Made by a program: the position numbers and the translations under genes. This document shows, in pieces, positions 1-58,391 of a stretch of 58,391 bases of DNA (position 1 is the first letter of the stretch; each line of letters begins with the position of its first letter). The notes under the pieces are model-generated. The model worked only from the letters and a program-made list of their open reading frames with translations, searched no databases and was not told the DNA's origin. This DNA is from an uncultured Curvibacter sp. (GTDB lineage Bacteria; Pseudomonadota; Gammaproteobacteria; Burkholderiales; Burkholderiaceae_C), in the NCBI GenBank assembly GCA_903834975.1, contig CAILKX010000024.1, forward strand, positions 1 through 58,391, read 5' to 3'.

Positions 1-210
1 ACGTATTGGGATTTGGAGCACCAAAAGCGGTCTTTGGCGCCTGCCTACGTCGGCGATGACACCTTGGTGACTTCGCTTTGGCGCTGCATGCAACTGCCCC
101 GATTGGGGGTGAAGGTGCGCTTCTTACCGCCCGAAACCCAGCAGGGGCGCGACCGACGGGCTTGGTCGGTGGATTTGCACCAGCGCTTGGCACAAGCGCT
201 GGCCCATTGA
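1..210 (+). CDS. C-terminal fragment of a probable 1-acyl-sn-glycerol-3-phosphate acyltransferase (PlsC-like), truncated by window start
   Basis: Open frame from base 1 to TGA at 208-210; residues PAYVGDDTLVTSLWRC resemble the C-terminal part of PlsC-type acyltransferases. Confidence 0.45.
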   Translation, partial: TYWDLEHQKRSLAPAYVGDDTLVTSLWRCMQLPRLGVKVRFLPPETQQGRDRRAWSVDLHQRLAQALAH

Positions 211-211
211 G

Positions 212-251
212 GGCATGCGTATGAGCATGCGTATGCGTATGCGTATGCGTA
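212..251. repeat. Hexanucleotide simple repeat, (GCGTAT)n-like
   Basis: gcatgcgtatgagcatgcgtatgcgtatgcgtatgcgtag read directly. Confidence 0.9.
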
Positions 252-388
252 GTTTCCCCCACTTCGAATCCGTCCGATCAAGGTAAGCAGACGTAAAATA
301 AAGTAGGTTTGAACATTATCCTTTTGATGATGATTCAAATTGAGACCACTTTTTGATCGCCTCAACCTCTCACACTGAAATACCCAAA

Positions 389-745
389 ATGGAAAAACAA
401 GCGGGTGCTTACACGCGGTTTCTTAACCTGGTTCATGCCCTGCGCGGCTTGCCCAGCTTTGTCGCCATGGACGCGACCGAAGAGCGGTTGTTGAACCAAT
501 TGGCGGTGTTGTGGCATGAAGGGCGAAAAGTACCGGTTTTGGAGGCCATGAAAATGTCCCCTGACGCCTCCCCGACCACCGTCCACCGCCGGCTGAAAAC
601 CCTGCGCAAAAAGGGCCTGATTGACCTGTTGCCGGATGAAACCGATAACCGCATTCGCTACATCGTTCCGACCGCTGAAACCGAACGTTACTTTGCTGAA
701 ATGGGCCAATGCTTGTCGAAGACCCTCGACATGGTGAAGGTTTAA
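389..745 (+). CDS. Small winged-helix (MarR-like) DNA-binding protein
   Basis: ATG at 389 (MEKQAGAYTRF...); region SPTTVHRRLKTLRKKGLIDLLPDETDNRIRYIVPT has helix-turn-helix plus wing character. Confidence 0.65.
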   Translation: MEKQAGAYTRFLNLVHALRGLPSFVAMDATEERLLNQLAVLWHEGRKVPVLEAMKMSPDASPTTVHRRLKTLRKKGLIDLLPDETDNRIRYIVPTAETERYFAEMGQCLSKTLDMVKV

Positions 746-762
746 ACTTCGCCCTTTGGCAT

Positions 763-1155
763 TTAGATCTCGGCCCGCCAGCGGGCGTCCCAATCCACTC
801 GGTCTAAATCTCGGCGCTGGCGTTTGGTGGGTCGTCCTTCCGTGATGCCCAAGGCGGGTTCAGGTGCGAGTCGCCGCTGTTCCCTGAATTGTTGGGCCAA
901 GGCCAAGCTTTCAGCCGTTTCTTCGTAAAGCATTTGTGCTTGAACTGCGGGCCCGCGCTGGGCGCTCAGGCCCAAAACGCGGACGGTTCGGGGAAGGCTC
1001 TGGTGTCTCAAAACCAACTCGTCTCCCGGCTTGACTTCACGCGAGGCTTTGGCGACAGCCCCATTCACTTGAACCCGGCCTTTGCCAATTTCTTCGCTGG
1101 CGAGGCTCCGGGTTTTGTAAAACCGGGCCGCCCAAAGCCATTTGTCCAAACGCAT
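763..1155 (-). CDS. hslR: S4-domain RNA-binding heat shock protein Hsp15 family
   Basis: MRLDKWLWAARFYKTRSLASEEIGKGRVQVNG is a canonical Hsp15/S4 N-terminus. Confidence 0.85.
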   Translation of the reverse strand: MRLDKWLWAARFYKTRSLASEEIGKGRVQVNGAVAKASREVKPGDELVLRHQSLPRTVRVLGLSAQRGPAVQAQMLYEETAESLALAQQFREQRRLAPEPALGITEGRPTKRQRRDLDRVDWDARWRAEI

Positions 1156-1168
1156 GCGGGGCTCTGCG

Positions 1169-2236
1169 TTATGGCTTGTCGGCTTCGCTGGTGAACGAAT
1201 CGGCAAAAAATTCGTCCTCAGGCAAACCGCGTTGGGTGGTGAAACTGCTTTGTGACGAGTTCACCACGATGGGGGCGCCGCAGGCATAAACCTGGTGGCC
1301 CGACAAGTCGGCAAAATCGTCAAGCACCGCTTGGTGCACAAAGCCCGTGCGGCCCTGCCAGGCGTCCTCAGGCGACGCCTCCGACACCACGGGGATGTAG
1401 TGCAGTTGGGGCATCTTGGGCAGTTGGGCTTTCACCCAATCGTCCAAGTACAAGTCGCTGGGGCGCCGTCCACCCCAATAAAAATGGATCGGACGCAAAG
1501 CCTGTGCGGCCCCCAGCGCCGGGTCGGCCGAGTGTTCAGTGATGAATTGAATGTGCTCCAACAAGGCCTTAATCGGCGCAAAGCCGGTGCCGGAGGCGAC
1601 AAAAACCATCGGTTTGTTGGTGTCTTCACGCAAATAAAAGCTGCCAAAGGGCCCTTCAATGCGCTGAATTTCTTTTTCCTTCATGGCGCCAAACACGTGG
1701 TCGGTGAACTTGCCGCCGGGCAGGTGTCGAATGTGCAAGTCAAGGCCCGGGGTTTCGACTTGGGTGTGCGGTGCGTTGGCCATCGAGTAGGCGCGGCGGG
1801 AACCATCGCGCAAGATGAATTCAATGTATTGGCCGGCGTGGTAACGGAACTGCTCGGTTGCGGGCAATTGCAGTCGAACGGCCATGACGTCGGCCGACTT
1901 CTTTTCCAAAGCCGCCACCCGTGCGGGCATTTTTTTGATGGGAAAGGCACTCGCGTCGGTCACTTGGCGCGACTCCAAGGTCACATCGCTTTGGGCCACG
2001 GCGCAGCAGGTCAGCACGAAGCCATTGGCCTCTTCCTCGGGGGACAGTGCTTTGGCTTGGTGTTCGCCGTGAACCACGGTGCCGCTGATTTTTTTGCATT
2101 TGCAAGAGCCACAAGCACCGTCTTTGCAGCCGTAGGGCAAGCCGACGCCGGCGCGGATGCCGGCACTCAAAATGGTTTCTTCGGCTTCGCTGGCAAATTG
2201 GCGGCCGCTGGGTTGAACCGTGATTTGGTAGGTCAT
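1169..2236 (-). CDS. 2Fe-2S ferredoxin / FAD-NAD(P)H oxidoreductase (CDP-6-deoxy-delta-3,4-glucoseen reductase-like)
   Basis: CKDGACGSCKCKK 2Fe-2S motif, RAYSMANAP FAD motif, GTGFAPIKALLEH NAD motif. Confidence 0.85.
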   Translation of the reverse strand: MTYQITVQPSGRQFASEAEETILSAGIRAGVGLPYGCKDGACGSCKCKKISGTVVHGEHQAKALSPEEEANGFVLTCCAVAQSDVTLESRQVTDASAFPIKKMPARVAALEKKSADVMAVRLQLPATEQFRYHAGQYIEFILRDGSRRAYSMANAPHTQVETPGLDLHIRHLPGGKFTDHVFGAMKEKEIQRIEGPFGSFYLREDTNKPMVFVASGTGFAPIKALLEHIQFITEHSADPALGAAQALRPIHFYWGGRRPSDLYLDDWVKAQLPKMPQLHYIPVVSEASPEDAWQGRTGFVHQAVLDDFADLSGHQVYACGAPIVVNSSQSSFTTQRGLPEDEFFADSFTSEADKP

Positions 2237-2299
2237 GTCTGGTTTTCGCTATCTAAACGTTATCCTAAGGGCTTCAGTTTTTTTACAACTACGTCAATT

Positions 2300-3265
2300 T
2301 TGCCTTCAAACCAGACCCCTCTTGGCGCTTTGCCGGCTCGCTTCCGGCGGGAACGTGTTTTGATCGTGGGCTGCGGCGATGTGGGGCTGCGCGCGGTGCG
2401 CCGACTTTCGGCGGTGAAATTGATCGCATTGACCTCTTCACCCGACCGCATCCCTGACTTACGGCGTGCGGGCATCACCCCATTGGTGGGCCAGTTGGAC
2501 CAACCCAAGACTTTGCAGCGCTTGGCTGGCATTGCCCACCGGGTGTTGCATTTGGCCCCACCGCCTGGTGAAGGGCGCGCCGATTGGTGGCGTGACCCGC
2601 GCACGCACGCGCTGCTGCAGGTGCTGCGCAAACGGTCTGCTCTCCAAACCTTGGTTTACGGCAGCACCAGCGGTGTTTATGGTGACTGCGAGGGGGCTTG
2701 GGTCAACGAATCCCAGTCGCTTCAACCCAGCACCCACCGGGCCCAACGGCGCGTCGATGCCGAGAACAGCGTGCGGCATTTCGGACGACAAAGCGCCGGT
2801 CGTTCCGCTAATTACACGGCGGTGCGAACCTGCATTTTGCGAATCCCCGGCATCTACGCCCCCGACCGTGTCGGCGGTACACCCCGGGAACGCCTTCTGC
2901 GCGGCACCCCCGTGCTGCGGCGCGAAGACGATGTGTTCACGAACCACATCCATGCCGACGACTTGGCCAGGGCCTGCGTTTTGGCGCTCTGGCGCGGAAA
3001 AGCCCAGCGGGTTTACAACGTCAACGACGACACCGAGTTGCGCATGGGGGATTACGTGGACTTGGCCGCCGACCTCTACGGCATCGCCAAGCCGCCCAGG
3101 TTGTCGAGAGCGGACGCTCAAAAAACCTTGCCCTTGAATTTGTTGAGCTTCATGGGCGAGTCGCGCCGCTTGGTCAACACCCGCATGAAAAAAGAACTTC
3201 GATTGGTCTTGCGCTTTCCGACAGTTCGGGAAGGCCTGCAACCGCAAGTGGGACTTGATTTGTGA
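2300..3265 (+). CDS. NAD(P)-dependent epimerase/dehydratase (extended SDR-like)
   Basis: VLIVGCGDVGLRAVRRL nucleotide-binding N-terminus; VYGSTSGVYGDCEGAWVNE; start uncertain (TTG at 2300 proposed; the listed ORF extends upstream antisense to the oxidoreductase). Confidence 0.75.
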   Translation: MPSNQTPLGALPARFRRERVLIVGCGDVGLRAVRRLSAVKLIALTSSPDRIPDLRRAGITPLVGQLDQPKTLQRLAGIAHRVLHLAPPPGEGRADWWRDPRTHALLQVLRKRSALQTLVYGSTSGVYGDCEGAWVNESQSLQPSTHRAQRRVDAENSVRHFGRQSAGRSANYTAVRTCILRIPGIYAPDRVGGTPRERLLRGTPVLRREDDVFTNHIHADDLARACVLALWRGKAQRVYNVNDDTELRMGDYVDLAADLYGIAKPPRLSRADAQKTLPLNLLSFMGESRRLVNTRMKKELRLVLRFPTVREGLQPQVGLDL

Positions 3266-4755
3266 TCTCCAACGCCGCCATGCCAGCCACTCCGTCAACG
3301 CCAACGCCAGCGTCAACGCCTACGAACGCGATGGAGGAACCCCAGGCGTTTTTGCGCTATTTGTTCGACGTGGCCGTGGCCCGCGCTCAACCCTTGTTGA
3401 CCCTGCCCGATCACTTGCCCCCGCCCCCCAAGGGCCGCACCTTGGTGCTGGGCGCCGGCAAGGCCGCCGGGGCCATGGCACAGGCGCTTGAAAAATTGTG
3501 GCCAGCGGATGCCCCCCTTTCCGGCTTGGTGGTGACGCGTTATGGCCACACGCCGCCGCGTGAAGCCCCCCTGTATGAAGCCCCCGTATCTGAGGGCCCC
3601 GTATCTGAAGCTGAGGCTGACCTTGCGGCAGTCCCTCGAGCGCTGCGAATTGAAATTGTGGAAGCCGCTCACCCCGTGCCGGATGCGAATGGCTTGGCGG
3701 CTGCCGAGCGCATCTTGGCTTTAACCCAAGGCCTGACGGCCGATGATTTGGTCATCTGCCTCATGTCGGGCGGGGCCTCGTCCTTGTTGACCTTGCCGGC
3801 CGAGGGATTGAGCTTGGCCGATAAACAGGCGGTGAACCAAGCCTTGTTGGCCAGCGGCGCGCACATTGCAGAAATGAACTGCGTGCGCAAACACCTTTCT
3901 CGCATCAAAGGCGGTCGTTTGGCGGCGGCCTGTGCGCCTGCCAAGGTGCTGACCTTGGCCATCAGCGACGTGCCAGGAGACGACCCTTCGGTGATCGGGA
4001 GTGGCCCGACCGTGCCCGACGCCACCACCTGTGCCGATGCCTTGGCCATTTTGAAGCGCTATCAAATTGAACTGCCGCCAGTGGCTTGGGCGGCTTTGGA
4101 AAGTGACGCTCGTAAAACGGGTGATGCTCGCAAAACGGGCGCTTGGGAAACGCCCAAACCCAGCGACCCTTGCTTTGTCCACAACCAAGTGCATTTGATG
4201 GCCACGCCCCGCGAGTCCTTGTTGGCGGCGGCCGCGGCGGCCGAGGCGGCGGGTGTAACGGCCTATGTCTTGTCCGATGAAATCGAGGGGGAATCGCGCG
4301 AGGTCGGCAAGGTGCATGCGGCTTTGGCCAGGAGTGTGGCACGCCATGGCCAACCTTTTGCCAAACCCGCCCCGGGCCAGGCCTGCGTGATTTTGTCGGG
4401 CGGTGAAACCACGGTGACCCTGCGCCCCCGTCAACCCGGCGCAGCCAAAGGGCGGGGCGGGCGAGCCGGGGAGTTTTGCATGGGTTTGGCTCAGGCGCTG
4501 CAAGGCGAAACAGGCCTTTGGGCGTTGGCCGCGGACACCGATGGCATCGATGGGGTCGAGGACAATGCGGGCGCTTTTGTCACGCCGGACACCTTGGCTC
4601 GGGCCGAGGCCATGGGCCTGAAGGTGGCCGATTTTCTGGACCGCAACGACGCTTATGGGTTTTTTCAAGCCTTGGGCGACTTGCTGGTGACGGGCCCCAC
4701 CCACACCAATGTGAACGATTTTCGGGCGATGCTGGTGCAAACCCCGAGGTCTTGA
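3262..4755 (+). CDS. Glycerate 2-kinase / MOFRL-family protein (hydroxypyruvate reductase-like annotation)
   Basis: LVLGAGKAAGAMAQALE, CLMSGGASSLLTLPA, ISDVPGDDPSVIGSGPT, LAADTDGIDG are hallmark motifs; GTG start overlaps upstream stop by 4 bp. Confidence 0.9.
   Translation: MISNAAMPATPSTPTPASTPTNAMEEPQAFLRYLFDVAVARAQPLLTLPDHLPPPPKGRTLVLGAGKAAGAMAQALEKLWPADAPLSGLVVTRYGHTPPREAPLYEAPVSEGPVSEAEADLAAVPRALRIEIVEAAHPVPDANGLAAAERILALTQGLTADDLVICLMSGGASSLLTLPAEGLSLADKQAVNQALLASGAHIAEMNCVRKHLSRIKGGRLAAACAPAKVLTLAISDVPGDDPSVIGSGPTVPDATTCADALAILKRYQIELPPVAWAALESDARKTGDARKTGAWETPKPSDPCFVHNQVHLMATPRESLLAAAAAAEAAGVTAYVLSDEIEGESREVGKVHAALARSVARHGQPFAKPAPGQACVILSGGETTVTLRPRQPGAAKGRGGRAGEFCMGLAQALQGETGLWALAADTDGIDGVEDNAGAFVTPDTLARAEAMGLKVADFLDRNDAYGFFQALGDLLVTGPTHTNVNDFRAMLVQTPRS
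3562..3606 (+). repeat. In-frame 15-bp tandem repeat (3 imperfect units) in the glycerate kinase gene
   Basis: GAAGCCCCCCTGTAT/GAAGCCCCCGTATCT/GAGGGCCCCGTATCT encoding EAPLY/EAPVS/EGPVS. Confidence 0.85.
4105..4140 (+). repeat. In-frame 18-bp tandem duplication in the glycerate kinase gene
   Basis: GACGCTCGTAAAACGGGT / GATGCTCGCAAAACGGGC, both encoding DARKTG. Confidence 0.9.
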
Positions 4756-4906
4756 TGGGTCATTAAGGCGGTCAGGGTCAGCCAATCGTCAGCAGATGTG
4801 TCAACAATTCGTGGCAGAATGCCGAGTGCAATCAGGCCCTCTCACAGCCACTGTCGCATCCGCTAACCGGTCCAGCCGTGTCGCGGGAGGTTATCCACCA
4901 ACTTAT

Positions 4907-4923
4907 GCTTTCTGAAGGAAAGC
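4907..4923 (+). promoter_or_regulatory. 6-bp-stem hairpin directly 5' of the sucA Shine-Dalgarno
   Basis: GCTTTC-TGAAG-GAAAGC followed immediately by GGAGG (924-928 of the 4.9-kb line) and ATG at 4939. Confidence 0.4.
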
Positions 4924-4938
4924 GGAGGTCAGCGTAAT

Positions 4939-7806
4939 ATGAGCAGCCCGTCAACGGTCTACACCGCCTACCAAGGCAACACCTATCTCTTCGGGGGCAA
5001 CGCGCCCTATGTGGAAGAGATGTACGAAAACTACTTGGCCAACCCCGGTAGCGTGCCCACCAATTGGCGCGAGTATTTCGACGCCCTGCAACACGTGCCC
5101 GCCGTCGACGGCTCGCAAGCCCGCGATGTGCCTCACTTGCCGGTCATCAATGCTTTCGCCGAACGCGCCAAACAAGGTCAAACGAAGGTTGTGGTCGCCA
5201 GTGCCGACGCCGAGTTGGGCCGCAAACGCACCGCCGTTCAACAGTTGATCGCTGCCTACCGCAACGTGGGCACCCGCTGGGCCAACCTGGACCCGCTGCA
5301 ACGCACCGAGCGCGCCCACATTCCCCAGCTCGAAACGTCTTACTACGGTTTCACCGACGCTGACCAAGAAACCATTTTCAACATCAGCAACACCTTCTTT
5401 GGCAAGGACACAATGCCCTTGCGCGAGGTGTTGAATGCGCTGCGTGAAACTTATTGCGGCACCATCGGCGCCGAGTTCATGCACACCACCGACCAAGACC
5501 AAAAGGCTTGGTGGCAAAAGAAGCTGGAGAGCATTCGCAGCAAACCCAACTTCAACACCGATAAAAAGAAACAAATTCTGGACCGCCTGACCGCCGCTGA
5601 AGGCTTGGAGCGTTACTTGCACACCAAGTACGTGGGTCAAAAACGCTTCTCGCTCGAAGGGGGCGAAAGCTTCATTGCCGCCATGGACGAACTGATCCAA
5701 GCGGCTGGCACCCAAGGCGTGCAAGAAATTGTGATCGGCATGGCCCACCGGGGCCGCTTGAATGTGCTGGTGAACACCCTGGGCAAGAAGCCCGGTGATT
5801 TGTTTGCCGAGTTCGACCACACCGCCCCCGAAGACCTGCCTTCTGGCGACGTGAAATACCACCAAGGTTTCAGCTCGGACGTGGCCACCCCCGGCGGCCC
5901 CGTCCACTTGAGTTTGGCGTTCAACCCATCGCACTTGGAAATTGTGAATCCCGTGGTTGAAGGCTCGGTGCGTTCGCGCATGGACCGCCGCGGTGACCCC
6001 CAAGGCAAGCAAGTGTTGCCCGTGCTGGTGCACGGCGACGCGGCCTTTGGCGGCCAGGGGGTGAACCAAGAAACCTTGGCCTTGGCCCAAACCCGCGGGT
6101 ACACCACCGGCGGCACGGTGCACATCATCATTAACAACCAAATTGGCTTCACCACCAGCGATCCCCGCGACATGCGCTCCAGCGCCTATTGCACCGACAT
6201 CGTGAAGATGGTCGAAGCGCCGGTCTTGCACGTCAACGGCGACGACCCCGAAGCCGTGGTGTTGTGCATGCAACTCGCCCTCGAGTTCCGCATGACCTTC
6301 AGCCAAGACATCGTGGTCGACATCACTTGCTTCCGCAAATTGGGTCACAACGAACAAGACACCCCGAGCCTGACCCAGCCGCTGATGTACAAAAAAATCG
6401 CGGCTCACCCAGGCACTCGCAAGCTCTACGCCGACAAGTTGGCCGCGCAGGGCTTGGGCGCCACGTTGGGCGATGACATGGTCAAGGCCTACCGCGCAGC
6501 GCTCGAGGAAGGCCGTCACACGGTGGATCCCGTGGTGGCGAATTTCCAAAGCAAATTTGCGGTGGACTGGTCGCCCTATTTGGGTAAAAAGTGGACCGAC
6601 GCGGGCGACACGTCGATTCCGCTGTCCGAGTGGCACCGCCTGGCCAAGAGCGTCACCACCTTGCCTGAGGGCTTGACGCCGCACCAGTTGGTGAAAAAGG
6701 TCTATGACGACCGCGCCGCGATGGGCCGGGGTGACCTGCCGGTCGATTGGGGCATGGGCGAGTTGATGGCCTTCGCCTCTTTGGTCGCCAGCGGCTACCC
6801 TGTGCGTTTGTCGGGCGAAGACTCGGGTCGTGGCACCTTCACCCACCGCCACTCGGTGATTCACGATCAAAACCGTGAAAAATGGGACATTGGCACTTAC
6901 GTGCCTTTGCAAAACGTGGCCCCAAACCAGGCCCCGTTTGTGGTGATTGATTCCATCTTGTCCGAAGAAGCGGTGCTGGGTTTTGAGTACGGCTACGCCT
7001 CCAACGACCCCACCACGCTGGTGATTTGGGAAGCCCAGTTTGGTGACTTCGCCAACGGCGCTCAAGTCGTGATTGACCAGTTCATTGCCTCTGGTGAAGT
7101 GAAGTGGGGTCGTGTCAATGGCCTGACTTTGATGCTGCCGCACGGCTATGAAGGCCAAGGCCCAGAGCACAGCTCGGCGCGTTTGGAGCGTTTCATGCAA
7201 TTGGCCGCGGACACCAATATGCAGATCGTCCAGCCCACCACGGCCAGCCAGATCTTCCATGTGTTGCGTCGTCAAATGGTGCGCAACTTGCGCAAGCCGT
7301 TGATCATCATGACGCCCAAGTCCTTGTTGCGAAACAAGGATGCGACATCGCCTTTGTCTGAGTTCACCAAAGGCTCGTTCCAGACCATCATTCCTGAGAC
7401 CAAAGAACTCAAGGCCGACAAAGTCAAGCGCGTTCTGGCTTGCTCGGGCAAGGTTTATTACGACTTGGTCAAGAAGCGCGAAGAAAAGGGCCATGACGAT
7501 ACCGCCATCCTGCGTGTTGAACAGCTCTACCCCTTCCCGCACAAGGCCTTTGCTGCTGAACTCAAAAAATACCCGAACGCCACCGAAGTGGTGTGGGTCC
7601 AAGACGAGCCCCAAAACCAAGGCGCTTGGTTCTTCGTTCAGCACTACATCCACGAAAACATGACTGAAGGCCAAAAACTGGGCTACTCAGGCCGTGCCGC
7701 CTCGGCGTCGCCTGCAGTGGGTTATTCGCACCTGCACCAAGAGCAACAAAAAGCCTTGGTCGACGGCGCGTTCGCCAAGCTCAAAGGCTTTGTGTTGACC
7801 AAATAA
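4939..7806 (+). CDS. sucA: 2-oxoglutarate dehydrogenase E1 component
   Basis: 955 aa; GMAHRGRLNVLVN, SFNPSHLEIVNPVVEGSVR-type, HGDAAFGGQGV, TFTHRHSVIHDQ motifs. Confidence 0.97.
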   Translation: MSSPSTVYTAYQGNTYLFGGNAPYVEEMYENYLANPGSVPTNWREYFDALQHVPAVDGSQARDVPHLPVINAFAERAKQGQTKVVVASADAELGRKRTAVQQLIAAYRNVGTRWANLDPLQRTERAHIPQLETSYYGFTDADQETIFNISNTFFGKDTMPLREVLNALRETYCGTIGAEFMHTTDQDQKAWWQKKLESIRSKPNFNTDKKKQILDRLTAAEGLERYLHTKYVGQKRFSLEGGESFIAAMDELIQAAGTQGVQEIVIGMAHRGRLNVLVNTLGKKPGDLFAEFDHTAPEDLPSGDVKYHQGFSSDVATPGGPVHLSLAFNPSHLEIVNPVVEGSVRSRMDRRGDPQGKQVLPVLVHGDAAFGGQGVNQETLALAQTRGYTTGGTVHIIINNQIGFTTSDPRDMRSSAYCTDIVKMVEAPVLHVNGDDPEAVVLCMQLALEFRMTFSQDIVVDITCFRKLGHNEQDTPSLTQPLMYKKIAAHPGTRKLYADKLAAQGLGATLGDDMVKAYRAALEEGRHTVDPVVANFQSKFAVDWSPYLGKKWTDAGDTSIPLSEWHRLAKSVTTLPEGLTPHQLVKKVYDDRAAMGRGDLPVDWGMGELMAFASLVASGYPVRLSGEDSGRGTFTHRHSVIHDQNREKWDIGTYVPLQNVAPNQAPFVVIDSILSEEAVLGFEYGYASNDPTTLVIWEAQFGDFANGAQVVIDQFIASGEVKWGRVNGLTLMLPHGYEGQGPEHSSARLERFMQLAADTNMQIVQPTTASQIFHVLRRQMVRNLRKPLIIMTPKSLLRNKDATSPLSEFTKGSFQTIIPETKELKADKVKRVLACSGKVYYDLVKKREEKGHDDTAILRVEQLYPFPHKAFAAELKKYPNATEVVWVQDEPQNQGAWFFVQHYIHENMTEGQKLGYSGRAASASPAVGYSHLHQEQQKALVDGAFAKLKGFVLTK

Positions 7807-7845
7807 GTCAACCTTCATCTCCAACGTATTTATTGAAAGAATCCC

Positions 7846-9123
7846 ATGGCAATCGTAGAAGTCAAAGTTCCTCAGCTGTCTGAATCCGTGGCCGAAGCCA
7901 CCATGATGAACTGGAAGAAAAAAGTCGGTGAAGCGGTCAAAGAAGACGAAATCCTGATTGAAATTGAAACCGACAAAGTGGTGCTCGAAGTGCCCGCTCC
8001 CGCCGCTGGCGTGTTGGCTGAGCTGGTGGTGGGCGACGGCGGCACTGTGGCCTCCGATCAATTGATCGCCCGCATCGACACCGAAGGCAAGGCCGGCGCC
8101 AGCACCTCTGCTTCGGCTTCGACTCCAGCCCCAGCCCCAGCCGCCGCTACAGGAACGGCAACGGCAGCCGTTGCCAGCACCGCCGTCCCTGCGGGTGGCT
8201 CTAAAGGCGACGTCGCCATGCCTGCGGCCGCCAAGCTGCTGGCTGACAACGGTTTGTCCGTGTCGGCTGTGAGCGGTTCTGGCAAAGACGGCCGCGTCAC
8301 CAAGGGCGATGTCTTGGCGGCTGTGGCAGGCGGTGCCAAGCCCGCCGCTGCGGTGAGCATCCCAACGGGTGCGCCCACACAGTCGTTGCCTCAAGTGGTG
8401 GCGCCCAGCGTCGAATTGGGCGATCGTCCTGAACAACGTGTGCCCATGACCCGACTGCGCGCCCGCATTGCCGAGCGCCTGTTGCAATCGCAATCCACCA
8501 ACGCCATTCTGACCACCTTCAACGAAGTCAACATGGCCCCGGTGATGGAAATGCGCAAGCGCTTCCAAGAAAAGTTCGAAAAAGAACACGGAGTGAAGAT
8601 TGGCTTCATGAGCTTCTTCGTCAAAGCCGCCGTCCATGCGTTGAAGAAATACCCGGTCTTGAACGCCTCGGTCGACGGCAACGACATTGTTTACCACGGC
8701 TACTTTGACATCGGTATTGCCGTGGGTTCTCCGCGTGGTTTGGTGGTGCCAATTTTGCGCAACGCCGATCAAATGAGCTTTGCCGACATCGAAAAGAAAA
8801 TTGCCGAATACGGCGCCAAAGCCCGTGACGGCAAGTTGGGCATCGAAGAAATGACCGGCGGCACGTTCTCGATTTCCAATGGCGGTACCTTCGGCTCCAT
8901 GCTGTCGACCCCCATCATTAACCCGCCTCAGTCGGCCATTTTGGGCGTGCACGCGACCAAAGACCGCGCGGTGGTGGAGAACGGTCAAATCGTGATCCGT
9001 CCCATGAACTACCTTGCCATGTCCTACGACCACCGCATCATCGATGGCCGCGAAGCCGTGTTGGGCTTGGTGGCCATGAAAGAAGCGTTGGAAGACCCCG
9101 CACGCTTGTTGTTCGAAATCTGA
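7846..9123 (+). CDS. sucB: Dihydrolipoamide succinyltransferase (2-oxoglutarate dehydrogenase E2)
   Basis: Lipoyl motif [11 protein letters not shown], Ala/Pro linker, catalytic [16 protein letters not shown]. Confidence 0.97.
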
Positions 9124-9142
9124 TTTTTAAAGGCGGAACAAC

Positions 9143-10570
9143 ATGAGTCAACAATTTGATGTGGTCGTCATCGGTGGCGGCCCTGGCGGTTATGTGGCGG
9201 CCATTCGGGCGTCCCAATTGGGTTTCAAAGTCGCTTGTATCGACGAGTGGAAAAATGCGGCAGGGGGCCCTGCGCCCGGCGGCACTTGCACCAACGTGGG
9301 TTGCATTCCTTCCAAGGCCTTGCTGCAATCGAGTGAGCACTATGAGCAAGCCAATCACCACTTTGCCGAACACGGCATCACGGTGAAGGGCCTGGGCCTC
9401 GATGTGGGCACCATGATCGGTCGCAAAGACACGGTCGTGAAGCAAAACAACGACGGCATTTTGTATTTGTTCAAAAAGAACAAAATTGCTTTCTTCCATG
9501 GCCGTGGCTCGTTCGTGAAAGCGGTCGAAGGTGGCTACGAAATTCAGGTGGCAGGCGCCTCTGAAGAAACCCTGGTCGGCAAACAAATCATCATTGCCAC
9601 GGGCTCCAATGCCCGCGCATTGCCTGGCACGCCGTTCGACGAAGTGAATGTGCTGTCCAACGATGGCGCTTTGCGTTTGGGCGCGGTGCCCAAGAAGCTG
9701 GGCCTGATTGGCTCGGGCGTGATTGGCTTGGAGATGGGTTCGGTTTGGCGTCGTTTGGGCGCCGAGGTCACCATCCTCGAAGGGTTGCCCACCTTCTTGG
9801 GCGCGGTGGATGAACAAATTGCCAAGGAAGCCAAAAAAGCCTTTGACAAGCAAGGTTTGAAAATTGAACTCGGTGTCAAAGTCGGCGAGATCAAGACGAG
9901 CAAAAAAGGCGTTAGCGTGGCTTATACCAATGCCAAGGGCGAGGCCATTGACTTGGAAGTCGATAAGTTGATCGTCTCGATTGGCCGTGTGCCCAACACC
10001 ATGGGCCTCAACACCGAAGCCGTGGGGTTGCAACTCGACGAGCGCGGCGCGATTGTGGTCGACGCCGACTGCAAGACCAATTTGCCCGGCGTCTGGGCCG
10101 TGGGCGACGTGGTGCGCGGCCCCATGCTGGCCCACAAGGCCGAGGAAGAGGGCGTTGCAGTGGCCGAGCGCATTGCCGGCCAACACGGACACGTTAATTT
10201 CAACACCATTCCTTGGGTCATTTACACCAGCCCCGAAATCGCTTGGGTCGGCCGCACGGAGCAGCAGCTCAAGGCGGACGGCGTCGCCTACAAGGCCGGC
10301 ACATTCCCCTTCTTGGCGAACGGCCGCGCCCGTGCTTTGGGCGACACGACCGGCATGGTCAAGTTTTTGGCCGATGCCACGACCGATGAAATTTTGGGCG
10401 TCCACATCGTCGGCCCGATGGCCAGCGAGTTGATTGCCGAGGCCGTCGTGGCAATGGAGTTCAAGGCCAGCGCTGAAGACATCGCCCGCATCTGTCACGC
10501 GCACCCCTCGTTGTCTGAAGCCACCAAGGAAGCCGCTTTGGCGGTGGACAAACGCACTTTGAATTTCTAA
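9143..10570 (+). CDS. lpdA: Dihydrolipoyl dehydrogenase (E3)
   Basis: [48 protein letters not shown]. Confidence 0.97.
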
Positions 10571-10573
10571 TTC

Positions 10574-11722
10574 ATGGTGAATCCAGCGGGCGCGCCTGCC
10601 GATTCAAGGGCCTCAGAGGTTCAAGGGGCGGTGCGCCAGGCCTACGAGGCAGAGCTGCAAGCACGCGGCTTCGAGAGCGACCCCGCGCAGCGGCGGGCCG
10701 TCGAGGCGTTGCAGCGCTGCGCTGACGACTGGGCGGCTTACAAAGCCAAGCGATCAAGCCCGCTGAAAAAACTCCTGAACCGGCCCGAGGTGCCCAAAGG
10801 GGTTTACCTCTATGGTGGCGTCGGGCGAGGCAAAAGTTTTTTGATGGATTGCTTTTTCAACGCGGTGCCCATCAAGCGCAAGGTGCGTTTGCACTTCCAT
10901 GAATTCATGCGCGAGGTGCACCGCGAATTGCGCGCCTTGCAAGGCACGCAAAACCCCTTGAGCGTTTTGGGCGCTCAAATCGCCAAGCGCTATAAGCTGA
11001 TTTGCTTTGACGAATTCCACGTGGCCGACATCACCGACGCGATGATTCTGCACCGCTTGCTTGAGGCCCTGTTCGCCAACGGCGTTGGCCTGGTGACCAC
11101 CTCCAATTTCAAGCCCGACGAGCTGTATCCAAATGGCTTGCACCGTGACCGCATCTTGCCCGCCATTGCCTTGTTGAACCAAAAGATGGCAGTCTTGAAC
11201 GTCGATCACGGCGTGGACTACCGGCGGCGTACTTTGGAGCAAGTCCCCACCTACCTCACGCCATGGGGCCCCGAAGCCACCGCCAGCTTGGATGCCACCT
11301 TCAGTCGGCTGGCTGAAACGGCCGACGAGTCGCCCCTTCTCAAAATTGAAAACCGCGAAATTCAGGCCTTGCGCCGGGCTGGCGGGGTGGTCTGGTTTGA
11401 CTTCAAGACCTTGTGCGGCGGCCCCCGCTCGCAAAACGACTACTTGGAATTGGCGAGCCAATTTCACACGATTGTGCTCAGCGATGTGCCGCACATGCCC
11501 GTGAGCAAAGCCTCAGAGGCCCGCCGCTTTACGTGGCTGGTGGATGTGCTCTACGACCGCCGGGTCAAGCTCATCTTGTCGGCCGAAGTGCCTCCGGAAG
11601 CACTCTATACCGAAGGCCCTTTGGCCCATGAATTCCCACGCACCGTGTCGCGTTTGCAAGAGATGCAATCGGCCGAATTTTTGGCGTTGGAGCGTCGCAC
11701 CGTCGACACCGGGTTGACCTGA
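10574..11722 (+). CDS. zapE: AFG1-like ATPase ZapE
   Basis: GVYLYGGVGRGKSFLMDCFF Walker A, ICFDEFHVADITDAMIL Walker B. Confidence 0.93.
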   Translation: MVNPAGAPADSRASEVQGAVRQAYEAELQARGFESDPAQRRAVEALQRCADDWAAYKAKRSSPLKKLLNRPEVPKGVYLYGGVGRGKSFLMDCFFNAVPIKRKVRLHFHEFMREVHRELRALQGTQNPLSVLGAQIAKRYKLICFDEFHVADITDAMILHRLLEALFANGVGLVTTSNFKPDELYPNGLHRDRILPAIALLNQKMAVLNVDHGVDYRRRTLEQVPTYLTPWGPEATASLDATFSRLAETADESPLLKIENREIQALRRAGGVVWFDFKTLCGGPRSQNDYLELASQFHTIVLSDVPHMPVSKASEARRFTWLVDVLYDRRVKLILSAEVPPEALYTEGPLAHEFPRTVSRLQEMQSAEFLALERRTVDTGLT

Positions 11723-12408
11723 TGCCGCACTTTAAAAGGCAAGCCTCGCTGTCAAACCCAGAAAGTTCAGGAAGTCCAGGGCGTTTTTCCTGGCCTTTGC
11801 TGCTGTGCTTGTCGGTCGCGCCGGGTTGGCTTTGGGCGCAGGCGACTTCGGTTTCGACCTCACCTTTTGAAGCCATTGCGGCCACCCGTGAATCGCTGCG
11901 GCTTCAACAAATTCAGCTCGAAGCCGAGTGTTACCAGCGGTTTGCCGTGAACGATTGCTTGGAAGCCCGTCGACTGAATTACCGCGCGCAACTGAACGAT
12001 TTGAAACGCCAAGAAAACAGCTTGAGAGCGGCGCAGCGGCGCGCCCGCGGCGCCCTTGAGTTGGACCGCTTGGACGCCCATTTGTCCAGCGACGCCTTAG
12101 ACCAAGAGCAAGCCCATCGGCAGCAAAAAGCAGATGCCAATGGGGCTCATTTATTGGAATTGGAGCAATTGCATGGGGCCGACGAGATCGCGCGTGAGCA
12201 GGCCAGGTTACAGCGCCAAGCCCAAGCGCAAGCCCGACAAAAACAGCATGAACAGGTGTTGAGTGATTTGCGCGCTCGGCAGGCGGATGAGGCCAAACAG
12301 CGCGCAGCCTATCAAGAAAAGCGGGAAGCCGCTGCCAAAAGACAAGCCGAGCAAGCGGCCAAAGACGGCGATAAAAAAGGGGCTGCAGCCCCTTTGTTGC
12401 CTAAGTAA
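11722..12408 (+). CDS. Secreted/periplasmic coiled-coil protein of unknown function
   Basis: ATG overlaps zapE stop (TGATG); signal-peptide-like LLLCLSVAPGWLWAQA; Cys pair CYQRFAVNDC; long Q/A/R/E-rich helical region. Confidence 0.7.
   Translation: MPHFKRQASLSNPESSGSPGRFSWPLLLCLSVAPGWLWAQATSVSTSPFEAIAATRESLRLQQIQLEAECYQRFAVNDCLEARRLNYRAQLNDLKRQENSLRAAQRRARGALELDRLDAHLSSDALDQEQAHRQQKADANGAHLLELEQLHGADEIAREQARLQRQAQAQARQKQHEQVLSDLRARQADEAKQRAAYQEKREAAAKRQAEQAAKDGDKKGAAAPLLPK
12376..12395 (-). terminator. Intrinsic terminator of bamD, embedded in the 3' codons of the convergent gene
   Basis: Perfect 20-bp palindrome AAAGGGGCTGCAGCCCCTTT followed on the minus strand by further T residues (A-run 12373-12378 on plus). 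Confidence 0.7.
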
Positions 12409-12430
12409 AGCCCTCAGCCCAGCCAAAGAC

Positions 12431-13267
12431 TTACCAAATTTTCCACCCCGCAGATTTTTTGGGGCGTAGGCTGGTCAGGTAGGGACTGTTGGGGTAGTTG
12501 AGTTCCAAGACGCGCAAGGCGTCATCACGCAACTGGGGCATGGCCAAAGCGTCGTAAGACTTGACCATTAGGCTCAGGGCTTCTTCGGTGGCGGGCACGT
12601 TCGGGAATTCAGTCACCGCATACTGAGCCCGGTTGATCGCCGCCACATAGGCCCCGCGGGTGAAGTAATAACGCGCCACATGCACTTCGGATTGCGCCAA
12701 AGAATTCACAATGTAATTCATGCGCAACTTGGCGTCGGACGCGTAAATCGAGTCGGGGAAACGACTGACCAGTTCTTTGAAAGCGTCAAAAGAATCTTTG
12801 GCCGCCTTTTGATCGCGCTCCGACAAGTCTTGCTGAATGAGGCTGGCGAATAAGCCCAGGTTGTCGTTGAAGTTCACCACCCCTTTGAGGTAAAGCGCAT
12901 AGTCCATGCCCGGACTGCTGGGGTGCAAACGGATGAATCGGTCCAGTGTGGTGACGGCTTGAGTGGGCTCGCCGGATTTGTATTGGGCGTAGGCCTTCTC
13001 AATTTCCGCTTGCTGGGCCAAAGGGGTGCCCGCTGCGCGGCCCTCGAGTTTTTCAAACAGGGGAATGGCCTTGTCGTAGGCGCCACTCTTGGCTTCGTCT
13101 TTGGCTTCGGCGTAAAGTTTTTCGTTCGACCATTTGGCCGTCGAGTCGGTGGCGCCGCCGTCGGCACAACCACTGAGGACAACAAGGGAGCCCGCACCGA
13201 AGGCAAGCCAAAATGCGTTGCCCCACGAACTGAATGCAAACGCGGATAATTTGGCACGAACGGTCAA
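12431..13267 (-). CDS. bamD: Outer membrane assembly lipoprotein BamD
   Basis: Lipobox LVVLSGC, BamD TPR sequence (DFIRLHPSSPGMDYALYLKG-like); TTG start at 13267 preferred because AAGGGG lies 6 nt upstream. Confidence 0.88.
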   Translation of the reverse strand: MTVRAKLSAFAFSSWGNAFWLAFGAGSLVVLSGCADGGATDSTAKWSNEKLYAEAKDEAKSGAYDKAIPLFEKLEGRAAGTPLAQQAEIEKAYAQYKSGEPTQAVTTLDRFIRLHPSSPGMDYALYLKGVVNFNDNLGLFASLIQQDLSERDQKAAKDSFDAFKELVSRFPDSIYASDAKLRMNYIVNSLAQSEVHVARYYFTRGAYVAAINRAQYAVTEFPNVPATEEALSLMVKSYDALAMPQLRDDALRVLELNYPNSPYLTSLRPKKSAGWKIW

Positions 13268-13277
13268 TGGAAGCCCC

Positions 13278-14378
13278 TTGAAACAAAGCAAAAACATTAT
13301 ATCGACGCTCAACCTTGAGCCCTCCGAATCCAGTCCCGAATTGTTGGACCTGAGTGAACCCAGTGAACCCAACGAAGAGGAAGGCGAGCACCGCTCTTGG
13401 CGCGTGGATGCGGCTGGCCATGGGCAGCGCTTAGACAAGGTGTTGACTCAGGCTTTGCAGGAATTTTCTCGTAATTATTTGCAACAGTTGATCGAGGAGG
13501 GCGCTGTGACCTGGCGCGGTGCCGTGGTCACCAAGCCCGCCAGCAAGGTGCTGGCCGGCGATGAATTGGCCATCCACATACGACCCACACCGCAAAGCCA
13601 AGCCTTTAAACCCGAAGCCATGGCCTTGGCCGTTGTTTTTGAAGATGAACACCTGATGGTCATCAACAAACCCGCCGGGCTGGTGGTTCACCCGGCGCCG
13701 GGACACTGGCGTGGCACCTTGTTGAATGGCCTGTTGGCCCACCACGCCGGGGCAGCCCAGTTGCCTCGTGCGGGCATCGTCCACCGCTTGGACCGTGACA
13801 CCAGTGGCTTGATGGTGGTGGCCAAAACCCGGGCCAGCATGGACCGCTTGGTCCAACAGATCGCCGCCCGCGAGGTGAGTCGTCAGTATTTGGCCTTGGC
13901 CCATCACACTTGGGAAGGCGGCAAAAAAGCCACAGTCGAGGCCCCCATTGGCCGAGACCCTCGCCAGCGCTTGCGCATGGCGGTGGTGGATTTGGAGCAC
14001 CATGCCGGCAAAACAGCCAAAACGGATATTTATTTCTTGGCCAACAGCCACGAAGTCAGCCCCTTGGTGACCCTGAAAGCCAGCCATGCGGCCCCCAGCA
14101 AATCGTTCAAGGACGACTCGATTTGCTCGGTGCGCTGCGTGCTTCACACCGGTCGCACCCACCAGATTCGGGTCCACATGGCCAGCTTGGGCCACCCCTT
14201 GGTGGGCGATGCGCTTTATGGGGGGCAACCGGCCGGTGGCTTGAACCGTCAGGCTTTACACGCGTGGCGCTTGGCTTTTGTTCACCCCATCACCCAAGAA
14301 CCCTTGTCTTTTGAAGCCGCTGCCCCCGAAGATTTTCAGGCGGGCTTGGCGTTCTGGCAGTTGGAAACTGAAGCTTGA
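13278..14378 (+). CDS. rluD: 23S rRNA pseudouridine synthase RluD
   Basis: GIVHRLDRDTSGLMVVAKT catalytic motif; GRTHQIRVHMASLGHPLVGD; start uncertain (no suitable ATG; TTG 13278 with GGAAG upstream is one option). Confidence 0.88.
   Translation: MKQSKNIISTLNLEPSESSPELLDLSEPSEPNEEEGEHRSWRVDAAGHGQRLDKVLTQALQEFSRNYLQQLIEEGAVTWRGAVVTKPASKVLAGDELAIHIRPTPQSQAFKPEAMALAVVFEDEHLMVINKPAGLVVHPAPGHWRGTLLNGLLAHHAGAAQLPRAGIVHRLDRDTSGLMVVAKTRASMDRLVQQIAAREVSRQYLALAHHTWEGGKKATVEAPIGRDPRQRLRMAVVDLEHHAGKTAKTDIYFLANSHEVSPLVTLKASHAAPSKSFKDDSICSVRCVLHTGRTHQIRVHMASLGHPLVGDALYGGQPAGGLNRQALHAWRLAFVHPITQEPLSFEAAAPEDFQAGLAFWQLETEA
13296..13301 (-). promoter_or_regulatory. Candidate -10 box (TATAAT) for bamD
   Basis: Plus-strand ATTATA at 13296-13301; no convincing -35 seen. 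Confidence 0.4.
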
Positions 14379-14569
14379 GGGGTTTCAAGGACTCGGCAGG
14401 TGGAAAGAGGGACAAGGCCGGCTAAATCGAGTGGGCTAAGCTAGAATCGCACCCACTGCAGGGGCTCGCCGCTTGACTTCAAGCCGTTTTAAGTTCGCCC
14501 TGTTTTTAATCGCCCTGAACCGCCCGGTCATCTCGGGGTGGCCTCCGTGGGCCTTCTGGATCCTGAACC

Positions 14570-15340
14570 ATGAATACGACACATGCACGGCGCATTCTGG
14601 AAACCGCTCTGATTTGTGCCAGCCAACCCTTGTCCATCCGAGACATGCGGGTGCTGTTCAACGACGAGTTGGGTGCCGATACTTTGAAAACCTTGCTGGC
14701 CGAACTGCAAGCCGAATGGGCCCATCGTGGCGTCGAGTTGGTCATGATTGCCTCGGGTTGGCGCTTCCAAAGCCGTCCCGAGATGCGCCCCTACCTCGAC
14801 CGGCTGAACCCAGAAAAACCACCCCGCTACACCCGCGCGGTGTTGGAGACCTTGGCCATCGTGGCTTACCGACAGCCGGTGACCCGGGGCGATATTGAAG
14901 ACATCCGCGGTGTGACGGTCAACGCCTTGATCATCAAGCAACTGGAAGACCGGGGCTGGATTGAGGTCATCGGCCACCGAGAAACCGTGGGGCGCCCCGC
15001 CTTGTTTGCGACCACGCAACAGTTTTTAGACGACCTGGGTTTGGCTGCGCTGGATCAATTGCCGGCCTTGACCTCGCCTGAGCCGTCCGACCAATTGCTC
15101 CAGGCCATGGCCGACGCCGCGTCGCCCTCCAAGGGTTTGGCCTTCGAGCCTGCCTCACGCTCCGACGCTTCTGACCCAGCGTCGGCGGCGTTTCCTTTTG
15201 ATGAACCTGAATTGCCCTTGGACCAGGTTTTTACCTTGCCTGCGGTGGAATCCCCCACCGAAGTCCCAGAATGGTCTGAGGTAGAGACCGATCGTGCCCC
15301 CCATGCTGTCCCGAAAGAGCCGCCCCATGACCCAGAATGA
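14570..15340 (+). CDS. scpB: Segregation and condensation protein B
   Basis: [42 protein letters not shown]. Confidence 0.93.
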
Positions 15341-16766
15341 CGACCCCTTAAAACCCGAAGCGACTCAATCCGCCCCTGTTTCAGACCTTCAAAACATGCC
15401 GACCCCTTCGAACGCTGTGGCGCCGGTCGAACAAAAAAAACAAGCCCAACAAGTCAAGCAGGTCAAGCAGGTCAAGCAAGTCAACCCGTCTGGCGTCGAG
15501 CCGGGCCTTGAATCCCAGTCGCTGCGCTTTGAGGACGTGGTGTCGGGGCAGTTCGACTCCGACGAGGCCTCACCCGATGTCTTGCCTTTGAAGCGCGTGC
15601 TCTTGCCGCAAGTTGAAACCCCCAAATTACACAAAGTGCTGGCCCAAGCGGGCTTGGGGTCTCGTTTGGAGATGGAGCAACTGATTCTGGAAGGCCGAAT
15701 TTCGGTCAACAACGAACCGGCTCACATTGGCCAACGCGTGCAATATGGTGACCAGGTCAAGGTCAATGGCAAGCCCATTCGCTACCGCATTGACCCGCCG
15801 CCGCCGCGCGTCATTGCGTACCACAAGCCCGCTGGCGAAGTGGTGACCCACGACGACCCCCAAAATCGCCCCACGGTGTTTCGTCGCTTGCCCCGTTTGG
15901 CCCAAGGCAAATGGCAGTCGGTGGGTCGCCTGGACTTGAACACCGAAGGCCTGTTGCTTTTCACCAGCTCAGGCGAGTTGGCCAATCAACTGATGCACCC
16001 GCGCTTTGGTTTGGAGCGGGAATACGCGGTTCGCGTTTTGGGCGCTTTGAGCGCTGAAGAAAAACAACGCCTGTTAGCGGGCGTTCAACTTGACGATGGT
16101 TTGGCCCAATTCGGTTCGATTGAAGAGGGCGGTGGCGAAGGTTCTAACTGCTGGTACCGCGTCACCATTTCCGAAGGCCGTAACCGCGAAGTGCGTCGCA
16201 TGATGGAGGCGGTGGGCCATGCGGTGAGCCGACTGATCCGCATTCGCTACGGCGCCATGATGTTGCCCCGTGGCCTCAAGCGGGGCACCTTTATGGAGTT
16301 GGACGAGCGCGACATTCAAGCCCTCATGCGGGCTGCCCGAGCCCCTCGCGAAGACAAGGATTTCAAAGGCATGGAGGGGAGCGATGGGGACGCCAGGATG
16401 GGTGCAACCCCCGGCCAAGATCACCGCCGAGCCGGACCCAGCCGCAACGACGCCAACCGCCGACGCCGACCCGGAGGGCCTGGGCCGCGGGGGGATGGCG
16501 CGCGAGCCCGACAACCCGACCCGCTTAAAACCAATGTGTCGGCGGGTGGCTTGGGCACCGGCCTAGGCCGTCGCAAACCGAAAGCCACCGGGCAACCTGA
16601 CCCCATGCGCACCTCTTTGGGCTACATTGGGGGCGACAGTTTGTCTCGCCAGCGCCAAAGCCAGAAACAAAACAAAGGCCCAAGGCGAGGGGGTGGTGGT
16701 GGCGCAGGTGGAGGAGGTGGTTTCAGCGGGGGGGGATCGTTCGGCGGGGGCGGTCGATCCCGCTAA
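15327..16766 (+). CDS. rluB: 23S rRNA pseudouridine synthase RluB-like, with low-complexity N- and C-terminal extensions
   Basis: [57 protein letters not shown] at 15327. Confidence 0.9.
15453..15488 (+). repeat. In-frame 9-bp tandem repeat in rluB
   Basis: GTCAAGCAG/GTCAAGCAG/GTCAAGCAA/GTCAACCCG encoding [12 protein letters not shown]. Confidence 0.9.
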
Positions 16767-16787
16767 GCCGAGCCCAGCCCAATCGAT

Positions 16788-16826
16788 CCTTCAACCTGAG
16801 CCTTCAACCTGAGCCTTCAATTGAGG
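16788..16826. repeat. Intergenic 13-bp tandem repeat upstream of ndk
   Basis: CCTTCAACCTGAG x2 followed by CCTTCAATTGAGG. Confidence 0.9.
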
Positions 16827-16892
16827 GAGTTCGAAATCGCAGAGGTTAGAATAACGGGCTTTTTTTAGTATTTTTACTGTCCAGGAAAACAC

Positions 16893-17318
16893 ATGGCAAT
16901 CGAACGCACTCTCTCCATCATCAAACCCGACGCCGTTGCTAAAAACGTCATCGGTCAAATCTACGCCCGTTTTGAAGCCGCTGGCCTGAAAATCGCCGCC
17001 GCTCGCATGGTTCACCTGTCCCGCGCTGACGCTGAACAGTTTTACGCCGTTCACGCTGCCCGTCCTTTCTTCAAAGACCTGGTCGATTTCATGATTTCGG
17101 GTCCCGTCATGGTGCAAGTGCTTGAAGGCGAAGGCGCGATTCTGAAGAACCGTGACCTGATGGGCGCCACCGACCCCAAGAAGGCAGCCCCCGGCACCAT
17201 CCGCGCCGATTTTGCCGACAGCATTGACGCCAACGCCGTGCACGGTTCTGACGCCGCTGAAACAGCGGCCGTTGAAATCGCCACCTTCTTCCCCGCTTTG
17301 AACGTCTACGCACGTTGA
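16893..17318 (+). CDS. ndk: Nucleoside diphosphate kinase
   Basis: [44 protein letters not shown]. Confidence 0.97.
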
Positions 17319-17322
17319 GTCG

Positions 17323-18492
17323 GTGACCTCCAGCGCCACCAACCTGCTCGAATTTGACCTCGACGGTCTGGCGGGTTTTTGTGAGCGCTTGGGGGAAAAA
17401 CGCTTTCGCGCCACGCAACTCTTTCGTTGGATTCACCAGCGCGGGGAATCCAATTTTGACAGCATGAGCGACTTGGCCAAGTCGCTGCGCGAAAAGCTTA
17501 AAACCACCGCCGTGATTCAAGCCTTGCCGGTCTTGAGTCAGCATGAATCAGCCGACGGCACGATCAAATGGTTGTTTGATGTGGGCAACGGGGACGCCGT
17601 CGAGGCCGTTTTCATCCCTGAGGACGACCGGGGCACCTTGTGCGTTTCATCACAAGCCGGCTGCGCCGTGGGTTGCCGTTTTTGCTCCACGGGTCACCAA
17701 GGCTTCAGCCGAAATTTAACCACCGCTGAAATCCTGGCCCAGCTTTGGTTTGCCGAGCATTTTTTGCGGGGTCATTTGAATCGCAGCAGCAAAAATGTCG
17801 ACGAGCGCGTGATCTCCAATGTGGTCATGATGGGCATGGGCGAGCCTTTGCAAAATTACAGCGCCTTGGTGCCTGCCCTGCGCACCATGTTGGACGACCA
17901 CGCTTACGGCCTCTCGCGCCGCCGTGTGACGGTGTCCACCTCCGGTGTGGTGCCAATGATGGACCGTCTGTCGCAAGATGTGCCTGTGGCCTTGGCTGTT
18001 TCGCTGCACGCCCCCAACGACGGTTTGCGTGACGGCTTGGTGCCCTTGAATAAAAAATACCCCTTGGCCGAATTGATGGCGGCTTGTCAACGTTATTTGG
18101 CATTCGCACCGCGCGACTTCATCACCTTCGAATACTGCATGCTCGACGGCGTGAACGACAGTCCCGAACACGCGCGTCAGTTAATTGACCTGGTTTCTTC
18201 CTTTGTGCCCACCCAATCGGGTCGGCGTGATTGGTGCAAGTTCAATTTGATTCCCTTTAACCCTTTTCCTGCCTCGGGGCTGCAACGCTCTCCCGCCGCG
18301 GCCGTTCAGCAATTCAGCCAGTGCTTGATGGAAGCCGGCTGGGTCACCACGGTGCGCAAGACCCGGGGCGATGACATTGACGCCGCGTGCGGTCAGTTGG
18401 CCGGCGATGTGAAAGACCGCACCCGAGCCCAAGACCGCATGGCCGCGCTGCGTCAAAACGGCATCATCCCCCTTCACCCTGTCACGGACTGA
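17323..18492 (+). CDS. rlmN: Dual-specificity 23S rRNA/tRNA A2-methyltransferase (radical SAM)
   Basis: [38 protein letters not shown] start. Confidence 0.95.
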
Positions 18493-18503
18493 AAGGCGGG
18501 TTC

Positions 18504-19391
18504 ATGGGCGCAGAATCTTTGAATCGCGCTTGGCCCCTCGCTGCCGCTCATGGCCGCCGGGCGGCGGCTTCATGGCGGGTTTTTGGCGGACTTCGCCAGT
18601 CCGTTTTTCAACCCATTTTCCTGGCAATGGGCATTGGGCTATTTATGTCAGGGACTGGATCCAGTTCGGCCGCTCCGGTGGAACTGAGCCGAGCGGCCCA
18701 ACCTGCAGATTTGCACTTGGCCCTGGCGGTGCATTACTTCACAGCCGGGCAAAACTCGGTCGCTCTAGAAGAGGTTGATCGATCCTTGCAGGCCAAACCC
18801 AACCAAGCGGAGGCCCACAGTCTGCGTGGGCTGATCGAATGGCGTTTGCGCCACTATCCCTCGGCGGCTGCCAGTTTCCAGATGTCCTTGGCGTTGGAGC
18901 CGAGCAACCCGAGCGTTTTACAAAACGCGGCTTGGTGGCAATGCCAGCAAGGCCACTTGGCGCTGGCACTGCCCTATTACGAAGCGGCTTTGGCGCTCAG
19001 CGATGGCGTTGAGGCCCTGCGTTTGGGAAGTGCCAAAGCGGCTTGCCAACGGCAAGCACGTCAATTTGAGGCGGCCCAAGCCAGTTATTTGAGCGTTTTG
19101 GCCCTTGCAGCCGGCCAGCCAGATGACCAAAGACCCTCCAATCAGGCGCAAAACAGATTGATTTGGGAGGCAAATCGGGCTTTAGCAGAGATAATGTTCA
19201 ACCGTGGTGCCTTTGCTGAAGCAAACCCCTATATTCGTCAAGTGAACCAATCGCCATGGGCCGATGCAGGCACCTTGTGGCTAGGGGTTCGAATCGAACG
19301 AGGCCTGGGCGTGAACGAAGCGAGTGGTGTGTGGTTAGACCGTTTAGAGCGTCAGTTTCCTGAATTCAGGGAACCTGCCAAGCCGTATTAA
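18504..19391 (+). CDS. TPR protein, PilF/PilW-like (type IV pilus biogenesis)
   Basis: TPR repeats (ADLHLALAVHYFTAGQNSVALEEVDRSLQAKPNQAEAHSLRGLIEWRLRH) and synteny between rlmN and a rodZ-like gene. Confidence 0.75.
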   Translation: MGAESLNRAWPLAAAHGRRAAASWRVFGGLRQSVFQPIFLAMGIGLFMSGTGSSSAAPVELSRAAQPADLHLALAVHYFTAGQNSVALEEVDRSLQAKPNQAEAHSLRGLIEWRLRHYPSAAASFQMSLALEPSNPSVLQNAAWWQCQQGHLALALPYYEAALALSDGVEALRLGSAKAACQRQARQFEAAQASYLSVLALAAGQPDDQRPSNQAQNRLIWEANRALAEIMFNRGAFAEANPYIRQVNQSPWADAGTLWLGVRIERGLGVNEASGVWLDRLERQFPEFREPAKPY

Positions 19392-19408
19392 AGCGAACGA
19401 GGTACTGA

Positions 19409-20290
19409 ATGACTGAGGATGTCAAAAGCGCAGAGACAGCCGGCAGCTTGCTCCGAGCGGCCCGACTGGCCTCTGGGGTGCATATCTCCGTCTTGGCGAT
19501 GCGACTCAAAGTACCCGTCAGCAAAATTGAAGGTTTGGAAAACAACCAGTGGGATCTGTTCGCTGATCTTGTTTTTGCCCGGACTCTGGCCATCAGTACC
19601 TGCAAACAACTGCGCATTGACCCCGCACCCGTTTTGGCTTTGCTGCCCAAGGCCGCCCCTCCTCGGCTGAATGTTGAAGAAACGGGTTTAAACCAACGTT
19701 TTCTAAACGCGACAATCAAGCGGGATCGGCCTTGGTGGTTGGTGTTCAAAACCCCCTTGGGCTTGGCGGTGCCGCTCCTAGTCATCGCGGCCTTGGTGCT
19801 TTATTTCTGGGGGACGTGGTTTCCCAGCCAACCCGCTTCTGAAGAACCGGCGATGCCGCCCGATAGCCCCTTGCAAATTGAAGCACCTAAAGAGGCGGGC
19901 GGACAAGACGCCGCGCCGCCATCCGCTGCACCGGAATCCGCTGCACCGAAATCCGCATCACCTACTTCCCCACCCTCGTCCACGGAGGTTGCACCTCAGG
20001 GGTCGCCCGTCAAACCCCCTCCACCTTCACCTCTTTTAGCCACAGCCAATTCGGCTGCGGTCGGTTTTACCGCCACGGCGACGAGTTGGGTTCAAGTCAG
20101 TGACGCCACAGGCAAGGTGGTCTTTTCAAAAACGCTGCAGGCCGGGGAGAGTGCCGATGCCCAAGGCCAAGCCCCCCTCAAGGTGGTGTTGGGAAATGCA
20201 GGGGGAACGCATGTTTTGGTTAAAAACCAGACTTTCGATACCCAACCTTTTGTGGTCAACAACGTCGCCCGTTTTGAGGTTCAGCCATGA
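19409..20290 (+). CDS. RodZ-like helix-turn-helix / DUF4115 membrane protein
   Basis: [36 protein letters not shown]; single [19 protein letters not shown]-terminal [22 protein letters not shown]. Confidence 0.85.
19922..19966 (+). repeat. In-frame 15-bp tandem repeat in the rodZ-like gene
   Basis: TCCGCTGCACCGGAA/TCCGCTGCACCGAAA/TCCGCATCACCTACT encoding [15 protein letters not shown]. Confidence 0.85.
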
Positions 20291-21567
20291 CGGATCAAGC
20301 CCCCTCCGAATTGTTGTCGTCTTCTCCCGTGGCGATCCCCCAGCCGGCCCGAAGTCAAACCCTTCAAGCCCGCGTTGTTTGGGGCGATCAAATCGTGACC
20401 GTGGGCGGTAACGCGCCGGTGCGCGTTCAGTCCATGACCAACACCGACACCGTCGACGTGATTGGCACGGCCATCCAAGTGAAAGAACTGGCGCTGGCTG
20501 GCTCGGAAATGGTGCGCCTGACGGTCAACACCCTGGAGGCGGCACAAGCGGTCCCGCACATCCGTGATCAGCTCGACAAAATGGGCATTTCGGTCCCTTT
20601 GATCGGCGACTTCCATTACAACGGCCACCGCTTGCTGACGGAAGTGCCGGCCTGTGCGCAGGCCTTGTCCAAATACCGCATCAATCCCGGCAATGTGGGC
20701 AAGGGCGACAAACACGATGTCCAATTCGGCCAGATGATTGAGGCGGCTTTGCGCTTCGATAAACCGGTGCGGATCGGCGTCAACTGGGGCAGCTTGGATC
20801 AGGAGCTGTTGGCTGATTTGATGGATCAAAACAGCCAGCGGGCCCAACCTTGGGAGGCAAGGCAAGTCATGTACGAAGCCTTGATGGCTTCGGCCTTGCA
20901 ATCGGCCCAATTGGCCGAAACCATGGGCATGGCGGCGAATCAAATCATTTTGTCTTGCAAAGTCAGCGGCGTACAAGACCTGATCGCGGTCTACCAAGCC
21001 CTGTCAAAACGCTGTCATTACCCCTTGCATTTGGGATTGACAGAGGCCGGCATGGGCACCAAGGGCACCGTGGCTTCCAGCACCGCATTGGGCATTTTGT
21101 TGCAGCAAGGCATCGGCGACACCATCCGCGTGTCATTGACGCCGCAGCCCGGCGAATCGCGTACCCAAGAGGTGGTGATTGCCAACGAAATTTTGCAGTC
21201 TCTGGGTCTGCGCGTGTTTGTGCCCAGCGTCACGGCCTGCCCCGGTTGCGGCCGAACCACCAGCACCACTTTCCAAGAGTTGGCCAAGCAAATTGACGAC
21301 CATTTGCGGGCTCAAATGCCAGTCTGGCGCGTGAAGTACCCCGGCGTTGAGAACTTGAAACTGGCGGTGATGGGGTGCATCGTGAACGGCCCCGGAGAGA
21401 GCAAACACGCCGACATCGGTATCAGCTTGCCAGGCACGGGTGAAGCGCCTGCCGCGCCGGTCTTCATTGACGGCGAAAAAGCCCTGACCTTGCGCGGCGA
21501 GAACATCGCCCAAGAATTCCACCAAATTGTGGAAACTTACATTCAAAAACGGTTTGCCCCAGCCTGA
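20287..21567 (+). CDS. ispG: 4-hydroxy-3-methylbut-2-en-1-yl diphosphate synthase
   Basis: [52 protein letters not shown]. Confidence 0.97.
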
Positions 21568-21598
21568 TTGGCTTTGGGCATTCGTTTTTCCCTGAGAT

Positions 21599-22909
21599 AT
21601 GACCGAAAAGAAATTTGAGAAGTTGACAGCCGTTAAAGGCATGAACGACATTTTGCCGCCCGAATCTGCCCGCTGGGAGTGGTTGGAGGAGAAGGTGCGG
21701 GGGTTGATGGCCCGTTATGCCTACCGCAACATTCGCACCCCCATCGTTGAACACACGCCCTTGTTTGTGCGCGGATTGGGCGAGGTGACGGATGTGGTTG
21801 AAAAGGAGATGTACTCTTTTGAAGACCGTTTGAATGGCGAAGCTCTCACTTTGCGCCCTGAAAACACCGCCGGCGTCGTCCGCGCGGTGGCCGAGCACTC
21901 GATGCTTTACGACGGCGGCAAGCGGCTTTATTACATGGGCCCGATGTTCCGTCATGAGCGGCCTCAACGTGGACGTTACCGGCAGTTTCACCAAATTGGC
22001 GCCGAAGCCTTGGGTTTTCCGGGCCCCGAAGTCGATGCAGAACTGATCTTGCTGGCCCATCACCTGTGGCAAGCGTTGGCGCTAAAGGACGTGAGGCTGG
22101 AGCTGAACAGCTTGGGGCAGCCGCCCGAGCGCCAGGCACACCGCGTCGCCTTGATTGCTTACCTAGAAGCCCATGCCGATCAGCTCGATGAGGATGCCAA
22201 ACGACGCCTTCACAGCAACCCGCTGCGCATTTTGGACACCAAGAACCCCGCCATGAAAGCCTTGGTGGCGGGTGCGCCGCGTTTGTTGGATTACTTGGGC
22301 GAAGCTTCATTGGCGCATTTAAATGCATTAAGGGCTATTTTGGATGCCAATGGCGTTACTTACACCATCAACCCCCGCTTGGTGCGTGGCCTGGACTACT
22401 ACAACCTGACCGTTTTTGAATTCATCACCGACAGTTTGGGGTCGCAAGGCACCCTTTGCGCGGGCGGTCGTTACGACGACTTGATTGCCCAAATTGGTGG
22501 CAAGGCAGCACCGGCAGTGGGCTGGGCCTTTGGCGTCGAGCGCGTGCTCGAGTTGCTCAAAGAGCAGGCGTCCATCCCGGAGCCCTTGCCATGGGTCTAT
22601 GCCATCGTGCCCGATGCGCAGGCCATGCCCCAAGTCATGCGCGCCCTGAATGAGGTTCGTCGCGCCGGTGTTTCGGTCCAAATGCACGCGGGATCGGCAG
22701 ACGCCTGGGGCAGCATGAAGTCACAATTCAAGAAAGCCGATGCCAGCGGAGCCCAGTGGGCACTGATTTTTGGAGCCGATGAAATGGCCCGCGGTGAGCT
22801 CACCCTTAAAGCGCTGCGTGACGGTGTCGGCGCACAAAGCACCTTGCCTTTGACCAGTTTGGCGGCTTGGGCCAGTGGGTTGAGTCCTGCAGCGGCCAGT
22901 CCTGCGTGA
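21599..22909 (+). CDS. hisS: Histidyl-tRNA synthetase
   Basis: [42 protein letters not shown]. Confidence 0.97.
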
Positions 22910-22975
22910 ACCTTGGCCTGAACCTCGACAGGGCATCAGTCAACCTACAATCAACCCAAATCATCACGGAATCCC

Positions 22976-23635
22976 ATGGCGCATCTCGACCTCGAAGAAC
23001 AAGAACAGCTCGACCAGCTAAAGCATTTTTGGAAACAATACGGCAACGCCATCTCTTGGGTGGTGACGGCTGCTTTGGTGTTGGTCGCCGGCTGGAATGC
23101 TTATCAGTACTGGCAAAACAAGCAAGCGGTTCAAGCATCCGCCTTGTTTGATCAATTGGATCAAGCCAGCCAGGCCAAAGACGTGGCCAAAACCAGCCGC
23201 ATGGCGCTGGATTTGAATGGCCAATTTGGTTCGACCGCCTACGCTACCCAAGCCCAATTATTGGCCGCCGAAGTCTTGGTGGACAAAGGCGATTTGTCTG
23301 CCGCCACCACCGCTTTGCAATCCTTGGTCGAACACAGTTCAGACAAGGGCCTTCAATCGGTCGCTCGTTTGCGTTTGGCCTCCTTGCAGGCAGAAAGCAA
23401 GGCCTTTGACGTCGCTTTGAACACGCTCCAAGCCAGTTTCCCCAAAGAATTCGAAGCCTTGGCGGCCGACCGCCGTGGCGATTTGTGGATGTTGCAAAAC
23501 AAGCCCGATCAAGCGCAAGCGGAATACCAAAAAGCCTACGACGGCTTGACCGAACGTTCTGAGTTGCGTCGCTTGGTCGAGGTCAAACTCAATGCCTTGG
23601 GTGTCAAGACGGCACCCGCAGGAGCTGCCTCTTGA
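22976..23635 (+). CDS. YfgM-like TPR ancillary SecYEG translocon subunit
   Basis: HLDLEEQEQLDQLKHFWKQYGNAISWVVTAALVLVAGW; position between hisS and bamB. Confidence 0.88.
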   Translation: MAHLDLEEQEQLDQLKHFWKQYGNAISWVVTAALVLVAGWNAYQYWQNKQAVQASALFDQLDQASQAKDVAKTSRMALDLNGQFGSTAYATQAQLLAAEVLVDKGDLSAATTALQSLVEHSSDKGLQSVARLRLASLQAESKAFDVALNTLQASFPKEFEALAADRRGDLWMLQNKPDQAQAEYQKAYDGLTERSELRRLVEVKLNALGVKTAPAGAAS

Positions 23636-24798
23636 ATCGATCCACTTTCCGGTTGGCCAGCCTTGCTGGTGGCCTTTTAACCGCCCTTGTTGCCACCGTT
23701 TTCTTGGCCCTTTCGGCCTGCAGCACCGACAACGCGCCCAAGCCGTCGCCATTGCAAACGCTGACGCCCGCCTTTGAGGTCAAACCGACTTGGACGGTCC
23801 CCGTGGGCGAGGTGGGCTTTCCTCTGGTGGTGCCAACGACCAGCAACACATTGGCGGTGGCCAATAACAAAGGGCAAATCGATCTTTTGGCCTTGAACAA
23901 CGGCAAGGCCTTGCTGCGCGCTGATGTGGCCAAACACCTGACCGCCGGGGTGGGCTTGGGCGTGGCACAAAACCAAGCTGGCGAAACCCGTTTGGCCGTG
24001 CTCAATGACGCCAATCAACTGGTTGTTTTGGAGGGTGAGCGCGAAATTTGGCGCAAAACCTTGCCAGCCACCACCTACACGCCCCCCTTGGTCGCAGGCG
24101 GTCGGGTCTTCATTTTGACGGGCGAACGCACCGTCATGGCCTTTGATGGTCAAAAAGGCTTTCAGCTCTGGGCCCAGCAACGCCCCAGCGAGGCCCTGAC
24201 CTTGAAATTGCCCGGGGTCTTGATGGCCGTGGGCGACACTTTGGTGGTCGGTTTTTCAGGGCGTTTGGTCGGCTTGAACCCGGACAACGGGAGTGCCCGC
24301 TGGGAAGCGCCGATTGGCACCCCGCGGGGAGTGAACGACGTCGAGCGATTGGTTGACTTGGTGGGTCAGGTTTCCCGTCAACCCGACACACTGTGTGCGC
24401 GTGCCTATTCTTCAGCGGTCGGCTGTGTCAACGTGACCAATGGCCGCACGACCTGGAGCCATGCGGCCAACGGATTCACCGGGTTGGCGGGGGACGCCAA
24501 TGCCGTTTATGGCACCGAGTCCGATGGCAAAGTGGTGGCTTGGCGTCGCGGCGACGGCGAAGCCCTTTGGACCTCTGACCAGTTCAAATACCGCCAATTA
24601 ACGGCGCCAGTCCTGCTCGGTCAGGCGGTGGTCTTTGGTGACGCGGAAGGCTATTTGCACTTCTTGGCCAGCGACGATGGTCGGACACTCAGCCGATTGA
24701 GCACCGATGGCTCGGGTTTTGCAGCCCCGCCCGTGGTTCAAGGACAAACTTTGGTGGTGGTGACCCGCAAGGGCAATGTGATGGCGTTTTCAATCTAA
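23632..24798 (+). CDS. bamB: Outer membrane assembly lipoprotein BamB
   Basis: Lipobox LALSAC; PQQ-like beta-propeller repeats; ATGA-type overlaps with neighbours. Confidence 0.92.
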
Positions 24799-26135
24799 TG
24801 AAACCCGTTATTGCCCTGGTTGGCCGACCCAATGTCGGCAAATCCACCTTGTTCAACCGCCTGACCAAATCACGCGATGCGATTGTGGCTGACTTCGCCG
24901 GTCTGACGCGCGACCGCCACTATGGCAACGGCAAGCAAGGTCGCTACGAATACATCGTCATCGATACAGGCGGCTTTGAGCCGGACGCCAGCAGCGGTAT
25001 TTACAAAGAAATGGCCAAGCAAACCCAGCAGGCGGTGGCCGAAGCGGACGTGGTGGTGTTTGTGGTCGACGCCCGCGCTGGCTTGTCGGGCCAAGACCAC
25101 GACATCGCCAACTACCTGCGTCGCTTGGGTAAACCCACCTTGCTGGTCGCCAACAAGGCCGAGGGCATGGTGGAAGGCGTTCAACTCAGCGAGTTTTACG
25201 AACTCGGTTTGGGGGATGTGACGCCGGTTTCAGCGGCCCACGGCCAAGGCATTCGAAGCTTGGTCGAGCTGGCCTTGGATCCCTTGAACTTGCCTGAAGA
25301 CGACGAGGTGGTTGAAGACAATTCAGCGATTAAATTGGCCGTGGCAGGGCGCCCGAACGTGGGTAAATCCACCTTGATCAACACCTGGTTGGGCGAAGAG
25401 CGCTTGGTCGCTTTTGACATGCCCGGCACCACCCGCGACGCCATCAGTGTGCCCTTTGAGCGCAATGGACAGCGCTTCGAGCTGATTGACACGGCGGGTC
25501 TGCGCCGCAAGGGCAAGGTGTTCGAGGCCATTGAAAAATTCTCGGTGGTCAAAACCCTGCAAGCCATTGAATCGGCCAATGTGGTGCTGCTACTGCTGGA
25601 TGCCACCCAAGGCATCACCGACCAAGACGCCCACATTGCGGGCTACATTTTGGAAAGTGGCCGTGCCGTGGTGATTGCGATCAACAAATGGGACGCGGTC
25701 GACGATTACCAGCGCCAATTGGTCGAGCGCGCCATCGAAACCCGTTTGTCATTCTTGAAGTTCGCGTCGGTCCATTTCATTTCCGCCAAAAAACGCCAAG
25801 GATTGGGCCCACTCTGGACGTCGATTGCCGAAGCCCATCGCTCGGCGACGGTCAAAATGTCCACCCCCATCTTGACGCGCTTGCTCCTCGAAGCGGTTCA
25901 ATTCCAAACCCCCAAGAAAACAGGCATGTACCGTCCCAAGCTGCGCTATGCCCACCAAGGCGGCATGAACCCGCCATTGATCGTGGTTCATGGCAATTCT
26001 TTGGAGCATGTCACCGAGGCTTACAAACGCTTTTTGGAAGGCCGCTTCCGCAAAGAGTTCAAACTGGTGGGCACGCCTTTGCGCATTGAAATGAAGACTT
26101 CTGAGAACCCTTTCGCTGACAGGGAGTCTCGTTGA
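24798..26135 (+). CDS. der: GTPase Der (EngA)
   Basis: Two G domains: [14 protein letters not shown] and [16 protein letters not shown]. Confidence 0.97.
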
Positions 26136-26170
26136 ACAGCGCCTTTGAGGCGTTTCTATGTGTTATGTTC

Positions 26171-26199
26171 TTGACTTATTCACTTAGAATTTCTTTATT
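26171..26199 (+). promoter_or_regulatory. Sigma70-type promoter for hfq
   Basis: TTGACT (26171-26176), 17-nt spacer, TTTATT (26194-26199). Confidence 0.5.
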
Positions 26200-26217
26200 T
26201 AGAACACGGAGAATATC

Positions 26218-26466
26218 GTGAGCAACAAAGGTCAACTTCTGCAGGACCCCTTCTTAAACGCACTGCGCCGTGAGCATGTCCCGGTCTCTATCTACTTGGT
26301 CAACGGCATCAAGCTGCAAGGTCAAATTGAGTCATTCGACCAGTACGTGGTGTTGCTGCGCAACACGGTGACGCAAATGGTCTACAAGCACGCCATTTCA
26401 ACCATCGTGCCCGGCCGAGCCGTCAACTTCTCTGCCGGCGATGCGGCCGAAACCGAAACCCCTTGA
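26218..26466 (+). CDS. hfq: RNA chaperone Hfq
   Basis: [57 protein letters not shown] start. Confidence 0.97.
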
Positions 26467-27671
26467 TTGCTGACGAACCCCCCAAAACCAACCGTGTTTT
26501 GTTGGTGGGCGTTGATCTGGGGCTGCCGCACTTTGACGCCGAGTTGGCCGAGTTGGGGCAACTCGCCCTGACCGCCGGTTTGAACCCGGTGCATCGCCTG
26601 ACTTGCAAGCGCAAAGCGCCCGATGCGGCCTTGTTCGTCGGCAGCGGCAAAGCCGATGAAATCAAGTTTTTGGCTGAGCAATACGAAGCCGCTGAAGTCT
26701 TGTTTGATCAGTCCTTGAGTCCGGCCCAGCAACGCAATTTAGAGCGACATTTGGGCCTGCCGGTGAACGACCGGACTTTGTTGATTCTGGAGATTTTTGC
26801 CCAACGTGCCCGGAGTTTTGAGGGCAAGTTGCAAGTGGAATTGGCCCGCCTGCAATACCTCAGTACCCGCTTGGTCAGGCGATGGTCCCACTTGGAGCGA
26901 CAACGCGGGGGCATTGGCGCTCGCGGTGGCCCCGGCGAAACCCAAATTGAGTTGGACCGTCGCATGATCAACGAGTCCATCAAGCGCACCAAAGAACGTT
27001 TAAGCAAGGTGAAACGCCAACGCGGCACCCAGCGGCGTCAGCGAGAACGGCGTGAGACCTTCAATATTTCTTTGGTGGGTTACACCAACGCGGGCAAGTC
27101 GAGCTTGTTCAATGCCTTGGTCAAAGCCCGCACCTACGCGGCCGACCAGCTGTTCGCCACCCTAGACACCACCACCCGCCAGTTGTATTTGGGTGAGGCC
27201 GGGCGCACCGTCTCGTTGTCGGACACCGTGGGTTTTATTCGCGACCTGCCGCACGGCTTGGTCGAGGCCTTTGAGGCCACCTTGCAAGAGTCCATAGAAG
27301 CCGACTTGTTGCTGCACGTGGTCGACGCCGCCAACCCCGATTACCCGGAGCAAATGGCCCAAGTGCAAAAAGTTTTGGCCGACATCGGGGCCGATCAAGT
27401 CCCCCAGATTTTGGTCTTCAACAAGTTGGACGCGGTGCCTACCGAGTCGCGTCCTCTCAAAAGGGTTGACACCCTCGAAATGGCGGGCCACCAAATTCCC
27501 CGCCTCTTTGTCAGCGCCCGCGACGGAGACGGTTTACCCGCCTTGCGCTCGGCTTTGGCTGCGCGGGTTCAGTCGGCGGTACCCCACTTGACGGCCGATG
27601 AACAAGCGCTCGCCCGTTTTGGGCACAATCTAGGGCAGCATGAAAATGAGCTGAAAGAGCCATCCGAATGA
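26463..27671 (+). CDS. hflX: GTPase HflX
   Basis: [39 protein letters not shown] start overlapping hfq stop. Confidence 0.95.
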
Positions 27672-29092
27672 ATTTTTCAAATTTCTCAACGAAATGGGGC
27701 GTTCAAGCCCAACGCGCTCAACGCGCCCTGCGTTCTCTGAGCGTGGCTCGCGCATGGGGCCGGGTTTTCAACCAAGGCCAGCAACCGCCTGACTTGGAAG
27801 AAATCTGGCGGGACTTGAACCGCAAGTGGGGTCAATGGTTTGGCGGTAAAGGCACGGGCAACGCATCCGGGGCCTCTGATTCTCCCCAAGGTCCAGGCCC
27901 CAACGGGGGCGGTGGAAAAGGGGGTGGACAAGGGGGGGGCCAAAGTGGTGGCCCTGGTAGTCCGTTTGGCTCGCCCGGCAAGCGGGGTCCTTTGCAAGGC
28001 GCTGTCCTGGCCGTGTTGCTGGTCGCGGTGTTGATTTGGTTGGGCACGGGCTTCTTCATTGTGCAAGAAGGCCAACAAGCGGTCATCACCCAATTCGGAC
28101 GCTACAAAGAAACCGTCGGAGCGGGCTTCAATTGGCGTTTGCCTTATCCCATTCAACGCCATGAACTCGTCTTTGTGACCCAGGTTCGTTCGGTCGATGT
28201 GGGGCATGACACCATCATCAAGGCCACGGGCCTGCGTGACTCGGCCATGCTCACGCAGGACGAGAACATTGTGGAAATCAAGTTTGCGGTTCAATACCGT
28301 TTGAACGATGCTCGGGCTTGGTTGTTCGAAAGCCGTAACCCCAGCGAAGCCGTCGTGCAAGCCGCTGAGACCGCCGTGCGCGAAGTGGTCGGCAAGATGC
28401 GCATGGACTCGGCTTTGGCAGAAGAGCGCGATCAAATTGCCCCGCGCATCCGTGCCTTGATGCAAACCATCTTGGACCGCTACAAAGTCGGTGTTGAAAT
28501 CGTCGGTATCAATTTACAACAAGGCGGTGTTCGCCCCCCTGAGCCCGTGCAAGCCGCCTTTGACGATGTGCTGAAGGCCGGCCAAGAGCGTGAACGCACC
28601 AAGAATGAAGCCGAAGCCTACGCCAATGATGTGGTGCCCCGTGCTGTCGGTTCGGCCTCGCGTTTGAAGCAAGAAGCCGATGCCTACAAGGCGCGCATTG
28701 TGGCGCAGGCCACGGGGGACGCCGACCGTTTTAAATCGGTGCTCACCGAATACCAAAAAGCCCCACAAGTGACGCGGGACCGCATGTACACCGACACCAT
28801 GCAGCAAATCTACTCCAATGTCGGCAAGGTCTTGGTGGATTCACGTCAAGGCAGCAACTTGCTTTATTTGCCTTTGGACAAATTGATGGCCGCCTCGGCG
28901 GCCGCCAATTCAGCGAACAATGCGGCGAATAATTCAGCCAATGCATCGGCATCGAATACCGCCACGTCCACTGGCAATGATGCGCCAGTGGGCTCTGCCA
29001 ACAACGCCTCGAACAACGGTTCCGCCAATGCGCCCCCCTTGGATATCCGCAGCCGCGACCTGAGTCGCAGCCGAGACCGAGACGGTCGTTGA
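27668..29092 (+). CDS. hflK: FtsH protease modulator HflK
   Basis: Gly-rich N-terminus, single TM, SPFH/band 7 domain. Confidence 0.94.
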   Translation: MNFSNFSTKWGVQAQRAQRALRSLSVARAWGRVFNQGQQPPDLEEIWRDLNRKWGQWFGGKGTGNASGASDSPQGPGPNGGGGKGGGQGGGQSGGPGSPFGSPGKRGPLQGAVLAVLLVAVLIWLGTGFFIVQEGQQAVITQFGRYKETVGAGFNWRLPYPIQRHELVFVTQVRSVDVGHDTIIKATGLRDSAMLTQDENIVEIKFAVQYRLNDARAWLFESRNPSEAVVQAAETAVREVVGKMRMDSALAEERDQIAPRIRALMQTILDRYKVGVEIVGINLQQGGVRPPEPVQAAFDDVLKAGQERERTKNEAEAYANDVVPRAVGSASRLKQEADAYKARIVAQATGDADRFKSVLTEYQKAPQVTRDRMYTDTMQQIYSNVGKVLVDSRQGSNLLYLPLDKLMAASAAANSANNAANNSANASASNTATSTGNDAPVGSANNASNNGSANAPPLDIRSRDLSRSRDRDGR

Positions 29093-29115
29093 TCGAATAG
29101 CTTAGGAGTTCTTTC

Positions 29116-30030
29116 GTGAACAAAATTGGTTTTGTGGTTTCTTCGGTGCTGGTGGTCGTGGTGCTGCTCAGTTCCATGTTGTTCGTGGTCGACCAGCGCC
29201 AATTTGGTGTGGTTTTTTCCTTGGGTCAAATCAAGGAGGTGATCACTGAACCCGGGTTGAATTTCAAACTTCCGCCGCCTTTTCAGAATGTTCGCTACGT
29301 CGACAAACGTTTATTGACTTTGGACAGCCCGGACTCGGAATCCATGCTCACAGCAGAAAAGCAGCGGGTGGTGATTGATTGGTATTTGCGTTGGCGCATT
29401 TCCAACCCCAGCCAGTACATCCGCAGCGTGGGCACCGATGAAGCGTCTGGGGCCACTCAGCTCAGCCGGGTGGTGCGCAATGCGTTCCAAGTTGAAATCA
29501 ACAAGCACACCTTGGCGGAGCTGTTGGATACCCGCCGTGAAGAATTAATGGCCGATGTGCTGCACAGCGTTCAAGCGGTTGTGAACGGCGAAAAACCCTG
29601 GGGCATCGACGTGGTCGACGTGCGCATCACCCGGGTCGACTATGTGGAGGCCATCACCGAGTCGGTGTACCGCCGCATGGAAGCCGAGCGCAAACGGGTC
29701 GCCAACGAGCTGCGCTCCACCGGGGCTGCTGAAGGCGAAAAAATTCGCGCCGATGCCGACCGCCAACGCGAAGTGACGATTGCGAACGCTTACCGCGATG
29801 CCCAAAACATCAAGGGCGAAGGCGATGCAGAGGCGGCGCACATCTATGCCCAAGCCTTCGGACGCGACCCACAGTTTGCGCAGTTTTATCGCAATTTGGA
29901 CGCCTACAAATCCACCTTCTCCAAAAAGGGCGACATGATGGTGGTGGATCCCAATTCGAGCGAATTCTTCCGCATCTTCCGCAATGGTGGCGGCAATGGC
30001 GGTCCTGCCTCTGCGCCTGCCCACAAATAA
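29116..30030 (+). CDS. hflC: FtsH protease modulator HflC
   Basis: FVVDQRQFGVVFSLGQIKEV..., GIDVVDVRITRVDY. Confidence 0.95.
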   Translation: MNKIGFVVSSVLVVVVLLSSMLFVVDQRQFGVVFSLGQIKEVITEPGLNFKLPPPFQNVRYVDKRLLTLDSPDSESMLTAEKQRVVIDWYLRWRISNPSQYIRSVGTDEASGATQLSRVVRNAFQVEINKHTLAELLDTRREELMADVLHSVQAVVNGEKPWGIDVVDVRITRVDYVEAITESVYRRMEAERKRVANELRSTGAAEGEKIRADADRQREVTIANAYRDAQNIKGEGDAEAAHIYAQAFGRDPQFAQFYRNLDAYKSTFSKKGDMMVVDPNSSEFFRIFRNGGGNGGPASAPAHK

Positions 30031-30038
30031 AGCTCGCT

Positions 30039-30227
30039 GTGCAAGCCGATGATTTCTGGTATGCGCTGGCCTTGGTCTTGGTGATGGAAGGGCTGCTGCC
30101 CTTCGTGGCGCCGGCGGTTTGGCGAGAAACCTTCACCAAAATTTTGGCCCTTCAAGACGGTCAAATTCGGTTCATTGGCTTGGTGGCTGTGGCGCTCGGC
30201 TTGGGCGCCATTTGGCTGCTGGGCTGA
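30039..30227 (+). CDS. DUF2065 small membrane protein
   Basis: 62 aa; ALALVLVMEGLLPFVAPAVWRETF...LGAIWLL; located between hflC and hisZ. Confidence 0.85.
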   Translation: MQADDFWYALALVLVMEGLLPFVAPAVWRETFTKILALQDGQIRFIGLVAVALGLGAIWLLG

Positions 30228-30266
30228 AGCCTTTAAAATCTTTGTTTTAACCCCTCTCCATTGACC

Positions 30267-34101
<3,835 letters not shown>

Positions 34102-34125
<24 letters not shown>

Positions 34126-34776
34126 TTTCTGAATTTCTGGCCACACATTGGCCAGCATTTGAGGGTGTTCTGAGGCTTTCGGGTGGATGCCATCGGCCTG
34201 AAAATGCGCGGCCGCTTGCGGCACGTCGGCCACGCCTTTCAACAAAAAAGGCACCAAGCCACTGTGCGTGCTTTGTGCCACTTGGACAAAGAGTTTGGCG
34301 AATTGTTCGGTGTAAGGGCGCCCATAGTTGGGCGGCACTTGCATCCCAATCAGCAGCACTTGGGCCCCCGCTTCTTGACCCAGCTTCACCATGGCGCGCA
34401 GATTGTCTTCGGTGGCTTTCAGGGGCAGCCCCCGAAGGGCGTCATTGCCGCCGAGTTCAATGATCAGCAGGGTGGGCGGGTGTTGCGCCAAAACGGCGGG
34501 CAGGCGCGAGCGTCCGCCGGAGGTCGTGTCACCGCTGATGCTGGCGTTGACGACTTCTTCAGTCTGGTGCGCCGCTTGAAGTTTTTGTTCTAGCAATGCC
34601 ACCCAGCCTTGTCCGTGGGCCAAGCCATATTCAGCGCTCAAAGAGTCGCCCAAGACCACGATGCGGGGTGTTTTGTTGGGCGCGCTGGCTGGGCTCGCTG
34701 GGTTGGCTGCATTGGCTGGGCCGGTGCTCAAGGCACAGATCAAAAAAACATTCGCCGCGAAAGCTGCACCACCCAT
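34102..34776 (-). CDS. tesA: SGNH arylesterase / acyl-CoA thioesterase I-like
   Basis: IVVLGDSLSAEYGL, GGNDALRG; signal peptide from ATG 34776; 3' end overlaps metC by 24 bp. Confidence 0.88.
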
Positions 34777-34808
34777 GTAAAACCGATAGAAGCATCGCCC
34801 CGCCGAAC

Positions 34809-34856
34809 AGAGACCCAAGTAGAGACACAAGCAGAGACCCAAGTGCAGGCCCAATC
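34809..34856. repeat. 12-bp tandem repeat (about 4 imperfect units) in the tesA/ybbA intergenic region
   Basis: AGAGACCCAAGT/AGAGACACAAGC/AGAGACCCAAGT/GCAGGCCCAATC. Confidence 0.85.
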
Positions 34857-34906
34857 TCGTTATGATCGACTCGCGTTTTGAGTTGGTTTCTTGACTGCAG
34901 TTCCTA

Positions 34907-34930
34907 TTTCTCATTTCTCATTTCTCATTT
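34907..34930. repeat. Heptanucleotide repeat (TTTCTCA)3 plus partial unit just upstream of the ABC ATPase start
   Basis: TTTCTCATTTCTCATTTCTCATTT read directly. Confidence 0.9.
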
Positions 34931-34940
34931 CACTTTCCCC

Positions 34941-35651
34941 ATGCCATCTTTATCGTCGTCCCTTGCGTCGTCCCTGGTGATCCAAGTGGACCATGTGTTC
35001 AAAAGCGTCACCGATGCCACCGGCACTTTGACCATTTTGAAGGACATTCACTTCAATTTGTTGGCGGGTGAGACCGTTGCCATTGTCGGCGCATCGGGTT
35101 CGGGCAAAAGCACCTTGTTGGCGATCATGGCGGGTTTGGATGTGCCCACGCAAGGAACGGTCTGGCTGCAGGGTCAAAACATTTTTTCACTGAACGAAGA
35201 CCAACGCGCCGCCCTCAGAGCGGGGCATGTCGGTTTTGTGTTCCAAAGCTTTCAGTTGATGGCCAACCTGACCGCCTTGGAAAACGTCATGCTGCCCTTG
35301 GAATTGGCGGGCAGGCGTGATGCACGCCAAACCGCCAAAGCCATGTTGGAGCGGGTGGGCTTGGGGCAACGTCTGGGGCATTACCCCAAACTTCTGTCAG
35401 GCGGAGAGCAGCAGCGGGTGGCTTTGGCGCGGGCCTTTGTCGTCAAGCCAGCCCTCTTGTTGGCCGATGAGCCCACCGGCAGCTTGGACTTTGCGACCGG
35501 CCAAGCCATCATAGATTTGATGTTTGAATTGAACCGAGAACAAGGCACGACACTGGTTTTGGTGACGCACGACCCCGGTATTGCAGGGCGCTGCGAGCGC
35601 GTCATCACCATTGAGGCGGGGCAAGCCCGGTCAGCCAACCAGAAGGGATAG
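34941..35651 (+). CDS. ABC transporter ATP-binding protein, LolD/YbbA-like
   Basis: GASGSGKSTLLAIMAGLD Walker A, LSGGEQQRVALARAF signature, LLADEPTGSLD; divergent to tesA. Confidence 0.9.
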   Translation: MPSLSSSLASSLVIQVDHVFKSVTDATGTLTILKDIHFNLLAGETVAIVGASGSGKSTLLAIMAGLDVPTQGTVWLQGQNIFSLNEDQRAALRAGHVGFVFQSFQLMANLTALENVMLPLELAGRRDARQTAKAMLERVGLGQRLGHYPKLLSGGEQQRVALARAFVVKPALLLADEPTGSLDFATGQAIIDLMFELNREQGTTLVLVTHDPGIAGRCERVITIEAGQARSANQKG

Positions 35652-35701
35652 GCAGAGAAGGACTGACCCGGTAAACCCCCTCATTGGGTCTGGCGACCGC
35701 C

Positions 35702-36580
35702 TTATTCTTGCGCCTTGAGGCGCAATTTCACCGATTCAACCGCTTCGCGCGCCTCGGCCTTGTCGGCCACACCAGCAAACTGGCTGTATTTGCTGAGCAA
35801 GGGCACCAACTGGGCGTAGACCTTGGGGCTGGCGGCCAAGCATTCCTTTTGGTAGAGGTAATCGGCTTCGCCTGTGAAGTTTCCGACCAAACCGCCCGCC
35901 TCGGTGACCAACAAGGTGCCGGCGGCCATGTCCCAGGCTTGCAAACCGGTTTCAAAGAAACCATCGGTGTAACCAGCGGCCACGTAAGCCAAATCAAGTG
36001 CAGCGGCCCCAGGGCGGCGCAGGCCAGCGGTCTTGGGCATGATCTCGGCCATCAGCGCCAAGTAGCGGTTGAAGTTGTCATCGGGGCGGAAGGGAAAGCC
36101 GGTGCTCAACAAACATTCGTTCAAGCGAATGCGTTTGCTGACGCGAATGCGGCGGTCGTTCAAGAAAGCGCCGCGCCCCTTGGTGGCTGTGAACAGGTCG
36201 TTGCGGGTGGGGTCGTAAACGACAGCGTGTTCCACCTTGCCGCGCACTTCGAGCGCAATGCTGACGCAGTAAACCGGAAAACCGTGGATGAAATTGGTGG
36301 TGCCGTCCAGCGGATCGATGATCCAAACGTATTCGGAATTTTTGGCGCCGTGTTCTTGGCCCGATTCTTCGGCCAGAATGCCGTGGCCGGGGTAGGCGGT
36401 CAACAAGGTTTCAATGATGGCCATCTCGGCCCCTTTGTCCACCTCGGTCACAAAATCATTGGCTTGCTTTTGTGAAACCCGGACCGATTCCACATCGAGG
36501 GCCGCGCGGTTGATGATGCTGCCAGCAGCGCGAGCGGCCTTGATGGCCACGTTGATCATGGGGTGCAGAGTAGAGGACAT
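35702..36580 (-). CDS. suhB: Inositol-1-monophosphatase family (SuhB)
   Basis: [47 protein letters not shown]. Confidence 0.94.
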
Positions 36581-36678
36581 TGAAGGGTGATGAAAGAGCG
36601 TGGCCCAGAAGCCGGAGCCTAAGACACGGGCCAACGAGGGCCCGTGAACGGCGACAATATGCCCATTTTACCCGCCCC

Positions 36679-37479
36679 ATGAAGACCCGTTTTGTTTTAA
36701 TTCAAACCAGCCATGCCGGCAATGTGGGTGCGGTTGCCCGTGCCATGAAGGTCATGGGGTTTGACGATTTGGTCTTGGTGGCCCCTCGTTGGCCCAACGT
36801 GTTGCGCAAAGAGGAAACCATTCAGCGGGCCAGCGGGGCCTTGGATGTGCTCAAAAACGCCCGCGTGGTCGAATCCGTTGAAGAAGCCTTGGATGGCATG
36901 ACCCACCTCTGCGCCACCGCCATGACGCCGCGCGACTTCGGCCCTCCCTTAACGACCCCGCGTGCGCACTTTGCGGCCTTGACCCAACGGGTTCATGAAG
37001 ACGCGGTGCCAGGCGAGGGCGGCGTCGCCTTTCTTTTTGGCTCCGAGCGCTTTGGCATGCAAAACGAAGACGTTTACCGTTGCCACGCCTGCCTGTCGAT
37101 ACCGACCAACCCCCAATTTGGCTCCCTGAATCTGGCCGCGGCGGTGCAGGTCATCGCTTACGAATGGCGGATGGCACTGGGGGGATTTAAGAGATTAAGC
37201 GGCCCCGAGGGCATGCCCGCCGCACAAGCCGCAAAAGCCGCAAAAGCCGCAAAAGCCACTCAAGCCGAACTGGCGGACGCCCAGCAAATCAGCGGCATGC
37301 TGCAACATTGGCAAGAAGCCTTGGTGGCGATCGAATTTTTAGACCCCGACGCCCCCAAAAAACTCATGCCCCGTTTGAACCAACTCTTCAACCGCGCCCA
37401 ACTCACGCAAGAAGAAATCCACATTTTGCGTGGGGTCGCCAAAGCCATGTTGAGGTCGGCCGTGAAAGATCAAGCTTAG
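36679..37479 (+). CDS. trmJ: tRNA (cytidine/uridine-2'-O-)-methyltransferase TrmJ
   Basis: [65 protein letters not shown]. Confidence 0.93.
37219..37263 (+). repeat. In-frame 9-bp tandem repeat in trmJ
   Basis: GCCGCACAA/(GCCGCAAAA)x3/GCCACTCAA encoding [15 protein letters not shown]. Confidence 0.9.
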
Positions 37480-37553
37480 ACTTCCTGACTCAAGGCCTTC
37501 ATCCGAGGCTAGACTGTCTTCTTTATAACAATACCAAGGAATGGGCCAACCCC

Positions 37554-38273
37554 ATGTTCAAGCGACTCCGCTCTGATATTCAATGCATTTTGGACCGCGA
37601 CCCAGCGGCTCGCACCGGCTGGGAAGTGTTGACTTGCTATCCTGGCTTGCACGCGGTCATTCTGCACCGTCCCGCGCACTGGTTTTGGAACCACCGATTG
37701 AAATGGGTGGGACGCTTTGTGTCCTACCTCTCACGCTTTTTCACCGGCATTGAAATTCACCCCGGCGCCAAAATTGGCGACCGTGTTTTCTTTGACCATG
37801 CCATGGGCGTGGTGGTGGGTGAAACCGCCGAAATCGGCGACGGCTGCACCATATACCAAGGCGTGACCTTGGGGGGGACATCGCTGTATAAAGGCACCAA
37901 ACGCCACCCCACATTGGGCAAGAACGTGGTGGTCAGCGCGGGCGCCAAGGTGCTGGGCGGCTTTACGGTGGGCGATGGCGCGAAAATCGGCTCGAACGCG
38001 GTGGTTATCAAGCCCGTGCCGGCAGGGGCAACGGCGGTGGGCATTCCAGCGCGCATCTTGCCGTCCAAAAACGGCAGCAGCGCCGACGCGATGCAAGACG
38101 CTTCGCGTTTCACGGCCTATGGCATCTCCTCCGACCCCTCTGCAGACCCCTCTGCCGACGAAGCCTTCAACCCCGAGTGGGTGAATCAAACCTTGAAAAC
38201 ACTGCAAGCCACGGTGGCGGCACAAGCGGCTGAAATCAAAAGCCTGCGAGACGCACAGACCCAGGTCAGCTGA
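37554..38273 (+). CDS. cysE: Serine O-acetyltransferase
   Basis: [46 protein letters not shown]. Confidence 0.95.
38133..38156 (+). repeat. In-frame 12-bp tandem duplication near the cysE 3' end
   Basis: GACCCCTCTGCA/GACCCCTCTGCC encoding DPSA DPSA. Confidence 0.85.
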
Positions 38274-38356
38274 AGACAAACGCCAGCATCGCCGCGTCAT
38301 CCACCAGGTTCATGCTGAGGGTCCAGGTGATTTGATAGACCCAAAAAAGCCCCTGC

Positions 38357-38761
38357 TCAGCACGCATCCGTGCCATGGCCCGGGTCAGCTTGGGTGGGGA
38401 CAGCATGGCGCAACGCCACTTGCTGGTTCTTTTCGTCAACAAACACCAATTGAGGCTCATGCGTCGCGACTTGGTCTTCATGGACTTGGGCAAAGGCGGC
38501 GATGATGAGCAAGTCGCCGACGGCGGCGCGGCGGGCGGCAGAGCCGTTGACCGAAATCATGCCCGATCCGCGCTCGCCCTTGATGGCGTAGGTGACAAAG
38601 CGTTCGCCGTTGTCGACGTTCCAAATGTGGACTTGCTCGTTGGCGCAAATGTTGGCGGCTTCGAGCAGGTTTTCGTCAATCGCACAGGAGCCTTCATAGT
38701 GAAGTTCACATTGAGTGGTTTTGACGCGGTGAATTTTTGATTTGAGCAGGGTACGGAACAC
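38357..38761 (-). CDS. panD: Aspartate 1-decarboxylase
   Basis: [29 protein letters not shown] (self-cleavage G-S site), [15 protein letters not shown]. Confidence 0.96.
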
Positions 38762-38816
38762 AACGGAATCCTCAAAACCGCTATGGTAGCCGAGACCGCG
38801 GTGGCGAGCCCGCCCG

Positions 38817-39698
38817 TTACAAAGAGATGACCAAAGCGATGCCCCCGAGCACGGCGATGCCGCAAATGACCAACTGGTCGCTCAACGGCTCTCCCAATAA
38901 CACGACACCGCCCAAGGCGGCCAACACCGGCGCGCTGAGTTGGAGTGTGGCCGCGGTGGTGGCTTTGAGGTGGCCCATCGCCATGTACCAAAGCGCATAA
39001 CCACAACCCGAGGCGAGCGCGCCAGAGGCGATCGCGAAGTAAACCCCTTCAGCGGGGCTGAGCATCGGGTTCACACCGTCGAGCAGCCCCATGGCCAGCA
39101 AAAGCAAACTGCCCAAAACAGCGGCGCGTGCAAAATTACCCGCCGTGACTTGGGTGGGGTCGCCCGCCTTTTTGCCGAGCAAGGTGTAGGCGGCCCAAGC
39201 CATCCCCGCCAGAATCATGGCGACGCAAGCCCAAAGCGGGGGCGCTTGCAGGCCCGGCAACAGCAGGCCGATCAAGCCCAACAGCGCCGTGACAAAGCCC
39301 ACCGTCTGGCCTTTGCTGAAACGTTCGCCACGCCAAAAGGCGTCGCTCAACATGGTTATTTGGACGGCAGCAAAGAGGATCAAGGCCCCGGTGGCCGTGC
39401 TGAGTTGGAGGTAGGCCCAAGAAAAGCCCGCCGCATAAATGAACAAGGCCCATGCCGAGCGCCAACCGCCTTTGCCAAAGCCCACGGGGCCGTCGCGACG
39501 CCAGACCAAAAAGTTCAGCATCAGGGCCCCGGACAGCAGTCGAATCCACGTGAACGTGGTGGGGTCGATGGCGGTCGTTTTAAGCGCCAAGCGGCACAAG
39601 AGTGAATTGCCGGCGAAACAAATCAGGGCCATTGCCGTGACCGCCCCCAATTGATGGCGCGACAAACTGGGCAGGGGCAGAGGCTGTGGCGTCGTCAT
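38817..39698 (-). CDS. EamA/DMT-family transporter
   Basis: Ten predicted hydrophobic segments with duplicated EamA arrangement. Confidence 0.85.
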
Positions 39699-39707
39699 GG
39701 AATGGCC

Positions 39708-40184
39708 TTACAAGCCCAAGGCGGACAGGCTGGGGTGATCGTCCGGGCGCCTTCCGGCCAGGTCCATGGACCAGTGAAACAAACGCTCTTTTTCTTGAAT
39801 CGGCCGGTCGTTGATGCTGGCAAAGCGCTGTTGCATATAGCCTTCGGCGTTGAATGCCCAGTTTTCGTTGCCGTAGCTTCGAAACCATTGCCCCGAGTCG
39901 TCGTGCCACTCGTAGGCAAAGCGCACCGCAATGCGGTTCTCCGTGAAGGCCCAGAGTTCTTTGATGAGCCGGTAGTCCAGCTCTTTGGCCCACTTGCGCT
40001 GCAAAAATGCTTTGACTTCTTCACGGCCTTTGGGGAATTCGGCGCGGTTGCGCCACAGCGTGTCTTCGGTGTAAACCAGCGAAACGCGCTCGGGGTCGCG
40101 TGAATTCCAGGCGTCTTCAGCCATGCGCACCTTTTGCGCTGCCGATTCGGCGGTGAAAGGGGGAAGGGGGGGCTTGGGGGTCAT
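39708..40184 (-). CDS. DUF1348 / NTF2-like protein
   Basis: [31 protein letters not shown]...[32 protein letters not shown]. Confidence 0.88.
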
Positions 40185-40756
40185 GGTTTATTCAATTCGG
40201 TCGACGTTGAAGGCGGCTTGGTTTCGGCCGAAGTGGGGGAGGATGATTGGGTCGATGAATTGGGTATGGTGTTGGGTGTCGTATTGGCTGTCGTATTGAC
40301 TGTCGTGCTGACGCTGAGTTGGGTGATGATCAAGCCCAGAATCAAAATGGCAATGCCGCCAATTCGGACCCCATCGGCTGGCCGAACCGGTGCCCCAAAC
40401 AAGCCCAACTGATCCACCAACGTGGCACAAACAATCTGAGCAACGACGGCAAACAAAATAAAGTTGCCGACGCCCATGCGGGGTGCGACGAGGGTCGCGC
40501 TCAGCACATAAAAGCCCACGATCAAGCCCCCAGCGAAGTCGATGGGTTGGGCTTGACTCAATTTAGAGAGGTTGGGCAGCGTCGAGGTCAGGGACAAAGC
40601 GGCGAACAGCAACGCCATAAAACCCACGCTGAAGAGCACCACCGGCGCGTGAAGGGGTTCACCCAAAGCACGGCCCAGCCGGGCATTCAGGACCGCCATG
40701 ATCGGAATCAAAGCACCCGCTGCTGCTGCCCACAAAGCCAAACGTATCGATAACAT
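40181..40756 (-). CDS. YdcZ/DUF606-like DMT family transporter
   Basis: Five hydrophobic segments; [29 protein letters not shown]. Confidence 0.75.
40277..40312. repeat. In-frame 12-bp tandem repeat at the 3' end of the YdcZ-like gene
   Basis: TGTCGTATTGGC/TGTCGTATTGAC/TGTCGTGCTGAC. Confidence 0.9.
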
Positions 40757-40810
40757 GGTTTATAAAAAAAGGAGGGGGTGGCCTTCTGACAGAAGCGGGG
40801 GCGCCTTCTT

Positions 40811-42121
40811 TTAGTCGGCCTTGCTGGGCATTGTTTTGGCGGTGACGATGCCCCGGTAAATGAGGGTCGTGGCGATCAGGCCAAAGGCCCCGGCCATGCC
40901 CATCCAATAGCCGGGAGCGGCTTTGTCGCCCGTGGTTTCGATCAGCCAAGTGACCACCAAGGGCGTCAGTCCGCCAAACAAGGCGGTGGCCAAGCTGTAA
41001 GCCAATGAAAAACCGGTGGTGCGGATTTTCAGCGGAATGATTTCCGTCAGCGCCGCGATGGTGGCGCCGTTGTAACTGGCGTATAAAAACGACAACCAGA
41101 GCTCGACCCCCAGCATGCGCTGAAAGCTGGGTTCGCTCACCAACCAAGACAACAGGGGGTAGGCCGTTACCAAGGTGAGGCCTGAGCTCGTGGCCATGAT
41201 GGGCCAGCGACCTACCCGGTCAGACAGGGCGCCAAAAAGGGGCAACCAAGCAAAGTTGGAAACCCCAACACACAAGGTCACCAAGAGGCTGTCCAAGGTG
41301 CTGAGTTTCAGCACGCTTTTGCCAAAAGTGGGTGTGTAAACCGTGATCAAGTAAAAAGACACGGTGGTCATCACAATCAGCATCATGCCGGTCAAGACCA
41401 AGCGCCAATTCAGGGTCAAAGCCGACAGCATTTCGCGGGTGCTTGGGTGTGTTTTTTGACTCAAAAATTCATCGGTTTCTTGCAGCGATTTTCTAATGTA
41501 AAAAACGATGGGGATGATCATGCAGCCGATGTAAAACGGAATGCGCCAACCCCAATCGGCAATCTCGGCTTTGCTCATGTGGTCGTTGATCAGATAACCC
41601 AAAAGGGCCGCAAAGATGATGGCCACTTGCTGACTGGCCGATTGCCAACTGGTGTAGAAACCCTTGTGGCCCGGGGTCGCCATTTCGGACAAATAAACCG
41701 ACACGCCGCCCAGTTCAACACCCGCTGAAAAACCTTGCAGCAAGCGACCGATCAGCACCAAAAAAGGCGCTGCTAAACCAATCGAGGCGTAACCGGGCAC
41801 AAAGGCCATCAGTGCAGTGCCAGAGGCCATGATGCTCAGCGTCAGCACCAAGCCTTTGCGTCGGCCAATGCGGTCGATGTAACTCCCCAAAATGATGGCG
41901 CCCAGTGGCCGCATCAAAAAGCCGGCGCCAAAGGTGGCGAAGGTGAGCATCAGCGACGCGTATTCGCTGTCGGTCGGAAAAAACGCTTTGGAGATGTAGG
42001 TGGCGTAAAAGCCGAACAAGAAAAAATCGAACATCTCGATGAAGTTGCCACTGGTCACGCGGATCACGGCGTTGAACTTCGAGTGAGGGGTCGTTGGGGC
42101 GAGGTCGGGTGTACTCATCAA
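40811..42121 (-). CDS. MFS transporter, metabolite:H+ symporter (citrate/tricarballylate-like)
   Basis: [51 protein letters not shown]. Confidence 0.85.
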
Positions 42122-42215
42122 ACCATCTTAGGCCAGAGCCCCGCCTTGTGGCATGGGGATTAACACTCAGAGCGAGGCAAAATTCAGTGCCGCGCTCTTA
42201 GGAAGCGCAAGGGCA

Positions 42216-43220
42216 TTAGGCGCGGCGTTCTAACAGCTGAGAGGCCAATTGCCAAAGCGCTTGCGTGAAGGCGTTTTGTGGCAACGGGCTCAAGGCTTGC
42301 ATCGCGCGTTCCGCCTCTTGGTGTGCAGCCGCTTGCGAAGCCTCCAGTGCGCCTGAGCTTTGCACGATTTGGACAATTTGCGACAACTTGCTGGTGTCGC
42401 CATTTTCAATCGCGCTGCGGATCATGGCGGCTTCTTCCGCGTTTCCGCGTTGCATGCCAATGATCAGGGGCAGCGTGGCTTTGCCCTCGCGCAAATCGTC
42501 GCCCACATTTTTGCCCATTTCCTCGGGGTTGCCCGCATAGTCAAGCACGTCGTCGATGACTTGAAACGCGGTGCCCAAAGCCTGCCCATAGGTGGCACAG
42601 GCGGCTTCGATTGCTGGGGAGGCATTCACCAACAAAGCGGCAAGGCGGCTACTGGCCTCAAACAATTTGGCGGTTTTGGAGCGGATCACGTACAAGTAAC
42701 CCGCTTCATCCAGAGACGCGTCGTGCATGTTCATCAACTGCTGCACTTCCCCTTCGGCGATGACGTTGGTGGCATCGGCCAAGGTTTGCATGATGCGCAT
42801 GTTGTCGGCGTCGACCATCATTTGGAAGGCGCGGGAATACAAAAAGTCGCCCACCAAAACACTCGCTGGGTTGCCGAAGGCTTCATTCGCTGTTGCTCGC
42901 CCACGGCGCAAGGTGGATTCGTCGACCACGTCGTCATGCAGCAGCGTGGCGGTGTGGATGAACTCAACCACGGCCGCCAAGTTGTGGTGCTGTCGGCCGG
43001 TGTAACCCAAGGCATTTGCCATCAAGAGCAAGACCACGGGGCGCAAACGCTTGCCACCCGCGGCAATGATGTAGTGAGAAATTTGGCCCACCAAGGGCAC
43101 CCCGGAAGACAAGCGCTGTTCAATCACCGCGTCCACCGCCTGCAGGTCCGGTGCGACCAAAGCCAATGGATTGGGGCGATCCATGGGGGCGTTGATCGGG
43201 GACAAAGAGGGGCTGGACAT
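42216..43220 (-). CDS. ispB: Octaprenyl diphosphate synthase (polyprenyl synthetase)
   Basis: LLHDDVVDESTLRRGRATAN and DVLDYAGNPEEMGKNVGDDLREGKATLPLI aspartate-rich motifs. Confidence 0.94.
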   Translation of the reverse strand: MSSPSLSPINAPMDRPNPLALVAPDLQAVDAVIEQRLSSGVPLVGQISHYIIAAGGKRLRPVVLLLMANALGYTGRQHHNLAAVVEFIHTATLLHDDVVDESTLRRGRATANEAFGNPASVLVGDFLYSRAFQMMVDADNMRIMQTLADATNVIAEGEVQQLMNMHDASLDEAGYLYVIRSKTAKLFEASSRLAALLVNASPAIEAACATYGQALGTAFQVIDDVLDYAGNPEEMGKNVGDDLREGKATLPLIIGMQRGNAEEAAMIRSAIENGDTSKLSQIVQIVQSSGALEASQAAAHQEAERAMQALSPLPQNAFTQALWQLASQLLERRA

Positions 43221-43262
43221 GAAGCTAAAGGAAGCTATGAGAGAAGCTAAAAAGGGAAGCTA
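43221..43262. repeat. Four direct copies of GAAGCTA at 10/12/13-bp spacing upstream of ispB
   Basis: Copies at 43221, 43231, 43243, 43256. Confidence 0.85.
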
Positions 43263-43380
43263 AAAGGGAGACTTAAAGCGGGTCTGCAAAACGGTGAGAT
43301 CACCAAGAAGCACCTGGGTGTTTGAAAAACTCGGCCGATTATAGGGGCCTGGGCAAAAACAAAAGGGTCATAAAAGGCAG

Positions 43381-43400
43381 AAAAAAGGCTCTAAAGAACC
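43381..43400 (-). terminator. Probable intrinsic terminator of the ureABCEFG transcript
   Basis: Minus strand GGUUC-UUUA-GAGCC-UUUUUU (one G.U pair) about 70 nt past the ureG stop. Confidence 0.55.
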
Positions 43401-43470
43401 TTAAAAGAACCTCAAAAGGGCCCCGTTTGGCCGCTGATCGAGGCGACTCCGATCGCTTTGGAGCCGTCGC

Positions 43471-44121
43471 TCAGGCGGCCTTTAACAAGCCCTTGTTTTC
43501 AATAAAAGCCACGACCTCTTGCAGGCCCGTGAGGGTTTTGAGGTTGGTCATGACAAAGGGTTTGGCCCCGCGCATGCGCAAGGTGTCGCTGCGCATGACT
43601 TCCAAATTGGCGCCGACATGCGGGGCCAGGTCGGTTTTGTTGATGACAAACAAATCGCTCTTGGTGATACCGGGGCCGCCTTTGCGGGGGATCTTTTCGC
43701 CAGCCGCCACATCAATCACATAGATCGTCAAATCGCTCAACTCAGGGCTGAACGTGGCGGCCAAGTTGTCGCCGCCCGATTCGATGAAGACGATGTCGGC
43801 ATTGGGGAACTGCGCCAGCATGCGGTCGATGGCCTCCAAATTGATGGAGGCGTCTTCGCGAATCGCCGTATGGGGGCACCCCCCGGTTTCGACGCCCAAG
43901 ATGCGCTCAGCCGGCAAAGCGCCGCTGACGGTCAGCAGACGCTGGTCTTCTTTGGTGTAGATGTCGTTGGTAATCGCAATCAGGTCGTACTGCGCCCGCA
44001 TGGCTTTGCACAACATTTCGAGCAAGGTGGTTTTGCCGGAACCCACGGGGCCGCCAATGCCCACCCGCAGGGGGGGAAGTTTTTTGGAACGGCCAGGAAT
44101 ATGGTGCAGTGCTGAGGTCAT
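43471..44121 (-). CDS. ureG: Urease accessory GTPase UreG
   Basis: [40 protein letters not shown]. Confidence 0.97.
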
Positions 44122-44123
44122 GG

Positions 44124-44840
44124 TTAACTTCTAAAGAGTCGTGAATATTGTTGTTCGTGTTGGGCCGAAAGAATGGCCAAGCGGGGTGCAAAAGCTTGTC
44201 GTTCCTCATCCTTCAAAGCGCAGGCGAGGGCCACGGCTTCAGGAATTTCCCGCGCCAGGCGCAACAAGATTCGCTGACCCGCACTTTGTCCCAAGGGAAT
44301 CGATTTAACCGCCGTTTGGCTCATGTTTTCACACCAGGCAAAGGCGTAGGCGCTGACGGTTTGGTGCACATCGGCCTCGCCGCTTGGGTGATTGAGCCCT
44401 TGTGTTTGCAACCCTTGGATTTGTAGGGCACGGGCGGCAATTGCAAAAGCCACGGGGTAAGTGGCCATCCAATCGCTGGGCAGATCGAGTGACCGGGCGG
44501 CTTCAGGGGCCAGGTTACGCAACCAATCCATCAGCGAGCGACCCATTTGCAAACTTTGTAAACGAAATTCAGCGGTTTCACGGGTTTGTAAAACCCAATC
44601 GTTCAGTGCCCTGAGGCGCTGAATATCGTCTGTGGCCAGGGCCTTCGCTGAAGCCGCCACCACCGATAAATCGCCGCGCGCCAAACTGAAGACCAATTGG
44701 TCGCTTAGCCACTCCGCCGCGCTGACTTCGGTGGTCACACCCGCCCATTCGGTCGCTGCTTCGAATCCTTCTGAATAAGAAAACCCACCCACCGGCAAGG
44801 CTGGCGAGGCCAGCCAGAGCAGGTGCAAGAGCGAATGCAT
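44124..44840 (-). CDS. ureF: Urease accessory protein UreF
   Basis: [29 protein letters not shown]. Confidence 0.95.
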
Positions 44841-44847
44841 GGTATTT

Positions 44848-45354
44848 TCAGTGGGCGTGATCATGTGAATGACCGGGCCCATGATCATGTGAATGTCCAT
44901 GATGACCGTAGGCGCCGTTCTCGGGCTCAAACGATTCGTCGACGGCCTTCACAATCAGGTGCATGGCGCGCAGCATGTCGGCCAAGACATGGTCGGGTTC
45001 AATTTTTAAATGGTCCGGCTTGAGCTCAATGGGCACATGGCGATTGCCCAAGTGGTAGGCCGCGCGCACCAAGTCAAAGGGGCTGCCGTGTTGTGGGCAG
45101 GGGGTGATGCGCAAAACGGCTTGTGGTGCGGCGATCACGCGCACCATCGAGCCGTCCTCGGCCACCAACACATCGCCGCCGCGCACCACTTGGCCGCGTG
45201 GCAAGAAAATACCCAAATGGCGTCCCTGTGAGTCGGTGGCGTCAAAGCGGCTTTTTTGGCGCACATCCCAATCCAATTCGACGGTGGCCGCGCGCTTCAA
45301 CAGCACGGCGGCCAAGCCTTGGCCTTGGGGCAGCAACTTGGAAATTTGCAACAT
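44848..45354 (-). CDS. ureE: Urease accessory Ni-metallochaperone UreE
   Basis: [11 protein letters not shown]; His-rich tail [18 protein letters not shown]. Confidence 0.95.
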
Positions 45355-45374
45355 GGGCTCTGAAGGGTGCTGAG

Positions 45375-47108
45375 TTAAAACAAGAAATAGCGCTGCGCCA
45401 TGGGCAGGCTGGTGGCCGGTTCGCAAACCAACAACTGGCCGTCGGCGCGCACTTGGTAAGTTTGCGCGTCGACATCCATGCGCGGTGCATAGTGGTTCAG
45501 CACCATGTCGCGCTTGCCGATGTTGCGGGTGTTTTTGACCACAGCCAAGGTTTTCTTCAAGCCCATTTTTTGACCGACCCCCGCCGCCATGCCGGCTTGA
45601 GAAATGAAGGTCAAAGAGCTGTGACTGAGCGAGCCGCCAAAGGCGCCAAACATGGGGCGGTAATGCACCGGTTGTGGCGTCGGGATGGAGGCATTGGGGT
45701 CTCCCATTGCGGCCATGGCAATCGTGCCGCCTTTCAAAATCAGGGCGGGCTTGACGCCGAAGAAGGCCGGTTTCCAAATCACCAAGTCGGCCCATTTGCC
45801 GGCTTCAATGCTGCCCACTTCGTGGCTGATGCCGTGGGTGATGGCGGGGTTAATGGTGTACTTGGCCACATAGCGACGTGCGCGAAAGTTGTCGTTGCGC
45901 TCGGTGTCTGCGCCTTCCACGTCGTGCAATTTGCCGCGTTGTTGTTTCATCTTGTGGGCCGTTTGCCAGCAACGCAAAATGACCTCGCCAACGCGGCCCA
46001 TGGCTTGGCTGTCTGAGCTAAAGAGACTGATGGCACCCAGGTCGTGCAAGATGTCTTCGGCGGCAATGGTCTCTTTGCGGATGCGGCTTTCTGCGAACGC
46101 CAAGTCTTCGGCGATGGACGGATCCAAATGGTGACAGACCATGAGCATGTCCACATGCTCGTCCAAGGTGTTGATGGTGTAGGGCCGGGTGGGGTTGGTG
46201 GAACTCGGCAGCACATTGGCTTCACCGACCACTTTCAAAATGTCAGGGGCATGCCCACCGCCCGCGCCTTCGGTGTGAAAGGTGTGGATGGTGCGTCCCT
46301 TGAAGGCGGCCACGGTGTCCTCCACAAAGCCCGATTCGTTCAAGGTGTCGGTGTGGATGGCCACTTGCGTGTCAGTGGCTTCGGCCACATTCAAACAATT
46401 GTCGATGGCCGCCGGGGTGGTACCCCAGTCTTCGTGGAGTTTTAAGCCAATCGCACCGGCTTCGATTTGTTCGTGCAAGGCGCCTGGCAAACTCGCGTTG
46501 CCCTTGCCCAAAAATCCCAGGTTCATGGGAAAAGCGTCGGCGGCTTGCAGCATGCGTTCAAGGTGCCAAGGTCCGGGCGTGCAGGTGGTGGCAAAGGTGC
46601 CCGTTGCAGGGCCGGTGCCTCCGCCAATCATGGTGGTGACGCCGCTGCAAAGGGCTTCTTCAATTTGTTGCGGCGCGATGAAGTGAATGTGTGTGTCGAT
46701 GCCCCCCGCGGTGACGATATTGCCTTCGCAACTGATGACTTCGGTGCCAGGGCCAATCACGATGTCCACGCCCGGTTGTGTGTCGGGGTTGCCCGCCTTG
46801 CCAATTTTGACAATGCGCCCCCCTTTCAAACCGATGTCGGCCTTCACGATGCCCCAGTGATCCAAGATGACCGCGTTGGTAAGGACGGTGTCGACGGCAC
46901 CTTCGGCGCGGCTGAATTGGCTTTGGGCCATGCCATCGCGGATGGTTTTGCCACCGCCAAATTTGACTTCTTCTCCGTAACTGCCCGCCGCCAGGGTGAA
47001 GTCTTTTTCAATTTCAATGACCAAATCGGTATCGGCCAGGCGCAGGCGGTCACCCACGGTGGGGCCAAAAATTTCGGCATAAGCACGACGTGAAATGCTG
47101 CTCATCAC
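45375..47108 (-). CDS. ureC: Urease alpha subunit
   Basis: [32 protein letters not shown] (carbamylated Lys), [22 protein letters not shown]. Confidence 0.98.
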
Positions 47109-47410
47109 AAGGCTCCTTGAACCAGGCCGCGAAAGCCAAAGATGCGGCGATCACCGCCAATGTCCACCAGCGTCACGGTGCGCTCTTGGCCCGGCTCGAA
47201 ACGCACCGCGGTGCCCGACGCAATGTTTAAACGCATGCCTTGAGCCACTTGGCGGTCAAAACCCAGCGCGGCATTGGTTTCGGCAAAGTGGTAGTGGGAG
47301 CCGACTTGAATCGGGCGATCGCCCGTGTTTTTCACCAAGATGGTGCAAGTGCGTCGGCCCACGTTGAGGGGGTGTTCGCCGGGGTCGGTGATCAGTTCGC
47401 CTGGAATCAT
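47105..47410 (-). CDS. ureB: Urease beta subunit
   Basis: [19 protein letters not shown]...[23 protein letters not shown] overlap with ureC. Confidence 0.97.
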
Positions 47411-47455
47411 GCGTGCCTCTTGTGCCAATGTTGTGCCAGTGGAAAGGGGGTAAGG

Positions 47456-47758
47456 TCAAATAATGGGTTGGTGAACGGTTACCAATTTGGTGCCATCTGG
47501 GAAGGTAGCTTCGACTTGGATGTCCGGAATCATCTCGGCCACGCCGTCCATCACGTCTTGACGCGCCAAGATGGTGCGACCTTCGCTCATCAGTTGGGCC
47601 ACCGTCTTGCCGTCACGGGCACCTTCCATGACGGCAGCGCTGATCAGGGCCACCGCTTCCGGATAGTTCAATTTCAAACCGCGCGCCATGCGCCGCTCCG
47701 CGAGCAACGCCGCGGTGAATATCAACAGTTTGTCTTTCTCTCGGGGGGTGAGTTCCAT
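47456..47758 (-). CDS. ureA: Urease gamma subunit
   Basis: [36 protein letters not shown]; start at 47758. Confidence 0.97.
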
Positions 47759-47781
47759 GGTCTTTTTCCATCCAATTTCAT

Positions 47782-47796
47782 GCAAGCATTGTGCCG
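47782..47796 (-). promoter_or_regulatory. Candidate sigma54 (RpoN) promoter for ureABCEFG
   Basis: Minus strand CGGCAC-AATGC-TTGC(A): -24 GG and -12 GC at correct spacing, about 25 nt before the ureA ATG. Confidence 0.6.
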
Positions 47797-47851
47797 CTTT
47801 TGTCCGTCATTCAGGCCGCCTGTTTTGAATGGATCAGAAATATTTCCAAAG

Positions 47852-47868
47852 TTGGCACGGCCTTTGCG
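47852..47868 (+). promoter_or_regulatory. Candidate sigma54 (RpoN) promoter for urtABCDE
   Basis: AAAGTTGGCACGGCCTTTGCG: near-perfect match to mrNrYTGGCACG-N4-TTGCW. Confidence 0.8.
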
Positions 47869-47948
47869 ATAGCGTTTTGGCACTCAAGGCCAAAGTTTTG
47901 AGGCAAGTCCTAAGTTCTGTTTTTAGTCAACCTGTTTGGAGTCACCCC

Positions 47949-49214
47949 ATGATGAATCGTCGCGGAAGTTTGAAAACCCTGGCCGTTGCGGCCGCGCTGT
48001 CTGTTGGATCTTTGGTGCCCGCCTTTGCGGCTGACACCATCAAAGTTGGTGTGTTGCACAGCTTGTCTGGCACCATGGCCATTTCTGAAACCGTCTTGAA
48101 AGACACCGTTCTGATGGCCATTGATGAAATCAATGCCAACGGGGGTGTGTTGGGCAAAAAACTCGAACCCGTGGTGGTCGACCCTGCTTCTAACTGGCCT
48201 TTGTTCGCAGAAAAAACCAAGCAATTGCTGGGTCAAGACAAGGTCTCCGTGATCTTCGGTTGCTGGACTTCGGTTTCACGCAAATCGGTGCTGCCCGTCG
48301 TCGAAGAAATGAATGGCCTGTTGTTCTACCCCGTGCAATACGAAGGTGAAGAACTCTCTAAAAACGTGTTTTACACCGGTGCTGCGCCGAACCAACAAGC
48401 CATCCCTGCCGTTGATTATTTGATGAGCAAAGACGGTGGCGGCGCCAAGCGCTTTGTGCTGTTGGGTACCGACTATGTGTATCCCCGTACCACCAACAAA
48501 ATCTTGCGCGCTTACTTGCACAGCAAGGGCATTCAAGACAAAGACATCGACGAAAAATACACCCCTTTCGGTCACTCCGATTACCAAACCATCGTGGCTG
48601 ACATCAAGAAGTTCTCGCAAGGCGGCAAAACCGCGGTGGTCTCCACCATCAATGGCGACTCCAACGTGCCCTTCTACAAAGAGCTGGGCAATGCAGGCTT
48701 GAAGGCCAAAGACGTGCCCGTGGTGGCCTTCTCCGTGGGTGAAGAAGAACTGCGCGGCGTCGACACCAAACCCTTGGTGGGTCACTTGGCGGCTTGGAAC
48801 TACTTCATGAGCCTGAAGAACCCCACCAACGATGCCTTCATCAAGAAGTGGTCTGCCTATGCCAAGGCCCACAACATCGCCGGCCACAAAGACAAACCTT
48901 TGACCAACGACCCGATGGAAGCCACCTACATCGGCATCAACATGTGGAAGCAAGCGGTAGAAAAAGCCAAGTCCACGGATGTGGACAAGGTCATTGCGGC
49001 CATGGCGGGTCAAAAGTTCACCGCGCCCAGCGGCATCACGTCTGAGATGGACAGCAAGAACCACCACTTGCACAAATCGGTCTTCATCGGCGAGATCAAG
49101 GCCGATGGTCAATTCAACGTGGTTTGGAAAACACCCGCACCCGTCAAAGCCAAGCCTTGGAGCCCTTACATCGAAGGCAACGACAAGAAGCCTGATGAGC
49201 CTGTGACCAAGTAA
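47949..49214 (+). CDS. urtA: Urea ABC transporter substrate-binding protein
   Basis: ADTIKVGVLHSLSGTMAISETVLKDTVLMAIDEINANGGVLG; FGCWTSVSRKSVLPV; signal peptide. Confidence 0.96.
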   Translation: MMNRRGSLKTLAVAAALSVGSLVPAFAADTIKVGVLHSLSGTMAISETVLKDTVLMAIDEINANGGVLGKKLEPVVVDPASNWPLFAEKTKQLLGQDKVSVIFGCWTSVSRKSVLPVVEEMNGLLFYPVQYEGEELSKNVFYTGAAPNQQAIPAVDYLMSKDGGGAKRFVLLGTDYVYPRTTNKILRAYLHSKGIQDKDIDEKYTPFGHSDYQTIVADIKKFSQGGKTAVVSTINGDSNVPFYKELGNAGLKAKDVPVVAFSVGEEELRGVDTKPLVGHLAAWNYFMSLKNPTNDAFIKKWSAYAKAHNIAGHKDKPLTNDPMEATYIGINMWKQAVEKAKSTDVDKVIAAMAGQKFTAPSGITSEMDSKNHHLHKSVFIGEIKADGQFNVVWKTPAPVKAKPWSPYIEGNDKKPDEPVTK

Positions 49215-49231
49215 GCCCCTGAAAAAACCAA

Positions 49232-50839
49232 ATGCCTTTGCAATTTTTCCTCGTCGTTCGTTGGTCGGTGGCCTGCCTGCTGGCTCTTTTGATGGCGGGT
49301 CACGCCCAAGCGCTGACCGCCAGCCTAGCCAAACAATTGGTCACAGCCGATTCGGATGCCCGAATTCAAGCCCTGGGCCAAGCGGTTGAGCAACTGAGCC
49401 AAACGCCTGATCCGGCCACCTTGGTGCTGATCCAGGCCTTGGCCAACGACGAGGTGAAATTCAAAGGCGATCGTGTTTTTCTGATGCACGACAACCAACC
49501 CCGCGACGCGGTCAGCGGTGAGTTGGTTGCTCTGCCCGACGACGCAGAAGACGTCGTGAACAACAACCGCATGCGCGGTGAAATCGACGCCGCTTTGGCG
49601 TGGTTGAAACTTTTTGATGCCAATCCCGCCCAACGTTTGGCAGCCATCAAAACCCTGGCTGACGAATCCGATGCCGCCCATTTGCCTCTGCTTGAGAAAG
49701 CGCTGTCGCAAGAAACCACGCCTGATTTGCAGCGTCAGCTGCGGTTGGTGCGTGCCCGAATTTTATTGGCCAGCCCGCAAGCTGACCAACGCATTGAAGC
49801 CGTTCAGGTGTTGTCCAACGAGCACGACGCCACCACCAAAACCTTGTTGGTTGAGCAGCTCAAAAATGAAACCGACCCCAAAGTGCAATCGGCCCTTCAA
49901 CTGGCCTTGATCAAAATCAACAACGCCTTGGCTTGGAGTGAGCGCGCCGCGGCTGTTTTTTCTGGTCTCAGCTTGGGCAGTATTTTGTTGTTGGTCGCCC
50001 TCGGTCTGGCCATCACTTACGGCTTGATGGGCGTCATCAACATGGCACATGGTGAATTGATGATGCTCGGCGCTTATGCGACCTACACCGTTCAGGTGAT
50101 GTTTCAAAAATTCCTACCCGCATCCTTTGATTGGTATTTGTTGGCGGCTGTGCCGGTCTCGTTCTTGGTATCGGCCTTGGCGGGGGCGGTGTTGGAGCGC
50201 GGGGTGATACGCTTTTTGTACGGTCGTCCTTTGGAAACCCTGCTCGCCACCTGGGGCATTAGTTTGATGTTGATGCAATTGGTTCGCACGCTCTTTGGCG
50301 CTCAAAATGTGGGGGTTGAAAACCCCAGTTGGATGAGTGGCGGCCTCGTTTTGATGGGCAACTTGCAGTTGCCTTGGAACCGCATCATCATCATTGCATT
50401 TGCCTTCTTCGTGCTGCTGTGTATGTCCCTGTTGATTGGCAAGACCCGCTTGGGCTTGTTTGTTCGGGGTGTCACGCAAAACCGCCCCATGGCTTCGTGC
50501 ATGGGGGTCAACACCGCGCGCATCGATACCTATGCCTTTGCATTGGGCTCGGGCATTGCCGGCCTTGCGGGTTGTGCACTCAGCCAAATTGGCAATGTGG
50601 GGCCTGACTTGGGCCAAGGTTACATCGTCGACTCTTTCATGGTGGTGGTCTTGGGCGGCGTGGGGCAATTGGTCGGCACTGTCTATGCGGCCTTGGGTCT
50701 TGGTATTTTGAACAAATTCTTAGAGGGCTGGGTGGGCGCGGTGCTCGCCAAGATTGCCGTTCTGATCTTCATTGTGGTGTTCATCCAAAAACGGCCTCAA
50801 GGCATTTTTGCGGTGAAGGGCCGGACCGCACAAGACTGA
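49232..50839 (+). CDS. urtB: Urea ABC transporter permease UrtB
   Basis: Long N-terminal alpha-helical repeat region followed by LivH-like permease (GVINMAHGELMMLGAYATY). Confidence 0.95.
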   Translation: MPLQFFLVVRWSVACLLALLMAGHAQALTASLAKQLVTADSDARIQALGQAVEQLSQTPDPATLVLIQALANDEVKFKGDRVFLMHDNQPRDAVSGELVALPDDAEDVVNNNRMRGEIDAALAWLKLFDANPAQRLAAIKTLADESDAAHLPLLEKALSQETTPDLQRQLRLVRARILLASPQADQRIEAVQVLSNEHDATTKTLLVEQLKNETDPKVQSALQLALIKINNALAWSERAAAVFSGLSLGSILLLVALGLAITYGLMGVINMAHGELMMLGAYATYTVQVMFQKFLPASFDWYLLAAVPVSFLVSALAGAVLERGVIRFLYGRPLETLLATWGISLMLMQLVRTLFGAQNVGVENPSWMSGGLVLMGNLQLPWNRIIIIAFAFFVLLCMSLLIGKTRLGLFVRGVTQNRPMASCMGVNTARIDTYAFALGSGIAGLAGCALSQIGNVGPDLGQGYIVDSFMVVVLGGVGQLVGTVYAALGLGILNKFLEGWVGAVLAKIAVLIFIVVFIQKRPQGIFAVKGRTAQD

Positions 50840-50854
50840 TCTGGTGACAAGACT

Positions 50855-51973
50855 ATGACCACAACCTTAGAAATTCCAAAGCCGCCTGCCTTGCTCAGCC
50901 GTTCAGGCTGGAGCGGCTTTTTATTGGCCTTGGTGCTCATCTGCTTGATGGCACCCGCCATGAACTTACTGGCCCCCGATGGCAGCTGGTGGCACCTCAG
51001 CGACTACGCGGTCGCCTTGATTGGCAAAATCATGTGCTACGCCATTGCCGCTTTGGCGATGGACTTGATCTGGGGTTTTGCGGGCATTTTGAGCCTGGGC
51101 CATGGCTTGTTCTTTGCCTTGGGTGGCTATGTCATGGGCATGTACCTGATGCGTCAAATTGGCCGCGACGGTAACTACAAAAGCGACTTGCCCGACTTCA
51201 TGGTGTTTTTGGATTGGAAGACCCTGCCTTGGCATTGGACCTTCTCCAACAGCTTCATCGCCACCTTGATTTTGGTGGTGGTCGTGCCGGCGGTCGTGGC
51301 TTGGGTGTTTGGTTTCTTCGCCTTTCGCTCGCGCATCAAAGGGGTTTACTTTTCCATCATCACGCAGGCTTTGACGTTTGCGGCGATGCTGTTGTTCTTT
51401 CGCAATGAAACGGGTTTTGGCGGCAACAACGGCTTCACCGACTTCAAGCGCATCTTGGGCATGCCCATCGCCACACCGGGCATGCGCATGGGCCTGTTTG
51501 TGCTGACCGGCTTGACCTTGATGGGTTTCTACTTGATGGCCCGGTGGTTGATGCGCTCCAAGTTTGGCCGCGTCTTGCAAGCCATTCGAGATGCGGAAAC
51601 CCGGGTCATGTTTTCTGGCTACAACCCGCTGCCTTACAAGCTCACCATTTGGACCCTGTCGGCGGTGATGTGCGGTGTGGCCGGTGCTTTGTATGTGCCC
51701 CAGGTGGGCATCATCAACCCCAGCGAAATGAGCACGGCCGCCTCGATTGAGATGGTGGTTTGGACGGCAGTAGGGGGCCGAGCCACCCTGATTGGCCCCA
51801 TCTTGGGCGCCTTCTTGGTCAACGGCGCCAAGAGTTGGCTGACCGTGGTGGCCCCTGAATTTTGGTTGTATTTCTTGGGCGCTTTGTTCATTGGTGTGAC
51901 CCTGTTTTTGCCCACCGGTGTGGTGGGCTTGATCAAGAAACTAAAGAAACTGCGCGGGGAGGGCCAACCATGA
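50855..51973 (+). CDS. urtC: Urea ABC transporter permease UrtC
   Basis: LivM-like permease (GFAGILSLGHGLFFALGGYVMGMYLM). Confidence 0.95.
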   Translation: MTTTLEIPKPPALLSRSGWSGFLLALVLICLMAPAMNLLAPDGSWWHLSDYAVALIGKIMCYAIAALAMDLIWGFAGILSLGHGLFFALGGYVMGMYLMRQIGRDGNYKSDLPDFMVFLDWKTLPWHWTFSNSFIATLILVVVVPAVVAWVFGFFAFRSRIKGVYFSIITQALTFAAMLLFFRNETGFGGNNGFTDFKRILGMPIATPGMRMGLFVLTGLTLMGFYLMARWLMRSKFGRVLQAIRDAETRVMFSGYNPLPYKLTIWTLSAVMCGVAGALYVPQVGIINPSEMSTAASIEMVVWTAVGGRATLIGPILGAFLVNGAKSWLTVVAPEFWLYFLGALFIGVTLFLPTGVVGLIKKLKKLRGEGQP

Positions 51974-52746
51974 GCGTGGTGACCAACGACGAAGGCGTGA
52001 ATGTCGATCACGGTCGCATCCTGTATTTGGAAGACGTGAACGTGAGTTTTGATGGTTTTAAAGCCATCAACAACCTGTCGCTGGACATTGCGCCCGGCGA
52101 GTTGCGTTGCATCATTGGCCCCAACGGTGCCGGAAAAACCACGATGATGGACATCATCACCGGCAAAACCAAGCCCGATTCGGGCACGGTTTTCTTTGGC
52201 AGCACGATTGACTTGCTGCGCTACCGCGAGGCTGAAATTGCCCAGTTGGGCATAGGCCGTAAGTTCCAGAAACCCACCGTGTTTGAGAACCTCACGGTGT
52301 TCGAAAATCTGGAGCTGGCCTTGAAAACCGACAAAGGTTTTCGCGCTTCGATGTTCTTCAAATTGAACTCCGAGCAAACCGATCGTTTGGCCGAGGTCTT
52401 GCACACCATTCACTTGGCTGAACAGGTGACGCGGCAAGCAGGCAACCTGAGTCATGGCCAAAAGCAATGGCTAGAAATTGGCATGTTGTTGGTGCAAGAA
52501 CCCAAGTTGTTGTTGCTTGACGAACCGGTGGCGGGCATGACCGACGAGGAAACGGCGCGCACAGCGGAATTGTTTTTATCGCTGAAAGGCAAGCACTCCC
52601 TGATGGTGGTGGAACACGACATGGGCTTCATCAAAACCATTTCTGAGATCGTGACGGTGCTCTGCGATGGCTCGGTGCTGGCGCAAGGCACGCTGGATCA
52701 GGTGCAAGCCGATGAGCGCGTGATTGAGGTTTATTTGGGTCGCTGA
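51970..52746 (+). CDS. urtD: Urea ABC transporter ATP-binding protein UrtD
   Basis: GPNGAGKTTMMDIITGKTKPDSG; LSHGQKQWLEIGMLL; LLLDEPVAGMTDEE. Confidence 0.95.
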   Translation: MSVVTNDEGVNVDHGRILYLEDVNVSFDGFKAINNLSLDIAPGELRCIIGPNGAGKTTMMDIITGKTKPDSGTVFFGSTIDLLRYREAEIAQLGIGRKFQKPTVFENLTVFENLELALKTDKGFRASMFFKLNSEQTDRLAEVLHTIHLAEQVTRQAGNLSHGQKQWLEIGMLLVQEPKLLLLDEPVAGMTDEETARTAELFLSLKGKHSLMVVEHDMGFIKTISEIVTVLCDGSVLAQGTLDQVQADERVIEVYLGR

Positions 52747-52762
52747 TTGGCCGCCAAACGCT

Positions 52763-53455
52763 ATGCTCACAGTTCAAAACATCCATCAATATTACGGCGG
52801 TTCCAACATCTTGCGCGACGTGAGTCTGCAAGCGCCCTTGGGCCAAGTGACGTTGCTCTTGGGACGCAACGGCGTCGGTAAGACCACCTTGCTCAAATGC
52901 CTGATGGGCTTGGTGCCCATCCGCAGTGGGCACATTCAGTTGGATGGCCAACCGATAGAGAAGTTCACGCCCTATGAACGGGCCAAAGCAGGCATTGGTT
53001 ATGTGCCTCAAGGGCGTGAAATTTTTGCCCGCTTGACGGTGGAAGAAAACCTGCGCATGGGCTTGGCCACCCGGTCCGGACGCACCCCGATTCCCGCTGA
53101 GTTGTTTGAACTTTTCCCGATTCTGCAGCAGATGAAACACCGCCGCGGGGGTGATTTGTCGGGGGGGCAACAGCAACAACTGGCGATTGCCCGGGCCCTC
53201 GCCGCAGGTCCTAAATTGCTGATCTTGGACGAGCCCACCGAAGGCATTCAGCCCAGCATCATCAAAGACATTGGCCGCGTGATCCGCATGTTGGCGGACC
53301 GGGGCGACATGGCCATTTTGCTGTGCGAACAATATTACGATTTTGCAGAAGCCTTGGCCGATCACTATTGTGTGATGGAACGCGGTGAAGTGATCGCCAG
53401 CGGACCGGGCAGCGACATGCCAAGCAAGGGCATTCGCCAATTGGTGGCGATTTAA
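52763..53455 (+). CDS. urtE: Urea ABC transporter ATP-binding protein UrtE
   Basis: MLTVQNIHQYYGGSNILRDVSL; LGRNGVGKTTLLKCLMG; LSGGQQQQLAIARAL. Confidence 0.95.
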   Translation: MLTVQNIHQYYGGSNILRDVSLQAPLGQVTLLLGRNGVGKTTLLKCLMGLVPIRSGHIQLDGQPIEKFTPYERAKAGIGYVPQGREIFARLTVEENLRMGLATRSGRTPIPAELFELFPILQQMKHRRGGDLSGGQQQQLAIARALAAGPKLLILDEPTEGIQPSIIKDIGRVIRMLADRGDMAILLCEQYYDFAEALADHYCVMERGEVIASGPGSDMPSKGIRQLVAI

Positions 53456-53494
53456 CCCTGACTTTTAACCGAAGTCGACCGCCACCGTTTCACT

Positions 53495-54355
53495 TCACAT
53501 CGCCCAAATGCGCGGCGTGTTGTCGCTCAATTGGTGACCAACGCCCCACAGGTCTTGGCGCCATTGCAACCAAACGGTTTTCAACGTTTGCATCACGGGT
53601 TCCACTTGTGGACCCAAGACGCGCAACACCACCACTTGGTCGTTCGGACACGTGACCCCAGTCAAGGCAGCCAAAGGCATTTGCGCACTGATTTCACGGG
53701 CGCTGTTTAGGGCCAGTTCGACCCCTTTGTGCTGCTTGAGTTCGGCGCCACGCAACCAAAAGAGCGTGCCCACACAACGCATGCCGTGCAAACCCAGGCG
53801 GCTCTGCAGCCAACGTTGATCAAGGGCGGTATTGGCCGATAAGCACCCGCGCTCCAGCCAAACCCCAGGCACTTCCAGGTGTTGCCACAGGCTGCCGGTT
53901 TCAAACGGCTGATTCGCGTGCGGCAAACCGAGGGCGGTCACGTCCCAACCCATGATCTGTGCTGTGGGCGCCAATTGGGCGCGCACTTCGTTGCGCCCAC
54001 GGCAGGCGTTGTAGGCGATGGCCTCCAGGGGCAGCCATTCAAGGCGGCCTTCGTTGGCTACATTCAAAGTTGTTTTTTGGACCGCTTCGGCGTCAGCAGA
54101 ACGGTAAAAACGCGTCGCGCCGGGCGTGGTCATGAGGCCGTGAGCACCGGGCTCAACATGGACATTAAGTTCTAGGGTGTCTCCGCCCACAAGCCCACTC
54201 GGGGGGTGCACCAAGACGTTATGGCAAATGGCAGGGCCTTCAGGATAAAGGCTTTGCAAGATGCGCAGCGGCCCTTGGTGCAGGTAGCGGGCCACGGTTT
54301 GACGGCCTGCTTGATTGAGTGAGTAGCGCAGATCCAGTTGCGCGTGCCAAGACAT
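53495..54355 (-). CDS. ureD: Urease accessory protein UreD (UreH)
   Basis: HQGPLRILQSLYPEGPAICHNVLVHPPSGLVGGDTLELNV; TPGATRFYRS. Confidence 0.95.
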   Translation of the reverse strand: MSWHAQLDLRYSLNQAGRQTVARYLHQGPLRILQSLYPEGPAICHNVLVHPPSGLVGGDTLELNVHVEPGAHGLMTTPGATRFYRSADAEAVQKTTLNVANEGRLEWLPLEAIAYNACRGRNEVRAQLAPTAQIMGWDVTALGLPHANQPFETGSLWQHLEVPGVWLERGCLSANTALDQRWLQSRLGLHGMRCVGTLFWLRGAELKQHKGVELALNSAREISAQMPLAALTGVTCPNDQVVVLRVLGPQVEPVMQTLKTVWLQWRQDLWGVGHQLSDNTPRIWAM

Positions 54356-54372
54356 GAAAAAAATTTCCCATT

Positions 54373-54405
54373 AAAAAAGGCATTTGGGAACGAGTCCCAA
54401 ATGCC
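54373..54405 (-). terminator. Strong intrinsic terminator downstream of the porin gene, just upstream of ureD
   Basis: Perfect 11-bp stem GGCATTTGGGA / TCCCAAATGCC, 5-nt loop, followed on minus strand by TTTTTT. Confidence 0.9.
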
Positions 54406-54428
54406 TTGTGCCCTAAAAAAAGGGGTGA

Positions 54429-55445
54429 TTAGAACTTGTGACGAATACCCACGCCGTAGCTGTCGCCTGTCGCGTAGGTGGTGATCTTATCGTTCATGTA
54501 GTTGGCATAAACGTCGGTGCGAGCCGAGAGTTTGTAGTCATAGCCAATGGTGGCGGTTTGACGGGTCTTGCCTGCATCGACCTTGGTGCTGGCGTAGTCG
54601 GCCATGATGCTGCCGCCGCCCGCAGGGATGGAAGCGCCCACCGAGTTGGTTTTGGTCGAAATGGACGAGCCGCTGGCCTTGGCAGAACCGGTGGTGGCGT
54701 AAAACTTGACCACGGACAAGTCGTAAGAGCCGCCGATCATCCAGTCGTTTTTGGTCACGCTGTAAGCGGTGCTGGTGCCAGGGTTAGACAATTGGTCTTG
54801 TTCAACAAAACCAGTCAAAGCCAAGGGACCTGCGAAGTACAAGAAGTTACCACCGATGTTGCTCTTGCTTTGACCGGCAATACCGCCGATTTGGTAATGC
54901 AAGTTGGCTGACAAGCCACCGAAGTTGGGGGTGGAGTAAATGACTTCGTTGTTCCAACCAGTGTCAGAAGGCGAAGTGGCCGACCAGCCGGTGCCGTTGA
55001 ACAAAGGCACGTTGGCGTGCAACACCAAAGGAGCGTAGGTGAAAGAATCGCCGAAGGGATTGAAAATCACCGTGGGCAAGAAGTTGGGCGCCAAACCGCG
55101 GCCCAACAACACCGTACCGAAACCACCGCTCAAAGACACGTTGGCGTCGCGTGAGAACAAGGTGTCACCCGAAAAACGGCCTGAACCGCCATTGGCGTTG
55201 TTGAAAAAGCCGTCCAAAGCAAAGCTGGCCTTCAAGCCGCCGCCCAAGTCTTCAGTGCCTGCAAAACCAAACCAAGGGGTGGTCATGCCACCGCTAACCG
55301 ATTGGGTCGCAGCCGCTTTGTCACCGGCCATGCGAATGGAGGCAACGCCTTCGTCCATCGTGCCTTGGACTTTCACCGAGGACTGGGCTTGCGCCAAGCA
55401 GGCCATGCTGGCCAAGGTGATCGCGGTCAAAAGTTGCTTTTTCAT
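54429..55445 (-). CDS. Gram-negative general porin (Omp32-like family)
   Basis: Signal peptide MKKQLLTAITLASMACLAQAQSSVKVQGTMDEGV; FAGTEDLGGGLKASFALDGFF; terminal GIRHKF; good RBS (AGGAG). Confidence 0.93.
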   Translation of the reverse strand: MKKQLLTAITLASMACLAQAQSSVKVQGTMDEGVASIRMAGDKAAATQSVSGGMTTPWFGFAGTEDLGGGLKASFALDGFFNNANGGSGRFSGDTLFSRDANVSLSGGFGTVLLGRGLAPNFLPTVIFNPFGDSFTYAPLVLHANVPLFNGTGWSATSPSDTGWNNEVIYSTPNFGGLSANLHYQIGGIAGQSKSNIGGNFLYFAGPLALTGFVEQDQLSNPGTSTAYSVTKNDWMIGGSYDLSVVKFYATTGSAKASGSSISTKTNSVGASIPAGGGSIMADYASTKVDAGKTRQTATIGYDYKLSARTDVYANYMNDKITTYATGDSYGVGIRHKF

Positions 55446-55496
55446 ATTTACTTACTCCTGGTTAAAAAAACGAACACAACAAAAAATCAATTCGAC

Positions 55497-56270
55497 TCAT
55501 TGGGCGTTGGAGCCCCGATGGGCCCAGGCGGTGGTGTGCCGCTCCACCCAGCTGAACAATTCATACATGACCATGGCCATGGCCCCCACCACCACCAAAC
55601 CGGCAAAGGCCAAGCCCATTTGCATGGAGGAGCCCGCCGAGATCATCAGGTAGCCAATGCCTTCGTTGGCCGCGGTCATTTCAGACACGGTGGTGCCCAC
55701 AAAGGCGAGCGTGATGGCCACTTTGAGAGAACCATAAAAATAGGGCAAGGAGCGGGGCAACCCCACTTTGACGAGCACGTCCCAGCGCTTGGCACCGAGC
55801 ACGCGCAGCACATCTTCGAGTTCGGGCTCCAGCGTGGCGAGTCCGGTGGCAATGTTCACCATGATGGGAAAGAAGCTGATCAGAAACGCCGTCAGAATGG
55901 CTGGGCCCGCGCCAATGCCAAACCAAACCACCAAGATCGGCACAAAAGCCGCCTTGGGCAGCGCGTTGAAGGCCGTCATCAAGGGGTAAACAGCGGCGTA
56001 GGCCAAACGGGAGCTGCCAATCACAAAACCCAGCAAAACGCCGACCACAATCGCCAGGCCAAAGCCACTCATCGTCACCCAAAAGGTGCGCCAAGCATGG
56101 CCGGCAATGATGCCTTTGAATTCATTGAGTTGTTCGGCGATGCGCAAGGGGCTTGGGAAAATGAATTCGGACACATTCAAGCCCGTGCACAACACTTGCC
56201 ACAAGACAATCACCGCGATGAGCAGCACCCATGGGGCGCATTTTTCTAAGGTTTTGGTGTTCATGTTCAA
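55497..56270 (-). CDS. ABC transporter permease, NitT/TauT (SsuC-like) family
   Basis: LPKAAFVPILVVWFGIGAGPAILTAFLISFFPIMVN. Confidence 0.9.
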   Translation of the reverse strand: MNMNTKTLEKCAPWVLLIAVIVLWQVLCTGLNVSEFIFPSPLRIAEQLNEFKGIIAGHAWRTFWVTMSGFGLAIVVGVLLGFVIGSSRLAYAAVYPLMTAFNALPKAAFVPILVVWFGIGAGPAILTAFLISFFPIMVNIATGLATLEPELEDVLRVLGAKRWDVLVKVGLPRSLPYFYGSLKVAITLAFVGTTVSEMTAANEGIGYLMISAGSSMQMGLAFAGLVVVGAMAMVMYELFSWVERHTTAWAHRGSNAQ

Positions 56271-56274
56271 ACCT

Positions 56275-57090
56275 TTAAGCCGCTGGCTTTCTCACGGCGC
56301 CAATGTGTTCGCGCAACTCGAACACCAAATCGCCAAACGCTTTGGAATAGGTGAGTTCCAGCTCACGTGGCCTTGGCAAATCGATGTCGCGTTTCACCAC
56401 AAATCGACCAGGGCTTTTGCTCATCACATAAACCGTGTCGGCCAAAAAAACAGATTCGCGCAAATCGTGCGTGACCAAAATCACGTTGAACTGTTGCTCG
56501 GCCTGCAAGTCACGCAAAATGCACCAGAGCTCCTCGCGGGTAAAGGCGTCCAAAGCGCCAAAAGGTTCGTCGAGCAAGAGCATCTGTGGCTCATGAATCA
56601 AGGCCCGGCAAATGCTGGCGCGTTGTTGCATGCCGCCAGAAAGCTGCCATGGGAACTTGTCCTCGTAACCGGCCAAGCCCACTTTTTGCAGCAAGGCGCG
56701 GGCACGTGCTTCAAATTCAGGGCGTTTCTTTTTGAACTGGCCGCGGTAAGGCTCTACGATTTCCAGCGGCAACAACACATTCTCGACCGTGGTGCGCCAA
56801 GGAAGCAAAGACGGTGCTTGAAAGGCCATGCCCGAAATTTTTAGGGGGCCGGTGACGGCTTGGCCATCGATGCGGATACTGCCCTTGGAGGGCATTTTCA
56901 AACCCGTGGTCAACTTCATGAAGGTCGATTTGCCGCAGCCTGACGGCCCCACGATGGCGATGAATTCGCCCCGTTGGACTTGCAGATCGATGCCCTCGAC
57001 CGCATAGTGGCCTTGGGCCAGCAGCTCGTCGTTGTAGGCCAGCCAAACGTCTTTGAATTCAACGAATGGCGCTTTCATGGCGTCACTCAT
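56275..57090 (-). CDS. ABC transporter ATP-binding protein, NitT/TauT family
   Basis: GPSGCGKSTFMKLTTGL; LSGGMQQRASICRAL; LLLDEPFGALDAFTRE. Confidence 0.93.
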   Translation of the reverse strand: MSDAMKAPFVEFKDVWLAYNDELLAQGHYAVEGIDLQVQRGEFIAIVGPSGCGKSTFMKLTTGLKMPSKGSIRIDGQAVTGPLKISGMAFQAPSLLPWRTTVENVLLPLEIVEPYRGQFKKKRPEFEARARALLQKVGLAGYEDKFPWQLSGGMQQRASICRALIHEPQMLLLDEPFGALDAFTREELWCILRDLQAEQQFNVILVTHDLRESVFLADTVYVMSKSPGRFVVKRDIDLPRPRELELTYSKAFGDLVFELREHIGAVRKPAA

Positions 57091-58139
57091 TTTTTAGGCA
57101 GAACGTCCAGCTCTTTGGCCGTGGGCAGGTAAGCCGCGCTCCACAACACATCGGGATTGACGCGGGACTTGGTGGCGAAGGCGTCCGACACTTGTGAGGC
57201 CATCAAAGACAAACGACCCGGGTTCAGCTGGCCAAAGCCCTCAGCGCGGGCGTCGGGGCTGTTGACCACGGTGTCAATGGCCAATTTGAGTCGACGGGTT
57301 TCCAGGTCGGTGTTGACGATGCCGTCGCGTTCCTTCACAAAAGCCACGGCAGCGCTGGGGTTGGCAATGACTTCCTTGGCCCCTTTGGTGAAAGCCTTCA
57401 GGAAGGCTTTCACCGCGGCGGGGTTTTCTTTCAGCAATTTGGGTGAGGCGATGATGACGTTGCCATACAACTTCACGCCATGGCTGGCATAGGGCAGGAT
57501 GGTCACGTCCTCCGCCTTGACGCCACGGGCTTCCAGGTTCAACAGCGAGGTGAAGGTGAAGCCGGTGATGGCGTCCACGTCACCGCGGACCAACATGGTT
57601 TCGCGCAAGGGCGGGTCCATCGTGGTCCATTGCACGCTGTTCACATTGTTGGCTTTGGCAAAAATGGGGAAGGCACGGCGACCGGCGTCAAACACCGGCG
57701 CCCCCAGTTTTTTGCCACTCAGGTCGGCGGTCGACTGGATGCCTGATTTTTTCAAGGCCATGACCGAAGCGGGGGTGTTGTTGTAGACCACCATGACCGC
57801 CACAGGCTTGTTGGGCACGTCGGGGTTGTTGGCCCAGAATTCCATCAAGGCCGCCAAATCGGCAAAGCCCATGTCGTAGTTACCGGTGGCCACGCGTTGC
57901 ACGGCGACCCCCGATCCGTTGCCCGCATCGATCGTGACGTCGAGGTTGGCGTCTTTGAAATAGCCTTTGGCCGTGGGCAACAAGAAAAAAGCCGAAGGGC
58001 CTTCAAAGCGCCAGTCGAGTTGGAATTTGATCGGGGTGGGTGCACTGCTCTGCGCCAAGGCGGTCTGGGTTAACAGCGGCACAGTCAAAGCAGCCACGCT
58101 GCAACCAAGAGCCAAGACGAGGGAACGACGAACATTCAT
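57087..58139 (-). CDS. ABC transporter substrate-binding protein, NMT1/SsuA-like
   Basis: FQLDWRFEGPSAFFLLPTAKGYFKDANLDVTIDAGNGSGVAVQRVATGNYDMGFADLAALMEF; signal peptide from ATG 58139. Confidence 0.9.
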   Translation of the reverse strand: MNVRRSLVLALGCSVAALTVPLLTQTALAQSSAPTPIKFQLDWRFEGPSAFFLLPTAKGYFKDANLDVTIDAGNGSGVAVQRVATGNYDMGFADLAALMEFWANNPDVPNKPVAVMVVYNNTPASVMALKKSGIQSTADLSGKKLGAPVFDAGRRAFPIFAKANNVNSVQWTTMDPPLRETMLVRGDVDAITGFTFTSLLNLEARGVKAEDVTILPYASHGVKLYGNVIIASPKLLKENPAAVKAFLKAFTKGAKEVIANPSAAVAFVKERDGIVNTDLETRRLKLAIDTVVNSPDARAEGFGQLNPGRLSLMASQVSDAFATKSRVNPDVLWSAAYLPTAKELDVLPKK

Positions 58140-58213
58140 AGCAACAAAATCCATAAGTGGGTGTCTTTGCAACAGCAAGAAAAGTGCCTGCTTTTTAGGC
58201 TGGCTTGCGCCTA

Positions 58214-58278
58214 TTTGGTGCATCCGTCCCCCGGTTTAAGGGGCTTCCTGGTGCCAAAGGGGCAAAATATGCACCAAA
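58214..58278. repeat. 10-bp inverted repeat (TTTGGTGCAT...ATGCACCAAA) upstream of the NMT1-like ABC operon
   Basis: Arms 58214-58223 and 58269-58278 are exact reverse complements. Confidence 0.8.
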
Positions 58279-58286
58279 ACTGTATA
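58261..58286 (-). promoter_or_regulatory. Possible sigma54-like promoter overlapping an NtrC-like site
   Basis: Minus strand TTGGTGC-ATATT-TTGCC (GG/GC spacing correct, 2-3 mismatches); plus strand TGCACCAAAACTGTATA agrees with TGCACYAAAATGGTGCA at 13 of 17 positions by eye. Confidence 0.3.
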
Positions 58287-58391
58287 TAAGGTTAAGGAAT
58301 GGGTCAAGCTGTAACAGCATGAAGGGGGTGATTGCCCCTTCATTCCTTTCACTTTTGTTGCGTTTTTGCACATGAAGCGAGTCCGTAAAAA

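Follow-up and report, generated by a model that had tools for sequence, protein, structure and literature searches.

Predicted back-to-back sigma54 promoters for urease and urea import in a freshwater relative of Curvibacter, with a candidate NtrC enhancer in urease coding DNA

Introduction

How are urea import and urea breakdown switched on together when their operons diverge from a 190-bp spacer in which two sigma54 promoters are predicted and no good site for the activator is found? The locus that raises this question lies in a window of 58,391 nucleotides (the whole stretch of DNA analysed here), which is one contig of a 2.5-Mb assembly that is about 98% complete. The host is a freshwater bacterium akin to Rhodoferax, Curvibacter, and Limnohabitans; among named relatives, a Curvibacter MAG whose UrtA is identical stands closest, followed by Limnohabitans and Rhodoferax.

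Nitrogen control of urea use through sigma54 and NtrC is already known in the Burkholderiaceae, and the promoters described here are a new instance of it. What is new is the layout, a compact divergent pair that would switch import and breakdown together, along with the coupling of a predicted urtA sigma54 promoter to divergent placement beside ureA and a candidate enhancer in urease codons. If confirmed, the locus would offer a natural system for the relocation of an enhancer into coding DNA, comparable over dozens of genomes.

Results

Organization of the ure-urt locus

The spacer separates ureA (urease gamma; 47456-47758, minus strand; PRK13241/TIGR00193), which starts at 47758, from urtA (47949-49214, plus strand; TIGR03407), which starts at 47949. 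Downstream of ureA, on the minus strand, follow ureB (urease beta; 47105-47410), ureC (urease alpha; 45375-47108), a ureE region with UreE_N and UreE_C domains (44848-45417; exact start unsettled), ureF (44124-44930; PF01730; start also unsettled), and ureG (43471-44121; TIGR00101). On the plus strand, urtA leads into urtB (49232-50839; TIGR03409), urtC (50855-51973; assigned by position and a permease domain), urtD (open frame 51862-52746, with the true start probably near 51970), and urtE (52724-53455; TIGR03410).

Matches to RNA families were also recorded in the window. The sucA RNA motif (RF01070; 74.9 bits) lies at 4854-4934 on the plus strand, and a long open frame begins directly after it, at 4939. 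The 5'ureB sRNA (RF02514; 94 bits) matches at 46655-46944 on the plus strand, antisense to ureC. Because this Rfam family is by nature antisense to urease coding sequence, the match was set aside as an sRNA; homology with the coding sequence of the Helicobacter urease gene can yield such a match and is probably its source here.

Two outward sigma54 sites in the spacer

The plus strand of the spacer reads TTGGCACGGCCTTTGCG, in which TGGCACG occupies 47853-47859 and TTGC 47864-47867. The predicted -24/-12 promoter of urtABCDE, TGGCACGGCCTTTGCG (47853-47868), therefore agrees with TGGCACGN4TTGCW at 11/12, and its sole mismatch is the final W. The predicted promoter of ureABCEFG on the minus strand, CGGCACAATGCTTGCA (47796-47781), scores 10/12 with two mismatches in the -24 element, where C replaces T and A replaces G. 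The GG-N10-GC spacing is correct at both sites, and their -24 elements are 56 bp apart. Given the -24/-12 spacing, transcription of urtA is predicted to start near 47879, leaving a 70-nt leader, and that of ureA near 47770, leaving a 12-nt leader without a canonical Shine-Dalgarno sequence. These are the site sequences, the distance and, within what spacing geometry can predict, the start sites and leader lengths that had been put forward in the first-pass annotation, including the description of the urtA site as an RpoN consensus in all but its last base and of the ureA site as correctly spaced.

A scan of both strands of the 58-kb window returned two sites with a score of at least 11 and nine with a score of at least 10. 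For any given strand of the spacer, the chance expectation is about 0.003 at the higher score and about 0.013 at the lower, and for both sites in outward orientation it falls to about 4e-5; chance alone is therefore not expected to place such an outward pair in a single spacer. Across the whole genome, pattern searches found TGGCACRN4TTGCW with one mismatch at 79 places and a reversed-pattern control at 35, so that a lone site is weak evidence, and the pair and its conservation bear the claim. No sigma70-like site was found in 47300-48100. A further sigma54-like site (10/12; 47438-47423, minus strand), which overlaps the start of ureB, was rejected as a promoter because the segment is missing in the sister genome G008.

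RpoN, NtrC, and the likely activator

The genome encodes a single rpoN (PF04552, 215 bits) and three strong sigma54-activator domains. One of these, in the glnA-ntrB-ntrC cluster C72, is the sole strong activator above the TIGR01818 cut-off for NtrC. The second adjoins flagellin/fliE and the third is located on the flgA contig; both score below the NtrC cut-off and are apparently flagellar. As the only strong activator without a flagellar setting, NtrC is therefore the likely activator of ure and urt. The same genome carries NtrC dyads upstream of the sigma54 sites at glnK (identified by eye from its N-terminal sequence), glnA, and a Gcw_chp gene.

Published work on relatives points the same way. 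In Burkholderia cenocepacia, ntrC mutation reduces expression of ureA, ureC, urtB, and urtD, and in the H111 ntrC mutant ureA changes by -4.4 and urtB by -5.9 log2 (PMC5491218). In Herbaspirillum seropedicae SmR1, a sigma54 promoter lies upstream of urtA (PMC3093359). We consider it very probable that NtrC controls the ure-urt promoter pair as well.

NtrC-like dyads in the spacer and in urease coding DNA

Where, then, would NtrC bind? It had been remarked at the outset that activator sites were not obvious between the promoters, and the spacer bears this out: the best NtrC match in its 190 bp is 6/10, and it contains no TGGTGC or GCACCA half-site. Using a matrix built only from the host's own glnK, glnA, and Gcw_chp sites, we found the best local matches within ureA or ureB. 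These NtrC-like dyads are TTACCAATTTGGTGC (47479-47493; 8/10; matrix 13.9), which covers the ureA codons for GTKLVT; TCACCAAGATGGTGC (47332-47346; 9/10; matrix 13.9) in ureB; and GCGCCAAGATGGTGC (47563-47577; 9/10; matrix 13.6) in ureA. Three of the six top matrix sites of the 58 kb thus fall within 232 bp in ureA/ureB (P = 0.0008 under random placement). The dyad at 47563 is 9/10 in G008 and 8/10 in L015, where a core base is lost. The L015 contig stops short of the 47479 site, whose equivalent in G008 and in Limnohabitans-type loci is TCACCAATTTGGTGC (matrix 18.1); the G008 copy differs by one base from the glnK site.

Across the family, an intergenic NtrC dyad of at least 8/10 is present in 21 of the 26 divergent loci with a gap above 235 bp versus 2 of the 17 with a shorter gap. 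As a separate observation, the region between the two promoters in loci L151, L153, L055, L165, and L185 holds TGGTGC half-sites that recur in a single orientation, spaced 19 bp apart.

The NtrC matrix match in ureA was then compared with a null of GC3-matched synonymous codons, with loci collapsed to clusters. Short-gap divergent loci exceeded this null (10 clusters; mean z 1.2; p = 0.005; Wilcoxon p = 0.01), and no excess in ureA was found in long-gap divergent loci (21 clusters; p = 0.32) or in non-divergent loci (18 clusters; p = 0.99). Because the 235-bp cut between short and long gaps was set post hoc, after the data had been seen, we added a threshold-free correlation, in which z is lower where the gap is longer (rho = -0.42; p = 0.02; 31 clusters). 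This matrix test with its GC3-matched null supersedes an earlier consensus-count test that was positive by sequence and weak once collapsed to clusters. An excess in ureA that is confined to short-gap loci suggests a coding enhancer common to both promoters. The proposal in the first-pass annotation of an enhancer in coding DNA serving both promoters accordingly gains statistical support from the synonymous null, short of proof, and we rate the presence of such an element inside ureA as close to an even proposition.

The most durable alternative accepts both promoters as real and NtrC-driven and dispenses with coding sites. NtrC would act from solution when phospho-NtrC is abundant, or through weak binding sites of non-canonical sequence within the spacer, and the dyads in ureA and ureB would be by-products of the encoded GTKLVT and RTILAR. 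Codons for GTKLVT do match NtrC at 7-9/10 in most ureA genes, including those without a divergent urtA, and the window's own ureA, taken alone, does not differ significantly from the synonymous null (p = 0.22). Against this alternative, the excess over that null is confined to short-gap divergent loci, intergenic dyads are retained in most long-gap loci and mostly lacking in short-gap ones, and the spacer has neither half-site. We regard this alternative as unlikely, though it deserves serious weight. For compact loci we tentatively propose, at somewhat less than even confidence, that one NtrC enhancer in ureA coding DNA, downstream of one promoter and upstream of the other, may activate both, constrain synonymous codons, and take over when the spacer is shorter than about 235 bp and the intergenic sites are lost.

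Conservation of the promoters across the Burkholderiaceae

The Burkholderiaceae sample used to assess conservation comprised 159 ureA loci and 79 urtA loci. When the spacer is aligned with those of two sister genomes, both sigma54 sites stand out as conserved islands and the rest has diverged. Every one of the 43 divergent loci in the first set has a site that points at urtA, scores 10/12 or better, and lies within 120 nt (0.4 in shuffles), as do 6 of 6 examined later, for a total of 49/49; among urtA loci without a divergent ureA, 5 of 59 have one. For ureA-directed sites of at least 9/12, the first set gave 38/43 among divergent loci (1.7 in shuffles) and 47/57 among the others (3.0 in shuffles), and the later loci gave 5/6 and 43/53; across all divergent loci, 43 of 49 have such a site within 120 nt. 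From these counts, the predicted ureA sigma54 promoter is a feature of the family at large, and the predicted urtA sigma54 promoter accompanies the divergent arrangement. On the UrtA tree, the arrangement requires at least five changes and the urtA promoter mostly tracks it; when promoter gain was tested against rearrangement on the tree, the number of supported independent pairs was too small for significance. With recurrence in 49 divergent loci, rpoN and ntrC both present, and no sigma70-like site nearby, the back-to-back promoters that were originally predicted for ureABCEFG and urtABCDE are, in our judgement, almost certainly real.

It could still be that only the urtA site works and that the ureA site is decaying, with ureA transcribed weakly or from some other place. 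The score of the ureA site is 10/12 here and drops to 8/12 in G008, where the -12 element has lost its TT (CCGC), and the predicted leader is only 12 nt long and has no canonical Shine-Dalgarno sequence. Yet GG-N10-GC and the surrounding 17-bp block are retained in all three sisters, sigma54 sites at ureA are found family-wide, predicted ureA leaders across the family are usually short and mostly without a Shine-Dalgarno sequence, and no sigma70-like site was found in 47300-48100. Decay of the ureA promoter is accordingly improbable.

Among the non-divergent genomes are 25 in which the sigma54 site of ureA begins 27-30 nt before the ATG (for example, L158, L159, L177, L189, L205, L207, L208, and L209). 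The distance is exactly 27 in 14 of them, and the eight such loci of the first batch bear eight different genus codes. Transcription is therefore predicted to start about 1-4 bases from the AUG, and the urease mRNA of those 25 genomes would be leaderless or near-leaderless.

Of the urtA loci that lack a divergent ureA, about one in four has a response regulator of the NarL/LuxR type close to urtA (for example, L016 1452-2501, L017 1500-2600, and L209 455-1471). In these loci urtA is mostly without a sigma54 site, and the regulator possibly reflects a different wiring of urea import. It was dropped as a general explanation for non-divergent loci because it is present in only about a quarter of them; the other upstream genes are diverse.

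Another enhancer-binding protein might drive the pair, either one of the two remaining activators or one missing from the assembly, which at about 98% completeness could lack such a gene; a spacer without NtrC dyads would fit. We find this marginally less credible than a decaying ureA site, since one of the remaining two adjoins flagellin/fliE, the other is on the flgA contig, and both fall below the NtrC cut-off, and since the ure and urt targets are NtrC-dependent in a member of the family (PMC5491218). That the sites are chance matches to a short consensus, as 79 one-mismatch sites against 35 for the control might hint, is exceedingly improbable given the expectation of about 4e-5 for an outward pair in this 190-bp spacer, and recurrence in every divergent locus refutes it for the class.

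A probable third sigma54/NtrC unit that includes ureD

A third sigma54 site, AGGCACTTTTCTTGCT (58174-58189, minus strand; 10/12), lies upstream of a gene for an NMT1/THI5-like substrate-binding protein (57087-58154, minus strand; probable start MDFVAM or MNVRRS; stops occur upstream of the probable start in two sisters). Directly upstream of both this site and the probable start of the binding protein is the NtrC-like dyad GCACCAAATAGGCGC (58207-58221, minus strand), which at 16.2 is the best matrix match in the window. GG-N10-GC at the third site is kept in 9/9 genomes of the genus, with a weak site (8/12) in L271; the dyad is kept in two small-genome sister species and was not seen in the large genomes of the genus.

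Below this site, a single-strand series runs from the binding protein through an ABC ATPase (56275-57090), a permease (55497-56270), and a porin-like gene (54429-55445) to ureD (53495-54355), all on the minus strand. The series may form one transcript, probably driven by the third sigma54/NtrC site (58221-58174). ureD, its last gene, is apart from the ureABC operon and occupies the same place in both sisters; through this third unit it may be induced along with the other urease genes.

Discussion

A model for joint induction of urea import and breakdown

We propose that the two outward sigma54 promoters of the spacer serve ureABCEFG on one side and urtABCDE on the other, and that closed complexes of RpoN and RNA polymerase would wait at both. 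Under nitrogen limitation, phosphorylated NtrC would open both promoters, and importer and enzyme would consequently be induced together. Rather than the spacer, NtrC would bind two or three dyads in ureA and the start of ureB (47332-47577), about 280-520 bp upstream of the urtA promoter and about 200-460 bp downstream of the ureA promoter, and loop from there to both. Taken as a whole, this chain of two NtrC-activated sigma54 promoters sharing a looping enhancer in coding DNA is a reading that we favor by a small measure.

Comparison with known systems

Relative to B. cenocepacia H111 and H. seropedicae SmR1 (PMC5491218, PMC3093359), the locus has the same genes and, as we infer, shares their activator and sigma factor. 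The urtABCDE genes of H. seropedicae are placed upstream of its ure cluster, whereas here the operons diverge from two predicted sigma54 promoters, and ureD has moved to a probable third unit. Within its own genome, the ure-urt pair shares the -24/-12 element with the glnK, glnA, and Gcw_chp promoters; those have NtrC dyads closely upstream, whereas the ure-urt spacer has none.

The hyp-hyc intergenic region of Escherichia coli likewise has divergent sigma54 promoters, under FhlA. It resembles ure-urt in having two outward sigma54 promoters with one activator, but the activator and genes are different and the activator sites are intergenic. Finally, the intragenic sigma54 sites of E. coli (PMC4591121) are likewise functional elements of a sigma54 regulon in coding DNA; those elements are promoters, whereas the intragenic element proposed here would be the activator's enhancer.
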